Part shown: positions 1 to 64,000 of the stretch, piece by piece
Layout of the letters: each line of letters starts with the position of its first letter
Position numbering within the stretch: the first letter of the stretch is position 1
Origin: Myxococcota bacterium
Lineage (GTDB): Bacteria > Myxococcota > B64-G9
Length of the DNA stretch: 64,000 nucleotides
Assembly: GCA_022710975.1 (NCBI GenBank)
Contig: JAKLGA010000006.1
Location: 310,001 to 374,000, forward strand
Direction of reading: 5' to 3'
Made by a program: the position numbers and the translations under genes
Notes under the pieces: model-generated
The model's input: only the letters and a program-made list of their open reading frames with translations
Databases searched by the model: none
What the model was told of the DNA's origin: nothing

Positions 1-158
1 CCTGCGTTGTTGCTGATGAACTCGAGCTGGGTGCGCAGCAGGGCGGCCTCGAAGCCCGCCTGCTTCTCGATCTCGGCCTTCATGGTCCACTGGCAGAAGA
101 CGTACGCCACGCCGGCGCCGACCACGGCCATGAGCAGGGGCAGCAAGAGTTTCTTCAT
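1..158 (-). CDS. Membrane-anchored hypothetical protein, 3' part cut by window edge
   Basis: Leftward gene whose start ATG lies at 156-158 and which runs off the left edge, so only the first ~52 residues are seen. They begin MKKLLLPLLMAVVGAGVAYV, a short basic tip followed by a hydrophobic stretch of about 16 residues, then a charged segment rich in Glu, Lys and Gln that looks helical. This fits an uncleaved N-terminal anchor or signal peptide followed by a coiled coil. No family can be assigned from the fragment. It lies downstream of the HAD gene in the same orientation, 74 bp away. Confidence 0.55.
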   Translation of the reverse strand, partial: MKKLLLPLLMAVVGAGVAYVFCQWTMKAEIEKQAGFEAALLRTQLEFISNNA

Positions 159-232
159 GCGTCGTTCCTCTTTGGGTTGGGGAGGTCAGCCGCAGGCTAT
201 CGCAAGCCGGCCGCCGGATGCAACTCGGGCGC

Positions 233-934
233 TCAGGGCGGCAACATCCCGCGGGCGCGCAGCAGGGGCAGGAGCTCGCGCCAGTCGCGGAAGACGAGCT
301 CGGCCCGGGTGGGCGGCGGGCGCCGGCGCTCGTGGATGCGCGCGGCCCGCATGCCCGCCGCGAGCGCGCCGGAGACGTCGGTGGCCTCCAGATCGCCGAT
401 GTGCAGCACCCGCTCGGGCGGGAGATCGAGCCGGGCCAGCACCGCCTCGAAGGGCGCGCGATCAGGCTTGAGCGCGCCCGTCTCCTCGGCGTTCAGCGTC
501 ACGGAGAAGGGCAGCTCCGCGAGCCCGAGGCCGCGCAGCTTCTGCCCCACCGGGTAGTCCGACAGCAGCGCCAGCGCGAGCCCCTGGTCGTGCAGCTCGG
601 TGAGCGCCCGGCCGACCCCCGGCCGCGGCCGGGTGGAGGCGAACACCGCCATCCAGCGCTGCTCGACGACCTCGTGGATGCGGCGCTCGGCCTCCGCGGC
701 CGTCACCCCCAGGCGCTGGGCCAGCCGCCGGGCCTGCTCGGCGCGGTAGTCCGCGAGGCGCCCCTCGCGGCGCAGCTCCCGGCGCACCCGGTTCAGCTCG
801 CGGAAGAACCCGCGCAGCGGCCACAGCGTGCGGAGGTGCCCCCACATCATGCGGCGGATGCTGTAGAGCGTCCCGTCGAGATCCACGCACACCGCCCGGA
901 GCGTGGGCCGGAGCGCGGGGCGCTCCGGGCTCAC
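233..934 (-). CDS. HAD-superfamily hydrolase (phosphatase-like)
   Basis: 233-residue HAD hydrolase. Motif I is VCVDLDGTLY with the nucleophile and acid Asp at about residues 18 and 20. A helical cap follows (about 25-90). Motif III Lys is in GALKPDRAPF, and motif IV is HIGDLEATDVSGA, so the catalytic set looks complete. The likely reaction is Mg-dependent hydrolysis of a small phosphomonoester in the cytoplasm; substrate unknown. The GTG start (932-934) overlaps the TGA stop of the upstream GH3-type gene as GTGA, indicating translational coupling. Whether it acts on the same metabolite as the GH3 enzyme is inference only. Confidence 0.88.
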   Translation of the reverse strand: MSPERPALRPTLRAVCVDLDGTLYSIRRMMWGHLRTLWPLRGFFRELNRVRRELRREGRLADYRAEQARRLAQRLGVTAAEAERRIHEVVEQRWMAVFASTRPRPGVGRALTELHDQGLALALLSDYPVGQKLRGLGLAELPFSVTLNAEETGALKPDRAPFEAVLARLDLPPERVLHIGDLEATDVSGALAAGMRAARIHERRRPPPTRAELVFRDWRELLPLLRARGMLPP

Positions 935-2688
935 GGGCCGGCCTCCACCCAGCGCGCGGGCCCCAGGCGCTCGAGCGCCGAGGGATCCGCCGCCAGGTGA
1001 GGCACCTTCACGTGGGCGTCGAAGGCGCCGGCCTGGATGCGCGCCAGGCGCCAGCGCTCGAACGCGCCCGCCGGCAGCAGCGCCAGCGCAGGCGCGCCCA
1101 GGCGCAGCGAGGCGCGCTTGGCCTGGTACTCGATGTTCGCCCGCCGCAGCTCCTGCTCGCAGGCCTCGAGCAGCGCGCGGGCCGGTGGATCCGCCAGCGG
1201 GGCCGTCGGCTCGACGTAGAAGACGTAGCGCGGGTTCTCGGCGTCCAGGCGCACGCTGACGCAGAAGCCCGCCAGCGCGACGCCGGTGCGCTCCTGGGCC
1301 GCGGACACCGCCTGCACCACGTGGCTCTCGCCGATCTTCTCCCCGGTGTAGGAGAGCATGTTGCCCCCCTTGTGGCAGAAGACCACCTGGGGCGTGTTGC
1401 GGTACCGGCCGACCACCTCGATCACGTCGTTGATGTCGTAGCGGTACAGACCGTGGGAGCCGGTGATCAGGATGCGGTAGCGCTTGCCCTGCTCCAGCCC
1501 CTCGGCGGTGAGCGCCTCCGGGACCCTGGCCGGGTCCTCGCCCTCGGGCACGAACTCGAGGAAGTGGCTGCCCACGGCCAGCACGCCCGCGGCGCCCTCG
1601 GGCCCCAGCACCACCGTGAAGTTGCCCTCGGAGGCGGTGAAGCCGTAGTCCATGACCTTCAGGCCGCCGAACCACTCGGGGAACTGCCGCAGGTAGAAGG
1701 GCGCGGAGCCGCCCTTCCAGCACAGCAGCCCGCACAGGTTGGGCCACAGGTCGATGGGGCGCACCCGCCCGTGGGCGGCCAGGGAGGCCCGCAGGCGATC
1801 GGCCGCGGCCGGGGCGGGGCGCAGCCGGCGCTCGAGCGCGGCGCGCAGCCCGGGCGGCAACTCCCAGCTCCGGTCCAGGCCGCCGCGCTCGCAGTCCTCG
1901 ATGATGCGCGGGGCGAACTCGGTCAGCTTGCGGCACATGAGGATCAGTGTCGAGGGGTTGATGGCCGCCATGAGCGAGATGTCGGTGATGGCGGCCATGC
2001 GCAGCAGCGTGTAGTACTTGGCCTGGAAGTCCTCCAGGTGGAAGATCTCCATGGGGATGCTCTGGAGCGGCGCGAGCAGGCCGATCCGGCCCGTGGTGCC
2101 CTGATCGACGCCTCCCATGGCCACGGTGATCGAGCCGAAGGGGATGCCGGCCTCGGTCCGCCCCTCGATGCGCGGCGAGTGCATGGTCAGGATGGTGCCC
2201 CGCACGAGCGAGGGGAAGGCCTGGGAGACCTGGCGCATCCACACCCTGCGGCTGACGCGGACCTCCTCGAGGTAGCGGCGGGTGACCGGGATGAACTTGG
2301 CCGCGCCGGTGGTGCCGCTCGTGCGGCCGAAGAAGTACACCTTCTCCTTGACCAGGACGTTCTCCTCGCCGCGGGTCATGCGCTGGATGTAGGGCTCGAG
2401 CTCCTCGTAGCGCCGCACCGGCACCTGGCGCTGGTACGCGCGCACGTCCCGGATGCCGGCGAAGCCGTGCTCGCGGCCGAAGGCGGTGTCCTGCTGGCTG
2501 CGGACCATGTCCAGCAGGCGCTCCGTCTGGATCTCGCGCGGGCGCCTGGTGTGCTCCTCGAAGCGGCTCCAGGACTTGGAGAAGAGGGCCTGGCCCAGCA
2601 GGCGCACCGCCTCGGGTGGGGTGCGCTGCACCAGCCCGCGCCACAGCAACACCGCGGATCCGGCCAGCAGCTGGTCGCCCAGGTTCAC
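931..2688 (-). CDS. GH3-family acyl-adenylating (amido synthetase-like) enzyme
   Basis: About 585 residues, the usual GH3 length. GH3 proteins belong to the ANL adenylating superfamily; plant members join amino acids to jasmonate or auxin, while bacterial substrates are mostly unknown. The ATP-binding P-loop-like motif FGRTSGTTGAAKFIPVT is at about residues 120-135, and GFTASEGN and YRYDINDVIEVVG further on match the later ANL core motifs. Start: a GTG at 2686-2688 has GGGAGG five bases upstream; a second in-frame GTG at 2692-2694 sits too close to that site. Coupled to the HAD gene downstream. Divergent from the membrane protein at 2780. Confidence 0.88.
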   Translation of the reverse strand: MNLGDQLLAGSAVLLWRGLVQRTPPEAVRLLGQALFSKSWSRFEEHTRRPREIQTERLLDMVRSQQDTAFGREHGFAGIRDVRAYQRQVPVRRYEELEPYIQRMTRGEENVLVKEKVYFFGRTSGTTGAAKFIPVTRRYLEEVRVSRRVWMRQVSQAFPSLVRGTILTMHSPRIEGRTEAGIPFGSITVAMGGVDQGTTGRIGLLAPLQSIPMEIFHLEDFQAKYYTLLRMAAITDISLMAAINPSTLILMCRKLTEFAPRIIEDCERGGLDRSWELPPGLRAALERRLRPAPAAADRLRASLAAHGRVRPIDLWPNLCGLLCWKGGSAPFYLRQFPEWFGGLKVMDYGFTASEGNFTVVLGPEGAAGVLAVGSHFLEFVPEGEDPARVPEALTAEGLEQGKRYRILITGSHGLYRYDINDVIEVVGRYRNTPQVVFCHKGGNMLSYTGEKIGESHVVQAVSAAQERTGVALAGFCVSVRLDAENPRYVFYVEPTAPLADPPARALLEACEQELRRANIEYQAKRASLRLGAPALALLPAGAFERWRLARIQAGAFDAHVKVPHLAADPSALERLGPARWVEAGP

Positions 2689-2779
2689 GCGCACCTCCCT
2701 CCGCTCGTCCCCTCAGGCGATAGCACAGCGCGGCGCCGCGGCCATAGAAAAATCCGCGCCGGGATGCTATGACCCGCGC

Positions 2780-3895
2780 ATGCCCCGGGAGGCCCCCACG
2801 CAGACCCCCGCCCCCGTCCGCCGCCGCGGCCCCATGGGCCTCGGGCCCTACGCGGCCCGGCTGAGCCTGTGGAGCGGCCTGATCTGGCTGTGGGGCCTGG
2901 CGTGGAGCGGGCACTACGGCTTCCGCTGGAGCCAGGTGGACGGGCAGGTCGCGCTGTCCAGCGCGCTGCCCATGGCCGCCTGGTCGGCCTTCTTCGCGGT
3001 GTTCATCACCTGGTGCTCGGCCAGCCTGCAGACCCGCCGCAAGCTGCTGCTCGGGCGCCTGGAGCCCAGCCCCGAGGAGTGGCGCCGGCTCGAGCGGGAG
3101 CCGGCCCGCTCCCTGCAGGGCGCGTTCTGGTCCGCGGCCAGCGCCTGGGCCGCGCTCGGGGCCCTGGCGGCCGGCCTCCTGGCGTTCGGCCTGGCCGGCT
3201 TCGAGACCGACGGCAGCCTGGACCGGCTCGGGACCATGGCCTGCACCTTCCTGCTGCCCTGGCTCCTGGCGCTCGGGCTCACGCCGCTGGCCGTGCGGCG
3301 CTCGGCGGCCCGCTTCGTGGCCGCCCTCGAGCGGGGCGGCCCGCTGCGCCTGCCGCGCGGGCGCTACCTGTTGCTGCACAACGTGCTGCCCTACGCGCTG
3401 TTCAACGCAGCGGCCGGGCTGAGCGTGGCCTTCTCGCGTTTCGCGCCGGTCTACCGGCGGGGCGAGGAGCTGTCCGCCCACACCCTGGCGCTGCACCTCG
3501 GCGCGACCGCGCTGGTCATCGGGCTGTTCGTGGTGGGCGCGGCCCGCCTCAAGACGCGCGTGGACTTCCTCAGCCCGATCCAGCTCGAGGGCGCCGGCGC
3601 CAGGGGCAACGGACGGGCCCGTTGGCGCGTGTGGTACGCGCTGGCGGCCGGGCCGCTGACGTACCTGGCGCTGCGGGTCGGCCTGTGGGCCTCGGGCCAG
3701 GAGCAGCTCGCGGTCCGCGACGCCATCCTCCTCAAGGTCGCGACCTGCCTGACCCTCAGCCTGCTCACGGCGTTCTGGGCGGTGTCCTCGACCCTGGCGA
3801 TCATGGAGGCGGAGGGCCTGGATGGCCACCGCTACGTCCGCCTGCACCGCTTTCTCAGGCGCATGGGGCTGCTGGCAGCGCCCGTGGACCGGTAG
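2780..3895 (+). CDS. Polytopic membrane protein of unknown function
   Basis: 371-residue protein with about seven or eight hydrophobic segments (roughly 25-45, 55-75, 110-135, 150-170, 195-215, 235-260, 290-310, 325-350) separated by Arg-rich loops. No catalytic or transport motif was recognised. It starts with ATG at 2780, 85-90 bp from the divergent GH3 start, and is followed by a strong inverted repeat that ends the unit. Function unknown; it could be a sensor-type or housekeeping membrane domain protein. Confidence 0.7.
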   Translation: MPREAPTQTPAPVRRRGPMGLGPYAARLSLWSGLIWLWGLAWSGHYGFRWSQVDGQVALSSALPMAAWSAFFAVFITWCSASLQTRRKLLLGRLEPSPEEWRRLEREPARSLQGAFWSAASAWAALGALAAGLLAFGLAGFETDGSLDRLGTMACTFLLPWLLALGLTPLAVRRSAARFVAALERGGPLRLPRGRYLLLHNVLPYALFNAAAGLSVAFSRFAPVYRRGEELSAHTLALHLGATALVIGLFVVGAARLKTRVDFLSPIQLEGAGARGNGRARWRVWYALAAGPLTYLALRVGLWASGQEQLAVRDAILLKVATCLTLSLLTAFWAVSSTLAIMEAEGLDGHRYVRLHRFLRRMGLLAAPVDR

Positions 3896-3913
3896 GCTGG
3901 CGCCGAAACGCAA

Positions 3914-3939
3914 GAGGCCCGGTCCTGGGACCGGGCCTC
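3914..3939. terminator. Bidirectional terminator hairpin between convergent genes
   Basis: Perfect 12-bp inverted repeat (arms 3914-3925 and 3928-3939, 2-base loop), very G+C rich, placed between the stop of the membrane protein and the stop of the H1-like gene. A short, interrupted T-rich stretch follows it on the minus strand; on the plus strand there is no T-run. Likely a shared transcription stop. Confidence 0.7.
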
Positions 3940-3966
3940 GGTGTGGCGCGCAAGATGAGCAGCTAG

Positions 3967-4137
3967 CTAGCGCTTCGCGCGCTTGACCTTGCGGACCTTC
4001 TTCTTGGCGGCCTTCTTGCCCGGCTTCTTCTTGGCAGCCTTGCGGACCTTCTTCTTGGCGGCCTTCTTGCCCGGCTTCTTGGCGGTCTTGCGGACCTTCT
4101 TGGCGGCCTTCTTCCCCGGCTTCTTCTTCGCGACCAT
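3967..4137 (-). CDS. Histone H1-like Lys/Ala/Pro repeat DNA-binding protein
   Basis: 56 residues, almost all Lys, Ala, Arg, Val, Pro and Gly, built of three near-identical units of about 15 residues around the core KKPGKKAAKK. Such basic repeats resemble the C-terminal tail of eukaryotic H1 and bacterial H1-like proteins (HctB/AlgP type), which bind and compact DNA or RNA by charge. The start MVAKKK was chosen because AGGAGG lies seven bases upstream; an earlier in-frame ATG lacks this. It has its own strong promoter (4195-4223) and a terminator, so it is monocistronic and probably abundant. Confidence 0.8.
   Translation of the reverse strand: MVAKKKPGKKAAKKVRKTAKKPGKKAAKKKVRKAAKKKPGKKAAKKKVRKVKRAKR
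3985..4130. repeat. Tandem direct repeats inside the H1-like gene
   Basis: Three copies of a unit whose plus-strand core is GGCGGCCTTCTTGCCCGGCT (one base differs in the third copy) underlie the repeated protein units. The high identity at the DNA level suggests recent duplication or slippage, so copy number may vary between strains. Confidence 0.7.
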
Positions 4138-4194
4138 CACAGATCCTCCTGTCTCCCCCACCTGTCTTCGTGGTTTACGTGGAGGAGTGACGAT

Positions 4195-4223
4195 ACGTTA
4201 CAATTGCTCTCATGTCATGTCAA
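4195..4223 (-). promoter_or_regulatory. Sigma70-type promoter of the H1-like gene
   Basis: Minus strand: -35 TTGACA (4218-4223, consensus), 17-bp spacer, -10 TAACGT (4195-4200). It lies in a locally AT-rich stretch and points into the H1-like gene about 60 bp away, whose Shine-Dalgarno is AGGAGG. Confidence 0.65.
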
Positions 4224-4278
4224 CACCAAAATTCATTTTCTCCCGGCCCCGCGGTTTCCGTCCACACGCGATGTCCGC

Positions 4279-4307
4279 TTGACACCCACTCCCCTTCGTA
4301 TTACGCA
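4279..4307 (+). promoter_or_regulatory. Possible promoter of RNase E/G gene
   Basis: Consensus -35 TTGACA at 4279-4284, 17-bp spacer and a weak -10 TACGCA at 4302-4307, about 55 bp before the ATG at 4361. The -10 is poor, so this is tentative. Confidence 0.4.
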
Positions 4308-4360
4308 GACGGCCGCGGACGCCGCGTTGCACGATTCCTACCCGCGCGGCTGGAGCTAGC

Positions 4361-6445
4361 ATGCCCAAGGAGATGCTGATCAACGCCTCGGAACCCGGCA
4401 ACATCCGGGTGGCGATTCTCGATCACGGCAGACTGGACGCCTACTTCGAGGAGTTCGACGAGGAGGCCCAGTCCCGGGGAAACATCTACGTGGGGCGGAT
4501 CGCCAACGTGGAGAAGAGCCTGGACGCCTGCTTCGTCGAGTACGGCGAGGCCAAGCACGGCTTCCTGCCCCTGGATGAGATCCTGCCCCACTGCTGGTCG
4601 TCGAAGTCAGGCGAGGGCAAGGCCGCGCCCGGGGACCGGGTGCACCGCGGCCAGCTCCTGGTGGTCCAGGTGGACAAGGAGCCCATCGGCACCAAGGGCG
4701 CGCGACTGACCACCAACATCTCGCTGGCCGGACGGTACATGGTCCTGATGCCCTACAGCGAGACGCTCGGCGTCTCCCGCAAGATCGAGGACCCCGAGCA
4801 GCGCCAGGCCTACCGCGATATCGTCGCGCAGATCGACCCGCCCAAGGGCATGGGCATCATCGTGCGCACGGCGGGGCTGGGCCAGGGCAAGCGCGACCTG
4901 TCGCGCGATCTCAGCTTCCTGCTGCGCCTGTGGAAGGACATCCAGGCCAAGGCGGACTCCGCCAAGCAGCCCATGCTCCTGCACGCCGAGTCCGAGCTCA
5001 TCCTGAGGGTGCTGCGCGACTACTACACCAACGACATCACCCGCACCCACATCGACGAGCCTCAGGCCTTCGAGAAGGCCCAGGAGTTCTTCAAGCTGGC
5101 CATGCCGCGCCAGAAGGACACCCTGCAGGCCTACAGCGATCGCGAGCCGATCTTCGATCGCTTCGGCGTGGAGCAGCAGCTCGAGCAGATCCACGGCCGC
5201 AGCGTCCCCCTGCCCTCCGGCGGCAGCCTGGTGATCGACTCCACCGAGGCGCTGGTGGCCATCGACGTGAACTCCGGCAAGACCAAGTCCAGGGGCGGCC
5301 AGGAGGTCACCGTCTACGAGACGAACCTGGAGGCGGCCCGCGAGGTGGCCAGGCAGCTCAGGCTGCGGGATCTGGGCGGGATCGTGGTGATCGACTTCAT
5401 CGACATGTCCGCCGCCAGCCACCGCTCCGCGGTCGACAAGGCGCTGCGCGACGCCATGAAGGCCGATAAAGCCCGCCACCAGCTCGGCAAGATTTCCTCG
5501 TTCGGCCTGTGCACCTTGACCCGCCAGCGGCTGGGGCGCGCGCTGTCGCGCACCGGCTCCATCCCCTGCCCCACCTGCACGGGCAGCGGACGGGTGCGCG
5601 ACCAGGAGAGCGTCGCCCTGCGCGTGCTGCGGCGCATCCGGGCCGAGGCGTCCGCGGGCGGGCTCGGGGGGGTTCGCGTGCGACTCCACCCGGCCTTGGC
5701 CGAACACCTGCAGAACCGGCATCGAGCCGACCTGCTGGCCGTGGAGCGCCAGCTCGGCATCCAGGTCTCCGTGGTCGGCAACCCGTCGCTGGCCTGGGGG
5801 CAGGAGGAGGTCGATCGGCTGTCCCGGGACGGGAGCCCGCGCCCCGAGCGAAACGACCCCCCCGAGCGGCGTGATCGCCACGACCGGCCCGGGCGCCATG
5901 ACCACGCGGAGCGCGAGGATCGCCCCGCGCGGACCCCGCCCCCTGCTCCACCCGCGCCCGCCGCGGCCAGCCCGGAGGGCCCGCCGGCCGTGGAGACCCC
6001 GGCCGAGGGCGCAGCGCCGGCCGATCCGAATGGCCGCAGCAGGCGTCGGAGACGGCGGCGGCGGAAGCGGTCCGACGGCGCCGGCCCGCTCCCCCAATCG
6101 GCCGAGGGGAGCCAGGCGGCGGCCGGGCCGGAGGTCGAAATGGAAGACGGCGCTCCGGAGACCGAGCCGTCCGCGGCGCCTGCCGGGACCGCGGGCCCGG
6201 CGCCTGCGCCCGTCGCGCGCCCGCCGGTGAGGCCGGCCGAGCTCGAGGATGACGAGAACTACGGCAACCGCCTCCCGCCAGAGCCCGAGGACGACGAGAC
6301 GACCGGGAACCTGGTGGAGGCCGAACCCGAGGTGGACGGCAACCTCGTGCGGACCGGCGGCGATCACCGCAAGCGCCGGCGGCGGCGCCGGCGGCGGCGT
6401 CCTGGCGGCGGCTCCCCCGGGCCGGCCGCTCCGAGAAATGGGTGA
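4361..6445 (+). CDS. Ribonuclease E/G family endoribonuclease
   Basis: 694-residue RNase E/G, an Mg-dependent single-strand endonuclease for rRNA maturation and mRNA turnover. Residues about 35-125 form the S1 domain (YVGRIANVEKSLDACFVEYG). The two catalytic Asp lie in AIDVNSGK (about 300-307) and VVIDFIDM (about 345). The zinc-link motif CPTCTGSGRV is at about 402. After residue ~490 comes a disordered tail with an Arg/Asp/His-rich stretch, an RRRRRRRRKR cluster, acidic blocks and a final Arg-rich stretch. RNase E uses such tails for RNA, membrane or partner binding. With a ~500-residue core and a 200-residue tail it is intermediate between RNase G and RNase E. Confidence 0.93.
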   Translation: MPKEMLINASEPGNIRVAILDHGRLDAYFEEFDEEAQSRGNIYVGRIANVEKSLDACFVEYGEAKHGFLPLDEILPHCWSSKSGEGKAAPGDRVHRGQLLVVQVDKEPIGTKGARLTTNISLAGRYMVLMPYSETLGVSRKIEDPEQRQAYRDIVAQIDPPKGMGIIVRTAGLGQGKRDLSRDLSFLLRLWKDIQAKADSAKQPMLLHAESELILRVLRDYYTNDITRTHIDEPQAFEKAQEFFKLAMPRQKDTLQAYSDREPIFDRFGVEQQLEQIHGRSVPLPSGGSLVIDSTEALVAIDVNSGKTKSRGGQEVTVYETNLEAAREVARQLRLRDLGGIVVIDFIDMSAASHRSAVDKALRDAMKADKARHQLGKISSFGLCTLTRQRLGRALSRTGSIPCPTCTGSGRVRDQESVALRVLRRIRAEASAGGLGGVRVRLHPALAEHLQNRHRADLLAVERQLGIQVSVVGNPSLAWGQEEVDRLSRDGSPRPERNDPPERRDRHDRPGRHDHAEREDRPARTPPPAPPAPAAASPEGPPAVETPAEGAAPADPNGRSRRRRRRRRKRSDGAGPLPQSAEGSQAAAGPEVEMEDGAPETEPSAAPAGTAGPAPAPVARPPVRPAELEDDENYGNRLPPEPEDDETTGNLVEAEPEVDGNLVRTGGDHRKRRRRRRRRRPGGGSPGPAAPRNG

Positions 6446-6493
6446 TGCGCGCGGGCCCCGCGTGCTATCATCCCGAGCAGCTTCGAGGTCGAG

Positions 6494-7537
6494 GTGACAG
6501 TCGGCTCCATGACGAGCAACGGCAGGTCAAGCCCACCAGGCGGTCCCGGGGACAAACGCACCGATCCGCGCATGGCGATCTCGATCGGGATCGAGGTGGA
6601 GGTGGCCGGCGAGCGGCGCCGGGTGTCGCTGGTCAGCCGGGACATCAGCCCGGGCGGCATCTTCCTGCGCACTGAGGCCCCGGCGCCCATCTTCAAGCGC
6701 GTCACGCTGTTCCTGCCGCAACCAGGCGGGACCCAGCTCGTGCTGGGCGGTGAGGTGGTCCGCTCCCTCTCCCCGGAGCAGGCCAGGGCCAAGGGCCAGC
6801 CGGCCGGCATGGCGGTCGCCTTCGACGAGGCCTCGCGCCCGAAGACCAAGCAGCTGCTGGCCCTGGTCGAGCGCATGGCGCAGGGCGAGGCCCGCCCCCC
6901 GGCCGCCGCCCGGGAGCCCCCACCGGCCCCGGCCACCGCGCGCGCGCCCGAGGCCGCGGCCAAGAGCGACGTGGAGGCCAAGGCGGACAGCCTGCTCGGC
7001 GAGCTGGACGCGCTGCTCAAGGGCGACGAGGCGCCTGGGCCTGCGGACGTGGAGCTGGACGTGGTGGTGGATGGACCGCCCGTGGACGTGGAGCCCGAGG
7101 TGACGGACGCCAGCGGGCGACTGCGGGCGCTGGCGCACGAGGAGACCCCCAGGCCTCCTGCCCCGGCCGCTCGCCCCGCGGAGGCCCCTGCCAGGCGCCC
7201 GGCCTCGTCCACGGCGATGCTCCCGCCCGCGCAGGCGGCCGCGCACGTGGCCGAGCTCCAGGCCGCGCTCGCGGCCTACCGCCAGGCGGTCAAGGGGAGC
7301 ACGCACTACGAGGTCCTGCTGCTCACGCGCCAGGCGAGCGCGGAGCAGATCAGGCAGGCCTTCGGGCAGCTCCTCCAGCGGTTGAAGCCGCGCGCGCCGT
7401 CCTCCCAGCTTCCGCCCGAGCTCGCCAGGGGCTTGGCGCAGGCGCTGGACAGGATCAAGAAGGCGTCCGACACGCTGACCCACCCCGAGCGCCGCAAGGC
7501 CTACGATTTCCTCCTGCAGGCCGACAACGGCAGCTGA
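6494..7537 (+). CDS. PilZ-domain protein with C-terminal degenerate J-domain
   Basis: 347 residues. Residues about 20-120 match the PilZ fold in its myxobacterial form (KRTDPRMAISIGIEVEV..., SRDISPGGIFLRTE), which can bind c-di-GMP or act as a protein scaffold. A Pro/Ala-rich linker follows (about 125-250). The C-terminal 80 residues resemble a DnaJ J-domain (YEVLLLTRQASAEQIRQAF, HPERRKAYDFL), but the Hsp70-activating HPD tripeptide is replaced (KPR), so DnaK stimulation is unlikely. Start is GTG at 6494, 48 bp after the RNase E/G stop, with GAGGTCGAG just before it; an ATG at 6509 has no ribosome site. Probably co-transcribed with RNase E/G. Confidence 0.85.
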   Translation: MTVGSMTSNGRSSPPGGPGDKRTDPRMAISIGIEVEVAGERRRVSLVSRDISPGGIFLRTEAPAPIFKRVTLFLPQPGGTQLVLGGEVVRSLSPEQARAKGQPAGMAVAFDEASRPKTKQLLALVERMAQGEARPPAAAREPPPAPATARAPEAAAKSDVEAKADSLLGELDALLKGDEAPGPADVELDVVVDGPPVDVEPEVTDASGRLRALAHEETPRPPAPAARPAEAPARRPASSTAMLPPAQAAAHVAELQAALAAYRQAVKGSTHYEVLLLTRQASAEQIRQAFGQLLQRLKPRAPSSQLPPELARGLAQALDRIKKASDTLTHPERRKAYDFLLQADNGS

Positions 7538-7591
7538 GCCTGGCAAGGCGCACCCTGCGAGCGCTCCGCCGGTGTCTCCGGGAGCGTGGGC

Positions 7592-8863
7592 TCAGTCGTC
7601 AGGCAGGATCCACTCGGGCTCGACTTCCTGGATGGACAGCTCTTCCTGGACTTCCTTCAGCCGCTCGTCCGTGGTGCGCAGGCGCATGGTCAGGATCTGC
7701 AGGAAGCTCCACAGCAGCTTGATGCCCGCGGCGGTGTCCTTGCGGATGTAGTTGTAGAACTGCTTGCGGCCGATGACCAGGACCTTGCACACGCCCACGG
7801 CCCGGATGGCCGCGGAGCGGGGGGCGTTGTCGAACAGCGCCATCTCGCCGAAGTGGCTGCCCTGGGGCAGCCGGGCGATCTCCTGCTGCCCCTTGAGCAC
7901 CAGGGCCTCGCCCATCACCAGCAGGAACAGCTCGTCGCCCGGTACGCCCTCCTCGATGATCGTGTCCCCGTCGGCGTAGGAGCGGGTGTAGGTCAGGTTC
8001 ATCAGGTTGACCAGCTCGCGGTAGCTCAGGTACTTGAAGAGCGGCGCGTTGCGCATGGTGTCCATGCGCAGGCGCAGCTCCTCCGCGGCGCCCTTCTCGT
8101 CGTCCGGGATGTCGATGTACAGGGCGGTGATGTTGTCCTTGCCGCCCCGCTCGTTGGCGAGCGCGATCAGCCGGTCCGGGAACTCGGCCGGCGGGCCCTC
8201 GGCCAGCAGCTTCTCGAGATCGCCGGGCCGGAGGTATCCGTGCAGGCCGTCGCTGCACAGGATGAAGCGGTCCGAGGGCAGGACGTCCAGGTGCATGGTG
8301 TCCACGCGCACCTGCTCCTGGATGCCCACCGCGCGCGTGATGACGTTCTTGTACCGGGCCTTGCGGGCCTCGTCCTGGCTGAGCACGCCGCGCTTGACCT
8401 GCTCGTTGATCAGGGTGTGGTCCACGGTGAGCTGGTGGACCTCGTTCTCACGCAGCAGGTAGATGCGGCTGTCGCCGACGTGGCCGATGAAGGCCCCGTT
8501 GCCCTCGATGACCATCATCGACAGCGTGCTGCCCATGCCGCGCTTCTGGGCCTCGGCCTGCCCCATCTTGTAGACCGTCGCGCAGGCCTTCTGGACGGAG
8601 TCCTCGAGCAGCTGCAGGACGCGGTTGCGGGCCGTGCCCGGGGCGTCGCCCTGGGTCGCGGCCAGCAAGGGGCGGTTGGCGGCCAGCTCGCGCCGGATGA
8701 CGTCGATGGTCGTGGCCGAGGCCACCTCACCCGCCGCGTGCCCCCCCATGCCGTCGGCCACGATGTAGAGCTGCAGGGCTTCGTCGAGCAGGAAGGCATC
8801 CTCGTTGTGGTCGCGCTTCCGGCCGACGTCGGTCTTGCCGTACGCCCGGGGCTTCAACTCCAC
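7592..8863 (-). CDS. PP2C protein phosphatase fused to cyclic-nucleotide-binding domain
   Basis: 423 residues. Residues 1-250 are a PP2C-type Ser/Thr phosphatase: RDHNED (about 17-22), VADGMGGHAAGE (35-46), GHVGDSRIYLL, LCSDGLHGYL and GGKDNITALYI carry the metal-binding Asp residues. Residues about 280-400 are a cNMP-binding beta barrel; its phosphate cassette FGEMALFDNAPRSAA keeps the Glu and Arg that hold cAMP or cGMP. This predicts a soluble phosphatase, opposing Ser/Thr kinases, gated by a cyclic nucleotide. GTG start with AGGAGG four bases upstream. Its own promoter lies at 8897-8925. Convergent with the PilZ gene. Confidence 0.92.
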   Translation of the reverse strand: MELKPRAYGKTDVGRKRDHNEDAFLLDEALQLYIVADGMGGHAAGEVASATTIDVIRRELAANRPLLAATQGDAPGTARNRVLQLLEDSVQKACATVYKMGQAEAQKRGMGSTLSMMVIEGNGAFIGHVGDSRIYLLRENEVHQLTVDHTLINEQVKRGVLSQDEARKARYKNVITRAVGIQEQVRVDTMHLDVLPSDRFILCSDGLHGYLRPGDLEKLLAEGPPAEFPDRLIALANERGGKDNITALYIDIPDDEKGAAEELRLRMDTMRNAPLFKYLSYRELVNLMNLTYTRSYADGDTIIEEGVPGDELFLLVMGEALVLKGQQEIARLPQGSHFGEMALFDNAPRSAAIRAVGVCKVLVIGRKQFYNYIRKDTAAGIKLLWSFLQILTMRLRTTDERLKEVQEELSIQEVEPEWILPDD

Positions 8864-8896
8864 AGACCTCCTCGAAATGATCTCCGAAGTGCCCCA

Positions 8897-8925
8897 TACC
8901 TAGCAGATGCCCCGGAGGGGGTCAA
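8897..8925 (-). promoter_or_regulatory. Sigma70-type promoter of PP2C-cNMP gene
   Basis: Minus strand -35 TTGACC (8920-8925), 17-bp spacer, -10 TAGGTA (8897-8902), about 35 bp before the GTG start at 8863. Confidence 0.5.
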
Positions 8926-8965
8926 CCTTGCAGCGCGGTCTCGAAGCCGAATTCTCCGGGCCGCG

Positions 8966-9958
8966 CTAGGACTCCTCGCCGAACAGATCGAGCTGGTGCC
9001 GCGGGGGGCCGGCCGGGCCGTTGGCAGCCTGGGCGCCGACGAGCGCGGGGGCCTCGGGGGGCGCGAGGTGGCAGGTCTCGCCCAGGCCGGGGTTCTGGCA
9101 CGAGCACACGCGCACCTCCACGCCTGCCCGCTTGGCCAGGGCCCGCAGGCGCTGGTAACCATCCCTGCGGGTGCGCTCGGGGAGCCAGCGCTGGTCGTGG
9201 TGCAGCCCCAGGCGTTTCCAGGGCTGTCCGCGGAAGCTGCCCTTGATCAGGTGCTGGTGGGCCGAGGGCAGGTTCGCCTCGAGGCGCTCGAGGATGCGCG
9301 GCTCGAGCACCAGGTAGGCCGCGGCGGCGCGCTCCGCGCCCGCCGAGCGGATGTGGCGCAGCAGCTCCTCCAGGTGGCCGACCGTGTCCGAGACGAAGGG
9401 GATCAGCGGCTCGATGCGGGCCTGGACCTGGACCCCCCAGGCGCTCAGGCGCCGGATGGTTTCCAGCCGATCGCGGGGGCTGGGCGCACCAGGCTCGTAC
9501 AGCGCGAGCAGCTCGCGCTCCAGCGAGAAGAGCACCACCTCCGCGTGGATCCTGGGGGCGTGGGCGCGGAACAGCTCGCCGAAGCCCTCGGGCACGACTC
9601 CGCGGGTGCGCAGGACCAGGTGACACCCGGCCTCGAGCAGCAGGCGCGCGACCTCGTGCGTCAGGGTGAGCAGGGCAGGCAGGGGCTGGAAGGAGTCGGT
9701 GGTCAGGTTGAGCAGCACCTCGCGGGGCAGGTTGCCGGTGCGCTGGCGGATGCGCAGCTCCCGCTCGAGCTGCTCGGGCAGCTCGGTGTACAGCTCGGGC
9801 GCCGTCTGGCCGCCCTGGCGGGATCGGAGCGGGCACCACAGGCAGCCGAACTGGCAGCCGTAGGCGACGTTGACGACGTGCGCGTTCGGCGCGCACGGCC
9901 TCCGGGAGCGAGAGATCGGGGAGGCCGGCGGGCCGGGGCTCGGCGGCGACTCGGGCAT
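8966..9958 (-). CDS. Radical SAM protein (spore photoproduct lyase-like family)
   Basis: About 330 residues. The [4Fe-4S]-binding Cys triad is in YGCQFGCLWCPLR (CxxxCxxC) near residue 45, preceded by HVVNVAYGC as in the SplB-like/Rv2578c group of radical SAM proteins. The barrel continues through NLTTDSFQPLP and VVLFSLE. A further Cys pair sits near the C terminus (VCSCQNPGLGETC). It would cleave SAM to a 5'-deoxyadenosyl radical; substrate unknown. Start: ATG at 9956-9958 is used here; an in-frame GTG at 9983-9985 falls at the predicted transcription start and could be a leaderless start. The promoter has an operator-like palindrome. Confidence 0.82.
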   Translation of the reverse strand: MPESPPSPGPPASPISRSRRPCAPNAHVVNVAYGCQFGCLWCPLRSRQGGQTAPELYTELPEQLERELRIRQRTGNLPREVLLNLTTDSFQPLPALLTLTHEVARLLLEAGCHLVLRTRGVVPEGFGELFRAHAPRIHAEVVLFSLERELLALYEPGAPSPRDRLETIRRLSAWGVQVQARIEPLIPFVSDTVGHLEELLRHIRSAGAERAAAAYLVLEPRILERLEANLPSAHQHLIKGSFRGQPWKRLGLHHDQRWLPERTRRDGYQRLRALAKRAGVEVRVCSCQNPGLGETCHLAPPEAPALVGAQAANGPAGPPRHQLDLFGEES

Positions 9959-9991
9959 CGGGAGAGGTTCGTCATCCCTGTACACGCTTTC

Positions 9992-10021
9992 AGTATAGTG
10001 TCCGCGCTCCGGACATGTCAA
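9992..10021 (-). promoter_or_regulatory. Promoter with palindromic operator for radical SAM gene
   Basis: Minus strand -35 TTGACA (10016-10021), 18-bp spacer, -10 TATACT (9992-9997): one of the best sigma70 matches in the window. The spacer is filled by the inverted repeat TGTCCG-N5-CGGACA (9999-10004 / 10010-10015), where a repressor would block polymerase. Confidence 0.7.
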
Positions 10022-10190
10022 TCGGCAGGCTCTCCCGGGGGGAGAGTCCCACCCCGGCGGGCACACTTTTTTTTCCTTGCGCGCTCCACCGCCACGGTGC
10101 TAGGAATTCTGCCCGCCGAAGCTCGGTTGGTAACGTCGCAAAGAGGATGGAAGTTCAGCGATAACCCGAAGGACCTGCAAAAGGAGCGAA

Positions 10191-11813
10191 ATGATGCGGA
10201 CGACTCTCGCGATCGCTGGGTTCGGGCTGGTCGCCAGCCTGCTGCTGGTGGCTCCTGGATGCCCAAGGGGTGAGGATGGCGGCAAGGGCCCGGCGACCGG
10301 CGCCGTGGGCCAGGCCATGCAGCAGACCGTGGCGGAGAAGGCCAAGGTCGAGTTCTTCGTGATGTCCCAGTGCCCGTTCGGCGTGCAGGTCGAGCAGGGC
10401 ATCGCCCCGGTCCTCGACAAGATGGGCGGGGACATCGACTTCACCATCGACTTCATCGGCAACGAGGCCAACGGCCAGCTCACCTCGATGCACGGTGAGA
10501 ACGAGGTCAAGGGCGACAAGGTCCAGCTCTGCGCGCTCAAGTACTTCCCGGGCCAGTCGCTCAAGTTCATCAACTGCATGAACAAGAACCCCCGCGGCAT
10601 CCCGGGCAACTGGGAGGGCTGCGCCACCGAGACGGGCCTCGACATGCCCAAGCTGAAGACCTGCTACGAGGGCGCCGAGGGCAACGACCTCCTGAAGGCC
10701 TCCTTCGCCAAGGCCGCCCAGCGGCGCGCCCGCGGCAGCCCCACCATCTACATCGCCAACAAGCCCTACACCGGCCCGCGCAGCGAGCTGGCGTTCACCC
10801 GGGCCATCTGCGAGGCGTTCCCCAAGGACAAGCACGCCATCTGCGCCAGCCTGCCTCCGCCGGTCAAGGTGCCGGTCACCATCGTCACCGACCAGCGCTG
10901 CAACGAGTGCAAGGCCGAGTTCTGGAAGGCCCGGCTGGAGAGCATGTTCCCGGGCGCCGAGTTCACCGTGAAGGAGTACACCACGGACGAGGGCAAGAAG
11001 TTCTACACCGACCTCGGCCTGACCCTGCTCCCGGCCATCCTGTTCGGCAAGGACGTCGAGAAGGCCGAGAACTACGAGCGGGTGAAGAAGTTCCTGGCGC
11101 CCAAGGGCGACTACCTCGAGTTCCGCGCCGGCGCCAAGTTCGATCCGACCAAGGAGATCTGCGACAACAAGGTCGACGACACCGCCAACGGCAAGATCGA
11201 CTGCGACGATCCGGACTGCACCCAGTCCCTGGTGTGCCGCAAGGAGATCGCCAACCGCCTGGACGTGTTCGTGATGTCCCAGTGCCCGTTCGGCGTGAAG
11301 GCGCTCAACGCCGTGGACGAGGTGCTGAAGAACTTCGAGGGCAAGCTCGACTTCAACATCAACTTCATCGGCGGCGTGGCCAACGACGCGCCCACCTCCA
11401 TGCACGGGCCGGCCGAGGTGGACGAGGACATCCGCGAGCTGTGCGCCATCAAGAACTACAAGAAGAACGCCAAGTACATGGACTACATCCTCTGCCGCAA
11501 CAAGGACATCCGCTCCGCCAACTGGCAGGCTTGCACCGGCGAGAACGGCATCGACGCCAAGGTGATCGAGTCCTGCTTCAACGGCGAAGGCAAGAAGCTG
11601 CTGATGGAGAACTTCAAGGTGGCCGAGGGCCTGGGCATCGGCGCCAGCCCGACCTGGCTGGCCAACAACAAGTTCCAGTTCTCGGGCATCGCCGCCGACC
11701 AGATCAAGACCCAGGTCTGCAAGTACAACAAGGACCTCAAGAACTGCGACAAGAAACTGAGCGGCCCCGAGGCGGGCGGCCCCGCCCCGGCCGGCGCCTG
11801 CGGCGCCAAGTGA
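10191..11813 (+). CDS. Lipoprotein with three thioredoxin-fold-like modules
   Basis: 540 residues. A lipoprotein signal ends at LLLVAPGC (Cys about 24). Modules 1 (about 50-220) and 3 (about 355-520) are paralogous: both have FVMSQCPFGV, then SMHGxxEV, an LCA-K-Y segment and SPT/ANNK, resembling GILT/DsbA-type thioredoxin folds, but the active motif is CPFG with one Cys rather than CxxC. The middle module (about 225-330) has TDQRCNEC, a normal CxxC. A Ca-binding-like linker, CDNKVDDTANGKIDCDDPDC, separates modules 2 and 3 and is typical of myxobacterial surface proteins. Start ATG with AAGGAG upstream. Role: probable envelope thiol-disulfide or thiol-binding protein; exact chemistry unknown. 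Confidence 0.8.
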   Translation: MMRTTLAIAGFGLVASLLLVAPGCPRGEDGGKGPATGAVGQAMQQTVAEKAKVEFFVMSQCPFGVQVEQGIAPVLDKMGGDIDFTIDFIGNEANGQLTSMHGENEVKGDKVQLCALKYFPGQSLKFINCMNKNPRGIPGNWEGCATETGLDMPKLKTCYEGAEGNDLLKASFAKAAQRRARGSPTIYIANKPYTGPRSELAFTRAICEAFPKDKHAICASLPPPVKVPVTIVTDQRCNECKAEFWKARLESMFPGAEFTVKEYTTDEGKKFYTDLGLTLLPAILFGKDVEKAENYERVKKFLAPKGDYLEFRAGAKFDPTKEICDNKVDDTANGKIDCDDPDCTQSLVCRKEIANRLDVFVMSQCPFGVKALNAVDEVLKNFEGKLDFNINFIGGVANDAPTSMHGPAEVDEDIRELCAIKNYKKNAKYMDYILCRNKDIRSANWQACTGENGIDAKVIESCFNGEGKKLLMENFKVAEGLGIGASPTWLANNKFQFSGIAADQIKTQVCKYNKDLKNCDKKLSGPEAGGPAPAGACGAK

Positions 11814-11847
11814 CGGCCTAGCTCGACAGTCCGGACCGAGCAACCTG

Positions 11848-11879
11848 CCCTCCCCTGGGACACCCGGGGGAGGGTTTTT
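11848..11879 (+). terminator. Rho-independent terminator
   Basis: Stem CCCTCCCC (11848-11855) / GGGGAGGG (11867-11874), extended inward by GGG/CCC pairing, followed by TTTTT at 11875-11879. It ends the thioredoxin-like lipoprotein transcript 35 bp after its stop. Confidence 0.85.
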
Positions 11880-11924
11880 CTTTGGGGGTGAGGGCGGGGG
11901 GAGAGGCGCGGGCGGCGGGGAGGG

Positions 11925-12905
11925 TCAGTCTTCCTCGGGCTTCTCCTCCTCGTCTTCCTCACCGAGCTCCTTCTTGATCTCCGGGTCGACCACCTGGCCC
12001 TCCTCGTCCTCCTCGAGGGCCGCCTTCTTGCGGAGCGCCTCGGCCTCCTTGCGCTCTCGCTCGGCCTGCTCCTGGAGGAACCGCGCCGCCGCCGCCGCGC
12101 CCTCCGCGGCCTCCCGGTCGCGCCGCGCCTCCTCCTCGGCGATCTTGCGCTTGGCGTCCTCCTCCGCCTGCTTACGGAGGGCCTCCTCCTCGGCCACGCG
12201 CGCCTTCTCGGCGGCCTCCGCGGCCAGCTTCGCCTCCCGATCGGCCTTGGCGCGAGCCTCGGCCTCCCGGCGCCGGGCCAGCTCGGCCGCCCTGGGATCG
12301 GGCTTGGCCGCGGGGGGCTCGGCCCGGTCGTCCTCGCCCGCGCCCGCGGCAGGACCGGCGGGCTGGGCCTCGTCGGCCGGCTGCGCAGCCGGCGCGGGCT
12401 GGTCGCGCGCCCCGCTCTCCTCGAGCTCGCTGTCGATGGCGCGGTCCAGGGCGCCGCTGGGGGCGACCTGCGTGGAGCCCAGGGGGGCGCCCCAGTCGCC
12501 GTCGTCCCCCGTGGCGGAGTTGTAGTTGTCGTCGTTGATGTCCGCGTCCGGCTGGTAGCCCACCGGACGCTGCTCGGCGCGCGGCAGCACCCTGGGCATG
12601 GCGGCGATGCGCTTGTGCCGGGTGCGCTCCTCGATGTACTGCAGGCGCGCCTGCTCCCATTGCTGGCTGACGGCCTGCCAGGCGGAGATCTCCTGGCGGA
12701 AGTCGTCCTGGTCCGCGGACTGGGCGGGCTGGTGGGAGGCCGGGGCCACCTGGTCCCAGTCCTCGGTGCCGTCCGTGTCGTCCAGCGGATCGTCTCCGCG
12801 CGCGCCGGGCGCGCCGAACAGCAGCAGCCCCGCGGCGGTGATCGCGGCGGCGCGCCTGCTCCAGCGCGCGGGAAGCGGCTCCAGGATCTGCCTTGGCGTT
12901 CGCAT
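11925..12905 (-). CDS. Secreted charged coiled-coil protein, function unknown
   Basis: 326 residues. The N terminus has a basic region and a hydrophobic stretch ending LLLFGAPGARG, a probable signal peptide. The mature part has an Asp/Gln-rich section, a Pro/Ala linker, then from about residue 200 to 305 an uninterrupted Glu/Lys/Arg/Ala coiled coil of the TolA type, and an acidic tail (EEDEEEKPEED). No family recognised. GGAG lies eight bases before the ATG. It lies 30 bp downstream of the small lipoprotein gene in the same direction, so they may share a transcript. Confidence 0.7.
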   Translation of the reverse strand: MRTPRQILEPLPARWSRRAAAITAAGLLLFGAPGARGDDPLDDTDGTEDWDQVAPASHQPAQSADQDDFRQEISAWQAVSQQWEQARLQYIEERTRHKRIAAMPRVLPRAEQRPVGYQPDADINDDNYNSATGDDGDWGAPLGSTQVAPSGALDRAIDSELEESGARDQPAPAAQPADEAQPAGPAAGAGEDDRAEPPAAKPDPRAAELARRREAEARAKADREAKLAAEAAEKARVAEEEALRKQAEEDAKRKIAEEEARRDREAAEGAAAAARFLQEQAERERKEAEALRKKAALEEDEEGQVVDPEIKKELGEEDEEEKPEED

Positions 12906-12935
12906 GTGCTCGACTCCGCGCGCCGCGTACGACGC

Positions 12936-13529
12936 TCACGGTCTGACGAGGGCCACGGTCACGTCGGCCACCTGGTTGACCGTCAGCCAGGTGCCGGCGC
13001 TGCAACCCACCGCGGTGCGCGTCCCGCCGCCCTGCAGCTGGGCGAAACCTTCCGCGGCCACGATCAGGTCGGGACCGGGGTGGAGCAGCTGGACCAGGTT
13101 GTCCGGGAAGAAGGTGGCGCCGGAGGTCCAGTTGAACACCAGGTACTTCGGGCTGGCGTGCATGGGGTTCAAGCGCGGATCGTCCAGCGCCAGCGCACCC
13201 GCCAGGATGTCCTCGCACAGGACCGGGGCGCCGTCGGACAGGTCCCCCCACAGCACGTGCACGTATCCGGAGGCGGCGGCCTGGTACATGTCCCGCCCGA
13301 AGCTGAGGTCCACGCTGGCGCTGGCCAGGCTCGCGCCGGGGTCGAAGAACACGCAGTGGAGCTCGATGCACATGGCCTCGCCGCTCGCGCCGCAGTCGCG
13401 GGCGTGCTGGCACGGCGGGCCGAGCTCCTCCGCCGGTCCGCAGGCCTGCGCGCAGAGCGCCAGGGCCAGCGCGGCCAGCGCGATCCCGGAGAGGAACCCT
13501 CGCGTGTCCATCGCAGTGGTGATTAGCAC
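12936..13529 (-). CDS. Small Cys-containing lipoprotein, function unknown
   Basis: About 197 residues. The N terminus is hydrophobic and ends LALCAQACGP, a lipobox-like site. Just after it comes a Cys module (CQHARDC...MCIELHC) like those in the large lipoprotein at 54310, then a domain without a recognised family containing one further Cys near residue 100 and one near the end. Start: GTG at 13527-13529 is preceded by AGGGAGGG; an ATG six codons later (13509-13511) has no nearby ribosome site. Divergent from the deoxynucleoside kinase. Confidence 0.7.
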   Translation of the reverse strand: MLITTAMDTRGFLSGIALAALALALCAQACGPAEELGPPCQHARDCGASGEAMCIELHCVFFDPGASLASASVDLSFGRDMYQAAASGYVHVLWGDLSDGAPVLCEDILAGALALDDPRLNPMHASPKYLVFNWTSGATFFPDNLVQLLHPGPDLIVAAEGFAQLQGGGTRTAVGCSAGTWLTVNQVADVTVALVRP

Positions 13530-13590
13530 GATCCCTCCCTGGAGACAATCTGCGCGGGCCGCGGAGGTCGCGAGCCCACCCACAAAAGGA

Positions 13591-13619
13591 TTGATCAGCG
13601 CGGGGGTGCGGCCGATACT
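13591..13619 (+). promoter_or_regulatory. Possible promoter of deoxynucleoside kinase gene
   Basis: -35 TTGATC (13591-13596), 17-bp spacer, -10 GATACT (13614-13619), 21 bp before the GTG start. Confidence 0.45.
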
Positions 13620-13640
13620 CGAGGCCCCAGGGGAGGCAAG

Positions 13641-14249
13641 GTGAAGCGCTACATCGCGGTGGCCGGGAACATCGGTGCCGGGAAGACCTCGCTGGTGGAG
13701 TTCCTGGTCAAGCGCTACAAGCTCAAGCCCTTCTTCGAGCCCAACGACACCAACCCCTACCTGGCCGACTTCTACCAGGACATGGGCCGGTGGGCGTTCC
13801 ACTCCCAGATCTACTTCATGACCCACAAGTTCAGGCTCCATCGCGAGCTCGAGCGCTTTCCGGGCACCGTCATCCAGGATCGGACGATCTACGAGGACGC
13901 CGAGATCTTCGCCCGCAACCTCTTCAACGGTCGCTTCATCTCCAGGCGCGACTACAAGACCTACCGGGAGCTCTACGAGACCATCCAGCGCGACCTGACC
14001 CCTCCGGACGTGATGATCTTCCTGCGCTGCTCGGTGCGCAGCGTCCGGCAGCGGATCCGACAGCGCGGCCGGGCCATGGAGCAGAGCATCCCGGTCGCCT
14101 ACCTGCAGAAGCTCGACCGGCTCTACGAGGACTGGTACAAGCGCTGGGATCTCTCGCCCCGGATTGAGATCCGCTCCGACAAGCTCGACTACATCACCGA
14201 CATCGTGCACCAGCTCGACTTGCTCAAAGAGATCGAGAAGTACCTGTAA
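13641..14249 (+). CDS. Deoxynucleoside kinase (dNK/dGK-dAK family)
   Basis: 202 residues, the normal length for bacterial deoxyadenosine/deoxyguanosine kinases. Walker A is VAGNIGAGKTSL (about 7-18); FFEPNDTNPYLADFYQD carries the substrate-binding Glu; QDRTIYED is the family DRS/DRT motif; RIRQRGRAMEQ is the lid with phosphate-binding Arg residues. It phosphorylates deoxynucleosides for salvage of dNTP precursors, using ATP. GTG start with GGGGAGG upstream. Stands alone between divergent and small genes. Confidence 0.92.
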   Translation: MKRYIAVAGNIGAGKTSLVEFLVKRYKLKPFFEPNDTNPYLADFYQDMGRWAFHSQIYFMTHKFRLHRELERFPGTVIQDRTIYEDAEIFARNLFNGRFISRRDYKTYRELYETIQRDLTPPDVMIFLRCSVRSVRQRIRQRGRAMEQSIPVAYLQKLDRLYEDWYKRWDLSPRIEIRSDKLDYITDIVHQLDLLKEIEKYL

Positions 14250-14283
14250 ACGAATAGCAAACCATGTCCTCCGGGTGGAATTC

Positions 14284-14310
14284 TGGACAGAATCCTACAT
14301 GTAGGATAAT
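14284..14310 (+). promoter_or_regulatory. Promoter-like element with 16-bp perfect palindrome
   Basis: TGGACA (14284-14289) and GATAAT (14305-14310) resemble -35 and -10 boxes but are only 15 bp apart. Between and overlapping them lies the perfect palindrome ATCCTACATGTAGGAT (14292-14307). The palindrome is certain; its use as operator of the small gene at 14346 is inferred. Confidence 0.5.
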
Positions 14311-14345
14311 GTGCTCTCAGAGATTACCTAACCCGGAGGCTCGTC

Positions 14346-14537
14346 ATGAAGCGGATCCTGATCGTCGTGACCCTGGCGCTGGTGGTGCTGTGCTTCGTGA
14401 AGGGCTCCGAGGGCAGCAGCCCGGCCCCGACCGAGTCGTCGGTGATCGCGGAGCTGAACCGCGACCTGGACCAGCGGCTCGAGACCCGCCTGTCCGGCCT
14501 GGCCGTGGCCGCGCAGCTCTCCGCGTGGATGGACTGA
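14346..14537 (+). CDS. Small exported or membrane-anchored protein
   Basis: 63 residues: MKRILIVVTLALVVLCFVKG is a basic tip plus one hydrophobic segment, followed by a short polar region ending in an amphipathic helix-like stretch (IAELNRDLDQRLETRLSGL). GGAGG lies six bases before the ATG, which supports translation. No family recognised. Its stop is three bases from the stop of the convergent large lipoprotein gene. A palindrome-bearing promoter region precedes it. Confidence 0.6.
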   Translation: MKRILIVVTLALVVLCFVKGSEGSSPAPTESSVIAELNRDLDQRLETRLSGLAVAAQLSAWMD

Positions 14538-14540
14538 GCC

Positions 14541-17141
14541 CTACTGGAACGTCCCGCTCGGCCAGCTCAGGAACCCGATCTGCCGCTCTGTCGAACCCTC
14601 TTCGTGCGGGAAGCTGAAGCCGCGGGTGATGGTGCGCTTGCTCCCGTCCCACTCGGTGATCTCCACCACCACCTCGCCGTAGGCTTGTCGCTGGCACATG
14701 TCCGTCCCCGAGATCGTGCACCACAGGCACATGAAGTTGCACATGCCTCCGCAGATGTCATCGCAGCACCAGTAGTCGCCGCCCAGCGAGGTCGACGAGT
14801 GGCAGCGGAAGTACACGAAGATGCCGAAGCTCCCCAGCCCTGGATCGGGGAAGTTGATCTCGTCCGCGGCGTTGCCGGGATCCAGCGCGTTGTCACCGTC
14901 CTCCCAGCTGTCGCGCTGGTAGACGGGAGCGCCGTGGAAACCCCAGTCGGGGGTCGGGTTGCCCGCCTCCTCGCCCTCCTTGCCGGGGTGGCAGTCGTCG
15001 CTGGTGAAGCTGTCGGCCTCCCAGCTCGCGCCGGGGCGCAGCAGGTGCAGGTCGACGTCGACCCGGTTGTCCCCCAGGCCCCGATCGATCCAGTTGGCAG
15101 CGATGCGGAAGGACTGCGGGCCGCGCACCCGGACCGTGAAGGTGGCCTCGGTGGACTCGTTGACCGGGCTGTCGTTGTCACGCACCACCAGGCCGATCAC
15201 GTAGTCCCCGGGAAAGTCGAAGGTCACGTTGGCGAACAGCGCGGGGGTGCCTCCGGCCACGATGCCCGGCGCGCTCCCCCGCCCCGCCGGGTAGCTCACG
15301 ACGCGCCACAGGTACTCCTGCACGAACCCGTCGCAGTCCGTGGAGTAGCTGCCGTCGAAGGACACCAGGTCGCCCAGGTCCACCTCGATGAACCCGGTGG
15401 TGTTCCCGCCCACACGCAGATCGGCCTGCGGCCCGGAGTAGACCTGGAGGTCGAGGCTGTCGTCGTCGCTCCAGGCGCCCTGGTCGTCGCGGACGCGCAG
15501 GCCGACGGTCGTGAGCCCCGCCTCACGCACGATCAGCGCCGTGGTCGGGTTGGCCGTGCCGGGCAGCGTGGACGGCTGGCCGCAGGGGTTCGCGTTGGGC
15601 TGCTGGATGATGCGCCACTCGTAGCCGGCCAGCGCGCCGTCGTTGTCGAACGAGCCGCTGCCGTCCAGGCCGACCTGGCTGTTGAGGGCCACCCGCAGCA
15701 GGGCCGTGTCCACGCCGTTGGCCAGGATGACCGCCGTGGGGCGGGCGTTGCCCTGGACCCCCGAGCCGCCCACGTCCAGGCGGACGTCCGGGGCGTGCTC
15801 GGGGTCGTCGTGGGTGATCACCAGCTGGGTGGCGTCCCCGCCCACGTCCACCGGCGCATAGCCGACCTCGAAGCTCACCTCCCCGCCCGGCTGCACGGCC
15901 AGCGGTAAGGCCGGCAGGCCCGAGAGGCTGAACTCGGCCGTGTGTCCAGGGAGGAGATCGATCCCGCTCAGGGTGAGCGAGCCTACCCCTGTGTTCCGGA
16001 CGGTGACCGGAACGCCCGGGGCCGTGGTGTTGGCGGACACCTCGCCGAAATCGACGCGCGCCGGGGTCACCTCGATGCTCGGTGCGCCGGCCCGGGCGCG
16101 CACCTGCACGCTGGCCGTGGGGGCGTTCGGGTCCGAGCTCAGCACCACGATCTCACCGTCGTAGGTGCCCCGCGCGGGCGCCAGGAAGGTGACCTGGGCC
16201 TCGAGCACGTCCCCGCGGTTGAGGAAGGCAGGCAGGGACACCGGCTCCAGGCTGACCGCGTCGAGCAGCGTCAGCGTGTAGGCGTTGGCGATGTTCACCT
16301 CGGGCGCCACCTCGTCGAGCTCGAGGACCGCGTTGCCCGTGCCTGTGTTCGACAGCAGGCACTCCAGGGTCGCGGGGCTGCCGACCGCCACGTCGCCGAA
16401 GTCGAGCAGCAGCGGGTCCAGGGAGAGCTGGGCCTCACCCTTGAACTCGCTGATGAGCTGCACGTCGAGCTCGGGCTGGTCCGGATCGTCGCTGTATAGC
16501 TTGGCCACGGCCCGGTCGGTCGAGCCGTCCACGGCGAAGTAGGTCACCACCAGCGCAGACTCACCGCCCGGCGGGATGGTCACCGCCGGCGGCACGCCCG
16601 GGGCCACGTCGAACTCGTCCAGCGGGTCCTGATCGACGCTGACCACGCTCAGGTGGAGATCGGCCTGGCCGCTGTTGCGGACCAGCAGGTTGGCGTCGAC
16701 AGGCTGGCCCACGGTCACGTTGCCGAAGTTGAGCTCGTAGGTGGTCCCCTGGGCGTCCTGGCGGATGATCACGTCGCCGGCCAGGGCGATGTCCGGCTGC
16801 TGCACCTGCTCCTCGCCGCCCGGGTCGTTGCCGTCCGCGGGCCCGTCCTCGCCGTCCAGCCCTCCGTCCACCCGGGTGCCAGGCACGCACAGGCCGCCCT
16901 CGCAGATCTCATCCCCCAGGCATTGCAGATCCGAGGAGCAGGGCCGCTGATCGTCGTCTCCGCCGATGGGCTGGCACACCCCCTGGGCGCAGTACTCGCC
17001 CACACCGCACTCGAAGTCCTGGGTGCAGGGGACGCTGCCATCGTCGGGCAGGCCGCTGCTGTCGGCGCAGCCGGACAGCGCGAGCCACAGGCCCAGGGTC
17101 AGCACCCCGGGGAAGCCGAGAGGTCGGCGGCGCGGTCGCAT
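14541..17141 (-). CDS. Large lipoprotein with choice-of-anchor-D and PKD-type repeats
   Basis: 866 residues. Lipobox LALSGCAD at about 22-27. Residues about 35-90 hold two Cys modules (CTQDFECGVGEYC, CSSDLQCLGDEIC). About 130-455 contain three Ig-like ASH/Hydin-type repeats, each with a DFG-[DE]V start and an N-TG core (LLVRNSGQADLHL, LLSNTGTGNAVLEL, VRNTGVGSLTLSG). About 465-675 hold two PKD-like beta-sandwich domains (VGLDGSGSFDNDG, VSFDGSYSTDCDG). The C-terminal ~190 residues form a separate domain with NRVDVDLHLLRPGA and a dense Cys cluster (YWCCDDICGGMC), perhaps metal-binding or disulfide-linked. Probably outer-membrane surface displayed; function unknown. AGGAGG precedes the ATG. Confidence 0.85.
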   Translation of the reverse strand: MRPRRRPLGFPGVLTLGLWLALSGCADSSGLPDDGSVPCTQDFECGVGEYCAQGVCQPIGGDDDQRPCSSDLQCLGDEICEGGLCVPGTRVDGGLDGEDGPADGNDPGGEEQVQQPDIALAGDVIIRQDAQGTTYELNFGNVTVGQPVDANLLVRNSGQADLHLSVVSVDQDPLDEFDVAPGVPPAVTIPPGGESALVVTYFAVDGSTDRAVAKLYSDDPDQPELDVQLISEFKGEAQLSLDPLLLDFGDVAVGSPATLECLLSNTGTGNAVLELDEVAPEVNIANAYTLTLLDAVSLEPVSLPAFLNRGDVLEAQVTFLAPARGTYDGEIVVLSSDPNAPTASVQVRARAGAPSIEVTPARVDFGEVSANTTAPGVPVTVRNTGVGSLTLSGIDLLPGHTAEFSLSGLPALPLAVQPGGEVSFEVGYAPVDVGGDATQLVITHDDPEHAPDVRLDVGGSGVQGNARPTAVILANGVDTALLRVALNSQVGLDGSGSFDNDGALAGYEWRIIQQPNANPCGQPSTLPGTANPTTALIVREAGLTTVGLRVRDDQGAWSDDDSLDLQVYSGPQADLRVGGNTTGFIEVDLGDLVSFDGSYSTDCDGFVQEYLWRVVSYPAGRGSAPGIVAGGTPALFANVTFDFPGDYVIGLVVRDNDSPVNESTEATFTVRVRGPQSFRIAANWIDRGLGDNRVDVDLHLLRPGASWEADSFTSDDCHPGKEGEEAGNPTPDWGFHGAPVYQRDSWEDGDNALDPGNAADEINFPDPGLGSFGIFVYFRCHSSTSLGGDYWCCDDICGGMCNFMCLWCTISGTDMCQRQAYGEVVVEITEWDGSKRTITRGFSFPHEEGSTERQIGFLSWPSGTFQ

Positions 17142-17201
17142 GGAACGCCTCCTGCTGAGTGTACCTCGGCAGTCTACTACAGATTTGTGCGCGGGCGCGA
17201 A

Positions 17202-18275
17202 TCAGGGTTTGAGCGAGAGGTTCAGGTTCTGGACCGCGTTGGCCTGGACCGTGACCTGGCCCCGGTAGGCCTGCCGGCCCTCGGCCTGCACCAGGACGTC
17301 GTGCTCGCCGGCGCACACCTTGTCGATGACCAGCGGCGTCTTGCCCGGGCGGCGCTTGCCGTCCAGATCCACGCTGGCCCCCGCGGGCTCGCTGGTCACG
17401 TACACCCAGCCATGGCCCCCGGGGCAGCCGGCGTTCTTCACCAGCCCCGCGGTGATCTGCAGCTCGGGCTGCGCCTCGGCCATGGCGATGCGCTGCTCCC
17501 AGGGCTGATAGCCAGCGAGCTGGACGCGCAGCGCGATCTCGCCCTGGCGGGGGATGCCGTGCACGGTCACCGGCGTCAACCCGCGGAACTGGTCGTTCAC
17601 CAGCACCTCGGCCGAGGGAGGATCGGACAGCACCGTCAGCTCACTCGTCGGCACGGCCTTCGGGGGCGCCGCTGGCCTGGCGGGGGCCTCCGCGGCCGGC
17701 TCCGCTCGCTCGACGGTGGCGCCCACGCCGGCCTCGGGCGCCGCCTGCGGGGCGGGCGGAGCCGGGCTGGGCTCCTCCCCGGCGAAACGGCCGATCAGGA
17801 ACCAGCCCAGCAGCGCGCTCAGCAGGGCCACGGGCAGGAGCACCAGGAGGACGCGCCGCTGGAAGATGCTGGCGGTCCCCTGGCCCGCCTCGCCGGGCGG
17901 CCGCGGGGCCGGCCCGGGCCGAGCGTGGACGGGCAGCGGCGGCTCGAAGGGCGCGGGGGACGCAGCCGTAGCCGGCGTGGGCTGGCGCCTGGCCGGCCGA
18001 CCGACCGGCGCGGGGCCCGCAGCCGGGCGGCGCGTCTGCGTCCTGGCCGCGGGCGGCCGCGCGGCCGGGGGTGGTCCACCCACCACGAGGACGTCCGTGT
18101 CCTCCTCCTCCTCGAGCACCAGCGGCGCCGGTAGCTGGCCGGTCCGGGGCGGCCTCGCCCCGGCGGGTGGGGTGGCCGGGCCGGCGCCATCCTCTTTCCA
18201 GAACGCGTCGGGATCGAGCAGGCTGCCGTCGCCTGCGGCCTCGCGCGGGTCTCTCTTCGGGCCCATGCCGCTCAT
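17202..18275 (-). CDS. Single-pass membrane protein with PEGA domains
   Basis: 357 residues. Residues 1-140 are a cytoplasmic Pro/Ala/Arg-rich disordered region with an acidic EEEEDTDVLVV patch. One transmembrane helix lies at about 143-163 (VLLVLLPVALLSALLGWFLI). The outer part, after another Pro/Ala linker, has two PEGA repeats (LTVLSDPPSAEVLVNDQFRG... and VYVTSEPAGASVDLDGKRRP...), small beta domains often fused to Ser/Thr kinases or surface proteins in myxobacteria. There is no kinase domain here. Its ATG overlaps the stop of the upstream DUF2007-like gene by four bases, so the two are translated together. Confidence 0.82.
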   Translation of the reverse strand: MSGMGPKRDPREAAGDGSLLDPDAFWKEDGAGPATPPAGARPPRTGQLPAPLVLEEEEDTDVLVVGGPPPAARPPAARTQTRRPAAGPAPVGRPARRQPTPATAASPAPFEPPLPVHARPGPAPRPPGEAGQGTASIFQRRVLLVLLPVALLSALLGWFLIGRFAGEEPSPAPPAPQAAPEAGVGATVERAEPAAEAPARPAAPPKAVPTSELTVLSDPPSAEVLVNDQFRGLTPVTVHGIPRQGEIALRVQLAGYQPWEQRIAMAEAQPELQITAGLVKNAGCPGGHGWVYVTSEPAGASVDLDGKRRPGKTPLVIDKVCAGEHDVLVQAEGRQAYRGQVTVQANAVQNLNLSLKP

Positions 18276-18970
18276 CTTCTCCCGCCCTGGTCGCCCAGGG
18301 ACGCCAGGAACTCCTGTTCCTTCTCCGCCACCTTGTGACGCGCATGCAGGGCGCGCTGGTTCTCATCCTTGACATACCCGGGCGCCAGGGCCAAGTCCAC
18401 GGCCCAGGCGCCGGCCCCCAGCAGCCCGGCCCACCAGGATCCGGTGTAGATCGCCAGCCCGACGCTGAAGGTCGTGGACAGGAAGAGGAGCAAGGCCGCC
18501 TTGCCCTGCCCCGCGTACCAGTGCCCGAGCCCGAGGCCCGGCAGCGCGGCCAGCGCGCGGGCCACCCACACCTTCCGCAAGCGCAAGGACTCGACAGACG
18601 GCAAGGCATCGGCCGAGCGGAACAGGTCTCCTGCCCCGGCCGCCGGGTCCTCGTCCTCCTCGTCCTCGTCGTCCTCGTCGTCGTCCTCGACCTCCTGCCC
18701 GCTCCCCGGCGGCGCGGCGCCCACCGCGACGGGGGCCCCGGGGCGCTCCGGGGTGTCCCCGAAGAAGACCCGGGCCGCGTCCGCCACGACCTGCCTGGCC
18801 TCGGCCAGCCAGTCCGCCGGCACCTCGATGATCAGCCGGCCCGCCGCCCCGCGCCGTGTGCGATGAGGGATCTCCCGCTCGCGGAGGGCGGCCGGGTAGA
18901 TCTCGGACTCCATGGGGCTGTCCCACTCCCCCAGCACCTGGAAGTCCATGGCTTCGTTCGGCTCGCCCAC
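18272..18970 (-). CDS. DUF2007-like N-domain plus membrane segments
   Basis: 232 residues. The first ~75 residues (VLGEWDSPMESEIYPAALRE, LIIEVPADWLAEARQVV) resemble the small DUF2007 'putative signal transducing protein' fold. A very acidic linker, EVEDDDEDDEDEEDEDP, follows. The last ~100 residues have two or three hydrophobic segments, including LPGLGLGHWYAGQGKAALLL, which recalls TM2-type membrane modules, then a charged helical tail. The GTG at 18968-18970 is the upstream start; an ATG at 18949 is an alternative. First gene of the two-gene PEGA unit, divergent from the GYF-PATAN operon. Confidence 0.75.
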   Translation of the reverse strand: MGEPNEAMDFQVLGEWDSPMESEIYPAALREREIPHRTRRGAAGRLIIEVPADWLAEARQVVADAARVFFGDTPERPGAPVAVGAAPPGSGQEVEDDDEDDEDEEDEDPAAGAGDLFRSADALPSVESLRLRKVWVARALAALPGLGLGHWYAGQGKAALLLFLSTTFSVGLAIYTGSWWAGLLGAGAWAVDLALAPGYVKDENQRALHARHKVAEKEQEFLASLGDQGGRR

Positions 18971-19019
18971 GCCCGCAGTGTACTACGTGCCGGCCCCGAT
19001 GAGCAGGGTGAGATTTTTG

Positions 19020-19049
19020 GTGACATCCGTCCCGGGCGTGTGGTAGCGT
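19020..19049 (+). promoter_or_regulatory. Possible promoter of GYF-PATAN/DUF4912/GH57 operon
   Basis: -35 GTGACA (19020-19025), 18-bp spacer, -10 TAGCGT (19044-19049), 35 bp before the ATG. Moderate match. Confidence 0.4.
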
Positions 19050-19083
19050 GCCGGCCGACCTGAGGTTCTTCGGGGAAACAAAC

Positions 19084-20886
19084 ATGGCGCCGCGACGATA
19101 CTTCTTCCGGGCCGTGAACGGCCAGGTGGTCGGCCCGGTCAGCCTCAACGCCGTCGCTGAGATGATTCGCTCGGGGCAGCTCAAGGCCAACACCCCGGTG
19201 TCGATCGACGCCGCGGACTTCAAGCCCATGAAGGCCTTCCCGGAGCTGGCCACCCTGCTGTCGGTGGACGTCGATCTGCCCGACGCGAGCGAGGGCGACG
19301 ATCTGCTCGAGTCCCCGGCCACGTACTCGGGCAACATCGAGGAAGTCAGCCTGCCCAAGCTGATGTTCACCTTCAGCGCGGCCAAGGCGAACGGCCGGCT
19401 GGTGCTGCAGAACGACAGCGTCCGCAAGCAGATCTACCTGCAGAACGGCAAGGCCGTGGCCGCCCTGTCCAGCGACCCGGCCGAGAGCCTCAACCACTAC
19501 CTGGTCAGCCACGCCGGCCTGAACGCGCTGCAGATCGAGCAGCTCTACCAGCAGGCCGGGCTCCAGGACGACCTCCTGGCGGACATGGTCGTGCACCGCG
19601 GCCTGCTGCAGCCGCACCAGCTCTTCGAGATCCTGCGCGAGCTGCTGCTGGAGAAGGTCTTCGAGCTGTTCTCCTGGCGGGTCGGCAGCTACGGTTTCTA
19701 CGACGGCCAGCTCTACAAGGGCTCGATCCTGCCGCTCAACCTCAACCCCTGGGAGATGATCGCCGAGGGCGTGCGCCGCGGCTACCAGCCGGAGGAGCTG
19801 CAGCAGCTGCTCTCACCGCTGCGCAACCACATGCTGCTGGGGCACGACAACGCCCACGTGCACCTCAACCAGCTCGTGCTGACCCCGCGCGAGCTCAAGG
19901 TGTTCAAGACGATCAGCGCCGGCCGCACGCTGGGGGGCGTGCTCCAGCAGCTGGCGGCCGATCCCGACAGCGAGCGCACGGTCCTGACCATGGTCTACCT
20001 GGGCATCGAGCTCGAGCTGATCGGCATCGGGGAGGCCGCGGAGACCGCGGCCTCCAGCGAGGAGGCCGCCGCCTGGGACGAGATGCTGGGCGAGACCAGC
20101 CCCGCGCCCGAGCCCGCCCCGGCTCCTGAGGCCAGGCCGGCCACCGGCCCGATCAGGCCGCTCCCGCCGAGCTCGCTCGAGGAGAAGAAGCTCCTGGACC
20201 TCTTCAACGCGCTCAAGGCCAAGGACCACTTCGAGCAGCTGGGCCTCGCGCGCGACGCGGGCGCGGCGCAGGCCTCCAAGGCCTTCATGAAGGCGGCCCG
20301 CGAGCACCACCCCGACCAGCAGGCCGTGGACGCGCCGGAGCGGCTGAAGAAGATCCACTCGGACATCTTCGCCCTGCTGAACGAGGCCCACCAGGTGCTC
20401 TCGGACGACAAGAAGCGGCAAGGGTACCTGGAGCAGCTCGAGGTCGCGGCGGACGGCGTGGACGTGAAGAAGATCATGGACGCCGAGCTCATGTTCCAGC
20501 GGGCCGAGGTCCTGGTGACCAACCGCAAGTTCCCGGAGGCGCTCAAGCTGCTGGACGAGTGCATCAGGCTCAACCCCGAGGAGGGCGAGTTCCACATCTA
20601 CCGGGGCTACGCCGCCTTCTGCAGCAAGGCGAACCCGGACGGGGTGTTCCGGGAGCACTGCGTCCAGACGATCCTCAGGGGGCTCAAGATGCGGGACAAC
20701 AGCGTCCCGGCCGGGTACCTGTTCCTCGGGCGAGTCTACCTGGCGGCGGAGGACCTGGACAAGGCCGCCAGCTCCTTCAAGAAGGCGCTCGGGCTCGATC
20801 GCAACAACCTGGACGCGCAGCGCGAGCTGCGGCTGCTCGAGAGCAGGATGAAGGACAAGAAGTCCTTCTTCGGGAGAAAGAAATGA
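19084..20886 (+). CDS. GYF_2 - PATAN (DUF4388) - DnaJ - TPR signalling protein
   Basis: 600 residues. About 5-60: GYF_2 domain (YFFRAVNGQVVGPVSLNAV). About 75-300: PATAN/DUF4388 region (SGNIEEVSLPKLMFTFSAAK, GRLVLQNDSVRKQIYLQNGK), an alpha-helical module of response regulators and gliding/c-di-GMP proteins. About 300-345: Ala/Pro/Glu linker. About 365-440: J-domain with intact HPD (REHHPDQQA). About 460-590: TPR-like helices. Ends with KKSFFGRKK. Likely a cytoplasmic adaptor that can recruit DnaK. First gene of an operon: its stop touches the region of the DUF4912 gene start, with GH57 following. Confidence 0.88.
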   Translation: MAPRRYFFRAVNGQVVGPVSLNAVAEMIRSGQLKANTPVSIDAADFKPMKAFPELATLLSVDVDLPDASEGDDLLESPATYSGNIEEVSLPKLMFTFSAAKANGRLVLQNDSVRKQIYLQNGKAVAALSSDPAESLNHYLVSHAGLNALQIEQLYQQAGLQDDLLADMVVHRGLLQPHQLFEILRELLLEKVFELFSWRVGSYGFYDGQLYKGSILPLNLNPWEMIAEGVRRGYQPEELQQLLSPLRNHMLLGHDNAHVHLNQLVLTPRELKVFKTISAGRTLGGVLQQLAADPDSERTVLTMVYLGIELELIGIGEAAETAASSEEAAAWDEMLGETSPAPEPAPAPEARPATGPIRPLPPSSLEEKKLLDLFNALKAKDHFEQLGLARDAGAAQASKAFMKAAREHHPDQQAVDAPERLKKIHSDIFALLNEAHQVLSDDKKRQGYLEQLEVAADGVDVKKIMDAELMFQRAEVLVTNRKFPEALKLLDECIRLNPEEGEFHIYRGYAAFCSKANPDGVFREHCVQTILRGLKMRDNSVPAGYLFLGRVYLAAEDLDKAASSFKKALGLDRNNLDAQRELRLLESRMKDKKSFFGRKK

Positions 20887-20900
20887 TCGGGAGGTGGTTG

Positions 20901-22055
20901 ATGAAGAAGCTCGAGACCCGCACGCTGCGAGAGCTGCTCGACCTGGCCCGCGAGTGGGGCCTGTCCGGGTACTCGAAGTTGAAGAAGAACGAGCTGGTCA
21001 AGCTGCTCGCCCGGCGCCTGGCCAAGCAGCCGGACAGCCCGCCCGCGGCCCCGGCCGCCAAGCCCGCCGCCCGGGAGGCCGAGCGCGCCGCGCCGCGCAA
21101 GGCCGCGCCCCCCAGGGGCAAGGCCGAGCCCGAGCCCGCCAAGGCGCGCGAGCAGAAGCCGGCGGCGGCCAAGGCGTCCCGGCGGGGAGCCGAGTCCCTG
21201 CCGGAGGCCTACTCCGACGGGCGGCTGGTGCTGCTGACGCGCGATCCCCAGTGGCTCTACTGCTTCTGGGACCTCACGCCCGAGCAGGCGCGCCACCTGG
21301 CCGCGGGCGGCGAGAGCGCGTTGCGCCTGCTGGAGCGGAGCGGACGGGAGGGGCGCGAGATCCAGCGCATCGTGCTGCCCCAGGGCGCCCGGAGCTGGTA
21401 CCTGCACGTCGAGGCGGCCGGCAAGGACTACCTCTGCCAGCTCGGCTTCGGCCGCGAGGACGGCGGGTTCGAGCCCCTGCTGACCTCCAACCCCTCGAGC
21501 ACGCCGCCGGCCGGGATGGGACCTGCCTCGCCCGAGCGGTTCGTCGGCCCCTCGCCCGTGGCCTCGCCCGCGGCCCGCTCCCAGGCGCCTGCCGAGGCCC
21601 AGGTGGCGCCCGCGAGCGCGGTCCCCGCGGGCACGGCCCCCGCGGAGCGCTTCCAGCTCGCCTCCGGCGCCGGCGGCCGCATCGGCGGCCCGGCCTCGGG
21701 TGAGGCCCTGTCCTCGCTGAGGGTCCGGCTCGAGGGCCGCCTGGCCTCGGAGCTGCTGTCCTCGGCCCTGCACGCGCCGGGTAGCGTCAGGCCCGGTGCG
21801 GCCCCCGGCGCCGACTACTGGTTGTGGGCGGACGCCGAGGTGATCGTGTACGGAGGCACGGTGCCGGGCTCCAGCGTCACCCTGGGCGGCGAGCCCATCG
21901 CGCTCGACGAGGGCGGGCGCTTCATCGCCCGGTTCGCCTTCCCCGATGGCCACCTGCCCTTCCCCATCGAGGGCGTCTCACCCGACCGGCGTTTCTCCCG
22001 TAAGCTGCGCATCGACGTGCGCCGGGAGACCGCCTGGATCAAGGCGAAGGGCTGA
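20901..22055 (+). CDS. DUF4912 protein with Rho N-terminal-like domain
   Basis: 384 residues. Residues 1-38 (LETRTLRELLDLAREWGLSG) are a Rho-N/SAP-like helical nucleic-acid-binding motif, as usual in this family. A basic Pro/Ala linker follows. The DUF4912 domain starts near residue 95 (VLLTRDPQWLYCFWDLTPEQ) and continues after a low-complexity insert (about 195-270) to the conserved ADAEVIVYGGTVPGSSVTLG section. ATG at 20901 is preceded by GGAGG at six bases; an upstream ATG at 20883 overlaps the previous stop. DUF4912 genes are commonly next to GH57 branching enzymes, as here; role unproven. Confidence 0.85.
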   Translation: MKKLETRTLRELLDLAREWGLSGYSKLKKNELVKLLARRLAKQPDSPPAAPAAKPAAREAERAAPRKAAPPRGKAEPEPAKAREQKPAAAKASRRGAESLPEAYSDGRLVLLTRDPQWLYCFWDLTPEQARHLAAGGESALRLLERSGREGREIQRIVLPQGARSWYLHVEAAGKDYLCQLGFGREDGGFEPLLTSNPSSTPPAGMGPASPERFVGPSPVASPAARSQAPAEAQVAPASAVPAGTAPAERFQLASGAGGRIGGPASGEALSSLRVRLEGRLASELLSSALHAPGSVRPGAAPGADYWLWADAEVIVYGGTVPGSSVTLGGEPIALDEGGRFIARFAFPDGHLPFPIEGVSPDRRFSRKLRIDVRRETAWIKAKG

Positions 22056-22068
22056 CCGCCGAGCCCCG

Positions 22069-23673
22069 ATGAGCGCCCGCGGCTACATCGGGCTGGTCCT
22101 CCACGCCCACCTGCCCTTCGTGCGCCACCCGGAGCACGAGCGCTTCCTGGAGGAGGACTGGCTGTACGAGGCGATCAGCGAGTGCTACCTGCCGCTGCTC
22201 GACCTGCTGGAGCGCCTCGAGGACGGGCGCGTGCCGGGCTGCATCACCCTGAGCCTCACCCCGACGCTGCTGTCGATGCTGGCCGACGAGCTGCTGATGC
22301 GCCGCTACCTGGCCCACCTCGAGCGGCTGCTCGAGCTCTCGGCCCTGGAGGTCCGCCGCACGCGCACCGACGGGCGCTTCCACCCGGTGGCCCGCATGTA
22401 CGCCAGCCGCCTCAAGCGCACCCGCCGCCTGTTCCTCGAGCGCTACCGGGGCGACCTGCTGGCGGGCTTCCGGCGCCTGGAGGGCTGCGGGCGGGTGGCG
22501 CTGATCACCTCGGCCGCCACCCACGCCTACCTGCCGTTGCTCGCCCACCGCCCGCTGGCGGTGGCGGCGCAGATCCGCACCGCCCTGCAGGTGCACCGCC
22601 GGCTGCTCGGGCGCGCCCCCGCCGGCATCTGGCTGCCCGAGTGCGGTTACCACCCGGCCGTGGAGCCGGTGCTGCGGGAGTGCGCCCTGCGCTACTTCTG
22701 CCTCGACGCCCACGGGGTGCTGCACGCCAGTCCCGCGCCGCGTTTCGGGGTGTACGCCCCGGTCTACGGCCCGCAGGGGGTGGCGGCCTTCGGCCGGGAT
22801 CTGCACTCCTCGCGGGAGGTGTGGAGCGCGGAGGTCGGCTTCCCCGGCGATCCGCTCTACCGCGAGTTCTACCGCGACATCGGCTTCGATCTCGACGTCG
22901 AGTACGTGCGCCCCTGGATGCAGGCCACCGGCGCCCGCAAGGCCACAGGCATCAAGTACCACCGCATCACGGGGCCCGGCCAGGACAAGCAACCCTACCA
23001 GCCGGCGCTGGCCGCGCGCCGGGCGGCCGAGCACGCCGCGCAGTTCGCCCAGGCGCGGGCGGCGCAGGTCGAGGAGCTCGCCCGCTGGATGCCCGGCCGG
23101 CGGCCGCTGGTGCTGGCGCCCTACGACGCGGAGCTGTTCGGCCACTGGTGGTTCGAGGGCCCGCTGTTCCTGGAGCGGGTGCTGCGCGAGGTGGCGGCCC
23201 GCCCCGGTGCGCTCGCGGCCTTGAGCCCGGACACCTACCTGGACGAGCAACCCAGCAACCAGCAGGTGGAGCTGCACCTGTCGAGCTGGGGCGATCGCGG
23301 TTACAGCGAGATGTGGCTCAACGAGAGCAACGACTGGATCTACAACCACCTCGATCACGCCAGCGCCGCCATGCTGGCCCTGGCCGCGGACTACCCCGCG
23401 GCCGAGGGCCTGCCCCGGCGCGCCCTCGATCAGGCGGCCCGCGAGCTCATGCTGGCCCAGGCCTCCGACTGGGCCTTCATCATGCGGACAGGCACCAGCG
23501 TGGGCTACGCCGTGCGCCGGACGGTCGAGCACCTCGAGGCCTTCTCCAGCCTGGCCGCCATGCTGCGCGGCGGCGAAATCGCGCCGGCCGAGCTCGCCCG
23601 GCTGGAGCAGAGCCACAACCTGTTCCCGGGGATGGACTACCGCTGCTACCGCCCGGACTGGCGCCCGGGGTGA
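22069..23673 (+). CDS. GH57 family alpha-glucan branching enzyme-like (DUF1957)
   Basis: 534 residues, the length of GH57 1,4-alpha-glucan branching enzymes. LVLHAHLPFVRHPEHERFLE at the start is the first GH57 conserved region. The nucleophile Glu is in IWLPECGYHP (about 186-195) and the acid/base Asp in LAPYDAELFGHWWFEG (about 345-360). The C-terminal helical part with QASDWAFIMRTGTSVGYA is family typical. It would cut alpha-1,4 links and make alpha-1,6 branches in glycogen. It starts 13 bp after DUF4912 in the same operon. No GlgA/GlgP genes are nearby. Confidence 0.92.
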   Translation: MSARGYIGLVLHAHLPFVRHPEHERFLEEDWLYEAISECYLPLLDLLERLEDGRVPGCITLSLTPTLLSMLADELLMRRYLAHLERLLELSALEVRRTRTDGRFHPVARMYASRLKRTRRLFLERYRGDLLAGFRRLEGCGRVALITSAATHAYLPLLAHRPLAVAAQIRTALQVHRRLLGRAPAGIWLPECGYHPAVEPVLRECALRYFCLDAHGVLHASPAPRFGVYAPVYGPQGVAAFGRDLHSSREVWSAEVGFPGDPLYREFYRDIGFDLDVEYVRPWMQATGARKATGIKYHRITGPGQDKQPYQPALAARRAAEHAAQFAQARAAQVEELARWMPGRRPLVLAPYDAELFGHWWFEGPLFLERVLREVAARPGALAALSPDTYLDEQPSNQQVELHLSSWGDRGYSEMWLNESNDWIYNHLDHASAAMLALAADYPAAEGLPRRALDQAARELMLAQASDWAFIMRTGTSVGYAVRRTVEHLEAFSSLAAMLRGGEIAPAELARLEQSHNLFPGMDYRCYRPDWRPG

Positions 23674-23679
23674 GGCCCC

Positions 23680-24045
23680 TCAGTGGAGGGTGTCGGAGGG
23701 GTTCTTCACCAGGCGCGCGGCCAGCTCCGGCTCGGCCAGCCTGCGGACCAGCTCCTGCTGCTCGGCCTCCCGCTGGTGCTGCTCGACGAGCTCCCGGCGC
23801 ACCTCGCGCAGATCCTCCTCGTCCACCAGCCCGCGCCTGCGGAGCTGGGCCTGCAACAGCGCCAGGGCCTCGTCGAGCTGGCGCACGTCGGCCTCCACCA
23901 CCCCCAGCCGGTCCAGCAGGTATTTGAGCGAGCCGGCCAGCTGGCGCCGGCCCTGCCAGGTGAGCAGCACGCCGGCCACCAGCAGGACGACCCCCACCAG
24001 CAGCACCCCCAGGATCACCCACCCCATCGCGGTCCAGGAATCCAT
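23680..24045 (-). CDS. Small anchored coiled-coil protein
   Basis: 121 residues. An N-terminal membrane helix (about 6-30, GWVILGVLLVGVVLLVAGVL) is followed by a long charged helix with heptad-like Leu/Val spacing (LDRLGVVEADVRQLDEALAL, RRELVEQHQREAEQQELV). It likely sits in the inner membrane with a cytoplasmic coiled coil. The ATG is supported by GGAGG six bases upstream. Convergent with the GH57 gene, six bases between stops. Function unknown. Confidence 0.72.
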   Translation of the reverse strand: MDSWTAMGWVILGVLLVGVVLLVAGVLLTWQGRRQLAGSLKYLLDRLGVVEADVRQLDEALALLQAQLRRRGLVDEEDLREVRRELVEQHQREAEQQELVRRLAEPELAARLVKNPSDTLH

Positions 24046-24209
24046 GTCGATCCTCCAGCGCTGACCGATTCTAGCCCGCGCCGCCCCCGGGCTCCACACC
24101 CGCCCGGCCCCGGCGCCAGCGGTTGGACGGACCAGCCGCGCGCCGGGATCTGAGGCTTGCGGCCGGGGCGCGATCCATGCCAAGGATTCTCCCCGGAAGG
24201 AGGCCCGCC

Positions 24210-26141
24210 ATGGCCCCAGCGCGCGTCGGTTTGCCCACCCTGCTCGTCCTCCTCTCCGGCCTGGCCTGGGCCCCGCCCGCGCCCGCGGCCGACCGGGCGC
24301 GGCCTGCCGCGCGGCCCGCGCTCCCGCCGGAGCGGATCCCGTCCATCCACGAGCTCGAGCTGCGGCTGCACCAGGGCGAGTCCGCCCCGCCCTCCCGGGC
24401 CGTCGAGCCCGGGCCGCTGGCCCGCGGGCGCCCGCGCGCGGTCCAGCGGGTGGTGTACGGCTACTACCCCTACTGGGCCCACGATCTGGACAGCCTGCGC
24501 TGGACGGCCCTCACCCACCTGGCCTGGTTCTCGCTGGAGATGAACGCGAGCGGGGTGGTGACCGCCTGGCACGGCTGGCCGGACACCGCCACGGTGCAGG
24601 CGGCCCACGCGGCCGGCGTGCGCGTGGACCTGTGCTTCACCCTGTTCGACGCGGCCGGTATCCGCAGCGTGGTGAACTCCGCCGCCAACCGGGCCACGGC
24701 CGTGACGAGCATGCTCGACGAGCTGCAGGCCGGCGGGGCCGACGGCGTGTCGGTGGACTTCGAGGGCGTGCCCGCGGACGCCCGGGACGGCTTCGCCACG
24801 TTCATCTGCGAGCTGCGCCAGGGCATGGACGCCCGGGGGCTGACGGACGCCCAGATCAGCATCGCCGGGCCGGCGGTGGACTGGTCGGACGTGTTCGACC
24901 TCGGCGTCCTGCTGGACTGCGCCGACTACTACTTCATCATGGGCTACGACTACTTCTGGGGCGGCTCGACGCGCGCGGGACCGTCGGGCATCCTGCGCAC
25001 CACCGCCGACTGGCGGCCCTACGCCGGCTACTCGGAGCTGCGTAGCGTCGCCTACTACACCTCCATGGTGCCGGCCGCCCGGCGCGCCCAGATCTTGCTG
25101 GGCGTGCCCTACTACGGCCGGGAGTGGACCACCACCTCCGGGGACATGGCCGCCGCCACCATCGACAACGTGCGCTCCGTGACCTACGCGGCCGCCATGC
25201 AGGACCTGGCCGGCGGCCGCGAGAGGCTGTGGCACGCCGGCATCCGCGCGCCCTGGTACCGCTGGCAGGAGTCCGGCACCTGGCACGAGGTGTACCACGA
25301 GGACGAGGAGAGCCTGGCCGCCAAGTTCCAGCTGGTGAACGATCAGGATCTGGGGGGCGCCGGCATGTGGGCGCTGAACTACGACGTGGGCCACTCGGCC
25401 CTGTGGGACCTGCTCGAGCAGGCCTTCGGTCAGTCTCCGGCCGCGCCGCCAGGCCACCGGCTGAACCCGCTGCCCATCGGGGCCTTCCCCTTCCACGACG
25501 CGCGCGACACCAGCCAGGGGCCGTCCAACTACTTCAACCACTACAGCTGCAACCAGGAGCTGGCCGAGTGGGGCCGGGAGTGGGTCTACCAGCTCGACCT
25601 GTGCCAGCCCGGCCACCTGAGCGCCACGGTTCCGGACGAGCCCGCGGCCGATCCCGATCTGCACCTGCTGTCCGCGCCCGACCAGGACGCCTGCCTGGCC
25701 CGCGCCCACACGGCGCTGGAGGCGGACCTGCAACCCGGACGCTACTGGCTGGTGGTGGACACCTACGTGGACAACGCCGTCGAGCTGGAGGGCCCCTTCA
25801 CCCTGGACGTGGCCTTCACCCCGGACCCGGGCAGCCAGCCCTGCGAGCCGGGGCAGACCTGCCAGGAGGGGGTGTGCCAGGGGTCCGGGGAGGAGCCCGG
25901 CTCCGAGGAAGAGCCGGGTTTCGAGGAGGAGGGTCCCCAGGACCTCGAGGACGGCGGGCAGGTGGACGGCGAGGACGGCGAGGACGCAGCAGACGGGCCC
26001 GGGCACGACGACGGCGCGGAGGAGGACCGGGAGGCCGAGGGTGGCTGCGGCTGCGCCAGCCAGGCACCCGGCTCGGCCGGCCTGCTCCTGCTCCTCCTCC
26101 TGGCCTGGCTGCCGTCCGCCCGGAGGCGCCAGCGCGATTGA
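24210..26141 (+). CDS. Secreted GH18-type (chitinase-like) protein with MYXO-CTERM tail
   Basis: 643 residues. A signal peptide ends near APPAPAA (about 30). Residues about 85-410 form a GH18 TIM barrel: VYGYYPYWAHDLDSLRWTAL, the catalytic DxxDxE motif in DGVSVDFEGVP, MGYDYFWGG and GVPYYGREW, so the acid Glu is present. About 420-560 is a beta-rich region with a PPC-like look. Then an acidic Glu/Asp/Gly linker and the tail GCGCASQAPG + Leu-rich helix + RRRQR, a MYXO-CTERM sorting signal for cell-surface attachment. Chitin or peptidoglycan-type glycans are possible substrates. AAGGAGG six bases before the ATG. Confidence 0.9.
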   Translation: MAPARVGLPTLLVLLSGLAWAPPAPAADRARPAARPALPPERIPSIHELELRLHQGESAPPSRAVEPGPLARGRPRAVQRVVYGYYPYWAHDLDSLRWTALTHLAWFSLEMNASGVVTAWHGWPDTATVQAAHAAGVRVDLCFTLFDAAGIRSVVNSAANRATAVTSMLDELQAGGADGVSVDFEGVPADARDGFATFICELRQGMDARGLTDAQISIAGPAVDWSDVFDLGVLLDCADYYFIMGYDYFWGGSTRAGPSGILRTTADWRPYAGYSELRSVAYYTSMVPAARRAQILLGVPYYGREWTTTSGDMAAATIDNVRSVTYAAAMQDLAGGRERLWHAGIRAPWYRWQESGTWHEVYHEDEESLAAKFQLVNDQDLGGAGMWALNYDVGHSALWDLLEQAFGQSPAAPPGHRLNPLPIGAFPFHDARDTSQGPSNYFNHYSCNQELAEWGREWVYQLDLCQPGHLSATVPDEPAADPDLHLLSAPDQDACLARAHTALEADLQPGRYWLVVDTYVDNAVELEGPFTLDVAFTPDPGSQPCEPGQTCQEGVCQGSGEEPGSEEEPGFEEEGPQDLEDGGQVDGEDGEDAADGPGHDDGAEEDREAEGGCGCASQAPGSAGLLLLLLLAWLPSARRRQRD

Positions 26142-26210
26142 CGCCCTCCCGGCCCGTCTGGTATTCCTCACCATCTCCGAAGCCTCAGGCCTGTCGACCC
26201 TGGAGGGCGC

Positions 26211-27230
26211 ATGAAGGTTCTGCAAGAAGGCACAGGGAAGCTCCTCGGCTGGCACGACCCGGACGAGCAGCGCCTGTGGGTGCACGAGCACAAGACCCGC
26301 GAGCTGGTGGACAAGCGCTGCAGCGTGAGCGAGGCCGTCTCCCGCCTGATCCAGGACGGCGACTACGTGGCCTCGGGCGGCTTCGGACACGTGCGCGTGG
26401 GCATGGCGGTGCTGTACGAGATCATCCGGCAGAAGAAGCGCCACCTGAAGCTGGCCGGCAAGACCGCGGTGCACGACGCGGACGTGCTCATGTCCGCCGG
26501 CTGCGTGGACGAGGTCGAGGCCGCCTACACCTTCGGCCACGAGCTGCGCGGGCTGTCGCCCGGTTCGCGGCGCATGGTCCAGACCGGGCGGGTCAAGGTG
26601 GTGGCGGAGATCTCCAACGCCGGCTACCAGTGGCGTTTCCTGGCGGGCATGATGGGCCTGCCCTTCATCCCGGCGCGCAACCTGCTGGGCACCGACACGC
26701 TGCGCTACAGCTCGGCCAAGGTGATCGAGGATCCCTTCAGCGGCAAGCCCATCTGCCTGATCCCGGCCGCCTACCCTGACGCGGTCTTCATCCACGTGCA
26801 GCGCGCGGACAAGTACGGCAATTGCCAGATCGACGGCAGCGTGGTCGAGGACATCGAGCTGTCGCGCTGCGCCCGCCGGCTGATCGTGACGACCGAGAAG
26901 CTCGTGGACACCGACGAGATCCGCTCCCAGCCAGACCGCACGGCCATCCCCTACTTCGTCGTGGACGCGGTGTGCGAGGTGCCCTTCGGCTCCCACCCGT
27001 GCCAGATGCCGCAGGACTACTACTTCGACGAGGAGCACATCGCCGAGTGGCTGGCGCTGTCGAAGAGCGACCAGGGCGTCCAGGAGTACCTCGACAAGTA
27101 CGTCTTCTCGGTGAAGGACTTCGCCGGGTACCTGGACAAGGTGGGCGGCGCCGCCCTGCTGGAGAGGCTGCGCCGCATCGAGCGCTACGAGGAGCCCATG
27201 GTGGCTCCCTGGTGCACCGCCGAGCGCTGA
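26211..27230 (+). CDS. CoA-transferase alpha subunit (glutaconate CoA-transferase type)
   Basis: 339 residues. Family I CoA-transferase alpha subunit: GDYVASGGFGHVRVGMAVLYE near residue 50 and LPFIPARNLLGTDTLRYS about 155-172 match GctA-like subunits. Together with the next gene it would move CoA between acyl donors and acceptors in the cytoplasm. ATG at 26211 follows CTGGAGGGCGC. It begins a row of four same-direction genes for acyl-CoA metabolism (CoA-transferase A and B, patatin, acyl-CoA dehydrogenase); the dehydrogenase also has its own promoter. Substrate not deducible. Confidence 0.88.
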   Translation: MKVLQEGTGKLLGWHDPDEQRLWVHEHKTRELVDKRCSVSEAVSRLIQDGDYVASGGFGHVRVGMAVLYEIIRQKKRHLKLAGKTAVHDADVLMSAGCVDEVEAAYTFGHELRGLSPGSRRMVQTGRVKVVAEISNAGYQWRFLAGMMGLPFIPARNLLGTDTLRYSSAKVIEDPFSGKPICLIPAAYPDAVFIHVQRADKYGNCQIDGSVVEDIELSRCARRLIVTTEKLVDTDEIRSQPDRTAIPYFVVDAVCEVPFGSHPCQMPQDYYFDEEHIAEWLALSKSDQGVQEYLDKYVFSVKDFAGYLDKVGGAALLERLRRIERYEEPMVAPWCTAER

Positions 27231-27250
27231 AGCAGGAGGAGGGCACACCC

Positions 27251-28036
27251 ATGGGCTCCACCAGCCAAGACCCGCGCTACACGCCCACCGAGCTGCTGGC
27301 CTGCGTGGCCTCCGGCTTCCTGGAGGACGGCTGCTCGGTGTTCGTCGGCACCGGCCTGCCGCTGATCGCCACCATGCTGGCGCAGCGCACCCACGCCCCG
27401 GGCCTGCTCATCTTCTTCGAGGCCGGCTCCTTCGGCCCGCAGCTCAAGGCCCTGCCCATCTCGGTGGGCGACTCGCGTACGCTGCACCGGGCCATCTCGG
27501 CCTCCAGCATGCACGACCTGATGTCCATCTCCCAGGCCGGCTTCGTGGACTACGGTTTCCTGGGCGGGGCCCAGATGGACTCGCGTGGCAACATCAACAC
27601 CACGGTGATCGGCGACCACGCCTTGCCCAAGGCGCGCCTGCCCGGCTCCGGCGGCGCCAACGACGTGGCCTCCTTCGCCCACCGCACGCTCATCATCATG
27701 CGCCAGTCGGAGCGCTCGTTCGTGGGCAAGCTCGACTTCCTCACCACCCCGGGCCACCTGGACGGCCCCGGCGGGCGGCAGCGGGCGGGCCTGCCGGTCG
27801 GGGACGGGCCCTACCGCGTGGTGACCCAGCTCGCGGTGTACGACTTCGACGAGGGCACCAAGCGCCTGCGGCTGCACTCGCTCCACCCCGGGGTGGACGT
27901 GGCCGCGGTACAGAAGAACTCGGGTTTCTCCATCCTCGTGCCCGAGCGGGTCGCGGTGAGCCCCGCGCCCACGGCGGAGCAGCTCCGGCTGCTGCGCGAG
28001 GTGATCGACCCGGCCGGCATCGTGATCGGCAAGTAG
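27251..28036 (+). CDS. CoA-transferase beta subunit (glutaconate CoA-transferase type)
   Basis: 261 residues. Beta subunit partner: SVFVGTGLPLIATMLAQRTH and LLIFFEAGSFGPQ, where the Glu of the ExG motif is the residue that forms the glutamyl-CoA thioester intermediate; PGSGGANDVASFAHR is also typical. Starts 20 bp after the alpha subunit with AGGAGG upstream, so the pair is clearly one operon. Confidence 0.9.
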   Translation: MGSTSQDPRYTPTELLACVASGFLEDGCSVFVGTGLPLIATMLAQRTHAPGLLIFFEAGSFGPQLKALPISVGDSRTLHRAISASSMHDLMSISQAGFVDYGFLGGAQMDSRGNINTTVIGDHALPKARLPGSGGANDVASFAHRTLIIMRQSERSFVGKLDFLTTPGHLDGPGGRQRAGLPVGDGPYRVVTQLAVYDFDEGTKRLRLHSLHPGVDVAAVQKNSGFSILVPERVAVSPAPTAEQLRLLREVIDPAGIVIGK

Positions 28037-28039
28037 CCC

Positions 28040-28807
28040 ATGCCTCCCTCCGCGCCCAGCCTGCGCGCCTGGCTGGATCAGGGTCCCTTCGGGCTGGCCC
28101 TGTCCTCCGGCTTCTTCGGGTTCTTCGCCCACGCCGGCCTGGCGGTCGCGCTCGAGCGGCGCGGGCTCGCCCCCGTGCTCGTCTCGGGCTCCAGCGCCGG
28201 CGCCCTGGTGGGCGGGCTGTGGGCCGCCGGGCTGTCCGCGGAGCGCATCCGCGACCGCCTGCTGTCCCTGCGCCGGGAGGACTTCTGGGATCCCGCGCCA
28301 GGGCTCGGCCTGCTCGCGGGCCGCCGCTTCGAGGCGCTGCTCGCGGAGCTCCTGCCGGTCGAGCGCTTCGAGGACTGCCGCTGGAGGCTCGCGGTCTCGG
28401 CCTTCGACGCCCTGGCGCTTCGCACGCGCGTGCTCGCGTCCGGGCCGCTCGTGCCGGCCGTGCGGGCCTCCTGCTCCCTGCCGCTGCTCTTCCAGCCCGT
28501 CTGGGACCACGCGCGTCCCCTGTGGGACGGCGGGGTGCTGGATCGGCCCGGGCTGGCGGGCATGCCCTGCGGGCAGCGCGTCCTGCACCACCACCTGGCC
28601 TCGCGCTCGCCCTGGAGGCGCAGGGCCAGCCCGGCGCTGCGGCCCCCCCGGCGCGAGGAGCTCGTCAGCCTGGTGATCCATGGCCTGCCGCGCTCGGGAC
28701 CGGGGCGGCTGCACGTCGGGCGGCAGGCCTTGCTGCTCGCCCAGGCGGCGGCGGCGAGGGCCCTGGACCTGCCGGTGCGCGATGGAGTGGTCGAGACCGG
28801 GGTCTGA
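28040..28807 (+). CDS. Patatin-like phospholipase
   Basis: 255 residues. The nucleophile elbow GSSAG (about 50-54, SGSSAGALVGGLW) and the catalytic Asp motif WDGGVLDRPG (about 172-181) make a complete Ser-Asp dyad. The oxyanion loop before the elbow is ALSSGFFGFFAHAGL, with a Gly-rich start. It would hydrolyse acyl chains from lipids. Only three bases separate it from the CoA-transferase beta stop, so it is in that operon and may supply fatty acids to the neighbouring CoA-dependent enzymes (inference). Confidence 0.87.
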   Translation: MPPSAPSLRAWLDQGPFGLALSSGFFGFFAHAGLAVALERRGLAPVLVSGSSAGALVGGLWAAGLSAERIRDRLLSLRREDFWDPAPGLGLLAGRRFEALLAELLPVERFEDCRWRLAVSAFDALALRTRVLASGPLVPAVRASCSLPLLFQPVWDHARPLWDGGVLDRPGLAGMPCGQRVLHHHLASRSPWRRRASPALRPPRREELVSLVIHGLPRSGPGRLHVGRQALLLAQAAAARALDLPVRDGVVETGV

Positions 28808-28838
28808 GCCCGCACCCGAAAAAAGTCGGCGGAAGGGG

Positions 28839-28869
28839 GTTGACTCCCGTGTCAACGCGTGCTTAGACT
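28839..28869 (+). promoter_or_regulatory. Promoter with inverted-repeat operator for acyl-CoA dehydrogenase
   Basis: -35 TTGACT (28840-28845), -10 TAGACT (28864-28869; spacer 18) or TTAGAC one base earlier. The perfect inverted repeat GTTGAC-N6-GTCAAC (28839-28844 / 28851-28856) covers the -35 box, the place for a repressor such as a TetR- or GntR-type fatty-acid regulator (regulator not identified). Confidence 0.6.
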
Positions 28870-28922
28870 CATTGCGTCATTGCCCAACTCCGAGTGGCCA
28901 CGGCCCTCGCAAGGAGGAGATC

Positions 28923-30770
<1,848 letters not shown>

Positions 30771-30819
30771 GCCGCTCCGCCGCCCTCCCGCGCTCCCGAT
30801 CCTCTGGCGTGCCCGCGTC

Positions 30820-31173
30820 TCAGCGGGGCTCGGGGAAGTCGTCGTCCAGGCTCTCGAGCAGCGGCAAGATCTCTTCCAGCAGGCCCTCGGCCCGGGCCTG
30901 GTCGAGGAAGCGCCGCACGCGGCGCTGGGCGTCCACCAGCCGGCGCCGCAGGCGCAGGATGATCTCGGCGCCTGCCGCGTTCACCTCGAGTTCGCTGACC
31001 AGGAGGCGCCACACGCGGACCTGCTCCAGCCCCTGCTGGTCGTAGAGGCGCTCGCGCCCGGGGCGCCGGATCGGCTCCAGCAGGTGGAGCTGCTCCAGCC
31101 GATCGATCACCTCCGGCTCGACGCCGAAGCGCCTGGCCAGGCTGCGCCGGGTGATGGTGAGGTGCTTGGGCAT
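30820..31173 (-). CDS. cbpM: MerR-like chaperone modulator CbpM
   Basis: 117 residues. The N-terminal part (TITRRSLARRFGVEPEVIDR... RRPGRERLYDQQGLEQVRVW) is a MerR-type winged helix-like fold, and the rest is helical (EIILRLRRRLVDAQRRVRRF). In E. coli CbpM has this form and binds the J-domain of CbpA to inhibit it. It lies 12 bp downstream of the CbpA-like DnaJ gene, the standard pairing, so it is more likely a CbpM than a DNA-binding regulator. Last gene of the Hsp20-DnaJ-CbpM unit. Confidence 0.82.
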   Translation of the reverse strand: MPKHLTITRRSLARRFGVEPEVIDRLEQLHLLEPIRRPGRERLYDQQGLEQVRVWRLLVSELEVNAAGAEIILRLRRRLVDAQRRVRRFLDQARAEGLLEEILPLLESLDDDFPEPR

Positions 31174-31185
31174 CTCCGACCGGCC

Positions 31186-32118
31186 TCACTCGTAGCGCGC
31201 CAGCTGCTCGACCAGGCTCCGACCCTGGTCGTCCAGGCGCCGCGGCACGTTCACGTTGACCCGCACCAGGAGGTCGCCCCGGCCGCCACCGCTGCGGGGC
31301 AGCCCCTTGCCGCGCAGGCGGAAGCGCTGGCCTCCCTGGGTGCCCGCCGGGACGCTGAGGTCCACGGCCCCGTCCAGCGTCTCGACCCGCAAATTGCCGC
31401 CCAGAGCGGCGACGCCGAAGGGCAGCGGCACCTCGGTCACCAGCAGCTCTCCCTCCCGCTGGAAGCGGGCGTCCGGCTCGTACGCCACCTCCAGCAGGAG
31501 ATCCCCGGGCGGGCCACCGGCCCGGCCAGGCGAGCCCTTACCGGCCAGGCGGATCTTCTGCCCCTCGCGCACGCCGGCCGGGATGCGCACGCTGAGGTTC
31601 TCGCTGCGGCCGTCCTCGCCCGTCAGCGTGAGGCGCCGCTCGGCGCCGTGCACCGCGTCCGTCAGGGAGATGGCCAGCCGGCTCAGGTGATCCTGACCGC
31701 GCCGCGGGCCGGCGCTGCGCCTGCGGCCCCCCGGCCCGCCCCCGAAGATCCCGCCCAGCAGGTCCTCCAGCGGTAGATCGCCGAAGGCCCCCTCCCCTTC
31801 TGCGCCCTCGAAGCGGATGCCCTCGAAGCCGGGGAACCCGTCGAAGGGCGCGCCCCCGCGCCGGCCCGCCCCCGGAGGCGGCGCGGACTTCAACCCGGCC
31901 TTCCAGGCCTCGTGGCCCACCTGATCGTAGACCTGGCGCTTGGCCTTGTCCGAGAGCACATCGTAGGCCTCGGACACCTCCTTGAATCGCTCCTCGGCGC
32001 CCTTGTCCCCGGGGTTGACGTCCGGGTGGTGCTTGCGCGCCAGCCGGCGGAAGGCCGTCTTGAGCTCCTTGTCGCTGGCCTCCCGCTTGACGCCCAGGAT
32101 GTCGTAGTAGGTCCGCAT
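31186..32118 (-). CDS. cbpA: DnaJ-class co-chaperone (CbpA type)
   Basis: 310 residues. J-domain at 1-70 with the HPD motif ([12 protein letters not shown]); Gly/Phe-rich linker (about 80-135); two C-terminal beta-barrel substrate domains with no zinc-finger CxxCxGxG repeats, so type II (CbpA) not DnaJ itself. [20 protein letters not shown] and [19 protein letters not shown] are the conserved turns. It delivers clients to DnaK. Sits 17 bp downstream of hsp20. Confidence 0.93.
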
Positions 32119-32135
32119 GCTCGCGCGCGCTGTGG

Positions 32136-32588
32136 CTAGCGCTCGCCCTCCCCGTCGCCCACCGGAATGGTGCGCCCGCCGGGCTTGCGCACCGGCAGGC
32201 GCACGGTCAGCACGCCCGCCTCGCAGCGGGCGGCGATGGCGTCCACGTCCACCGGCGTGTCCACGCGTACCAGGCGCTCGAAGGGCCCGCGCTGGCGCTC
32301 GATGCGGTGGTAGCTACGCGCGCCGTCGCCCGCCGTGGGGCGCTCGCCGCGGATGGCCAGCACCTGATCGTGGTACTCCACCGCGATGGAGCTCTCGTCC
32401 ACGCCGGGGATCTCTGCCTGCACCACGATGTGCGTGTCGTCCTCGAACACGTCCACGGGCGGCGCCCAGGACGGCCGCGGGACGCTGCCCCCGAGGAAGG
32501 CCTGGGAGAGCTGCCGCTCGAACAACTCGTCGAAACGGTTTCTGAGGCTGATCAGCTCGCGGAACGGGTCCCACTCGTCGAATGGCAT
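32136..32588 (-). CDS. Hsp20 / alpha-crystallin small heat-shock protein
   Basis: 150 residues. N-terminal helical part ([20 protein letters not shown]) and an alpha-crystallin domain (about 45-140: [41 protein letters not shown] with the GVL motif of the family). ATP-independent holdase that keeps unfolded proteins soluble for the DnaK system; the IxI-type tail is short. First gene of the unit with DnaJ and CbpM. No CIRCE element was seen; the promoter looks like sigma70. Confidence 0.93.
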
Positions 32589-32612
32589 GTGTTCGCTCCC
32601 GACCTGGCCAGG

Positions 32613-32641
32613 AATCTAAGGTCGTCCGCCGCGCCTGTCAA
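32613..32641 (-). promoter_or_regulatory. Sigma70-type promoter of hsp20-dnaJ-cbpM
   Basis: Minus strand -35 TTGACA (32636-32641), 17-bp spacer, -10 TAGATT (32613-32618), 25 bp before the hsp20 ATG. No sigma32-type CTTGAAA box was found there. Confidence 0.65.
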
Positions 32642-32658
32642 TCGGCTCCGCCCGCGGC

Positions 32659-33753
32659 TCAGCGGGCCCTGGGGAAGCGCGCCAGGAGGCCGCGGCACAG
32701 CGCCTTCTCCTCGGGCTCGCCCTGGCCGGCGAACTTGCGCAGGAAGGCCTCGACCTTGGTGTTCCTGGCGCCGCGCCGGGCCAGCTCCTCGAAGTACAGC
32801 CCCAGGACGGGGTCCTGGGACATGTCCTTGACCTGGGCGCGGACGGCGTTGGCGAAGCGGGTCGGGTTGAGCTCGCCCATCTCGAACACCGCCTTGCCGA
32901 ACAGCGCCCGCACCTCGGCCGGGGCGGTCGCGGCCGCCGCGGCTGCCTGGAAGAGCTTCTCGTTGGCCGGGGGCTCCTCGATCGAGCTCGCCAGGTTGCT
33001 CAGCTTGGTCACCATCTCCTCGAACAGCGCCGCGTCCGCGGCCCTGACCGCCTGCAGCCCGTCCGCCTGGGTGGGGAACTCGCGGATGAAGGTCTCGTCC
33101 AGGCCGTCCACCTTGGTGAGCGCCAGGCCCAGGCCCAGCCGCACCACGGGCTGGGAGACCTTGGCCCGCACCTTGACCAGGGTGCCGCGGGTCTCCTTCC
33201 GGGCCAGCCCCATGGCGGCCTTGAGCCGTTCGCCCAGCGGCAGGCGCTCGTCCACGATCGTGGCCTCCAGGTAGAGCAGCGAGGGCTCGGCCGGGAGGGC
33301 GGCCGCGGCGCGCCTGGGTCCGGCCGTCCAGTCTCCGCTGGCCGCCGCCAGGTCGTCGAAAGCGAGCTGGCCCGACTCCTCGGCCAGCGGGATTGCCGCC
33401 TCGCCGGCCTTGGACTCCAGCAGCAGCAGCAGCCCCTCGGGCGCCGCCTTGAGCGCCGTGATGCGGATGCTGTCCAGCAGCCCCGTCGACTTCATCTTCC
33501 TGGCCGCGGCGACGCGCTTGGCGAACTCCTCCGGCGCGGTGGCGGCCAGCATGGGGCGGCTGAAGAAGCGCGCCAGGGCGAGCGGCTCCTTGGCGCTCTT
33601 CTCGTCGCCCAGCGCGGTCCGGTAGTCCTGCCACAGCGCCTGGGCGGCCTTGAGCTTGTCGGCCGGGGCGTCCGCCAGCTTGTCGAACTTGCCTCCGCTG
33701 CAGCCGGCGCACAGGAGCAGGCCCAACCCCAGACTGATCGTAGAACGCAGCAT
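32659..33753 (-). CDS. Lipoprotein of unknown function
   Basis: 364 residues. Lipoprotein signal MLRSTISLGLGLLLCAGCSG, Cys at about 18. The mature part is mostly helical and Ala/Leu/Glu-rich, with no other Cys except one near the end, and looks like a HEAT/TPR-type array, but no family was recognised. GGGAGG lies before the ATG. It lies 34 bp downstream of the RND exporter gene, same strand, so it may be an accessory part of that system. Confidence 0.72.
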   Translation of the reverse strand: MLRSTISLGLGLLLCAGCSGGKFDKLADAPADKLKAAQALWQDYRTALGDEKSAKEPLALARFFSRPMLAATAPEEFAKRVAAARKMKSTGLLDSIRITALKAAPEGLLLLLESKAGEAAIPLAEESGQLAFDDLAAASGDWTAGPRRAAAALPAEPSLLYLEATIVDERLPLGERLKAAMGLARKETRGTLVKVRAKVSQPVVRLGLGLALTKVDGLDETFIREFPTQADGLQAVRAADAALFEEMVTKLSNLASSIEEPPANEKLFQAAAAAATAPAEVRALFGKAVFEMGELNPTRFANAVRAQVKDMSQDPVLGLYFEELARRGARNTKVEAFLRKFAGQGEPEEKALCRGLLARFPRAR

Positions 33754-33787
33754 GAGTCTCCCTCCCGCGGTTCGAGGAACGGGCAGA

Positions 33788-36712
33788 TTATACCTGCGGC
33801 GGCGGAGAAGCGGAACCACCGACGGGCGGGAGGGTCGCCCCTCCCGCCCGCAGGAACCTGGGCCGGGCGTGGAGCAGCACCGCGGGCAGGACGGTCAGGG
33901 CGGTGAGCGCGCTGGTCACCATGGCGAGCGCCAGCAAGATGCCGAAGGAGTGCAGCGGCACGATCTCCGCGAACAGGAACACGAGCATCCCCCCGATGAT
34001 GGTGATGGCGTTGATCAGGATGGCCCGGCCCACCGTACGCAGCACCATGCGCAGCATCGCCTCGGGTGAACCCTGCCGCCGGGACTCCAGCAGCAGGCGC
34101 GACATGAAGTGGATGGTGTAGTCGATGCCCACCCCCACCACCAGGGAGGCGATCAGCACCGTGGCCGGATCGAGGTCAATCCCCAGGGCGCCCATCACGC
34201 CGAAGTTGATGAGCAGGGTCAACGACATGGGAATCATGCCCAGGATGCCCGCCAGCACCGAGCGGAACTGAATCATCAGCAGGATCATGGCCATGATGGC
34301 GGCGAGCCCCAGGCTGTTGAGCTGGCTCCAGACGAGCTGATCGTCGATGGTCACCGCGATGGAGTGCATGCCGGTCTGGCTGACCTCGACCCGAACCACC
34401 TCGTCCGGCGGCAGGGCGCTGGCCGCCGCGGCATCGAGCGGCAGCAGCAGCGACGGGGAGAGCGCGGGCCACAGGTCGCCATCGAGGTCCTGGCCGAGCC
34501 TGGCGTCACCGGCCGCCGCCGAGGGCAGGGCCGCCAGGAGCCGCGCCTTCATCGCCGACACGCGCGCTCCGCGAGAGCGCTCCTCGACCAGGGACCCCAC
34601 CGAGCGAACGAGGTAGCCAAGGCCCTCGGGATCCTCCTCCAGCAGCGCGGCCGGGAGCTCCCGCCGCAGGATGGTCTCCGTCTCCGCGGTGATCTTGCCC
34701 GCCTGGGCCGCCTTCGCCAGGGCCTCCGCCACCCTCCTGGCCAGGGCCTCGTCCTCGATCGGCAGGTCCGACTCCTCGGAGCGCAGGAAACGCTCGAGCG
34801 CCGCGGGCAGTCCGGCGTCCGCGGGCAGCGGCGCTTGCAGCCCCTCCTCGATCGCCCGGCGCACCGCGGGTTGGTCCAGGGCTCCCTCACCCAGGCGGCG
34901 GCGAAGATCGAGCGCCACGGCCAGGCTGGCACGGTCCAGAGCGAACGCCTCCGCCCTGCGAAGGCTGTCCGCGTCGGCCGTCGCGCGCGTGAGGCGCCGC
35001 GCCTGGCGGGGCAGGGCGTCCAGGAACGCCTGGATCTCCGCCACGATCACCCGCAGGCGCACGGTGTCATTGGAGGAGCTGACGCCCTGGACCAGCGAGT
35101 GTGTCAGGCTCTTGTCGGCCATCTGCTTGAGGACGTCCTTGCCCTCGAGCTGGAACCAGAGGTTGCCCACCCCCTCGCGCGTGTCCGGGATGCAACGGTG
35201 ATCGCTCATCACGCTGTTCATCTGGGCCACGATGCTGCCCAGGCTGCGGGTGTTGCCCACGTCCGGGTAGGCCTGCATGTGCTTCTCGACCAGCAACATG
35301 GTCTCCAGGACGAAGGGTTCCTTGGGCTCGCCGTCGACCGTGATCCAGATGGGCAGGTTGCCGCCCAGGCGGGTGCGGATGACCTCGTCGGACTTGCGCA
35401 GCGGGCTCTCCTCGGAGAAGTAGGTCACCATGTTGAACTGCCGGTCGAGCTTGAGCGAGAAGACCGCCGCGCCGGCCGTGAGCACCAACCAGCCGGCGAC
35501 GACCAGGCCCTTGCGGCGCGCCACCAGTGCGCCCAGGCGGTCGAGCCAACCGCCCTCGGGCGCCAGGTCACCGCCGGTCCTGGCGTCACGCCGGGCTGCG
35601 CGGGGCTTGAGATAGCTGACCACGGCCGGCACGAAGGTCAGCGCGATGAGCATGGCCACGAAGGTGCCGAAGGCGGCGATCAGGCCGGTGTGCTGCACGA
35701 AGGCCAGGTTGGAGGTGCAGAACGACAGGAACCCGATGACCGTGGTCACCCCGGCCATCAGGATGGGTTCCATCACCTCGCCGAGCGCCTGGCTGAGACC
35801 CTCCGGGGTGTGCGCCGCTGGGCCAACCTCCTCCACCTTGTGCAGCAGGTGGATGGCGTAGGCCGTGCCCAGCGTGATCAGCAGGGTCGGAATCACGTTC
35901 GACAGCATGGTGATGGGGATGTCGCAGGCCGCCATGAGGCCCATGGCCCACAGGGCGCTGACCAGCACCGTGGCCAGGGGCAGCAGGATCCCGCGGAGGG
36001 AGCGGAAGGCCAGGAGCAGGATCAGGATGACGATCAGCGAGACGATCGGCACCAGGGTGATCATGTCCCGGATGATCACCTCGGACATGTTCTTGGTCCA
36101 AAAGGGGAAGCCGGTCATGTGCGCCCTGCGAGCGCCGATCAGCGGCCGGGTCGTGTCCTCCACCGCCCTGGCCACCAAGACCCGATCCACCCCCTTGGAG
36201 ATGTTGTAGATCAGGTTGGCCAGCTTACCGTCCGCGCTGACCACCAGGCCGACCATGTCCTCCTTGGCCAGCACCTGCGCGCGCAGCCGGGCGCTGTCCT
36301 CGGCGCTCTGCGGCAGAGCCTCCGGGTCGACCAGCTTGCCGACCACCACGGCCTTCTCGCCCTCGATCTCCCGCGCCTGCACGTCGTCGATCGAGGTCAG
36401 GCTGACCACCCAGGTGATCCCGGGGATCTGCCGGATGGCCTGGGTGAGCTCTTGCACCAGCGCCAGCGACTCGGGGCTGAAGGCGTCCTCGACCTCCACC
36501 GCCAGCATGCCTACGTCCACCCCGCCGAAACGCTCGCCGGCCTCGGTGAAACGGATGACGACCGGGTCCTCCTCGGGCAGGTACTTGCTGACGTCGCTCT
36601 CGACATACGACCACTCGAAGGTGGCGTAGGCGGCAGCCGCGGTCAGCAGGGCGGTGGTGATGATCACCGCCAGGCGGTAGCGGACGACCCAGCGCGCGAA
36701 GGCGTTCATCAT
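33788..36712 (-). CDS. RND-superfamily MMPL-type exporter
   Basis: 974 residues. Two homologous halves, each with one N-terminal transmembrane helix, a periplasmic domain and a five-helix bundle. First half: MNAFARWVVRYRLAVIITTA..., loop about 40-220 then helices from IIRDMITLVPIVSLIVILIL. Second half: GLVVAGWLVLTAGAAVFSL, a long loop, then LNSLGLAAIMAMILLMIQFR and VVGVGIDYTIHFMSRLLLES (RND helix-4-like motif). The second loop has an unusual helical insert (about 585-740). This family exports lipids or hydrophobic molecules using the proton gradient. Followed by the outer-membrane and LolA-like genes upstream in the same operon. Confidence 0.9.
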   Translation of the reverse strand: MMNAFARWVVRYRLAVIITTALLTAAAAYATFEWSYVESDVSKYLPEEDPVVIRFTEAGERFGGVDVGMLAVEVEDAFSPESLALVQELTQAIRQIPGITWVVSLTSIDDVQAREIEGEKAVVVGKLVDPEALPQSAEDSARLRAQVLAKEDMVGLVVSADGKLANLIYNISKGVDRVLVARAVEDTTRPLIGARRAHMTGFPFWTKNMSEVIIRDMITLVPIVSLIVILILLLAFRSLRGILLPLATVLVSALWAMGLMAACDIPITMLSNVIPTLLITLGTAYAIHLLHKVEEVGPAAHTPEGLSQALGEVMEPILMAGVTTVIGFLSFCTSNLAFVQHTGLIAAFGTFVAMLIALTFVPAVVSYLKPRAARRDARTGGDLAPEGGWLDRLGALVARRKGLVVAGWLVLTAGAAVFSLKLDRQFNMVTYFSEESPLRKSDEVIRTRLGGNLPIWITVDGEPKEPFVLETMLLVEKHMQAYPDVGNTRSLGSIVAQMNSVMSDHRCIPDTREGVGNLWFQLEGKDVLKQMADKSLTHSLVQGVSSSNDTVRLRVIVAEIQAFLDALPRQARRLTRATADADSLRRAEAFALDRASLAVALDLRRRLGEGALDQPAVRRAIEEGLQAPLPADAGLPAALERFLRSEESDLPIEDEALARRVAEALAKAAQAGKITAETETILRRELPAALLEEDPEGLGYLVRSVGSLVEERSRGARVSAMKARLLAALPSAAAGDARLGQDLDGDLWPALSPSLLLPLDAAAASALPPDEVVRVEVSQTGMHSIAVTIDDQLVWSQLNSLGLAAIMAMILLMIQFRSVLAGILGMIPMSLTLLINFGVMGALGIDLDPATVLIASLVVGVGIDYTIHFMSRLLLESRRQGSPEAMLRMVLRTVGRAILINAITIIGGMLVFLFAEIVPLHSFGILLALAMVTSALTALTVLPAVLLHARPRFLRAGGATLPPVGGSASPPPQV

Positions 36713-36740
36713 GGAGGGTCCCTCGTACCCGGGCTGCGGC

Positions 36741-38195
36741 TCAGAAGTCGGCCCGGAAGCGCAGGAAGAGCTGGTCGAGCGCCTCGAAGAGCTGCAGCGA
36801 GGTGCCGTCCTCGCCGCGCGCCATCAGGTAACCGATGGCCACCTCCGAGCCGTCGAAGGGCTTGTAGGAGATGAGCGCGTTCAGCAGGCCGGCCAGGCCG
36901 TCGCGGCCCTGGGTGGTGTCCAGCTCGCCGCCCAGGTTGAGCTCGAAGCGCAGCCGATCGTTCAACACGGCCTTGCGGAACGACACGAACAGGTAGTCGT
37001 GCAGGCGGTGGCCGGTCATCTCGACGAAGAACCCGTGGATCCACTGGAGGTTGAGGTAGTAGCCGCCGGGGATGGTGTACTCCGCCCCCAGCACCCACTT
37101 CGTGTAGGGCTCGTCCTCGACGGCGGTCAGCGTCTGGGTCCGCGAGCCCAGCGCAGAGGCCACGGTGATGCGGGTCTCCTCGCCCTCCGGGAGGATCAAG
37201 GCCACCTCGGCCCACACCCCCACGTCGCCGAGCGCGCCGCGCAGGTTGAAGCCGACCACGTCGATCTTCGGGTAGGCGAGCTCCACGTCGTCCACCGCCA
37301 CCACCACGCAGGTGGGCCCGCCGGCCGGGCAGCCTTCGTCGCCGGGGTTGCGGAAGGTGGCGGTGCCGGCCACCGCGCGGGGCGAGGGCACCGGCTCGCG
37401 GGCGTGGGCGTAGGACACGGTCCACTCGAAGTCCCACAGCGTCCAGCGCACCCGGGCGCCGCCCAGCAGGTTGTCCACCTGGGTGGCCGGGGTGAGGGTG
37501 CGCAGCTGCTCCGCACCCGGCGGCAGCAGCACGAGGCTCAGGTTGGGATCCTCCAGCGCGGACAGGTCGAAGGCCGGCATGAGCGGGCTCTGCAGCGGGT
37601 CTTCCCCGAGGAACAGATCGACCGGCAGGACGGAGGGCAGGTAGCGGGGCGCCACCACGCCCTCCAGGGTCACCCACTCGTCCCCGAGGGTCAGCGCGGC
37701 CTTCAGCCCCACGTTGCCCACCCGCGCCTTGAACTCCAGGGGGTTCTCGAGGTCCAGGGCGTCCAGGGGGTTGGTGGGGTTGAAGCCGTCGGCCTCGCCC
37801 CAGCCGAGAACCTGCTTGCCCGCGCGCAGATCCAGCTTGACCCAGTCGTTGTCCAGCAGGAAGCCGTAGTAGTCCACGTAGGCTTCGTTCACCCGCCAGC
37901 TCACCGGCTCGACGGTGCCGCGGTCCCACAGGTCGTCCACCAGCCGCACGTCGGTGAAGTTCGTGTTGCGCAATTCCAAATTCGCGATCGCGGCCACCTC
38001 CTCGGCGGGGTTGGCCTTGATGCGCAGCTGGAACCAGTTGGCGTTGCGGAAGTTGTAGAAGTCGCCGTGGCGGACCCCGATGTAGTTCTCGGTGGCCACC
38101 ACCCCGTTCAGCTCCATCCCGGCGCGCGCCTGGAGTGAGGCCACGGCCAGCAGACCGAAGGCCGACAGCGCCGCCCACCTGGGAGCATGTGTCAT
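36741..38195 (-). CDS. Outer-membrane beta-barrel protein (DUF1302-like)
   Basis: 484 residues. Signal peptide to about residue 25 (LLAVASLQARAG). The rest alternates beta strands ending in aromatic residues (NYIGVRHGDFYNFRNANWFQ, RVNEAYVDYYGFLLDNDWVK, FLRFRADF at the C terminus, with the terminal Phe of outer-membrane barrels). KQVLGWGEADGFNPTNPLDA is the conserved feature of the DUF1302 family. In many proteobacteria such a barrel is paired with an MMPL exporter and an outer-membrane lipoprotein-sorting protein, exactly as here. Confidence 0.85.
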   Translation of the reverse strand: MTHAPRWAALSAFGLLAVASLQARAGMELNGVVATENYIGVRHGDFYNFRNANWFQLRIKANPAEEVAAIANLELRNTNFTDVRLVDDLWDRGTVEPVSWRVNEAYVDYYGFLLDNDWVKLDLRAGKQVLGWGEADGFNPTNPLDALDLENPLEFKARVGNVGLKAALTLGDEWVTLEGVVAPRYLPSVLPVDLFLGEDPLQSPLMPAFDLSALEDPNLSLVLLPPGAEQLRTLTPATQVDNLLGGARVRWTLWDFEWTVSYAHAREPVPSPRAVAGTATFRNPGDEGCPAGGPTCVVVAVDDVELAYPKIDVVGFNLRGALGDVGVWAEVALILPEGEETRITVASALGSRTQTLTAVEDEPYTKWVLGAEYTIPGGYYLNLQWIHGFFVEMTGHRLHDYLFVSFRKAVLNDRLRFELNLGGELDTTQGRDGLAGLLNALISYKPFDGSEVAIGYLMARGEDGTSLQLFEALDQLFLRFRADF

Positions 38196-38229
38196 GGGGA
38201 GGACCCGCGCGCCGGGAGGGCCGGCGGAG

Positions 38230-38973
38230 CTAGTTGCGCTTGAGCTGCCGCTTGCTGAAGAAACTGTCCTTCAACCCGGTGTCCACCTGCAGCTTCTCCA
38301 CGAAGTTGCGGGTGGCGTGGTTCTTCTTCACGTCCTTGATCTCCATCAGGTAACTCTGGGTGTACTTGCCCGCGGGGCGGAAGTCACTGCGGGTCATGAC
38401 CTTCCAGGGCTTGCCCGACTTGTCGCTGAACTCGATGCGGTCGAAGAGGAAGTCGGCCTTGCGCACGAACAGCTTGACGGGGCCATAGTCCGAGTCCTTG
38501 TCGGGCTTGGGCTGCAGGGCGAGCACGTGGTGCTCGGCGTCCTCGGTCATCCCCTGGACCGTGAGCCGCGAGGCGAACGTGTCGCTGCTGAGATCCTCGT
38601 AGGAGAAGTCCGTGCCCGCGAAGTTGTCGTTCTTCACGTGTCCGGCCACCAGCCTGACCTTCTGCAGGGCGGGCAGCCACAGGTACATGCCGCCGTCCGT
38701 GCCCTCGTCGAGGAAGGCCATGCCCTTCACGTCCGCCGGTTCGAGGAAACGGATCAGCCGCTTGCTGGTGCCTTGCTGGTACATCTCCATCTTGCGGTAG
38801 GACTTGGCGCCGTCGGCGTCCTCCAGCTCCATGCGCACCGTGGCGGTGGAGTCCTTGGCGCTGAACTCGGCCTGATCCACCTTGGCCAGCACCTCGTCCC
38901 CGCTGAGCGCCAGGGCCGGGCCGCTGAGCAACCACAGAGCCGCCACGAGTGCCATGCCACCCACGCGTACCAT
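38230..38973 (-). CDS. Outer-membrane lipoprotein-sorting (LolA-like) protein
   Basis: 247 residues. Signal peptide MVRVGGMALVAALWLLSGPALA, then a LolA/LolB-like incomplete barrel (LAKVDQAEFSAKDSTATVRM, RLIRFLEPADVKGMAFLDEG, YLWLPALQKVRLVAGH, GTDFSYEDLSSD). This type is linked with RND exporters and may carry a hydrophobic substrate across the periplasm. GGAGG lies seven bases before the ATG. Operon order in transcription: this gene, barrel protein, exporter, lipoprotein. Confidence 0.87.
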   Translation of the reverse strand: MVRVGGMALVAALWLLSGPALALSGDEVLAKVDQAEFSAKDSTATVRMELEDADGAKSYRKMEMYQQGTSKRLIRFLEPADVKGMAFLDEGTDGGMYLWLPALQKVRLVAGHVKNDNFAGTDFSYEDLSSDTFASRLTVQGMTEDAEHHVLALQPKPDKDSDYGPVKLFVRKADFLFDRIEFSDKSGKPWKVMTRSDFRPAGKYTQSYLMEIKDVKKNHATRNFVEKLQVDTGLKDSFFSKRQLKRN

Positions 38974-39023
38974 GCCGTCACCTCCCGGCGCGGCCCAGCC
39001 GCGGGCCGCGCGAAGTCCGCCTC

Positions 39024-40331
39024 TCACTTGCCCAGCAACGCCAGGGCGCGCTTGAGCTGCACGTCCTCGCCGCGGCCGTCCCACGCGACGGACACATCCG
39101 GTTCGATGCCGTCGTAGTTCGGGGTGCCTGCCGGAGAGTAGTACCGCCCGGTGGACAGTTTCAAGGCCGAGCCCTCCGAGAGCTCAAGCACGTCCTGGAC
39201 CGTGCCCTTGCCGAGGGTGGTCTCCCCCACCAGCTTGGCGCGCCGCGCGTCGCGCAGCGCCATGACCACGATCTCGCTCACCGAGGCGCTGCGGTGATCG
39301 ACCAGCACCACCAGGGGCAGCTGTTGCCAGAGGCCGCCCTGGGGGTTGCGCTCCACCTGGATGCGCTGGTGCTCCTTGCCCGCCACGCTGACCACCGGCC
39401 CGGCGGGTAGGAACAGCCCGGCCACCGCCGTCCCCTCGGTCACCAGCCCGCCGGGGTTGCCGCGCAGATCGAGGACCAGCCCCTTCAGCCCGCCGCCGGC
39501 CTCGAGCTTCTCCAGCACGCCGGCCAGCCTCTGTCCGGTCTGCTGCCTGAAGTCGGACAGGTGCACCCGGGCCAATCCCTGGCCGAGCTCGCTCACGCTG
39601 AGGTGGCGCTTGGGCTCCTCGGCCAGCTCCAGGGTGTACGTCTTGCCCGCCACGACCGCCTCGACCTTCTCCCCGGGCTTGCCCCGCACCAGGGCCAGGG
39701 CCTCGAGCTCGTTCAGCAGCGCTGCCGGCCGGCCGCCCAGCGCCTCCACGCGCTGCCCGCGCAGGATGCCCGCCCGGGCGGCGGGCATGCCCTCCACCAC
39801 GTCGAGGACGAGCAGCCCGGACGGGCTGGGCTCGAACAGCAGGCCCGCCGAGGCCGCCGGCGTGCTGCCATCGTCCACCAGCCTGGGCACCAGCTCCTCC
39901 TCCAGGAACACGCTCCAGTGGTCGCCGCAGCGCGCCACCAGCTCGCGCAGCATGGCGCGCTCGAGCTTGATCCGCGTGAGCCCAGCCTGGGCGGCCAGGG
40001 CCTGGGCCGCGCACGCCTCGAGCTCCCTGGCCAGCTCCTTGCTGTCAGCCAGCGCCGCCAGGGGGATGTCGTGCCTGGCCTCGCCGCAGATCAACCGCGC
40101 CAGCCCCGGCGGGGGCAGCAGCTCGGCGCGGCAAGCCGGCGCGACCCGCGCCAGGCCCTGCAGCGCGCCCAGGGCCAGCGCCGCGGGGTTGGCCGTGTCC
40201 ACGTAGGCCACCTCGAAGTGCCGCAGCACCTCGCGGAGCGTCGGCAGGCCCTCGGCGGCCCGCGCAGCGGGGTCCACGAGCAGCCCGAGCAGGGCCAGCC
40301 CGATCGTCCAGCCAGCACGCGCATTCAGCAT
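39024..40331 (-). CDS. S41-family C-terminal processing peptidase
   Basis: 435 residues. Signal peptide (GLALLGLLVDPAARA). A PDZ domain occupies about 150-230 (LVLDVVEGMPAARAGILRGQ). The protease core has DLRGNPGG and the Ser-Lys dyad: Ser in VDHRSASVSEIVV, Lys in VGETTLGKGTVQ. CtpA-type proteases cut after nonpolar C-terminal sites in the periplasm and help in quality control or signalling. It starts after GGAGGAGGCGTC. Upstream of the exporter operon by 50 bp. Confidence 0.92.
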   Translation of the reverse strand: MLNARAGWTIGLALLGLLVDPAARAAEGLPTLREVLRHFEVAYVDTANPAALALGALQGLARVAPACRAELLPPPGLARLICGEARHDIPLAALADSKELARELEACAAQALAAQAGLTRIKLERAMLRELVARCGDHWSVFLEEELVPRLVDDGSTPAASAGLLFEPSPSGLLVLDVVEGMPAARAGILRGQRVEALGGRPAALLNELEALALVRGKPGEKVEAVVAGKTYTLELAEEPKRHLSVSELGQGLARVHLSDFRQQTGQRLAGVLEKLEAGGGLKGLVLDLRGNPGGLVTEGTAVAGLFLPAGPVVSVAGKEHQRIQVERNPQGGLWQQLPLVVLVDHRSASVSEIVVMALRDARRAKLVGETTLGKGTVQDVLELSEGSALKLSTGRYYSPAGTPNYDGIEPDVSVAWDGRGEDVQLKRALALLGK

Positions 40332-40365
40332 GACGCCTCCTCCCCGGAGCCCGCGCGCCCCATCC

Positions 40366-40650
40366 TCAGGGACGCACCTCGAAACCCGAGAATTCACCCG
40401 CCTCCGGCTCCCAGCGGGGCTCCACCCCGGCCACCTCGGCCGCGGGCGGACCCCGCCGGCTCCAGGCCAGCAGGGAAGCCAGCGCCTCGCGCGGGCCCTC
40501 GGCCAGGAGCTCCACCCGCCCGTCGGGCAGGTTGCGCACCCAGCCCGTGAGGCCGAGCGCCCTGGCCTCACGGCGGGCGTGATAGCGGTAGCCCACGCCC
40601 TGCACCACGCCCTCCACCAGCAGCCGCAGGCGCGCTCGGCCGGTCTCCAT
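40366..40650 (-). CDS. acyP: Acylphosphatase
   Basis: 94 residues, normal for the family. The signature VEGVVQGVGYRYHARREA has the phosphate-binding loop and catalytic Arg (in GYR); the second conserved block GWVRNLPDGRVEL carries the catalytic Asn. It hydrolyses acyl phosphates such as carbamoyl phosphate or 1,3-bisphosphoglycerate. Lies 21 bp after PhoH and 34 bp before the S41 protease, all on the same strand. Confidence 0.93.
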   Translation of the reverse strand: METGRARLRLLVEGVVQGVGYRYHARREARALGLTGWVRNLPDGRVELLAEGPREALASLLAWSRRGPPAAEVAGVEPRWEPEAGEFSGFEVRP

Positions 40651-40671
40651 GCCCTCTCCCGCCCCGGCGGC

Positions 40672-41991
40672 TCACAGCAGATCGCTGGCCACCTCGGCCA
40701 GCTCGCTGCGCTCGCCCTTGCGCAAGGTCACCGTGCCGGCGATGGCCTTGCCGCGGAAACGGTTGATCACGTAGGACAGCCCGTTGTTGGAGGAGTCCAC
40801 GTACGGGTTGTCGATCTGGTACAGGTCGCCCGTCAGCACGACCTTGGTCTGGTCGCCGGCGCGGGTGATGATGGTCTTGACCTCGTGCGGGGTGAGGTTC
40901 TGCGCCTCGTCCACGATGATGTACTGGTTGGGGATGCTGCGCCCGCGGATGTAGGTCAGCGGCTCGATCTCGATCAGGCCCATGTCCATCAGCTCGCGGT
41001 ACGAGCGGCCCTGGCGCTTGTCCTTGCGGGTCAGGTTCATCAGCAGCTCGACGTTGTCGAAGATGGGCTGCATCCAGGGGTTCAGCTTGTCCTCCACGTC
41101 GCCGGGCAGGAAGCCGATGTCGCGGCCGAGCGGGAAGATGGGCCGCGAGACCAGCAGGCGCTGGAACAGGCCCTCCTCCGAGGTCTTGTGCATGCCGGCC
41201 GCCAGCGCCAGCAGGGTCTTGCCGGTGCCGGCCTTGCCGGCCAGGCTGACCAGCTTGATGCGGTCGTCGAGCAGCAGATCCATGGCGAAGGTCTGCTCGC
41301 GGTTGCGCGCCTGGATGCCCCACACCGAGCCGCGGGCCTTGAGCAGCGGCAGCAGGTTCTTGGCCTCCGGATCCAGGCGGCCCAGGGCGCCGTGCGCGCC
41401 GTTGGACTCGTCGCGCAGGTGGACGAACTGGTTGGCGATGGGCTCGTAGCCCTTCAGCTTCTCCACCGGCAGGTTGCCCTGGCGGTAGAAGGCGTCGATC
41501 TCCTCGCCCGAGGCCTGCACCTCGGCCACGCCGGAGTAGATCTCGTCCGCGGTCACCTTCTCCGTGTCGTAGTCCTCGGCGCGGATGCCCAGGGCGTCGG
41601 CCTTGATGCGCAGGTTGGTGTCCTTGGTGATGAAGATGGTGGCCTTGTCGGGCTCGCGCTCCTTGAGATCGAAGGCCACCGCCAGGATGCGGTGGTCCAT
41701 GGTCTGCCCGATGCCCATCTCGGCCGGCAGCTTCTGGTTGGTGAACAGCACCCGCAGCCGCCCGCCGGTGGGGGTGGGCACGCCGTCGGACAGGTGGCCC
41801 TTGTGGCGGTAGTCGTCGATCATCCGGCCGACCACGCGGGCGTTGCGCCCCAGCTCGGACAGCTCCTTCTTGAAGCGATCGATCTCCTCGATCACGTAGA
41901 TCGGGATGATCACGTCGTTGTCGCCGAAGGTCAGGATGGCGTTCGGATCATGCAAGAGCACGTTGGTGTCGAGGACGAAGTTCTTCTTCAT
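40672..41991 (-). CDS. PhoH-family PIN-ATPase
   Basis: 439 residues. N-terminal PIN-like nuclease domain (about 1-140; FVLDTNVLLHDP with the first acidic residue, EEIDRFKKE, ITKDTNLRIKAD), then the PhoH ATPase: Walker A in AGKAGTGKTLLALA (about 250), QYIIVDEAQNLTPHEVKT as Walker B. This PIN-PhoH fusion is the PhoH2 type, linked with RNA unwinding and cleavage. Its ATG is four bases from the stop of the GGDEF gene, so it is co-transcribed. Confidence 0.92.
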   Translation of the reverse strand: MKKNFVLDTNVLLHDPNAILTFGDNDVIIPIYVIEEIDRFKKELSELGRNARVVGRMIDDYRHKGHLSDGVPTPTGGRLRVLFTNQKLPAEMGIGQTMDHRILAVAFDLKEREPDKATIFITKDTNLRIKADALGIRAEDYDTEKVTADEIYSGVAEVQASGEEIDAFYRQGNLPVEKLKGYEPIANQFVHLRDESNGAHGALGRLDPEAKNLLPLLKARGSVWGIQARNREQTFAMDLLLDDRIKLVSLAGKAGTGKTLLALAAGMHKTSEEGLFQRLLVSRPIFPLGRDIGFLPGDVEDKLNPWMQPIFDNVELLMNLTRKDKRQGRSYRELMDMGLIEIEPLTYIRGRSIPNQYIIVDEAQNLTPHEVKTIITRAGDQTKVVLTGDLYQIDNPYVDSSNNGLSYVINRFRGKAIAGTVTLRKGERSELAEVASDLL

Positions 41992-41995
41992 CGTG

Positions 41996-44221
41996 TCACG
42001 CTCCCTGGCTCTTGGCTGAGCCGAGCTCCGCGTAGTGGACCGCCTTGTCGCGGCCGTTGCGTTTGGCATGATACAGGGCCTGGTCGGCCCGATCGATGAG
42101 TTCCTGCTTGTGCCGGGCGTGCTCGGGCATGGTGCAGATGCCGAGCGACAGCGTCACCCGGAATGGCTTGCCGTCCGCCGCCTGGTGCTCCTGCTGCTTG
42201 ATCTCCTCCCGGATGCGCTCCGCCAGCATGCGCGCGCCCTCCGCGTCGGTCTCCGGCAGCAGCACGGCGAACTCCTCTCCGCCGTAGCGGCAGACGCGAT
42301 CGGTCGCCCGGGCCAGGTCGCCCAGCACCCGCGCCACGCGCTTCAGCACCTGGTCGCCGACCGGGTGGCCGTAGGTGTCGTTGACCTTCTTGAAGTGGTC
42401 GATGTCCGTCAGCAGCATCGACAGCGGCCGCTGGTAGCGCAGCGACGTGCTGGCCAGCTCCTCGGCCAGCTCCTGGAAGCGGCGGTGGTTGTGGAGCCCG
42501 GTCAGGCCGTCGGTGGTGGCCAGGCGCTCGAGCTGCTGGTAGCGCTGCGCGTTCTGGATGCTGATGGCGGCCATGTTGGCGATGGTCTGCAGCACCCCCA
42601 CCAGGTCCCGGCTCTTGTCCCTGTTGGCCGGGAACAGGCCCGGCCGCTGACCGGCCGCAACCAGCGCGCCGATGATCGGCTCCTTGCCGGACTGAGACTT
42701 GCGCCCCTGCTCGCCCGCCACCCTGAGGGGGAAGATCTTGAGGGAGGCGAGCGGCGGCAGCGGCATCTGCCGGCCGAAGACCAGCCGCTGCTCGCCCTCC
42801 CGCTGGTGGAAGGGCGCCTCGGGCAGGACCGAGCCCTCCTTGAGCACCTGGGCCACCAGGTGGCTCTGGCCGTGCAGCTCCTGCTGCAGGTGCTTCTCGC
42901 GCCAGCCGGCGTACTCGTCCAGCCCCTGCGCGCCGGCCAGCACGAGCTTGTCGCCCTCGCGCAGCACCAGGGCGGCGAAGTCCACCCCGGGCAGGACGAG
43001 GCGTGCGGCGCTCAGCACCTCGTCGATGACCTCCTGCAGTCCGAGCGCGCGGTTGAGCTGCTTGCTGGCCTCGTAGAAGCACGCGGACTCGCTGAGGAGC
43101 TTGTCCATGTCCGCCAGCACGCGCTCGGTGTCGATCTCGTGCAGCAGCTCGACGGCCACCGTGGACAGCATGCGGCGGTCGTCGTCGCTGAAGGGCACGT
43201 CCACCCGGCGATCGGCCAGCAGCACCCCGCGCACGTGCGCCCCGTCCAGCACCGGCACGCCCAGGAAGGAGCGGATCGGCACCCGGGTGGCGTAGTAGGT
43301 CAGCAGCTCGTGGCCGTCGCGCAGGTGGTCGAAGGACACGGGGCTCAGCCGCTTGATGATCGCCCCGAGCACGCCCTCCCCGGCCGGCATGGGCGTGCGC
43401 ACGAGCTGATCGCTGTCCGAGCGGGCGTCCATCAGGCGGACGCTGCGGTCGTCGGTCGACAGGCGGTAGAAGGCCACGCTGTGCGGCCGGAGCGCCTCGA
43501 ACACCACGTCCAGCAGGTTGTGGATGCCCTCCTCCAGGCGGCGCAGGGAGGACAGCTGGCGCTGCCCGGCGCGCTCCTCGTCGCGCAGCGCCCGCGTGCC
43601 GTCGCGCGAGGCGGCGCCGGACAGCCGGAACTCCCGGGCCGCCTGCTCGTGCTCCGCGCGCTCCTTGGCGAGCTTGGCCGCCTCCTCGCGCCGCACGAGC
43701 TGCCGCGCGGCGGCCACCAGCAGCCGGCTGACGAAGGGGAAGCCGGCGATGGCCGCGGCGTGCGAGGCGGTCTGCGCCCAGCCCGCGGGCCAGGCGGGCG
43801 CGCCCAGCAGGGCCTCCAGGGCGAGCGCCGCGCCCACGACGACCAGCGTGTTCCAGGGCCGCTCCTCCAGGCCGCCGGCCGCCGCCAGCACCAGGTAGAG
43901 CGCCGGGTAGACCGGGCTCGCCAGCCCGCCCGTGAGCGCGATCAGCAGGTAGAGCGAGGCGGTCAGCAGCAGCCCGACCTGGCGGTGCTCGGCGCTCGCG
44001 CCGGGCGCGCCCACCCGCCGGGGGCTCAGGCGCCCCTGCAGCAGCCACAGGCGGTGGAGCAGCAGCGCGGCCAGCCAGCCCGCGAGCAGCAGGCCGGGCC
44101 AGCGCCCCGCGGCCACGTCGCCGCGCCACAGCAGGCAGGCGAAGAGCGCGCAGGACAGCTCCACCAGCAGGTTGCGCTGGAGCCAGCCGAGGCCCAGGGC
44201 GAGTGAGCGGCCCGCGTGCAT
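41996..44221 (-). CDS. Membrane GAF-GGDEF diguanylate cyclase
   Basis: 741 residues. N-terminal 180 residues hold about five hydrophobic segments (LAGWLAALLLHRLWLL, LTASLYLLIALTGG and others). Two GAF-like domains lie at about 220-370 and 385-560. The GGDEF domain covers about 580-735, with active-site GGEEF (about 645) and inhibitory I-site RATD five residues before it, so a product-inhibited, active cyclase making c-di-GMP is predicted. The cyclase core LTDIDHFKKVNDTYGHPVGD is standard. Begins 17 bp after ftsB-like and is followed by PhoH. Confidence 0.92.
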   Translation of the reverse strand: MHAGRSLALGLGWLQRNLLVELSCALFACLLWRGDVAAGRWPGLLLAGWLAALLLHRLWLLQGRLSPRRVGAPGASAEHRQVGLLLTASLYLLIALTGGLASPVYPALYLVLAAAGGLEERPWNTLVVVGAALALEALLGAPAWPAGWAQTASHAAAIAGFPFVSRLLVAAARQLVRREEAAKLAKERAEHEQAAREFRLSGAASRDGTRALRDEERAGQRQLSSLRRLEEGIHNLLDVVFEALRPHSVAFYRLSTDDRSVRLMDARSDSDQLVRTPMPAGEGVLGAIIKRLSPVSFDHLRDGHELLTYYATRVPIRSFLGVPVLDGAHVRGVLLADRRVDVPFSDDDRRMLSTVAVELLHEIDTERVLADMDKLLSESACFYEASKQLNRALGLQEVIDEVLSAARLVLPGVDFAALVLREGDKLVLAGAQGLDEYAGWREKHLQQELHGQSHLVAQVLKEGSVLPEAPFHQREGEQRLVFGRQMPLPPLASLKIFPLRVAGEQGRKSQSGKEPIIGALVAAGQRPGLFPANRDKSRDLVGVLQTIANMAAISIQNAQRYQQLERLATTDGLTGLHNHRRFQELAEELASTSLRYQRPLSMLLTDIDHFKKVNDTYGHPVGDQVLKRVARVLGDLARATDRVCRYGGEEFAVLLPETDAEGARMLAERIREEIKQQEHQAADGKPFRVTLSLGICTMPEHARHKQELIDRADQALYHAKRNGRDKAVHYAELGSAKSQGA

Positions 44222-44237
44222 GCTGTCGCGCCCCGGC

Positions 44238-44564
44238 TCACGGGCCGGGCGCTTCCCCCCCCTCGTCCTGCGGCCCGGCGTCAGGCGTGGACTGGAGCTG
44301 GAAGATGAGCTCGTCTGGCTTGACCAGGCCCAGCTCGTCGCGCGCCACCTTCTCCAGGTAGTCGGGTCGGTTCTTCAGGGCGTCCACCTCGAGCGCCAGC
44401 CGGCGGTTCTGCTCGCGCAGCCGGGCATTCTCCGTCACCAGCCTGTCCAGCTCGCCGCGCAGCTCGACCTGCGCGCCGCCGCCCGGGCCGAGGAGGCTGA
44501 AGGCCAGCAGGCCGAGGGCCAGCGCCAGGCTCAGCACGAACACGATCTTCGCCCGCGCGCCCAA
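44238..44564 (-). CDS. Septum formation initiator, FtsB/DivIC family
   Basis: 108 residues. One N-terminal membrane helix (IVFVLSLALALGLLAFSLLG) followed by a coiled coil (LRGELDRLVTENARLREQNR) and the conserved distal segment RPDYLEKVARDELGLVKPDE, typical of FtsB, the FtsQLB divisome component that activates septal peptidoglycan synthesis. TTG start at 44562-44564. Between ExbD and the cyclase. Confidence 0.86.
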   Translation of the reverse strand: MGARAKIVFVLSLALALGLLAFSLLGPGGGAQVELRGELDRLVTENARLREQNRRLALEVDALKNRPDYLEKVARDELGLVKPDELIFQLQSTPDAGPQDEGGEAPGP

Positions 44565-44571
44565 GGCCTGC

Positions 44572-44982
44572 TCACTCTTCCAGGGTCGCGATGCCGAGCC
44601 GCCGCAGGCCGAGCCCCGCGGCCAGGTCCATGACCCTCACCACCCGCTGGTGCTCCACGCGCTGGTCGGCCTGCAGCACCAGCATGATGTCCGGGTTCTG
44701 GCGGGCGACCTCCGCCAGGCCCGCGCGCAGCTTCTCCTCCGAGACCGCCTGCCCGCCCAGCATCAGCCGCCCGTCCTCCAGCACGCCCACCTTGACCTGG
44801 CTGGCCATGGACGGGATCTGGGCCGCCTTGGCCTGCGGCAGGTCGAGCAGCAGCCCGTTCTCCTTGACGTTCAGGGAGAAGGTCGTCGTCAGCAGGAAGA
44901 AGATCAGCAGCTGGAAGACCATGTCGATGAGCGGGGTCATGTCGAGCACGACCTCGTCGTCGTCTCGCGGGCTGAACCTCAC
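44572..44982 (-). CDS. ExbD/TolR-type proton-channel subunit
   Basis: 136 residues. VVLDMTPLIDMVFQLLIFFL is the ExbD/TolR membrane helix with the essential Asp near its start (MTPLIDMVF). The rest is a periplasmic domain (VKVGVLEDGRLMLGGQAVSE). With ExbB it uses the proton motive force to drive TonB- or Tol-type partners. GTG start at 44980-44982 overlaps the TGA of the ExbB gene as GTGA, so translation is coupled. The name TolR cannot be distinguished from ExbD without the partner. Confidence 0.9.
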   Translation of the reverse strand: MRFSPRDDDEVVLDMTPLIDMVFQLLIFFLLTTTFSLNVKENGLLLDLPQAKAAQIPSMASQVKVGVLEDGRLMLGGQAVSEEKLRAGLAEVARQNPDIMLVLQADQRVEHQRVVRVMDLAAGLGLRRLGIATLEE

Positions 44983-45617
44983 GGGGTCCCCCCCTCGGCC
45001 CGCGCCCTGCCCGGGCCGGCCGTCAGGCGCTGGACCAGCAGGAAGGCGCCGTCCTCCAGCTCCAGGGTCAGGGCCGACACCCGCGCGCGCAGGTAGCGGT
45101 ACAGGGCGTAGGCCGGGATGGCCACGAACAGGCCCGCGGCGGTGGTGATCAGGGCTTGCCAGACCCCGGCCGCCACGATGCTCGGGTTGCCGATGACCTT
45201 GAGCTGCTCGACGGACTGGAACGCGGCGATGAGCCCGAGCACCGTGCCCAGCAACCCCATCAGCGGCTCGAGCGCGGCGATGGCGCCGAGCGCCCCGACC
45301 CAGCGCGAGAGCCGGGCGGCCTCCCTGCGGCCGGCGATCTCGAGCGCCTCCACGATCTCGGCCCGCGGGCGGGAGCTGTTCTCCAGGCCGGCCGCCAGCA
45401 CCAGGGCGAGGGCGGAGGGAGCCTGGCGGCACGCGGTCAGGGCCTCCTCCCGCCGGCCCTCCGTGAGCAGCCGCTGCATGGACTCCAGGAAGGCGGCCGG
45501 CAGCACGCGGGAGCGCTGCAGGCTCCACAGGCGCTCCACGACGATGGCCAGCGCCAGCACTGACCCCAGGAGGATCGGCGCCATCATGATGCCGCCGCGA
45601 ACGATCACGTCCCACAT
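44979..45617 (-). CDS. MotA/TolQ/ExbB-type proton-channel subunit
   Basis: 212 residues. Three membrane helices: about 8-28 (GIMMAPILLGSVLALAIVVE), about 110-135 (LGAIAALEPLMGLLGTVLGL) and about 155-180 (GVWQALITTAAGLFVAIPAY, the conserved ExbB/TolQ segment). Forms a pentameric channel around ExbD. AGAGG lies before the ATG. First gene of a Exb-FtsB-cyclase-PhoH run, with its own promoter at 45664-45691. Confidence 0.92.
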   Translation of the reverse strand: MWDVIVRGGIMMAPILLGSVLALAIVVERLWSLQRSRVLPAAFLESMQRLLTEGRREEALTACRQAPSALALVLAAGLENSSRPRAEIVEALEIAGRREAARLSRWVGALGAIAALEPLMGLLGTVLGLIAAFQSVEQLKVIGNPSIVAAGVWQALITTAAGLFVAIPAYALYRYLRARVSALTLELEDGAFLLVQRLTAGPGRARAEGGTP

Positions 45618-45663
45618 GGAGACCTCTCGGCCGGTCCGCGCCGGGCGCGCCGGTTCCCGGCGG

Positions 45664-45691
45664 AGTGTAGCATGCCACGCCCGCGATGCAA
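45664..45691 (-). promoter_or_regulatory. Possible promoter of the ExbB-led unit
   Basis: Minus strand -35 TTGCAT (45686-45691), 16-bp spacer, -10 TACACT (45664-45669), 47 bp before the exbB-like ATG. Confidence 0.5.
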
Positions 45692-45727
45692 CAGGTGATT
45701 CGGCCGAGGGTTTCGGGGCGGTCTGCG

Positions 45728-46243
45728 TCAGAGCAGCTTGCGGATCAGGGCCTCCACCTGCTGCATGGGAACCCGACCGAGGAACGCACCCCGCAAGCGC
45801 CCTCCCCGGTCGAAGACCAGCAGGGTCGGCAGGCTGTCCACCGCGCCGAGGGGCGAGCGGCCCTGGCGCACCGCCTCGTCCGCCAACGCCACCGGGTAGG
45901 GCACCTCGTACCCGCGCACGAAGGGCTCCACGGCCAGGGTGATCTCGTCGAGCGCCACCCCCACCACCGCCAGGCCCTGCCCGGCGTACCGGCCCTGGAG
46001 CACGGCGTAGCCCGGGATGGCCAGGGCGGAGGCCTGGGACCAGGTCACGAACACGTCGACCATCAACACCTGGCCGCGGTGGTCCGCCAGCCGGACCTCT
46101 CCGCCGCCGACGCGCGGGAGCGCCAGGCCGTAGAGCTCCTCCGGGGTCGGCCCCACGGCCTCGCCCAGGCCCGCGCACCCCGCCAGGCCGAGCCACGCCA
46201 GCAGGCCGAGCCAGGCCGCGTCAGTCTTCCTCGAGCCACACAT
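45728..46243 (-). CDS. TlpA/redoxin-like lipoprotein lacking active-site cysteines
   Basis: 171 residues. Lipoprotein signal ends AWLGLAGCAG. The thioredoxin fold of TlpA is clear: GEVRLADHRGQVLMVDVFVT, AVVGVALDE, SLPTLLVFDRGGRLRGAFLG with the cis-Pro. The usual WCxxC site is WSQAS, both Cys changed to Ser, so it cannot do disulfide exchange. It may bind or scaffold rather than catalyse. The gene starts inside the last 23 bases of the DtxR-like gene, in a different frame, suggesting coupling. Confidence 0.8.
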   Translation of the reverse strand: MCGSRKTDAAWLGLLAWLGLAGCAGLGEAVGPTPEELYGLALPRVGGGEVRLADHRGQVLMVDVFVTWSQASALAIPGYAVLQGRYAGQGLAVVGVALDEITLAVEPFVRGYEVPYPVALADEAVRQGRSPLGAVDSLPTLLVFDRGGRLRGAFLGRVPMQQVEALIRKLL

Positions 46244-46892
46244 GCACGTCCCTCGCGACCTCTCGGTCGAGCGCCAGCTCGGACTGCTCGATCTCCAGCA
46301 CCAGCACCGGCGAGCGCTGGTGGAGCCGGATGGGCACGCCCGGGGCCAGGCCCATGGAGAGGAGCTGGTGGATGCGCTCGTGATCCTCGGAGCGCAGGAA
46401 GGCCACCCGGCCGCGCGAGGGGCACGGGGCCTCGTCCAGCGGGATCGGCCGCGCTCCGGGAGCCTGGCCCGGCCCGCCGGAGGCCAGCGCGCCGGGCGGG
46501 ATGGGCTTGCCGTGCGGGCACTGGAGCGGGTCGCCCAGCAACCGGGACAGCCCCTCGGCCCCCTCGGGCGAGAGCTGGTGCTCGAGCGCGCAGGCGGTCT
46601 CCTCCAGGTGGGCGTCGCTCAACCCGAGCACGTCGGACAGCAGGCGCTCGGCCAGCCGGTGCCGCCGCACCAGCCCCGCGGCCCGGTCCTCGCCCTGGGG
46701 CGTGAGCTCGACGCACTCCCCGCTCATCCGCACCAGCCCCTCGGCGGCCAGGGCCTCGAGCGCCGCGCGCTCGGCCTGGGCGTGCGCGCAGCGCAGCACC
46801 TCGAGCACGTCGCGGGAGCCCTTCTCCCGGCAGGTCCAGATGGACTCCAGCAGCTCGTCGATCACTTGCTCGGACGGCGTGCGCGCGCTCAC
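46221..46892 (-). CDS. DtxR-type metal-dependent regulator with FeoA-like C-domain
   Basis: 223 residues. N-terminal winged helix (about 5-70, VIDELLESIWTCREKGSRDV, GLVRMSGECVELTPQGEDRA), then the metal-binding/dimer helices (HRLAERLLSDVLGLSDAHLEE, ETACALEHQLSPE, DPLQCPHGKPIPPG), then an SH3-like FeoA domain (LHQRSPVLVLEIEQSELALD). Predicted iron- or manganese-dependent repressor. Its GTG overlaps the feoB stop as GTGA, an arrangement for autoregulation of iron import. No DtxR box could be identified by eye at the feoB promoter. Confidence 0.9.
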   Translation of the reverse strand: MSARTPSEQVIDELLESIWTCREKGSRDVLEVLRCAHAQAERAALEALAAEGLVRMSGECVELTPQGEDRAAGLVRRHRLAERLLSDVLGLSDAHLEETACALEHQLSPEGAEGLSRLLGDPLQCPHGKPIPPGALASGGPGQAPGARPIPLDEAPCPSRGRVAFLRSEDHERIHQLLSMGLAPGVPIRLHQRSPVLVLEIEQSELALDREVARDVHVWLEED

Positions 46893-48889
46893 AGGCTCAC
46901 CCCCGCCAGGCGGAGCCCGTGCGAGACCAGGGCTCCGACCAGCAACGCATATACCATGACGAACGCCACGATGGCAGTGGCCGCGCGCGCCCCCCGCTCC
47001 TTGTACAGCACCAGCAGGGTGTTGACGCACGGCACCATGAGGGTCATCACCAGCAGGCAGACCAGGGCCTGAGCGCCCGTGTACAGCCCGGCGGACATCT
47101 GCTGGACCAGCAGCCCGGCGCCCGCCTCCCGCCGGATGATGGTCATCAGTAGCACGTCCGCGCTCTCGGGCGGCAGGCCGAGCCCCCACGCCAGGATCGG
47201 CTCCAGGGCGCGGTGCAGGCCGTCGAGCAGCCCGAGCTGGTCGAGCGCCCACATCGCCAGCGTGCCCAGCAGGAAGTACGGGATGGCCTCCCGCAGGAAC
47301 CAGGCCACCCGCCGGCCGGTCAGGGCGAGCAGGCTGCGCAGGCGCGGCAGCCGCAGCGGAGGCAGCTCGAGCACCAGGTCCTGCCGCCCGCCGGGCAGGA
47401 GCCGGTGGGCCGCCCAGCCCACCAGCCCGAACTGCAGCACCAGCAGCGCGACCAGCAGCACCCCCGCCAGGGCAGGCAGGCGGCCGAGCACCACCAGCAT
47501 CACCCCCAGCAGCGGGGCGCAGGGGAAGGCCAGCGTCAGCAGCAGCGCGGCCAGCAACCGCTGCCTGCGGGTCTCGAGGATGCGGGTCGCCAGCACCGCC
47601 ATGGTGACGCAGGAGAATCCCATGACCAGCGGCAGCACGGCCTTGCCGTTCAACCCGACCTTGCGCAGGCCCCGGTCGAACAGCAACGACATGCGGGCCA
47701 CGTAGCCAGAGTCCTCGAGCAGGCCGAAGGCGAAGAAGAAGGTGGCCAGCACCGGCAGCACCAGCCCGAGCGGCAGGACCAGCCCCACGCTCACCAGGCC
47801 GAACGGGCCGACCAGCAGCTCGCGCACGGATTCCCAGGGGATGCGCGCGGTCCAGCCCTGCAGGGCCGGCAACACCAGATCGCCGAACAGGCGGCCCTCC
47901 AGCAGATCGACCAGCACGCCCGCGCCGAACCAGCCCACGAAGGCGTACATGCAGGCCAGCACCAGGACGGCGATGGGCAGGCCCGTGCCCGGCCGGCGGG
48001 TCCAGGCCGCCAGGCGCCGCGCCCACGCCCCGCGGTTCGAAGGGCGCAGGGTGAAGGCCGCGGCGGCGATCCGCTCGGCCGCGGCCAGGCTGGCCTCTTG
48101 GGTCCACAGCTCCGCCGGGCGTCCGAGGGCACCCGCGGCGGAGCGGAGCGCGGCCTCCACCCGGGCGCACAGCTCGGCCTCGGCGTGGTCCTCGAGCACG
48201 TCGCGGGCGCCCTGGGCCCCGTGCAGCAGGAGGAACGCCAGCGCCGGGGCCGAGAAGGGGTGACCCGCCAGCAGCCCCTCGAGCCCCGAAAGCAGCCCGG
48301 CCAGGGGCGCCTCGGGCGACACCACCCCTTCGGCCAGCGGCCGGGCCTCTGGCAGGCGCCTGCGCAGCGCCGCCAGCCCGGACCCCTCGCTCGCGACCAC
48401 CGGCACCACCGGCACGCCCAGGGCCGCCTCGAGCGACTGGGGGCGGAACTCGACGCCGCGGAAGGCGGCCTCGTCGGTCATGTTCAGCGCCACGACCAGG
48501 GGCACGCGGCAGGCGAAGAGCTCGCCCACCATTCCCAGGCCTCGGCGCGGGTTCTTGGCGTCCAGCACCCAGATCGCGGCCCCCACCCTGCGCCTGGCCA
48601 GCAGGTCCCGGACCACCATGGCGTCCTCGCCCCGGTCGAGCAGCGAGTAGCAGCCGGGCACGTCCAGGAGCGTGTCGTACCTGCCGGCGTCGAGCCGGCG
48701 GTGCCGGACCTCGACCCCGGTGGGCGGGTAGACCCGGCGCTGGTCGCGCCCCGCGCCGAGCCCCTCGAACAGCGTGCTCTTGCCGACCTTGAGCTGGCCG
48801 AGCAGCAGCACGGCGCCTGGGCCGAACGGCCGACCGGCCGGGCCGGAATCCTCATTTTCAGCAATAGAATCGGGAAGGTTCCGCCTCAT
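46889..48889 (-). CDS. feoB: Ferrous iron transporter FeoB
   Basis: 666 residues. The N-terminal G-domain has G1 GQLKVGKSTLF (about 31-41), G3 DVPG, and G4 NMTD. The membrane part follows with two Gate regions (LLEDSGYVARMSLLFDRG, FSCVTMAVLATRI, and the second Gate) and about ten helices; FFFAFGLLEDSGYVAR and PLVMGFSCVT are FeoB signatures. Takes up Fe2+ across the inner membrane. FeoA is not separate; a FeoA-like domain is in the regulator. ATG at 48887-48889 follows CTCTCCGGCG, not a clear ribosome site; predicted promoter gives a very short leader. Confidence 0.92.
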   Translation of the reverse strand: MRRNLPDSIAENEDSGPAGRPFGPGAVLLLGQLKVGKSTLFEGLGAGRDQRRVYPPTGVEVRHRRLDAGRYDTLLDVPGCYSLLDRGEDAMVVRDLLARRRVGAAIWVLDAKNPRRGLGMVGELFACRVPLVVALNMTDEAAFRGVEFRPQSLEAALGVPVVPVVASEGSGLAALRRRLPEARPLAEGVVSPEAPLAGLLSGLEGLLAGHPFSAPALAFLLLHGAQGARDVLEDHAEAELCARVEAALRSAAGALGRPAELWTQEASLAAAERIAAAAFTLRPSNRGAWARRLAAWTRRPGTGLPIAVLVLACMYAFVGWFGAGVLVDLLEGRLFGDLVLPALQGWTARIPWESVRELLVGPFGLVSVGLVLPLGLVLPVLATFFFAFGLLEDSGYVARMSLLFDRGLRKVGLNGKAVLPLVMGFSCVTMAVLATRILETRRQRLLAALLLTLAFPCAPLLGVMLVVLGRLPALAGVLLVALLVLQFGLVGWAAHRLLPGGRQDLVLELPPLRLPRLRSLLALTGRRVAWFLREAIPYFLLGTLAMWALDQLGLLDGLHRALEPILAWGLGLPPESADVLLMTIIRREAGAGLLVQQMSAGLYTGAQALVCLLVMTLMVPCVNTLLVLYKERGARAATAIVAFVMVYALLVGALVSHGLRLAGVSL

Positions 48890-48900
48890 CGCCGGAGAGT

Positions 48901-48930
48901 GCTCTAGCCCCTGTGCGGGCCTCCTGTCAA
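48901..48930 (-). promoter_or_regulatory. Possible promoter of feoB
   Basis: Minus strand -35 TTGACA (48925-48930), 18-bp spacer, -10 TAGAGC (48901-48906). Transcription would begin only about five bases before the ATG, making a near-leaderless mRNA. Confidence 0.45.
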
Positions 48931-48957
48931 GCGGGTCGTTCCGGCCGCGCGTCCGGG

Positions 48958-48987
48958 TTGACATTCCGCTGCATCGGCGCCTACATT
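48958..48987 (+). promoter_or_regulatory. Possible promoter of panD
   Basis: -35 TTGACA (48958-48963), 18-bp spacer, -10 TACATT (48982-48987), divergent from the feoB promoter. It leaves a leader of about 160 bp before panD, in which no riboswitch fold or gene was recognised. Confidence 0.5.
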
Positions 48988-49154
48988 CCGTTCCAGGCCG
49001 GGCCCACAGAGGGGGCCACGGCCGGTGAACCATCGACGGCGTGGATGCAGGCCGTGCCTGGATCCCGATGGGACCAGGACCGGTGCCGACGAGCGCTCCT
49101 CCCGGATTCACTCCGCGGCGGCCTCATCCAAGCAGCGTCGAGGGAGGGCGTGCC

Positions 49155-49547
49155 ATGTTGCGCACCATGTTCAAGTCCAAGATCCACCGCGCGACCGTGA
49201 CCGAGGCCAACGTCGACTACGAGGGCTCGGTCACCATCGATCAGGAGCTGATGGACGCGGCCGACATGCTGCCCAACGAGGAGGTCCACATCTGGGACGT
49301 GGACAACGGCGCCCGCTTGACCACCTACATCCTGCCCGGCCGGCGCGGCAGCGGCACGATCTGCGTCAACGGCGCGGCCGCGCGCCTGGTGGAGCCCGGC
49401 CACCGGGTCATCCTGGCGACCTTCGCGCAGCTCGACGACGCCGAGGCGCGCGCCCACGCGCCCAGGGTCGTGCTGGTCGACGAGCGCAACCGCATCACCT
49501 GCCGGGATCACCGAGAGCGTCCCTTCCGCGTGGCGTCCGGCGGCTAG
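49155..49547 (+). CDS. panD: Aspartate 1-decarboxylase
   Basis: 130 residues, normal size. [20 protein letters not shown] and [19 protein letters not shown] match PanD: the proenzyme is cut at Gly24-Ser25 (in EGSVTID) to make the pyruvoyl group. Further conserved blocks: [20 protein letters not shown] and [22 protein letters not shown]. It makes beta-alanine for pantothenate/CoA. GGAGGGCGTGCC before the ATG. Other pan genes are not in the window. Confidence 0.96.
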
Positions 49548-49700
49548 CGATTCGAGCCCGAATTCCTGGGCGAAGAATCGCCTGTCCCGTGGCGCGCAGC
49601 GACACGGGGCTAGGCGGACCCCCGAACGTCCCGAAACTTGTGCCGAACCGGTCGCGCGATGGTAAGATGCCGCCGGCTCCGGTGAGCCTGGAGACGAGCA

Positions 49701-50870
49701 TTGTCCAAGGAGCGCGGCAAGGCCGAGCGCTGGTTCCGCGGGGTGGTCAAGGTCCTGCTGGTGGCCCTTTTGTGCCTGGGCACCTGGTGGTTCTGGCCCC
49801 AGACCGTGGTGGAGGTCAAGACCGTCTCGGTGCAGCGCGGCGCGGTCGAGCTGATCGTCCCCTCCGTCCAGGCCGGCACGGTCAAGTCCGCCCGCCAGGT
49901 CGGCCTGCGGCCGGTGATCGCCGGCCGCGTCTCTCGCATCCACGTCAAGCGCGGCGACCGCGTCCAGGCCGGCGCGGCGCTCGTCGAGCTCGAGTCCGAC
50001 TCCATGGACGCCCGGGTGCGGCTGGCGCGGGCCAACCTGCTGGTCGGGCAGAGCGCCCAGCGCGCGGCCGAGATTCGCCGGGACGCCGCGCGCAAGCTCC
50101 TGGAGCGAAACCGCAAGCTGGCCGAGAAGGGCATGCTGGCCGAGGGCGGCCTGGAGCGCTTCGAGACCGAGTTCCAGGCGTCCGAGGAGGCGGTGGCCTC
50201 GACCGAGGCCAACCTCGTCCAGCTGCGGGCGGCGCTCGACGTGGCCCAGTCCGCGCTCGACGAGACCCGCCTGCGCGCGCCCTTCGGCGGGCTGGTGGCC
50301 GAGGTGCACGCGGAGCTGGGCGACGCCGCCAACCCGGCCACGCCGCTGCTCGAGCTGGTGGATGACAGCGCGTTGCGGGTGGAGGCCAGCATCGACGAGG
50401 CCGACGTGGGCAAGCTGGCGCTGGGCCAGCCGGTGCGGGTGGTGACCGACGCCTTCCCCGGGGAGCCCTTCCAGGGCAAGCTGGTCTACATCTCGCCGCT
50501 GGTGCTGCGCGACCTCCGCCAGAACCGCCAGCTCACCGTGGAGGTGGAGCTGGACGCGACCGCGGCGCGGCTCAAGGTGGGCATGTCCGCGGACCTCGAG
50601 ATCATCGTGGAGCGGCGCGACGAGGTGCTGTACGTCCACACCAGCGCGGTCATGCGGCTGGGCGAGGCCCAGCGGGTGTACGCCGTGCGCGGCGGCCGCG
50701 CGCGCCTGGTGACCTTCACCGCCGGGGTGGGCAACTGGGAGCGCACCGAGGTGCAGTCGGGCCTGCAGGAGGGCGAGCGGGTGGTGATCAACCTCGAGGC
50801 GCCCGGCCTGGCCGACGGCGTGCGAGTGCGGCTGGCCGGCGCCCTGGGGGCAGCCGAGGCCGCCTACTAG
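49701..50870 (+). CDS. Periplasmic adaptor (MacA/HlyD family)
   Basis: 389 residues. N-terminal membrane anchor ([18 protein letters not shown]), biotinyl-lipoyl half-domain ([20 protein letters not shown]), an alpha hairpin (about 105-185), second lipoyl half ([20 protein letters not shown]), beta barrel and membrane-proximal domain. Works between an inner-membrane MacB-type pump and an outer-membrane channel. TTG start at 49701 with GGAG upstream. Followed 14 bp later by the ATPase gene; no TolC-like gene is here. Confidence 0.9.
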
Positions 50871-50884
50871 ACGCGGGAGCAGCG

Positions 50885-51562
<678 letters not shown>

Positions 51563-51570
51563 GGCGCGCC

Positions 51571-52773
<1,203 letters not shown>

Positions 52774-52798
52774 AGTCCAACGCAGCAGGAGGTGCCCG

Positions 52799-53206
52799 AT
52801 GATGGACCGCAGATCGTTCTTCGCCCGTCTGGTCGCCGCCGCCGGCGGCGCCGCCCTGGCCTGGCTGGCGCTGCCCGGCAAGGCCTGGGCCAAGAAGATG
52901 GCCTTCGGCCTGGACAAGGCCGAGGCGCTCAAGAAGGTCGGAGGCCAGGCGCTGATCAAGCTCAAGGACAAGGAGATCCTGTTCGTGCGGGACGGCGAGG
53001 CCAGCGTGCGCGCCCTCGACCCCCTGTGCCCCCACGAGAAGTGCAAGGTCACCTACGACGACGCCTCCAAGAAGGTGGTGTGCCCCTGCCACAAGTCGAG
53101 CTTCGAGCTGGCCACGGGCAAGGTGCTGTCCGGCCCCTCGCCCAGGGGGCTGACCACCTATCCGGCCGAGCTGTCCGGCGAGAAGGTCATCGTCAGCCTG
53201 GAGTGA
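52799..53206 (+). CDS. Rieske [2Fe-2S] protein with twin-Arg signal
   Basis: 135 residues. The N terminus MDRRSFFARLVAAAGG has a Tat-like RRSFF and a hydrophobic stretch, so export folded with its cluster is likely. The cluster box CPHEKC (about 77-82) and CPCHKSSF (about 98-105) supply two Cys, two His and the extra Cys pair for a disulfide as in bc-type high-potential Rieske proteins. AGGAGG precedes the ATG. It is followed by a DUF2231 membrane protein nine bases on, and no cytochrome b is near, so it is a standalone electron carrier. Confidence 0.9.
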   Translation: MMDRRSFFARLVAAAGGAALAWLALPGKAWAKKMAFGLDKAEALKKVGGQALIKLKDKEILFVRDGEASVRALDPLCPHEKCKVTYDDASKKVVCPCHKSSFELATGKVLSGPSPRGLTTYPAELSGEKVIVSLE

Positions 53207-53214
53207 GGTCCCCC

Positions 53215-53835
53215 ATGACGCGCACCCACCTGCCTGGCGCCTGGGCCCTGGCGCTGGCCCTCGCGGCGTGCCTGCTGGCCTCCGCGCGGGCCGCCGAGCC
53301 CTCCGCCGCGGACGGCCCGGCGGGCGCTCCGGTCGAGGAGGTCGAGGACGTGGAGGTCGTCGCGGCCGGGGCCCCCGCGCCCGCCGCCCCTGCCGAGTTC
53401 GGGCTGGCGCAGGTGGCCGGCCGGTTGCACCCGGCCCTGGTCCACCTGCCGATCGCCTGGCTGCTGCTGTGGCTGCTGCTCGATGGGCTGGCCCTCGGCC
53501 TGGGGCGCGAGGGGCTGCGCCCCTGCGGCCTGATCGTGGGCTGCCTGGCCGGGCTGGCCTGCGTCCCGGCGGCCCTGAGCGGCTGGCTGCGCAGCGTGGA
53601 GCTCCTGGCCGCGGGCGCCTCCCCCGCCGTGCTGCCCACCCACCGGGCGCTGATGTGGACCACGACCGGCCTGACGCTCGCGCTGGCGCTCACGCGTTTC
53701 GGCTTCCGCCGCGGTTTCCCGCGCGGCCTGCGCTGGCCCTTCCTCCTGGCGCTGGCGGGGGCGGTGGGGCTGATGGGCTACGCCGCCCACCTGGGCGGCA
53801 AGATGGTGTTCGGCGCGGACTTCCTGCCGTTCTGA
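53215..53835 (+). CDS. DUF2231-type membrane protein
   Basis: 206 residues. Signal peptide (LALALAACLLASARA), an Ala/Pro linker, then four membrane helices starting at LHPALVHLPIAWLLLWLLL, the HPxxVHxPI-type start of DUF2231 proteins, with further His at PTHRALMWTTTG and YAAHLGG. The His pattern suggests heme or metal binding. Forms a pair with the Rieske protein nine bases upstream, which suggests the Rieske passes electrons to this membrane unit (inference). Convergent with the next lipoprotein gene. Confidence 0.82.
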   Translation: MTRTHLPGAWALALALAACLLASARAAEPSAADGPAGAPVEEVEDVEVVAAGAPAPAAPAEFGLAQVAGRLHPALVHLPIAWLLLWLLLDGLALGLGREGLRPCGLIVGCLAGLACVPAALSGWLRSVELLAAGASPAVLPTHRALMWTTTGLTLALALTRFGFRRGFPRGLRWPFLLALAGAVGLMGYAAHLGGKMVFGADFLPF

Positions 53836-53851
53836 GCCGGGACTCGGCTCA
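53833..53851. terminator. Hairpin spanning convergent stop codons
   Basis: Perfect inverted repeat TGAGCCG (53833-53839), five-base loop, CGGCTCA (53845-53851). The two arms contain the TGA stops of both convergent genes. No T-run follows, so termination may be Rho-assisted. Confidence 0.5.
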
Positions 53852-54157
53852 GCTCTTCGAGGCCTCTTCGTCCTTCTTGGGCGGATCGGCGGGCTTCTTC
53901 GGATCCTCGGGCTTCTTGGCAGGGTCTTCGGGCTTGGCCGAGGCGTCCCCGGGGCCGAACTGGAACCCGTTGTGCACCTCTTCCTGGGGCGAGCGGCCCA
54001 CGTGGGCCGCGCCGGGCTTGCCGGTGGGCGTGAAGAAGCCCTCTTCCTTCTGGGTGTAGTCGAGCACGGGCGGCTTCTGCTTGTTGCAGGCCCCCAGAGA
54101 GGCCACCGCCAGCACGCCGAAAAGGACGACCGCCAGCCACAGGATCCGCGCGCGCAT
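53849..54157 (-). CDS. Small lipoprotein, function unknown
   Basis: 102 residues. Signal ILWLAVVLFGVLAVASLGAC with Cys near residue 24. The mature chain is polar and Pro/Lys/Asp/Glu-rich, with KPEDPAKKPEDPKKPADPPK repeats before a Ser/Lys end, so a disordered tether is likely. AGGAGGTGGAGGAG lies before the ATG. Stop overlaps the hairpin shared with the DUF2231 gene. Confidence 0.7.
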   Translation of the reverse strand: MRARILWLAVVLFGVLAVASLGACNKQKPPVLDYTQKEEGFFTPTGKPGAAHVGRSPQEEVHNGFQFGPGDASAKPEDPAKKPEDPKKPADPPKKDEEASKS

Positions 54158-54184
54158 CTCCTCCACCTCCGTGAATCGTTCGAA

Positions 54185-54213
54185 GGCATAGTACACACCC
54201 GCGGACTTGTCAA
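54185..54213 (-). promoter_or_regulatory. Possible promoter of small lipoprotein gene
   Basis: Minus strand -35 TTGACA (54208-54213), 17-bp spacer, weak -10 TATGCC (54185-54190), 28 bp before the ATG at 54157. Confidence 0.45.
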
Positions 54214-54309
54214 ACGATTTCAAAGAGAAAGACTGGCGCGGGCCGGCTTGCCTGCGCGCCGGGGCGCGTGCTAGCGTCGAGCATCCATCGAACCGGGAGG
54301 CGAACGAGG

Positions 54310-57078
54310 ATGAGAAAGCTGCTCGCGATCGGCGTGGCGGGTGTGCTGCTCGGCCTGTGCATGGCGGCGTGCGACGGAGGAGGCGCCTCCTACCTCCCCT
54401 GCGTGGCCGACGCCGACTGCCCTGCGACCCAGGCGTGCCTGGCCAGCGAGTGCCACGACACGCTCGCCTGCACGCAGGACAGCGAGTGCTCCGTGGACGG
54501 CCGCGTGTGCCTGGCGGGCTACTGCAAGACCGCCGAGTGCACCCAGGACGCCGACTGCCTGGCGGGCTCCTGGTGCGTCTCGCACCAGTGCACCGACCAG
54601 CCGCAGTGCGACTGCACCCAGGACGCCGACTGCGAGGCGGACGAGGTGTGCGAGAACGGTTGTCTGTGCCGCCCGCGGCCCTGCAACTGCGCGACCGACG
54701 CAGACTGCCTGCCCTCGGAGATGTGCGAGGAGAGCTGCCGCTGCGTCACCCGCCCTCCCCGGCCCTGCGCCCAGGACGCCGAGTGCCTGGCGGGCGAGCT
54801 GTGCCTGGATTCGCTCTGCCAGGCGGCCCCCGCCTGCGCGGTCGATCCGGACTGTCCGGCCGGCACGGTGTGCGAGGGCGGGGGCTGCGTGCGCCCCTGC
54901 GCGCTGGACGGGGACTGCGAGGCCATGCACACCTGCCAGGACGGCCACTGCTTCCAGCAGTGCCTGACGGACGCCACCTGCCAGGGGGCGGGCCTCATCT
55001 GCGAGGACTCCATCTGCGTCCCGGCCCATTGCAGCCAGGACGCCGACTGCCCCGGCGCGAACGTGCGCTGCCAGGCCGGGCGCTGCGAGACCTACACGAC
55101 CTGCAGCGTGGACGCCGACTGCCCCGACCCGATCTACGAGTGCCTGGAGCAGATCTGCGAGGAGCGCCAGGCCTGCGCCATCGACGACAACTGCCCGGCC
55201 GACCAGGTGTGCTTCGAGAGCCACTGCTACCCCGTGCCCACCTGCCAGGCCGAGGCCGACTGCGGCGCGGAGCAGGACTGCATCGGCGGGCGCTGCCTGC
55301 CGCACGTGTGCCGCGGCCCGGCCGACTGCCCCGCGGAGCAGATCTGCCTGGCCGGCGAGTGCACCCCGGCCGGCAACCCGGCCCTGGTCTACGAGGTGAT
55401 CATCCTGACCCCGGGCGGGCCGATCGCCCCGGGCCAGACGCTCCAGCTCGAGGCCCTGGCGCTGACCCAGGCCGGCCAGGAGGTGCCCGGGCTGACCTTC
55501 ACCTGGGAGTCCTCCCACCCGGCCCGCGCGTCGGTGGACGCGGCCGGCTTGCTGACGGGCGAGGCCGAGGCCGGGGACGCGGCCGTGACCGCCGCGGCCG
55601 TGGGCTCGGCCCAGGTGAGCGATCCGGTGGTGTTCAGCAACGTCGGGGCGCAGCCCGCGGACACCCTGCGGGTGACCGTGGTGTCGGCCATCGATCGCTC
55701 GCCCGTGGCGGCCACGCTGGTGATGCGGGACGGGACGGGCACGGAGTACACCACCTCGTCCGCGGCGGACGGCGTGGCGACCTTCGCGGTCCCGGCCGGG
55801 CCGGTGGACGTGCACGTGTTCTCCGCCGAGCACGACTACCTGTCGATCGTCGGCACGACCTCGCGCGATCTGCTGGCGCCGCTCGCGCCCCGTTCGCTGC
55901 GCACCAGCGCCGGCGGCTTCGTGGGGCAGATGACCTACCAGGGCGACGAGAGCCTGTCGCTCGGCCTGGCCGGCACCAGCATCGCCGGGAACCTGGTCGA
56001 CCTCGGCTTCGCCGAGCTGCTCGGGCAGGTCTTCAACGTGACCGTCAGCTTCGGCGCCCAGTCCGTGACCCTGCCGCTGCCGGCCCAGCTCACGCTGATG
56101 TACAGCTACAACGGCATGCCGATCCCCATCAAGGACACCTACTACGTGCTGGGCCAGCCGGGGCTGCGCACGGCCTGGGCCCTGGGGGGCCGGATCGACG
56201 GCGGGGTGCTGTTCGATCTCCTGGGCGGGAGCGGCTCGATCGAGGCGGTGCTGATCGAGCTGCTGCCCTACTTCTCGCTGCTCGACCACGGCGTCCGCCC
56301 GACGGTGGACGTGTTCGCCATGCCGCTGGTGGCCGACGCGGACGACATCGACGGCGACGGCGACACGGGCGAGCAGCGCCCCGACTGGGCCCAGTTCACC
56401 GATCTGGACCTGGCCCCGGCGCAGCCCCAGTCCCTGGCCGTGCAGGTGAACGCGCCCGCCCTGCCCACGCTCGGCGGCGCGCAGGTGCGCACCGCGGTGA
56501 TCCTGGCGGGCTCGCTGACCGCCCTCGGCTTCACCCCGCTGGGCATGACCTCGGCCCAGAGCGACAACGGCGAGCTCGCGCCGGTGGTGATGAAGCTGGC
56601 GCCTCCGTACGGCGGCCTGGAGCAGGGTACCTACGCCACGCTGGTGCTGGGCTTCCCGCCTGGCACCCAGCAGGAGCTGCCCACCAGCGTGGCCGGGGTG
56701 ATGCGCACGGGCGCGGACCTGCCGACCCAGGTCGACTTCGCGACTGGCTTCCTGCCCTTCCCCGAGGACGCGCACTGGGACGCCGCGCTCCGCAGCCTGG
56801 TGTCCGCGGGCGTCGCCGGCGCGGGGCTCTACCGCGCGACCTTCAGCACCGACGCCGGCGCGTGGATGGTGTACATGCCCGCCAGCGGCGCGGTGGCGCT
56901 CGAGCTGCCGGAGCCGCCCGCCGGGCTGGACGATCTGGCGAGCGGCGCCAGGGTGACGCTCGACCCGATGGCGCTCGGCGCCGGGCTCGACTTCGAGGGG
57001 TTGGTGGGGTTCGACGGGGACGACCTGGATCAGCTCAACCGGCTGGCGGTGGCCTTCACCACCTTCACCCTGCCCTAG
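54310..57078 (+). CDS. Large Cys-rich surface lipoprotein with DxDC modules
   Basis: 922 residues. Lipobox LGLCMAACDGG (Cys about 21). Residues about 30-355 are some 14-16 tandem Cys modules of ~25 residues, each like DADCPATQACLASEC or QDADCEADEVCENGC, which form disulfide or Ca-binding knots; such arrays are common in Myxococcota cell-surface proteins. About 360-450 is a Big_2-like Ig domain (PGLTFTWESSHPARASVDAA). The C-terminal ~450 residues have no recognised family but contain a Ca-loop-like DADDIDGDGDTGEQ. Likely an outer-surface adhesin or sensor, function unknown. Stop overlaps the convergent PilZ stop. Confidence 0.85.
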   Translation: MRKLLAIGVAGVLLGLCMAACDGGGASYLPCVADADCPATQACLASECHDTLACTQDSECSVDGRVCLAGYCKTAECTQDADCLAGSWCVSHQCTDQPQCDCTQDADCEADEVCENGCLCRPRPCNCATDADCLPSEMCEESCRCVTRPPRPCAQDAECLAGELCLDSLCQAAPACAVDPDCPAGTVCEGGGCVRPCALDGDCEAMHTCQDGHCFQQCLTDATCQGAGLICEDSICVPAHCSQDADCPGANVRCQAGRCETYTTCSVDADCPDPIYECLEQICEERQACAIDDNCPADQVCFESHCYPVPTCQAEADCGAEQDCIGGRCLPHVCRGPADCPAEQICLAGECTPAGNPALVYEVIILTPGGPIAPGQTLQLEALALTQAGQEVPGLTFTWESSHPARASVDAAGLLTGEAEAGDAAVTAAAVGSAQVSDPVVFSNVGAQPADTLRVTVVSAIDRSPVAATLVMRDGTGTEYTTSSAADGVATFAVPAGPVDVHVFSAEHDYLSIVGTTSRDLLAPLAPRSLRTSAGGFVGQMTYQGDESLSLGLAGTSIAGNLVDLGFAELLGQVFNVTVSFGAQSVTLPLPAQLTLMYSYNGMPIPIKDTYYVLGQPGLRTAWALGGRIDGGVLFDLLGGSGSIEAVLIELLPYFSLLDHGVRPTVDVFAMPLVADADDIDGDGDTGEQRPDWAQFTDLDLAPAQPQSLAVQVNAPALPTLGGAQVRTAVILAGSLTALGFTPLGMTSAQSDNGELAPVVMKLAPPYGGLEQGTYATLVLGFPPGTQQELPTSVAGVMRTGADLPTQVDFATGFLPFPEDAHWDAALRSLVSAGVAGAGLYRATFSTDAGAWMVYMPASGAVALELPEPPAGLDDLASGARVTLDPMALGAGLDFEGLVGFDGDDLDQLNRLAVAFTTFTLP

Positions 57079-57467
57079 CCCGCCGCGGCCACCTGGTGCG
57101 CGCGCTGCATCATGTCGAGCCAGCGCGCGATCAGCCGCTCGGTCTCGAAGGGGATGTCGTCGCTGAAGGCGGCCAGCACGCCCACGTGTCCGCGCGCCGG
57201 CAGCAGCCGCTGGACCGTGGCCAGGGTCTCCACCTCCACGCCCAGGCCGACCAGCGGCAGGCGCACCCGCAGGACCTGGCCGACCAGGGGCCAGTCGGTG
57301 GTCTCGAAGTAGAAGCCCTGGATGCCGAGCTGGGCGTAGTGCTCCACGAACGCCCCGTCGCGCCCGCGGATGGCGACCGGGATCGGGAACCGCTGAGGTT
57401 CGCCTTCCAGCGCGGCCTTCTCCTGTGCGCGTCTCATGGCCTGCCTCGCTCTGGTGGTGTGGAACAT
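57075..57467 (-). CDS. PilZ-domain protein
   Basis: 130 residues. After a short basic N terminus (TRARQAMRRAQEKAALEGEP), the chain has a PilZ-like beta barrel: QRFPIPVAIRGRDGAFVEHY, GIQGFYFETTDWPLVGQVL, VEVETLATVQRLLP. The RxxxR start is shortened to PQRFPIPV, so c-di-GMP binding is uncertain; myxobacterial PilZ proteins often lack the motif. GGAGG lies five bases before the ATG. A sigma54 promoter and repeated upstream elements precede it. It ends in a 3-base overlap with the lipoprotein gene. Confidence 0.75.
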   Translation of the reverse strand: MFHTTRARQAMRRAQEKAALEGEPQRFPIPVAIRGRDGAFVEHYAQLGIQGFYFETTDWPLVGQVLRVRLPLVGLGVEVETLATVQRLLPARGHVGVLAAFSDDIPFETERLIARWLDMMQRAHQVAAAG

Positions 57468-57540
57468 TTCCGCCTCCCTTCCCGGCCCGCGTCGTGTGTG
57501 CTCCGTGCGGGCCCGCCGTCGACCTTCGTGCTGGCAAAGG

Positions 57541-57556
57541 AGCAAGGCGCGTGCCA
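57541..57556 (-). promoter_or_regulatory. Sigma54 promoter of the PilZ gene
   Basis: Minus strand: TGGCACG (57550-57556), four bases, TTGCT (57541-57545), an exact match to the -24/-12 consensus TGGCACG-N4-TTGC[AT]. It lies 74 bp before the PilZ ATG and points into it. The sequence between carries the GGAGG ribosome site. Confidence 0.8.
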
Positions 57557-57635
57557 GGCGCCCCGGGCCAGCTCGGCCCGGGCGCGCGCGCCCCAAAACG
57601 TCGGTCCGGACGCGTGATTCGCGACCTGTGAGGGA

Positions 57636-57725
57636 GCGCACACCCGCGCGATCCGGGGGCCCGCGGGTCACAGGGCTGACATCCGTGGCAGGGCGCACAC
57701 CCGTCTGCGCAGGCCGCGTGTGCGC
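57636..57725. repeat. Repeated GCGCACACCCG boxes and inverted repeat upstream of the sigma54 promoter
   Basis: GCGCACACCCG occurs at 57636-57646 and 57693-57703. The second copy pairs with GTGTGCGC (57718-57725), giving GCGCACAC-N17-GTGTGCGC. The boxes lie about 105-175 bp upstream of the predicted sigma54 start, where enhancer-binding proteins bind. A terminator role for the FAD gene upstream cannot be ruled out, though no T-run follows. Confidence 0.5.
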
Positions 57726-57729
57726 GGGA

Positions 57730-58857
57730 TCACGCCCGGGGCTCGAGCAGCAGACCGGTCAGCCAGCGCGGCACCGCCGCGGCCCAGGGGTGGAGGTCCT
57801 GGCTGCGCTCCCGGCGGGCCAGGCGCAGCAGGCGGTCGAGGCGGTCCGGATCCAGCCGGCCGACGAGCGGCGCGAGCCAGCGCAGGCGCTCGAGCCGGCC
57901 CTGGCCGGTCGCCTGCCGCCAGCGCTGCTGGTAGTCGGGCAGGGCGAAGGAGCTGCCGGCCAGGAACCGGCCGGCCGCCCGGCCGGCCAGGTGTCCGCCC
58001 GCCAGGGCGCCGGTCAGGCTGGCGAAGCCGAAGGTCGCCAGGCCATCCCCGGCCGCGAGCACGTTGGCCCGGTAGGCGTGCTGGGCGGGGGCCAGCAGGC
58101 GGACCACGGCCGCCCGCGTGGCCAGGCGCCGGCGGCCCCCGAGCCGCTCGATGCGATCGGCCAGCAACCGGTCGAGGTCCCCCGGCACGCCATGGGGGCC
58201 GAGCAGCTCCACCACGCTGGCCAGGCAGCGATCCTCGAACCCCATGGCCAGGAACCAGCGGCCGGCCTCCAGCAGGTGCAGCATCAAGGTGCCCCGCCCC
58301 ACCTCCAGGCGATCGACCTCGACCTCCCGCTGGAACAGCACGCCGAGCTTCTCCCGCCGGGGGTTGACGTGCTGGGCCACGGGGCCGTGCACGCCGTCCG
58401 CGCCCACCACCACGCGCGCCTGGTGCTCGACGTCCGCCCGCACACGGGCCTCGCGCCCGTCGGTCTGCAGCTCGCGCACCGGGTTGCCGAGCTGGACCTC
58501 GATGCCCGACGCCTCCAGCCGCCGCAGCCAGGCGCCCTTGAGCCGGCGCTCGTCGACCACCACCCGCGGGGTCTCCAGCGGCAGGAAGGCGCGCTCGCGG
58601 TGGCCGCGCAGCTCCAGGCGGTGGATCAGCCCACGCACGCCCCCCGGGACCGCCAGGTGGTGCTCCGGCAGCACCAGCTCGTCGCCGCGGGCCTCGAGCC
58701 GGGCGCCCACGGGCAGGCCCAGCCCGAGGCAGCCGCGGGCCTTCTGCACCACGCTCTCGCGGCCCTCGAGCAGCAACACCTTGCGCCCGCCGAGCTCCGC
58801 GGCGCAGGCCAGGCCGGCGTGGCCGGCGCCGACCACGATGGCGTCATACCGGGGCAT
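57730..58857 (-). CDS. FAD-dependent oxidoreductase (geranylgeranyl reductase/hydroxylase-like)
   Basis: 375 residues. N-terminal Rossmann motif DAIVVGAGHAGLACAAELGG (about 5-24); second FAD motif ANVLAAGDGLATFGFASLTG (about 275-294), with the GD that binds FAD ribityl; VVVGADGVHGPVAQHV typical of group A flavoproteins. Substrate unknown; could be a hydroxylase or a lipid-chain reductase. ATG overlaps the thymidylate kinase 3' end by 14 bases, so it is in the same operon. Confidence 0.85.
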   Translation of the reverse strand: MPRYDAIVVGAGHAGLACAAELGGRKVLLLEGRESVVQKARGCLGLGLPVGARLEARGDELVLPEHHLAVPGGVRGLIHRLELRGHRERAFLPLETPRVVVDERRLKGAWLRRLEASGIEVQLGNPVRELQTDGREARVRADVEHQARVVVGADGVHGPVAQHVNPRREKLGVLFQREVEVDRLEVGRGTLMLHLLEAGRWFLAMGFEDRCLASVVELLGPHGVPGDLDRLLADRIERLGGRRRLATRAAVVRLLAPAQHAYRANVLAAGDGLATFGFASLTGALAGGHLAGRAAGRFLAGSSFALPDYQQRWRQATGQGRLERLRWLAPLVGRLDPDRLDRLLRLARRERSQDLHPWAAAVPRWLTGLLLEPRA

Positions 58858-59518
58858 GCGCCCCCGGGTGCGCCAGGCCGAAGCGGCGCTGCAGGTCGGC
58901 CTGGAGGGAGCGAAGCACCTCGGCCGGCGGCCGGCTGCCGTCGAGCACCGCGATGGGCTCGCCCGGCAGGAGCCTGGGCAGCTCGCGGTACAGGCCCTCC
59001 AGGCGGAGCTGGATCGGATCGGTCTCGTACAGCTCGGGGGTGGCCCCGCGCCCGGAGCGGCGCCGGGCGGCGGCGGCCGCGGGGACGTCCAGCACGTAGG
59101 TGACGTCCGGGGCGCGCGCGTGACTGTTCAGCGCCCGGACCCAGGCCTGATCCCCGTCCAGCGACTGGTACAGCAGGCTCGAGTGGTAGTAGCGATCCGA
59201 CAGCACCCAGCGGCCCGACTCCAGCGCCGGCAGGACCTCGGACTCGAGGTGATCCATGCGATCCGCGGCGAACAGCAGCGCCATCACGTCGTTGCCGGGC
59301 GGGCGCGCCTCGCCCCGGCCCGGCCTGGCCACCAGGCGCCCGCGCAGCGCCTGGCGGATGAGCAGCCCGATCGGGCCGGGCGACGGCTCGTAGGTCTCGT
59401 GCACCCCGAGGCCCAGGCCGCGCAGCCACTCTCCGAGCAGGCGTGTCTGCGTGGTGGTCCCCGCGCCGTCCAGCCCCTCGAGCACCACGAACCTGGCCGC
59501 GGGGGATGACGCCTGCAT
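58844..59518 (-). CDS. tmk: Thymidylate kinase-like protein with altered P-loop
   Basis: 224 residues, normal for Tmk. FVVLEGLDGAGTTTQTRLL replaces the usual GAGKST/GAGKTT Walker A Lys with Thr. Other motifs are intact: dTMP-binding EPSPGPIG, LLFAADRMDHLESEV (DR-x motif), VLSDRYYHSSLLYQS, VTYVLDVPAAAAARRR and a lid region. Predicted to make dTDP from dTMP if the P-loop change is tolerated. GAGG before the ATG; eight bases after the TPR gene. Essential enzyme normally, so the Lys change is notable. Confidence 0.87.
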   Translation of the reverse strand: MQASSPAARFVVLEGLDGAGTTTQTRLLGEWLRGLGLGVHETYEPSPGPIGLLIRQALRGRLVARPGRGEARPPGNDVMALLFAADRMDHLESEVLPALESGRWVLSDRYYHSSLLYQSLDGDQAWVRALNSHARAPDVTYVLDVPAAAAARRRSGRGATPELYETDPIQLRLEGLYRELPRLLPGEPIAVLDGSRPPAEVLRSLQADLQRRFGLAHPGAHAPV

Positions 59519-59526
59519 CGGCTGCC

Positions 59527-62500
59527 TCACTTGATGCGCTTGAGCACCTCCCGGGCGCGCTTGGCGTCCGGGCCCTTGGCCTGCAGGTCGAGGAACTTGG
59601 TCAGCAGCTCCTTGGCCCTGGCCTCCTTGCGATCGTCGTACTCGAGCAGCCCCAGGCGGAAGAGGGTGGGCGCGTGGTCCGGGTGGCCCTCGAGCACCTT
59701 CAGGTAGGCCGCGCGCGCCCCGCCCAGGTTGTCCTGGCGATCGAAGGTGGCGGCCACCTCGAACAGCGACTCGGCGTCCTCGGGCAGGCTCTGGGAGGCC
59801 AGGCGGAACAGGCGCCGGGCCTTGCCCCAGCGGCCGTCCCCGGAGGCGCCGTCCTTGGACATCGCCCGGGCCGCCAGCATGAACAGGCGGTGGACCTCGG
59901 CCGCGGGCTTGCCCTGCCTCCTGGCCAGCGCGGCCGCGGCCTCGTACGCCCCGGCGGCCTGGGACCACTTGCCCTTGGCTTGCAGCAGCCTGGCCAGGCC
60001 CTCCTGCGCGCGCAGCAGCTTCTTGCGGCGGAGGCTGTCCCTGAGGCTCTTCTCGGCCGCGGTGATGGAGCGCGCGCCGAGCTGCGCCAGGCCCAGATCG
60101 GCCAGGATCTCCGGATCGTTCTTGTCCTCGACGGCCGCGGCCTGCAGGGCCCGCACGGCGGGGTAGAAACGCCCGCTGGCCAGCTCCACCCGCCCCTCCA
60201 CGTGCAGGCTGTGCGCGTCCTTCCAGCCCATCTTGCGCGCCTTGGCCACCGCCACCCTCGCCTTGTCCGTGTCACCCAGGTCGAGCAGCGCCTCGGCCAT
60301 GCCCACCAGGGCCTCGGCGTGCTCGGGGCGCTCGGTCAGCACCCGGGCGAAGGCCTCCAGGGCCATCTGGGGCTCCGCGCCGCGCAGCTTCAGCAGCCCG
60401 AACAGGAACTGGGCATCGATGGCAAACGGGTTGGCCTGCAGCGCCCTGGTGACCCAGGCCTCGGCCTGCTCCGGGCGGCGGGCGTCGTACTCCATCCAGC
60501 CGAGCGCCGTGAGGGCCAGGAAACAGCGCGGATCGAGCTCGACGGCCTTCTGGTAGTTCGCCACGGCTCCCTTGCGCAGGTTGATCTCTTCCCGGTAGCG
60601 GCCCATGGCGTAGTGGCCGAGGGCCTCCCCGGGTTGCTCCTTGAGCAGCGCCTGCAGGGTCTTGCGCGCCGCCTCCCCGTCGCCGCCCTCGAGCTGCGCC
60701 AGCCCGAGCAGGGCGCAGGCCCGGGCGCGCTCCGCTGCGCCCTCCGGCACCTGGCGCAGATCCGCGGCGGCCCCAGCCGCGTTGCCGGTCAGCAGCAGGG
60801 CCTCGCCGCGCAGCACGAGGAAGGGCGCCGCCGGGACCTTCTGGCCCACCAGGGCGTCCAGGCCCTTGAGCGCCTCCCGGGCCTTGCCGCGCGGCAGCAG
60901 GGCGGCCAGGCTCATCAGGCGCGCCTCGATGGCCTCGGGGCGCAGCTCGAGCACGCGGGCGGTGTGGGTGACCGCCTCGTCCAGGGCGAAGTAGCGCAGG
61001 CAGACCTGGGCCAGCTCGAGCCGGAAGTCCGCGTCGTCGGGCAACAGGCTCGCCGCGGCCGTCACGGCCGACAGTGCCCGGGTGCGCTCTCCGGCCAGGA
61101 AGGCCACCTCGGCCAGCAGGCGGTGCGCCTGGGCGCGGTGGCGGTCGGTCACCAGCGGGAGCTGGAGCAGGCGTCCGAGGTCCTCCTCGGCGCGCGGCAG
61201 ATCCTTGCCCAGGCCCAGGCGCAGGCGCGCGAGCCGCAGCAGGGAGCGCACGTGCACCCCGTTGATGGCCTGGGCGCGCGCCGCGAGCTCCGCGGCGGCC
61301 GGCAGGTCGCCCGTGCGCTCGGCCACCTCCGCGCGCAGATCGAGCAGGCGCACGTCCGCGGGGAAGGCGGCCAGGGCGGCGTCCAGGAGCGGCCTGGCCT
61401 GGTCGAACCGCTCCGCCCGGACCAGGCTCTCCGCCGCGAGCGCGGTCAGGCGGGGATCGGTCGGGCTGCGTTTCTGGGCCGCCTGGATGGCGTCCAGGAG
61501 CTCCGCGGGCGGAGGCCGCGCCGCCAGGTGCAGGCGGGCCGTGAGCAGCTCGAGCGCGCTCTCGTCCGTCCCCTGCCCGACCAGGCGCTCGGCGTCCTCG
61601 CGCATGCTCAGGTTCGGCCCGTACTCGTCGTGCATGCGGGCGGACACCAGCGCCAGCAGGGCCTGCGCGCGGCCGTGGGCCGGCAGGAGCTCGAGCAGCT
61701 TCTGCAGGCGATCGCGCGCGTCGGTGTAGCCGGCCATGGTGTCCTGCGAGATGGCGCCGCTGGCCTGATCGAGCAGATCGGCGATCTGCTCGTCGCGGAT
61801 GTGCCGGTAGCCCACCCACACGCCGGCCACGATCGCCAGCAGCAGCAAGGGCACGACCACCAGGAACACCTTCCAGTACGAGATCGACGAGGACGGCGTG
61901 GCCGGCTGGGCGCGCTGCGGCGCGGGCTCGGGCGGCGGCTGCATGGCGAGCGTGTCGGGCGCCGCCGCGAGCCCGCCGCCGGGCGCCTGCCGCACGGACG
62001 GCTCGCGATCCCAGGGCGCCAGCTCGGGCGCGGCCGGCTCGGCCAGGCGGGTCGGCGGCTCGTCGGCGCGGTCGGAGCGCGGGAAGCCGGCCACCCGGTT
62101 CACGGCGTTGGAGATCTCGGCGCGCAAGCCCACGCCGGAGTCCATGCGGGTCTCGAGCTCCGAGAGGTCCTCGGCCTCGCCGAGGTCCAGCTTGGCCGTG
62201 GGAGGCTCGTCCAGCGCGGCCGGCCGGGAGGGCAGCAGGGCCCCGGGCTGCTCCGCGGGCCGCGGCGGCTGCTGCATCATGGGGTTGTCGAGGTACATCG
62301 TCGGCGGCTCGTAGTCGTCATCCAGGTCGTCGAGGGGCGCGGGCGCGGGGCTGGCCGCGCCCTCCAGCGGCGAGAGGAGCTCCTCGCCGTCCGCCAGGAA
62401 CTCGTCGGTCGCCAGGGGCGGCTGCCCTGCCCCGCCCTGGGCGGAGGACTCGAGCAGGGCGCGCAGCGAGGCCACCCGCGGATCGCCGGGCGCGAACCGG

Positions 62501-62856
62501 GCGGCCTTGTCCAGGTAGGGCGCGGCGGCGGGGAGCTGGCCGGCCTCCACCAGGGCCTGGGCGATGGCCAGGAACAGCTCGGGGTCCGAGGAGCGCAGGG
62601 AGCAGGCCCGCTCGAACGAGCGGATGGCCTCCTCCAGGCGCCCGGACAGGACCAGGACCTGGCCGTAGGCCCGGTGGGCCTCGGGCAGGTCGGGCCGCAT
62701 CCCCACGCTCCGCTCGGCGGCGCGCAGCGCCTCCGGCAGCCTGCCAGCCCGGGCCAGCAGCTGGGCCAGGTCGCCGAAGCGGATGGGATCTGGCTGGCCC
62801 GCGAGGGCCGACTGGAGCGCAGCGATCTCCTGCGCCAGACGCTCGTCAACCGCCAT
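59527..62856 (-). CDS. Large TPR-repeat membrane protein
   Basis: 1109 residues. Residues about 10-115 are three to four TPRs (AHRAYGQVLVLSGRLEEAIR, AIAQALVEAGQLPAAAPYLD). An Ala/Pro/Glu-rich disordered region follows (about 130-325) with DEPPT-type motifs. One membrane helix lies near 328-350 (VFLVVVPLLLLAIVAGVWVG). The remaining ~740 residues are about 20 TPR units, so this places a short TPR domain on one side of the membrane and a long solenoid on the other. Ends in KFLDLQAKGPDAKRAREVLK. Likely scaffolds a multi-protein envelope complex; function unknown. Own promoter at 62884-62912. Confidence 0.85.
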   Translation of the reverse strand: MAVDERLAQEIAALQSALAGQPDPIRFGDLAQLLARAGRLPEALRAAERSVGMRPDLPEAHRAYGQVLVLSGRLEEAIRSFERACSLRSSDPELFLAIAQALVEAGQLPAAAPYLDKAARFAPGDPRVASLRALLESSAQGGAGQPPLATDEFLADGEELLSPLEGAASPAPAPLDDLDDDYEPPTMYLDNPMMQQPPRPAEQPGALLPSRPAALDEPPTAKLDLGEAEDLSELETRMDSGVGLRAEISNAVNRVAGFPRSDRADEPPTRLAEPAAPELAPWDREPSVRQAPGGGLAAAPDTLAMQPPPEPAPQRAQPATPSSSISYWKVFLVVVPLLLLAIVAGVWVGYRHIRDEQIADLLDQASGAISQDTMAGYTDARDRLQKLLELLPAHGRAQALLALVSARMHDEYGPNLSMREDAERLVGQGTDESALELLTARLHLAARPPPAELLDAIQAAQKRSPTDPRLTALAAESLVRAERFDQARPLLDAALAAFPADVRLLDLRAEVAERTGDLPAAAELAARAQAINGVHVRSLLRLARLRLGLGKDLPRAEEDLGRLLQLPLVTDRHRAQAHRLLAEVAFLAGERTRALSAVTAAASLLPDDADFRLELAQVCLRYFALDEAVTHTARVLELRPEAIEARLMSLAALLPRGKAREALKGLDALVGQKVPAAPFLVLRGEALLLTGNAAGAAADLRQVPEGAAERARACALLGLAQLEGGDGEAARKTLQALLKEQPGEALGHYAMGRYREEINLRKGAVANYQKAVELDPRCFLALTALGWMEYDARRPEQAEAWVTRALQANPFAIDAQFLFGLLKLRGAEPQMALEAFARVLTERPEHAEALVGMAEALLDLGDTDKARVAVAKARKMGWKDAHSLHVEGRVELASGRFYPAVRALQAAAVEDKNDPEILADLGLAQLGARSITAAEKSLRDSLRRKKLLRAQEGLARLLQAKGKWSQAAGAYEAAAALARRQGKPAAEVHRLFMLAARAMSKDGASGDGRWGKARRLFRLASQSLPEDAESLFEVAATFDRQDNLGGARAAYLKVLEGHPDHAPTLFRLGLLEYDDRKEARAKELLTKFLDLQAKGPDAKRAREVLKRIK

Positions 62857-62883
62857 CGTGGTGTTTCCCTCGAACCCGGCGAC

Positions 62884-62912
62884 ATCTCATCAGGAACGGG
62901 CCGGGTTGTCAA
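62884..62912 (-). promoter_or_regulatory. Promoter of the TPR-tmk-FAD operon
   Basis: Minus strand -35 TTGACA (62907-62912), 17-bp spacer, -10 TGAGAT (62884-62889), 28 bp before the TPR gene ATG and just after the upstream terminator. Confidence 0.55.
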
Positions 62913-62921
62913 CCCGCGGGC

Positions 62922-62959
62922 AAAAAAAAGAGCGGGTCCGGATATGACCGGACCCGCTC
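62922..62959 (-). terminator. Rho-independent terminator of V4R transcript
   Basis: Minus strand: GAGCGGGTCCGG, six-base loop, CCGGACCCGCTC, then eight T (A-run at 62922-62929 on the plus strand). Perfect 12-bp stem (62930-62941 / 62948-62959). The textbook terminator of the window, separating the V4R gene from the TPR operon. Confidence 0.92.
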
Positions 62960-63145
62960 GCAATCATTGCAGGTGGCACGACGGGAATTTCGCCAGACCG
63001 ATCAGGGCACCTCGCACCAGCCCACCACCACCCTGACTACCATGCACCCGGCCCCACGACGCCACCAACCCTGCCAGTCGGGCGACCTGCTTTCCCGTCC
63101 GATCCCTTGCCTGGAACCACCTCCTGCCCCTGCAATTCCGAACGA
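62960..63145 (-). other. 186-bp untranslated tract before terminator
   Basis: Between the V4R stop and the strong terminator, minus strand. No convincing coding frame. The plus strand is rich in CCACC and A/C runs, the minus strand in G/T. It is either a long 3' UTR or a small RNA released from it; nothing further can be seen. Confidence 0.3.
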
Positions 63146-63646
63146 CTACCTCTCACGGCTGCCGAGCTCGGCCCTGAAGAGGCACACCTCGCCCGGCCCA
63201 CCACCGCACTCGATCTCCTTCACCTCGACCCTGGCCCAGCGCCCCGTCGACTGCAGGCAGCCGGCCAGGAAACCTTCCACGTAGGCGCAGCCGCCCTCCA
63301 GCACCGCACCGCTGCAGCAGCAGGCGCACTCGAACACCCGCAAGATCAGGTGCTCGTTCGACTCCTCCACCACGCCCGCCCGGCCCAGCCCGCGCGCCTG
63401 CACGCTGTAGAGCACGTCCGCGAGGCTCTGCACGCTCTCCTGGAGCCCCGCCGCCCGGCCCTCCTCCTGGATGGTGCGCGCGGGCACGGCGGCCTTGCGC
63501 ATGGAGGCGATCCGGGTCCTGACGTCCGCGATTCCGTCCACCTGCCGCCTCGCCCTTCGCAGCTCGTTCGCGATCAGGGTCGTCGAAGCCAACTGGCGCA
63601 CCCTCAGAGGTCCTGCCAGCGCCAGCGCGTGGAAGCTCGACTTCAT
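63146..63646 (-). CDS. V4R (4-vinyl reductase) domain protein
   Basis: 166 residues. The N-terminal half is helical (ASTTLIANELRRARRQVDGI, RKAAVPARTIQEEGRAAGLQ). The C-terminal half has the V4R pattern: ECACCCSGAVLEGGCAYVEG, FLAGCLQSTG, EVKEIECGGGPGEVCLFRAE. V4R domains bind small hydrophobic molecules and often zinc through the Cys; they occur in XylR-type regulators and bacteriochlorophyll enzymes. Start ATG (63644-63646) has GGAGG four bases upstream; a TTG at 63703 is an alternative. Stands alone before a strong terminator. Role unknown. Confidence 0.8.
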   Translation of the reverse strand: MKSSFHALALAGPLRVRQLASTTLIANELRRARRQVDGIADVRTRIASMRKAAVPARTIQEEGRAAGLQESVQSLADVLYSVQARGLGRAGVVEESNEHLILRVFECACCCSGAVLEGGCAYVEGFLAGCLQSTGRWARVEVKEIECGGGPGEVCLFRAELGSRER

Positions 63647-64000
63647 CCGCCCTCCAGTGCCCGACGCAGGCGACAGCCTGTCCTTCAGCAAGTTGCATAC
63701 CAACCCACGACCGCCCCGAAGAAAATCAGAAATTGATGAATTAACTTCTTGTTACAGCAATTCTTAGCGCCCCTTGCCAGGGTGGCCGAAATGCGTTTCG
63801 AGGTAAATTGACCGCAATTGATCTCGCCAGTTTTCTGGCCTGATTTTCTAGAGACTCAGGGAATCCGAAATGCAGTTTTTTACCGCATTGTTTTGATTGC
63901 CTTTCTCCGGATTCCAGCCAGAGTGTGCGAATCGTATCGAGTGGGGTAAATTGACCCCGTTTCGATGTGCGGCCGATCACGCCGGGCGGGCGAGCTCGCC
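63647..64000. other. AT-richer noncoding right edge with repeated boxes
   Basis: Composition drops to about 50% G+C from 63690 to 63970. Two copies of GGTAAATTGACC (63802-63813 and 63945-63956) are 143 bp apart; the second is inside GGGGTAAATTGACCCC, a near palindrome. Hairpins CGAAA-tgcg-TTTCG (63787-63800) and AATGC-N11-GCATT (63869-63889) lie between. A 79-codon minus-strand frame (63741-63980) has no recognised features and is not called a gene. It may be upstream regulatory DNA of the V4R gene or the end of a mobile element. Confidence 0.4.

Follow-up and report, generated by a model that had tools for sequence, protein, structure and literature searches.

The window, that is, the whole stretch of DNA analysed here, comprises 64,000 nucleotides of a Myxococcota bacterium (assembly GCA_022710975.1, contig JAKLGA010000006.1, positions 310,001 to 374,000 of the forward strand). 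On its plus strand, an open reading frame at 10191-11813 begins with an ATG that is preceded by AAGGAG (read by eye) and runs uninterrupted for 540 codons, giving a product of 540 aa. Conservation is expressed below over an alignment of 81 rows, namely the window protein, 79 loci and one further relative (L131) added by hand. The features of the gene, and of the DNA just behind it, are as follows:

10191..10262 (+): signal peptide with an atypical lipobox, residues 1-24 (VAPGC24); from the sequence, with a Cys in the same column in 57/81 relatives.
10332..10844 (+): module 1, a GILT domain, residues 48-218, with the lone catalytic Cys C61 in MSQCPFG, the SP184T loop and structural Cys 114, 129, 144, 158, 207 and 218; from Pfam GILT, fold match and conservation.
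10371..10373 (+): codon of C61, monothiol site 1; Cys in 80/81.
10848..11147 (+): module 2, a thioredoxin/PDO-like domain, residues 220-319, with CNEC (C237/C240) and the LP281 loop; from a PDB profile search, a model of its own and conservation.
11154..11243 (+): four-Cys acidic linker, residues 322-351, a possible Ca-binding loop; NF033662 below cut-off, four Cys in 81/81.
11244..11756 (+): module 3, a GILT domain, residues 352-522, with the lone catalytic Cys C365, the SP487T loop and structural Cys 418, 435, 448, 462, 510 and 519; from Pfam GILT and conservation.
11283..11285 (+): codon of C365, monothiol site 2; Cys in 81/81.
11757..11810 (+): Gly/Pro/Ala-rich C-terminal tail, residues 523-540, with C537; aligned in 75/81, low pLDDT.
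11847..11881 (+): terminator-like hairpin and T run, read by eye.

Regarding the surroundings, a radical SAM gene (8966-10066, minus strand) lies upstream of and divergent from the triple-module gene. Given this divergent neighbour and the hairpin with a T run behind the stop codon, the triple-module gene is probably transcribed alone. The minus strand of the window also carries a PP2C phosphatase fused with a cyclic-nucleotide-binding domain (7592-8863), a smaller Cys-rich lipoprotein-like frame (about 12936-13700) and a large surface protein (14541-17141) whose N-terminus is Cys-rich and which carries ASH/HYDIN and PKD domains.

The N-terminus of the protein is hydrophobic and ends in VAPGC24. 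The preliminary description of this DNA had called the product a lipoprotein, which agrees with the conserved Cys column and with a simple lipobox in 56 of 79 relatives; the box of the window protein itself, APGC, is nevertheless atypical. Some relatives, inspected by eye, show an N-terminal hydrophobic stretch in place of a lipobox.

A search with the protein gave matches in 8 of the 9 genomes of the window's class and in 27 of the 195 of its phylum, the latter figure including weak DsbA-like matches, and Pfam GILT matches were found in 21 of these 195. A pattern scan of GTDB confirmed at least 434 relatives, the best 80 of which were retained. These best 80 are mostly from Myxococcota/Deltaproteobacteria; among them are also rumen bacteria (UBP6, 'Spirochaetales'), Sumerlaeota, Oligoflexia, Acidobacteria and Kuenenbacteria bins, as well as archaea (Woesearchaeota, Nanoarchaeia, Altiarchaeales). 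The seven archaeal rows (DPANN/Altiarchaeal) form a single clade (SH-aLRT 99). The weak matches L048-L053 were left out of the family counts, and the two that we checked, L048 and L050, are DsbA/Thioredoxin_4 relatives. One branch (100/98) of a 162-module tree separates all copies of module 1 from those of module 3, therefore their duplication predates the spread seen here.

When the ORFs around the 80 loci were clustered by blastp, no neighbour cluster reached more than 11 loci, most of them from close relatives, and no wider conserved neighbour was found. Single loci have peculiarities of their own. The protein at L029:1501-3663 (the same protein as L084) has a C-terminal fusion to a family-3 solute-binding domain (SBP_bac_3) and lacks the tail Cys, and each of its GILT modules has CPxA. 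At L059:5653-7497, PQQ/BamB-type propeller repeats stand directly before the triple protein, where the lipobox would be. An archaeal copy, L096:4039-5598, has cysteine desulfurase-like and IscU-like genes just upstream and a thioredoxin-reductase-like gene downstream (by eye).

Modules 1 and 3 are 36% identical and share MSQCPFGV, at residues 58-65 and 362-369, with a single Cys in each copy, which bears out the internal duplication proposed earlier. Searched singly against Pfam GILT (PF03227), they scored 48.7 and 36.7 bits respectively, over a cut-off of 22.4, and a PDB profile search with 29 module sequences returned mouse GILT as the top match (E 2.5e-8). Furthermore, the module Cys equivalent to 114, 129, 144, 158, 207 and 218 align with GILT Cys in the profile alignment. 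The AlphaFold2 model, made from 81 sequences, had a mean pLDDT of 90.7 and a pTM of 0.78. The predicted fold of module 1 is closest to mouse GILT 6nwx (Foldseek ranks 1-2), and its VIA-align comparison with 6nwx_A gave Z 21.6 and rmsd 2.3 with 173/189 aligned; the fold families came in the order GILT, DsbA and then VSR1 (Z 17.2). The fold search with the whole model reflects mostly module 1, and module 2 was predicted and searched by itself. The kinship of modules 1 and 3 with GILT, a lysosomal enzyme of animals, is thus well supported.

The CXXC active site of GILT is absent: both modules have CPFG, and the second Cys is missing in 162 of 162 modules. The GILT signature is CQHGX2ECX2NX4C (PMC7017176), and the corresponding stretch, SMHGENEVKGDKVQLC, departs from it, since HG, E and the final Cys are retained and the first two Cys and the N are gone. 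As to DsbA (PF01323), the whole protein scored 30.3 bits, over the cut-off; module 1 alone reached 22.7, under 25.6, and module 3 was unmatched. As neither module has CxxC either, we rejected DsbA membership for the single modules. The earlier statement that this is not a standard disulfide isomerase is supported. UGGT also appeared in the Foldseek list over 519-541 columns, with a TM of only 0.21-0.22 by query length, and we read no more into it than a shared arrangement.

Module 2, which keeps its Cys pair, is probably a small domain of the thioredoxin/PDO-like type. It had no Pfam match of note, and its profile found the archaeal PDO structures 1j08 (E 1.1e-5) and 1a8l (2.2e-5) in the PDB. 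Modelled alone it had a pLDDT of 94.0 and gave middling matches to thioredoxin folds, the best being AhpF (Z 7.1), with 1j08 at Z 5.9. The spacing of its two Cys is CX2C in 66 rows, CX3C in 3 and CX4C in 12. The linker behind it is a cysteine-rich acidic stretch that joins modules 2 and 3, as described before. It resembles the acidic double-disulfide repeat NF033662 weakly (22.8 bits, below the cut-off of 41), and nine of the 81 relatives are without the acidic loop and have all four linker Cys. In the phylum, NF033662 repeats showed no significant association with GILT (19/21 GILT genomes against 129/174 others, p 0.11).

The three thioredoxin-fold modules of the preliminary description are supported. 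Its CNEC motif in module 2 was right and the numbering C238/C241 has to be corrected to C237/C240; each Cys of the pair is conserved in 81/81 rows. That this dithiol could serve as an internal relay is likewise supported.

Conservation of the other Cys is similarly strict. C365 is Cys in every row and C61 in all except L092, where it is Gly. Three residues further on, Cys never occurs: residue 64 is G in 78 rows, T in 2 and A in 1, and residue 368 is G in 76, A in 3 and T in 2. The structural Cys C114-C218 and C418-C462 are present in 81/81 and C510 and C519 in 80/81 (one row is cut), and S183-P184 and S486-P487 are invariant. The motif His of each GILT module is found in 78/81, being missing from both modules of L088 and L100. 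The Cys total from residue 40 onward is exactly 21 in 69/81 rows, which corresponds to 16 Cys able to pair structurally plus C61, C237, C240, C365 and C537. The monothiol pattern, held in all 81 aligned relatives save one Cys-to-Gly change, is far beyond chance. Module 1 reads CPYC in two paralogs, L030 and L032, that are not part of this alignment.

The question whether the CPFG Cys is paired within its module can be approached through a paralog, L082:8518-10062, located downstream of an intact copy. This protein has D for C61, A/L for C237/C240, no C365 and no linker Cys, and it keeps all 12 structural Cys, six in module 1 and six in module 3; judged by its sequence, it is a natural pseudo-enzyme. 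The four catalytic positions were lost together in it, so they behave as a single functional unit. Were C61 paired with any of the six other Cys of its module, the paralog would be expected to hold an odd Cys; all six remain. Since the paralog lost the catalytic Cys and kept all the structural ones, this parity argument, together with homology to GILT, indicates that the CPFG Cys is probably unpaired within its own module. A normal redox pair with another Cys of the module, the arrangement against which the preliminary description was set, thus looks unlikely: the six others are invariant, match those of GILT and are complete in a paralog that lacks the CPFG Cys. In the TRX domain of VSR1, as far as the passages of PMC11052993 on that domain go, disulfides join helices 1-4 and 2-3 and another ties the domain end to the linker. 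Carried over by the helix order of our model, this analogy suggests the pairing 114-158, 129-144 and 207-218 for module 1.

C537 or an equivalent Cys occurs in 75/81 rows, 14-24 residues past C519 in 74 of these 75 and 39 residues past it in L054 (counted to the last Cys). The tail is 56% G/P/A/S across the family, and residues 533-540 have a pLDDT under 50 in the AlphaFold2 model. L054, the nearest relative, has a tail almost entirely of Gly with three Cys. The tail Cys was lost in three independent lineages with CPxA in module 3, one of which (L030, L032) is the one with CPYC in module 1. A CPxT lineage (L088, L100) retains the tail Cys, which is missing from L122 and L132, two rows with CPxG. 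This covariation of the tail Cys with CPxG gave a Fisher p of 0.002 on 81 rows, L126 (cut by a contig end) being counted as tail-less. On 88 rows, with L126 dropped and eight added, three of the four independent changes fit the covariation (sign test p 0.25), therefore the link is suggestive only. The L082 paralog, which has no catalytic Cys left, retains one at its C-terminal end (LDACW), and this counts against a catalytic role of the tail Cys. L031 and L034, which have no module 1, retain module 2, the linker, module 3 and the tail Cys, thus these four parts together look like the core unit.

In both GILT modules the nucleophile and the SPT loop are kept and the resolving Cys is lost, and a separate Cys pair is kept, so a split active site is the most economical interpretation. 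With moderate confidence we propose a membrane-anchored extracytoplasmic thiol-disulfide oxidoreductase (reductase/isomerase) of this kind. C61 or C365 would attack a disulfide of an exported substrate protein, or take a substrate thiol, forming a mixed disulfide that could not close inside its own GILT module. Resolution would then come from the substrate (isomerisation), from the C237/C240 dithiol or from a mobile C537, and module 2 would be recharged by whichever extracytoplasmic reductant the host possesses. The whole chain would perform net reduction or isomerisation, rather than oxidation, as the monothiol state and a descent from GILT lead us to infer. Likely substrates would be cysteine-rich surface lipoproteins, others of which the window appears to encode. 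A more elaborate form, with two monothiol catchers resolved by the CX2-4C domain and a swinging Gly-rich Cys arm, making a self-contained prokaryotic GILT machine with a five-thiol relay, is conceivable and we consider it rather doubtful.

The precedents cut both ways. According to the part of PMC6060088 that treats these mutants, mouse GILT mutated to CxxS retains a reduced activity; natural one-Cys mosGILT is reported there with no detectable thiol-reducing activity, and its C32S mutant has an unchanged effect on sporozoites. The CX2-4C variation of module 2 is unusual for a redox CxxC and counts against the split-site reading, as does the finding that, in the loci compared, only close relatives share neighbouring genes. 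A Woesearchaeal frame, L124:6819-7229, counts for the mechanism: it is WCGHC thioredoxin-like, has an N-terminal hydrophobic stretch and overlaps the end of the triple gene. Among 22 triple-bearing genomes (completeness not given), chosen from the 80 loci to spread lineages, a fixed redox partner was not found: VKOR was present in 7, DsbD_TM in 12 and DsbB in none, and 10 had neither VKOR nor DsbD_TM. In the window's genome, VKOR and DsbD_TM are each matched three times.

The alternative that survives best, which we nevertheless regard as unlikely, is a covalent client-retention or escort factor, in which the monothiol modules would hold free-thiol clients at the membrane in long-lived mixed disulfides and module 2 would release them, for quality control and not catalysis. 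ERp44, AGR2 and Eug1 are parallels for such a role. The loss of the resolving Cys, fixed in both GILT modules, and the membrane anchoring by a lipobox or, by eye, an N-terminal hydrophobic stretch would suit it, and CXXS proteins of the thioredoxin fold are described, in the section of PMC10775533 concerned, as forming stabler covalent complexes. Against retention, a mixed disulfide should be shorter-lived, not longer-lived, in a protein that conserves both a dithiol module and a tail Cys.

Improbable, to a greater degree, is a thiol oxidase partnered with VKOR, in which VKOR would oxidise module 2 and the disulfide would pass to the monothiol modules. VKOR is indeed found in 142 of the 195 genomes of the phylum, in 18 of the 21 that bear GILT, and three times in the window's genome; the association is not significant, however (18/21 GILT genomes against 124/174 others, Fisher p 0.20), VKOR is missing from 15 of the 22 chosen genomes and DsbB from all, and a monothiol site should donate disulfides poorly. 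The window's genome also has L016 (G000:C11:62234-62830), a DsbA-like domain in a frame of 553 aa adjoining a VKOR match; the frame length of that match is the same, so this is probably a VKOR-DsbA fusion.

We give slightly less credence still to a re-use of the GILT fold in a cargo-binding receptor, as has been suggested for the TRX domain of the plant vacuolar sorting receptor, here with a Ca-responsive linker. The place of VSR1 after GILT and DsbA among the fold families of module 1, the coupling of GILT-like and Ca-binding domains in VSR1 as outlined in part of PMC11052993, the L082 paralog without any catalytic Cys and the fusions in L029 and L059 all speak for it; the main family, on the contrary, keeps the catalytic Cys and the SPT loops nearly invariant.

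Least probable of all is the metal- or selenium-binding envelope protein that the preliminary description had entertained: M58, C61 and H101 are conserved near the site and metal sites tolerate a variable CX2-4C spacing, but the His belongs to the GILT HG signature, L088 and L100 lack this His in both modules while retaining the Cys, no metal site is indicated, the SPT loops are nearly invariant and no Sec form was seen, no in-frame TGA replacing a catalytic Cys being found among the relatives matched. The sole TGA flagged (G002:C9) is past the protein end and was rejected as a selenocysteine form.

GILT domains are already known, and so are one-Cys GILTs in insects. A survey of GOS data in 2008 stated, in the part concerning this family, that no prokaryotic GILT homologs were known (PMC2398784), and we found no description of bacterial or archaeal GILT proteins, or of the triple architecture, among the open-licence PMC papers that were searched. 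Both bacteria and DPANN archaea have kept the triple form, some of the hosts having VKOR or DsbD and others not. Two one-Cys GILT domains with a dithiol domain, kept over such an evolutionary distance, make the function of one-Cys GILTs directly testable. The split-site oxidoreductase that we favour may add a disulfide-handling system for lineages (such as rumen bacteria and DPANN archaea) where we found neither VKOR nor DsbB and often no DsbD.

Among the known systems, DsbA/BdbD/ScsC-type proteins share the superfamily fold with module 1 (Z about 14-18); their sequence match is weaker, and they carry CxxC sites. Of the solved structures, archaeal PDO (1j08, 1a8l) comes closest to module 2 in sequence (E 1e-5). 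PDO is cytosolic and has two thioredoxin units, whereas module 2 is a single unit within an exported protein and has CX2-4C. The TRX domain of plant VSR1 (9b1r, 8r4y) is, in the account that parts of PMC11052993 give of it, likewise GILT-like, with helical-bundle disulfides and coupled to a Ca-binding domain. Unlike the triple protein, VSR1 has a CxxxC active site and PA and EGF domains and is a eukaryotic sorting receptor. Insect mosGILT (CXXS) is also a GILT relative that retains the first active-site Cys only; as presented in the relevant part of PMC6060088, it differs in being a mosquito salivary protein with one GILT module, Ser instead of Gly and no dithiol module described there. Finally, with GILT itself (PF03227, mouse 6nwx) the triple protein shares two modules over the profile cut-off, the fold (module 1), six aligned structural Cys and the HG; in contrast to GILT, it has two GILT modules per chain with a thioredoxin-like module between them, has CPxG instead of CxxC and has lost both other Cys of CQHGxxEC, and it is prokaryotic and probably membrane-anchored.
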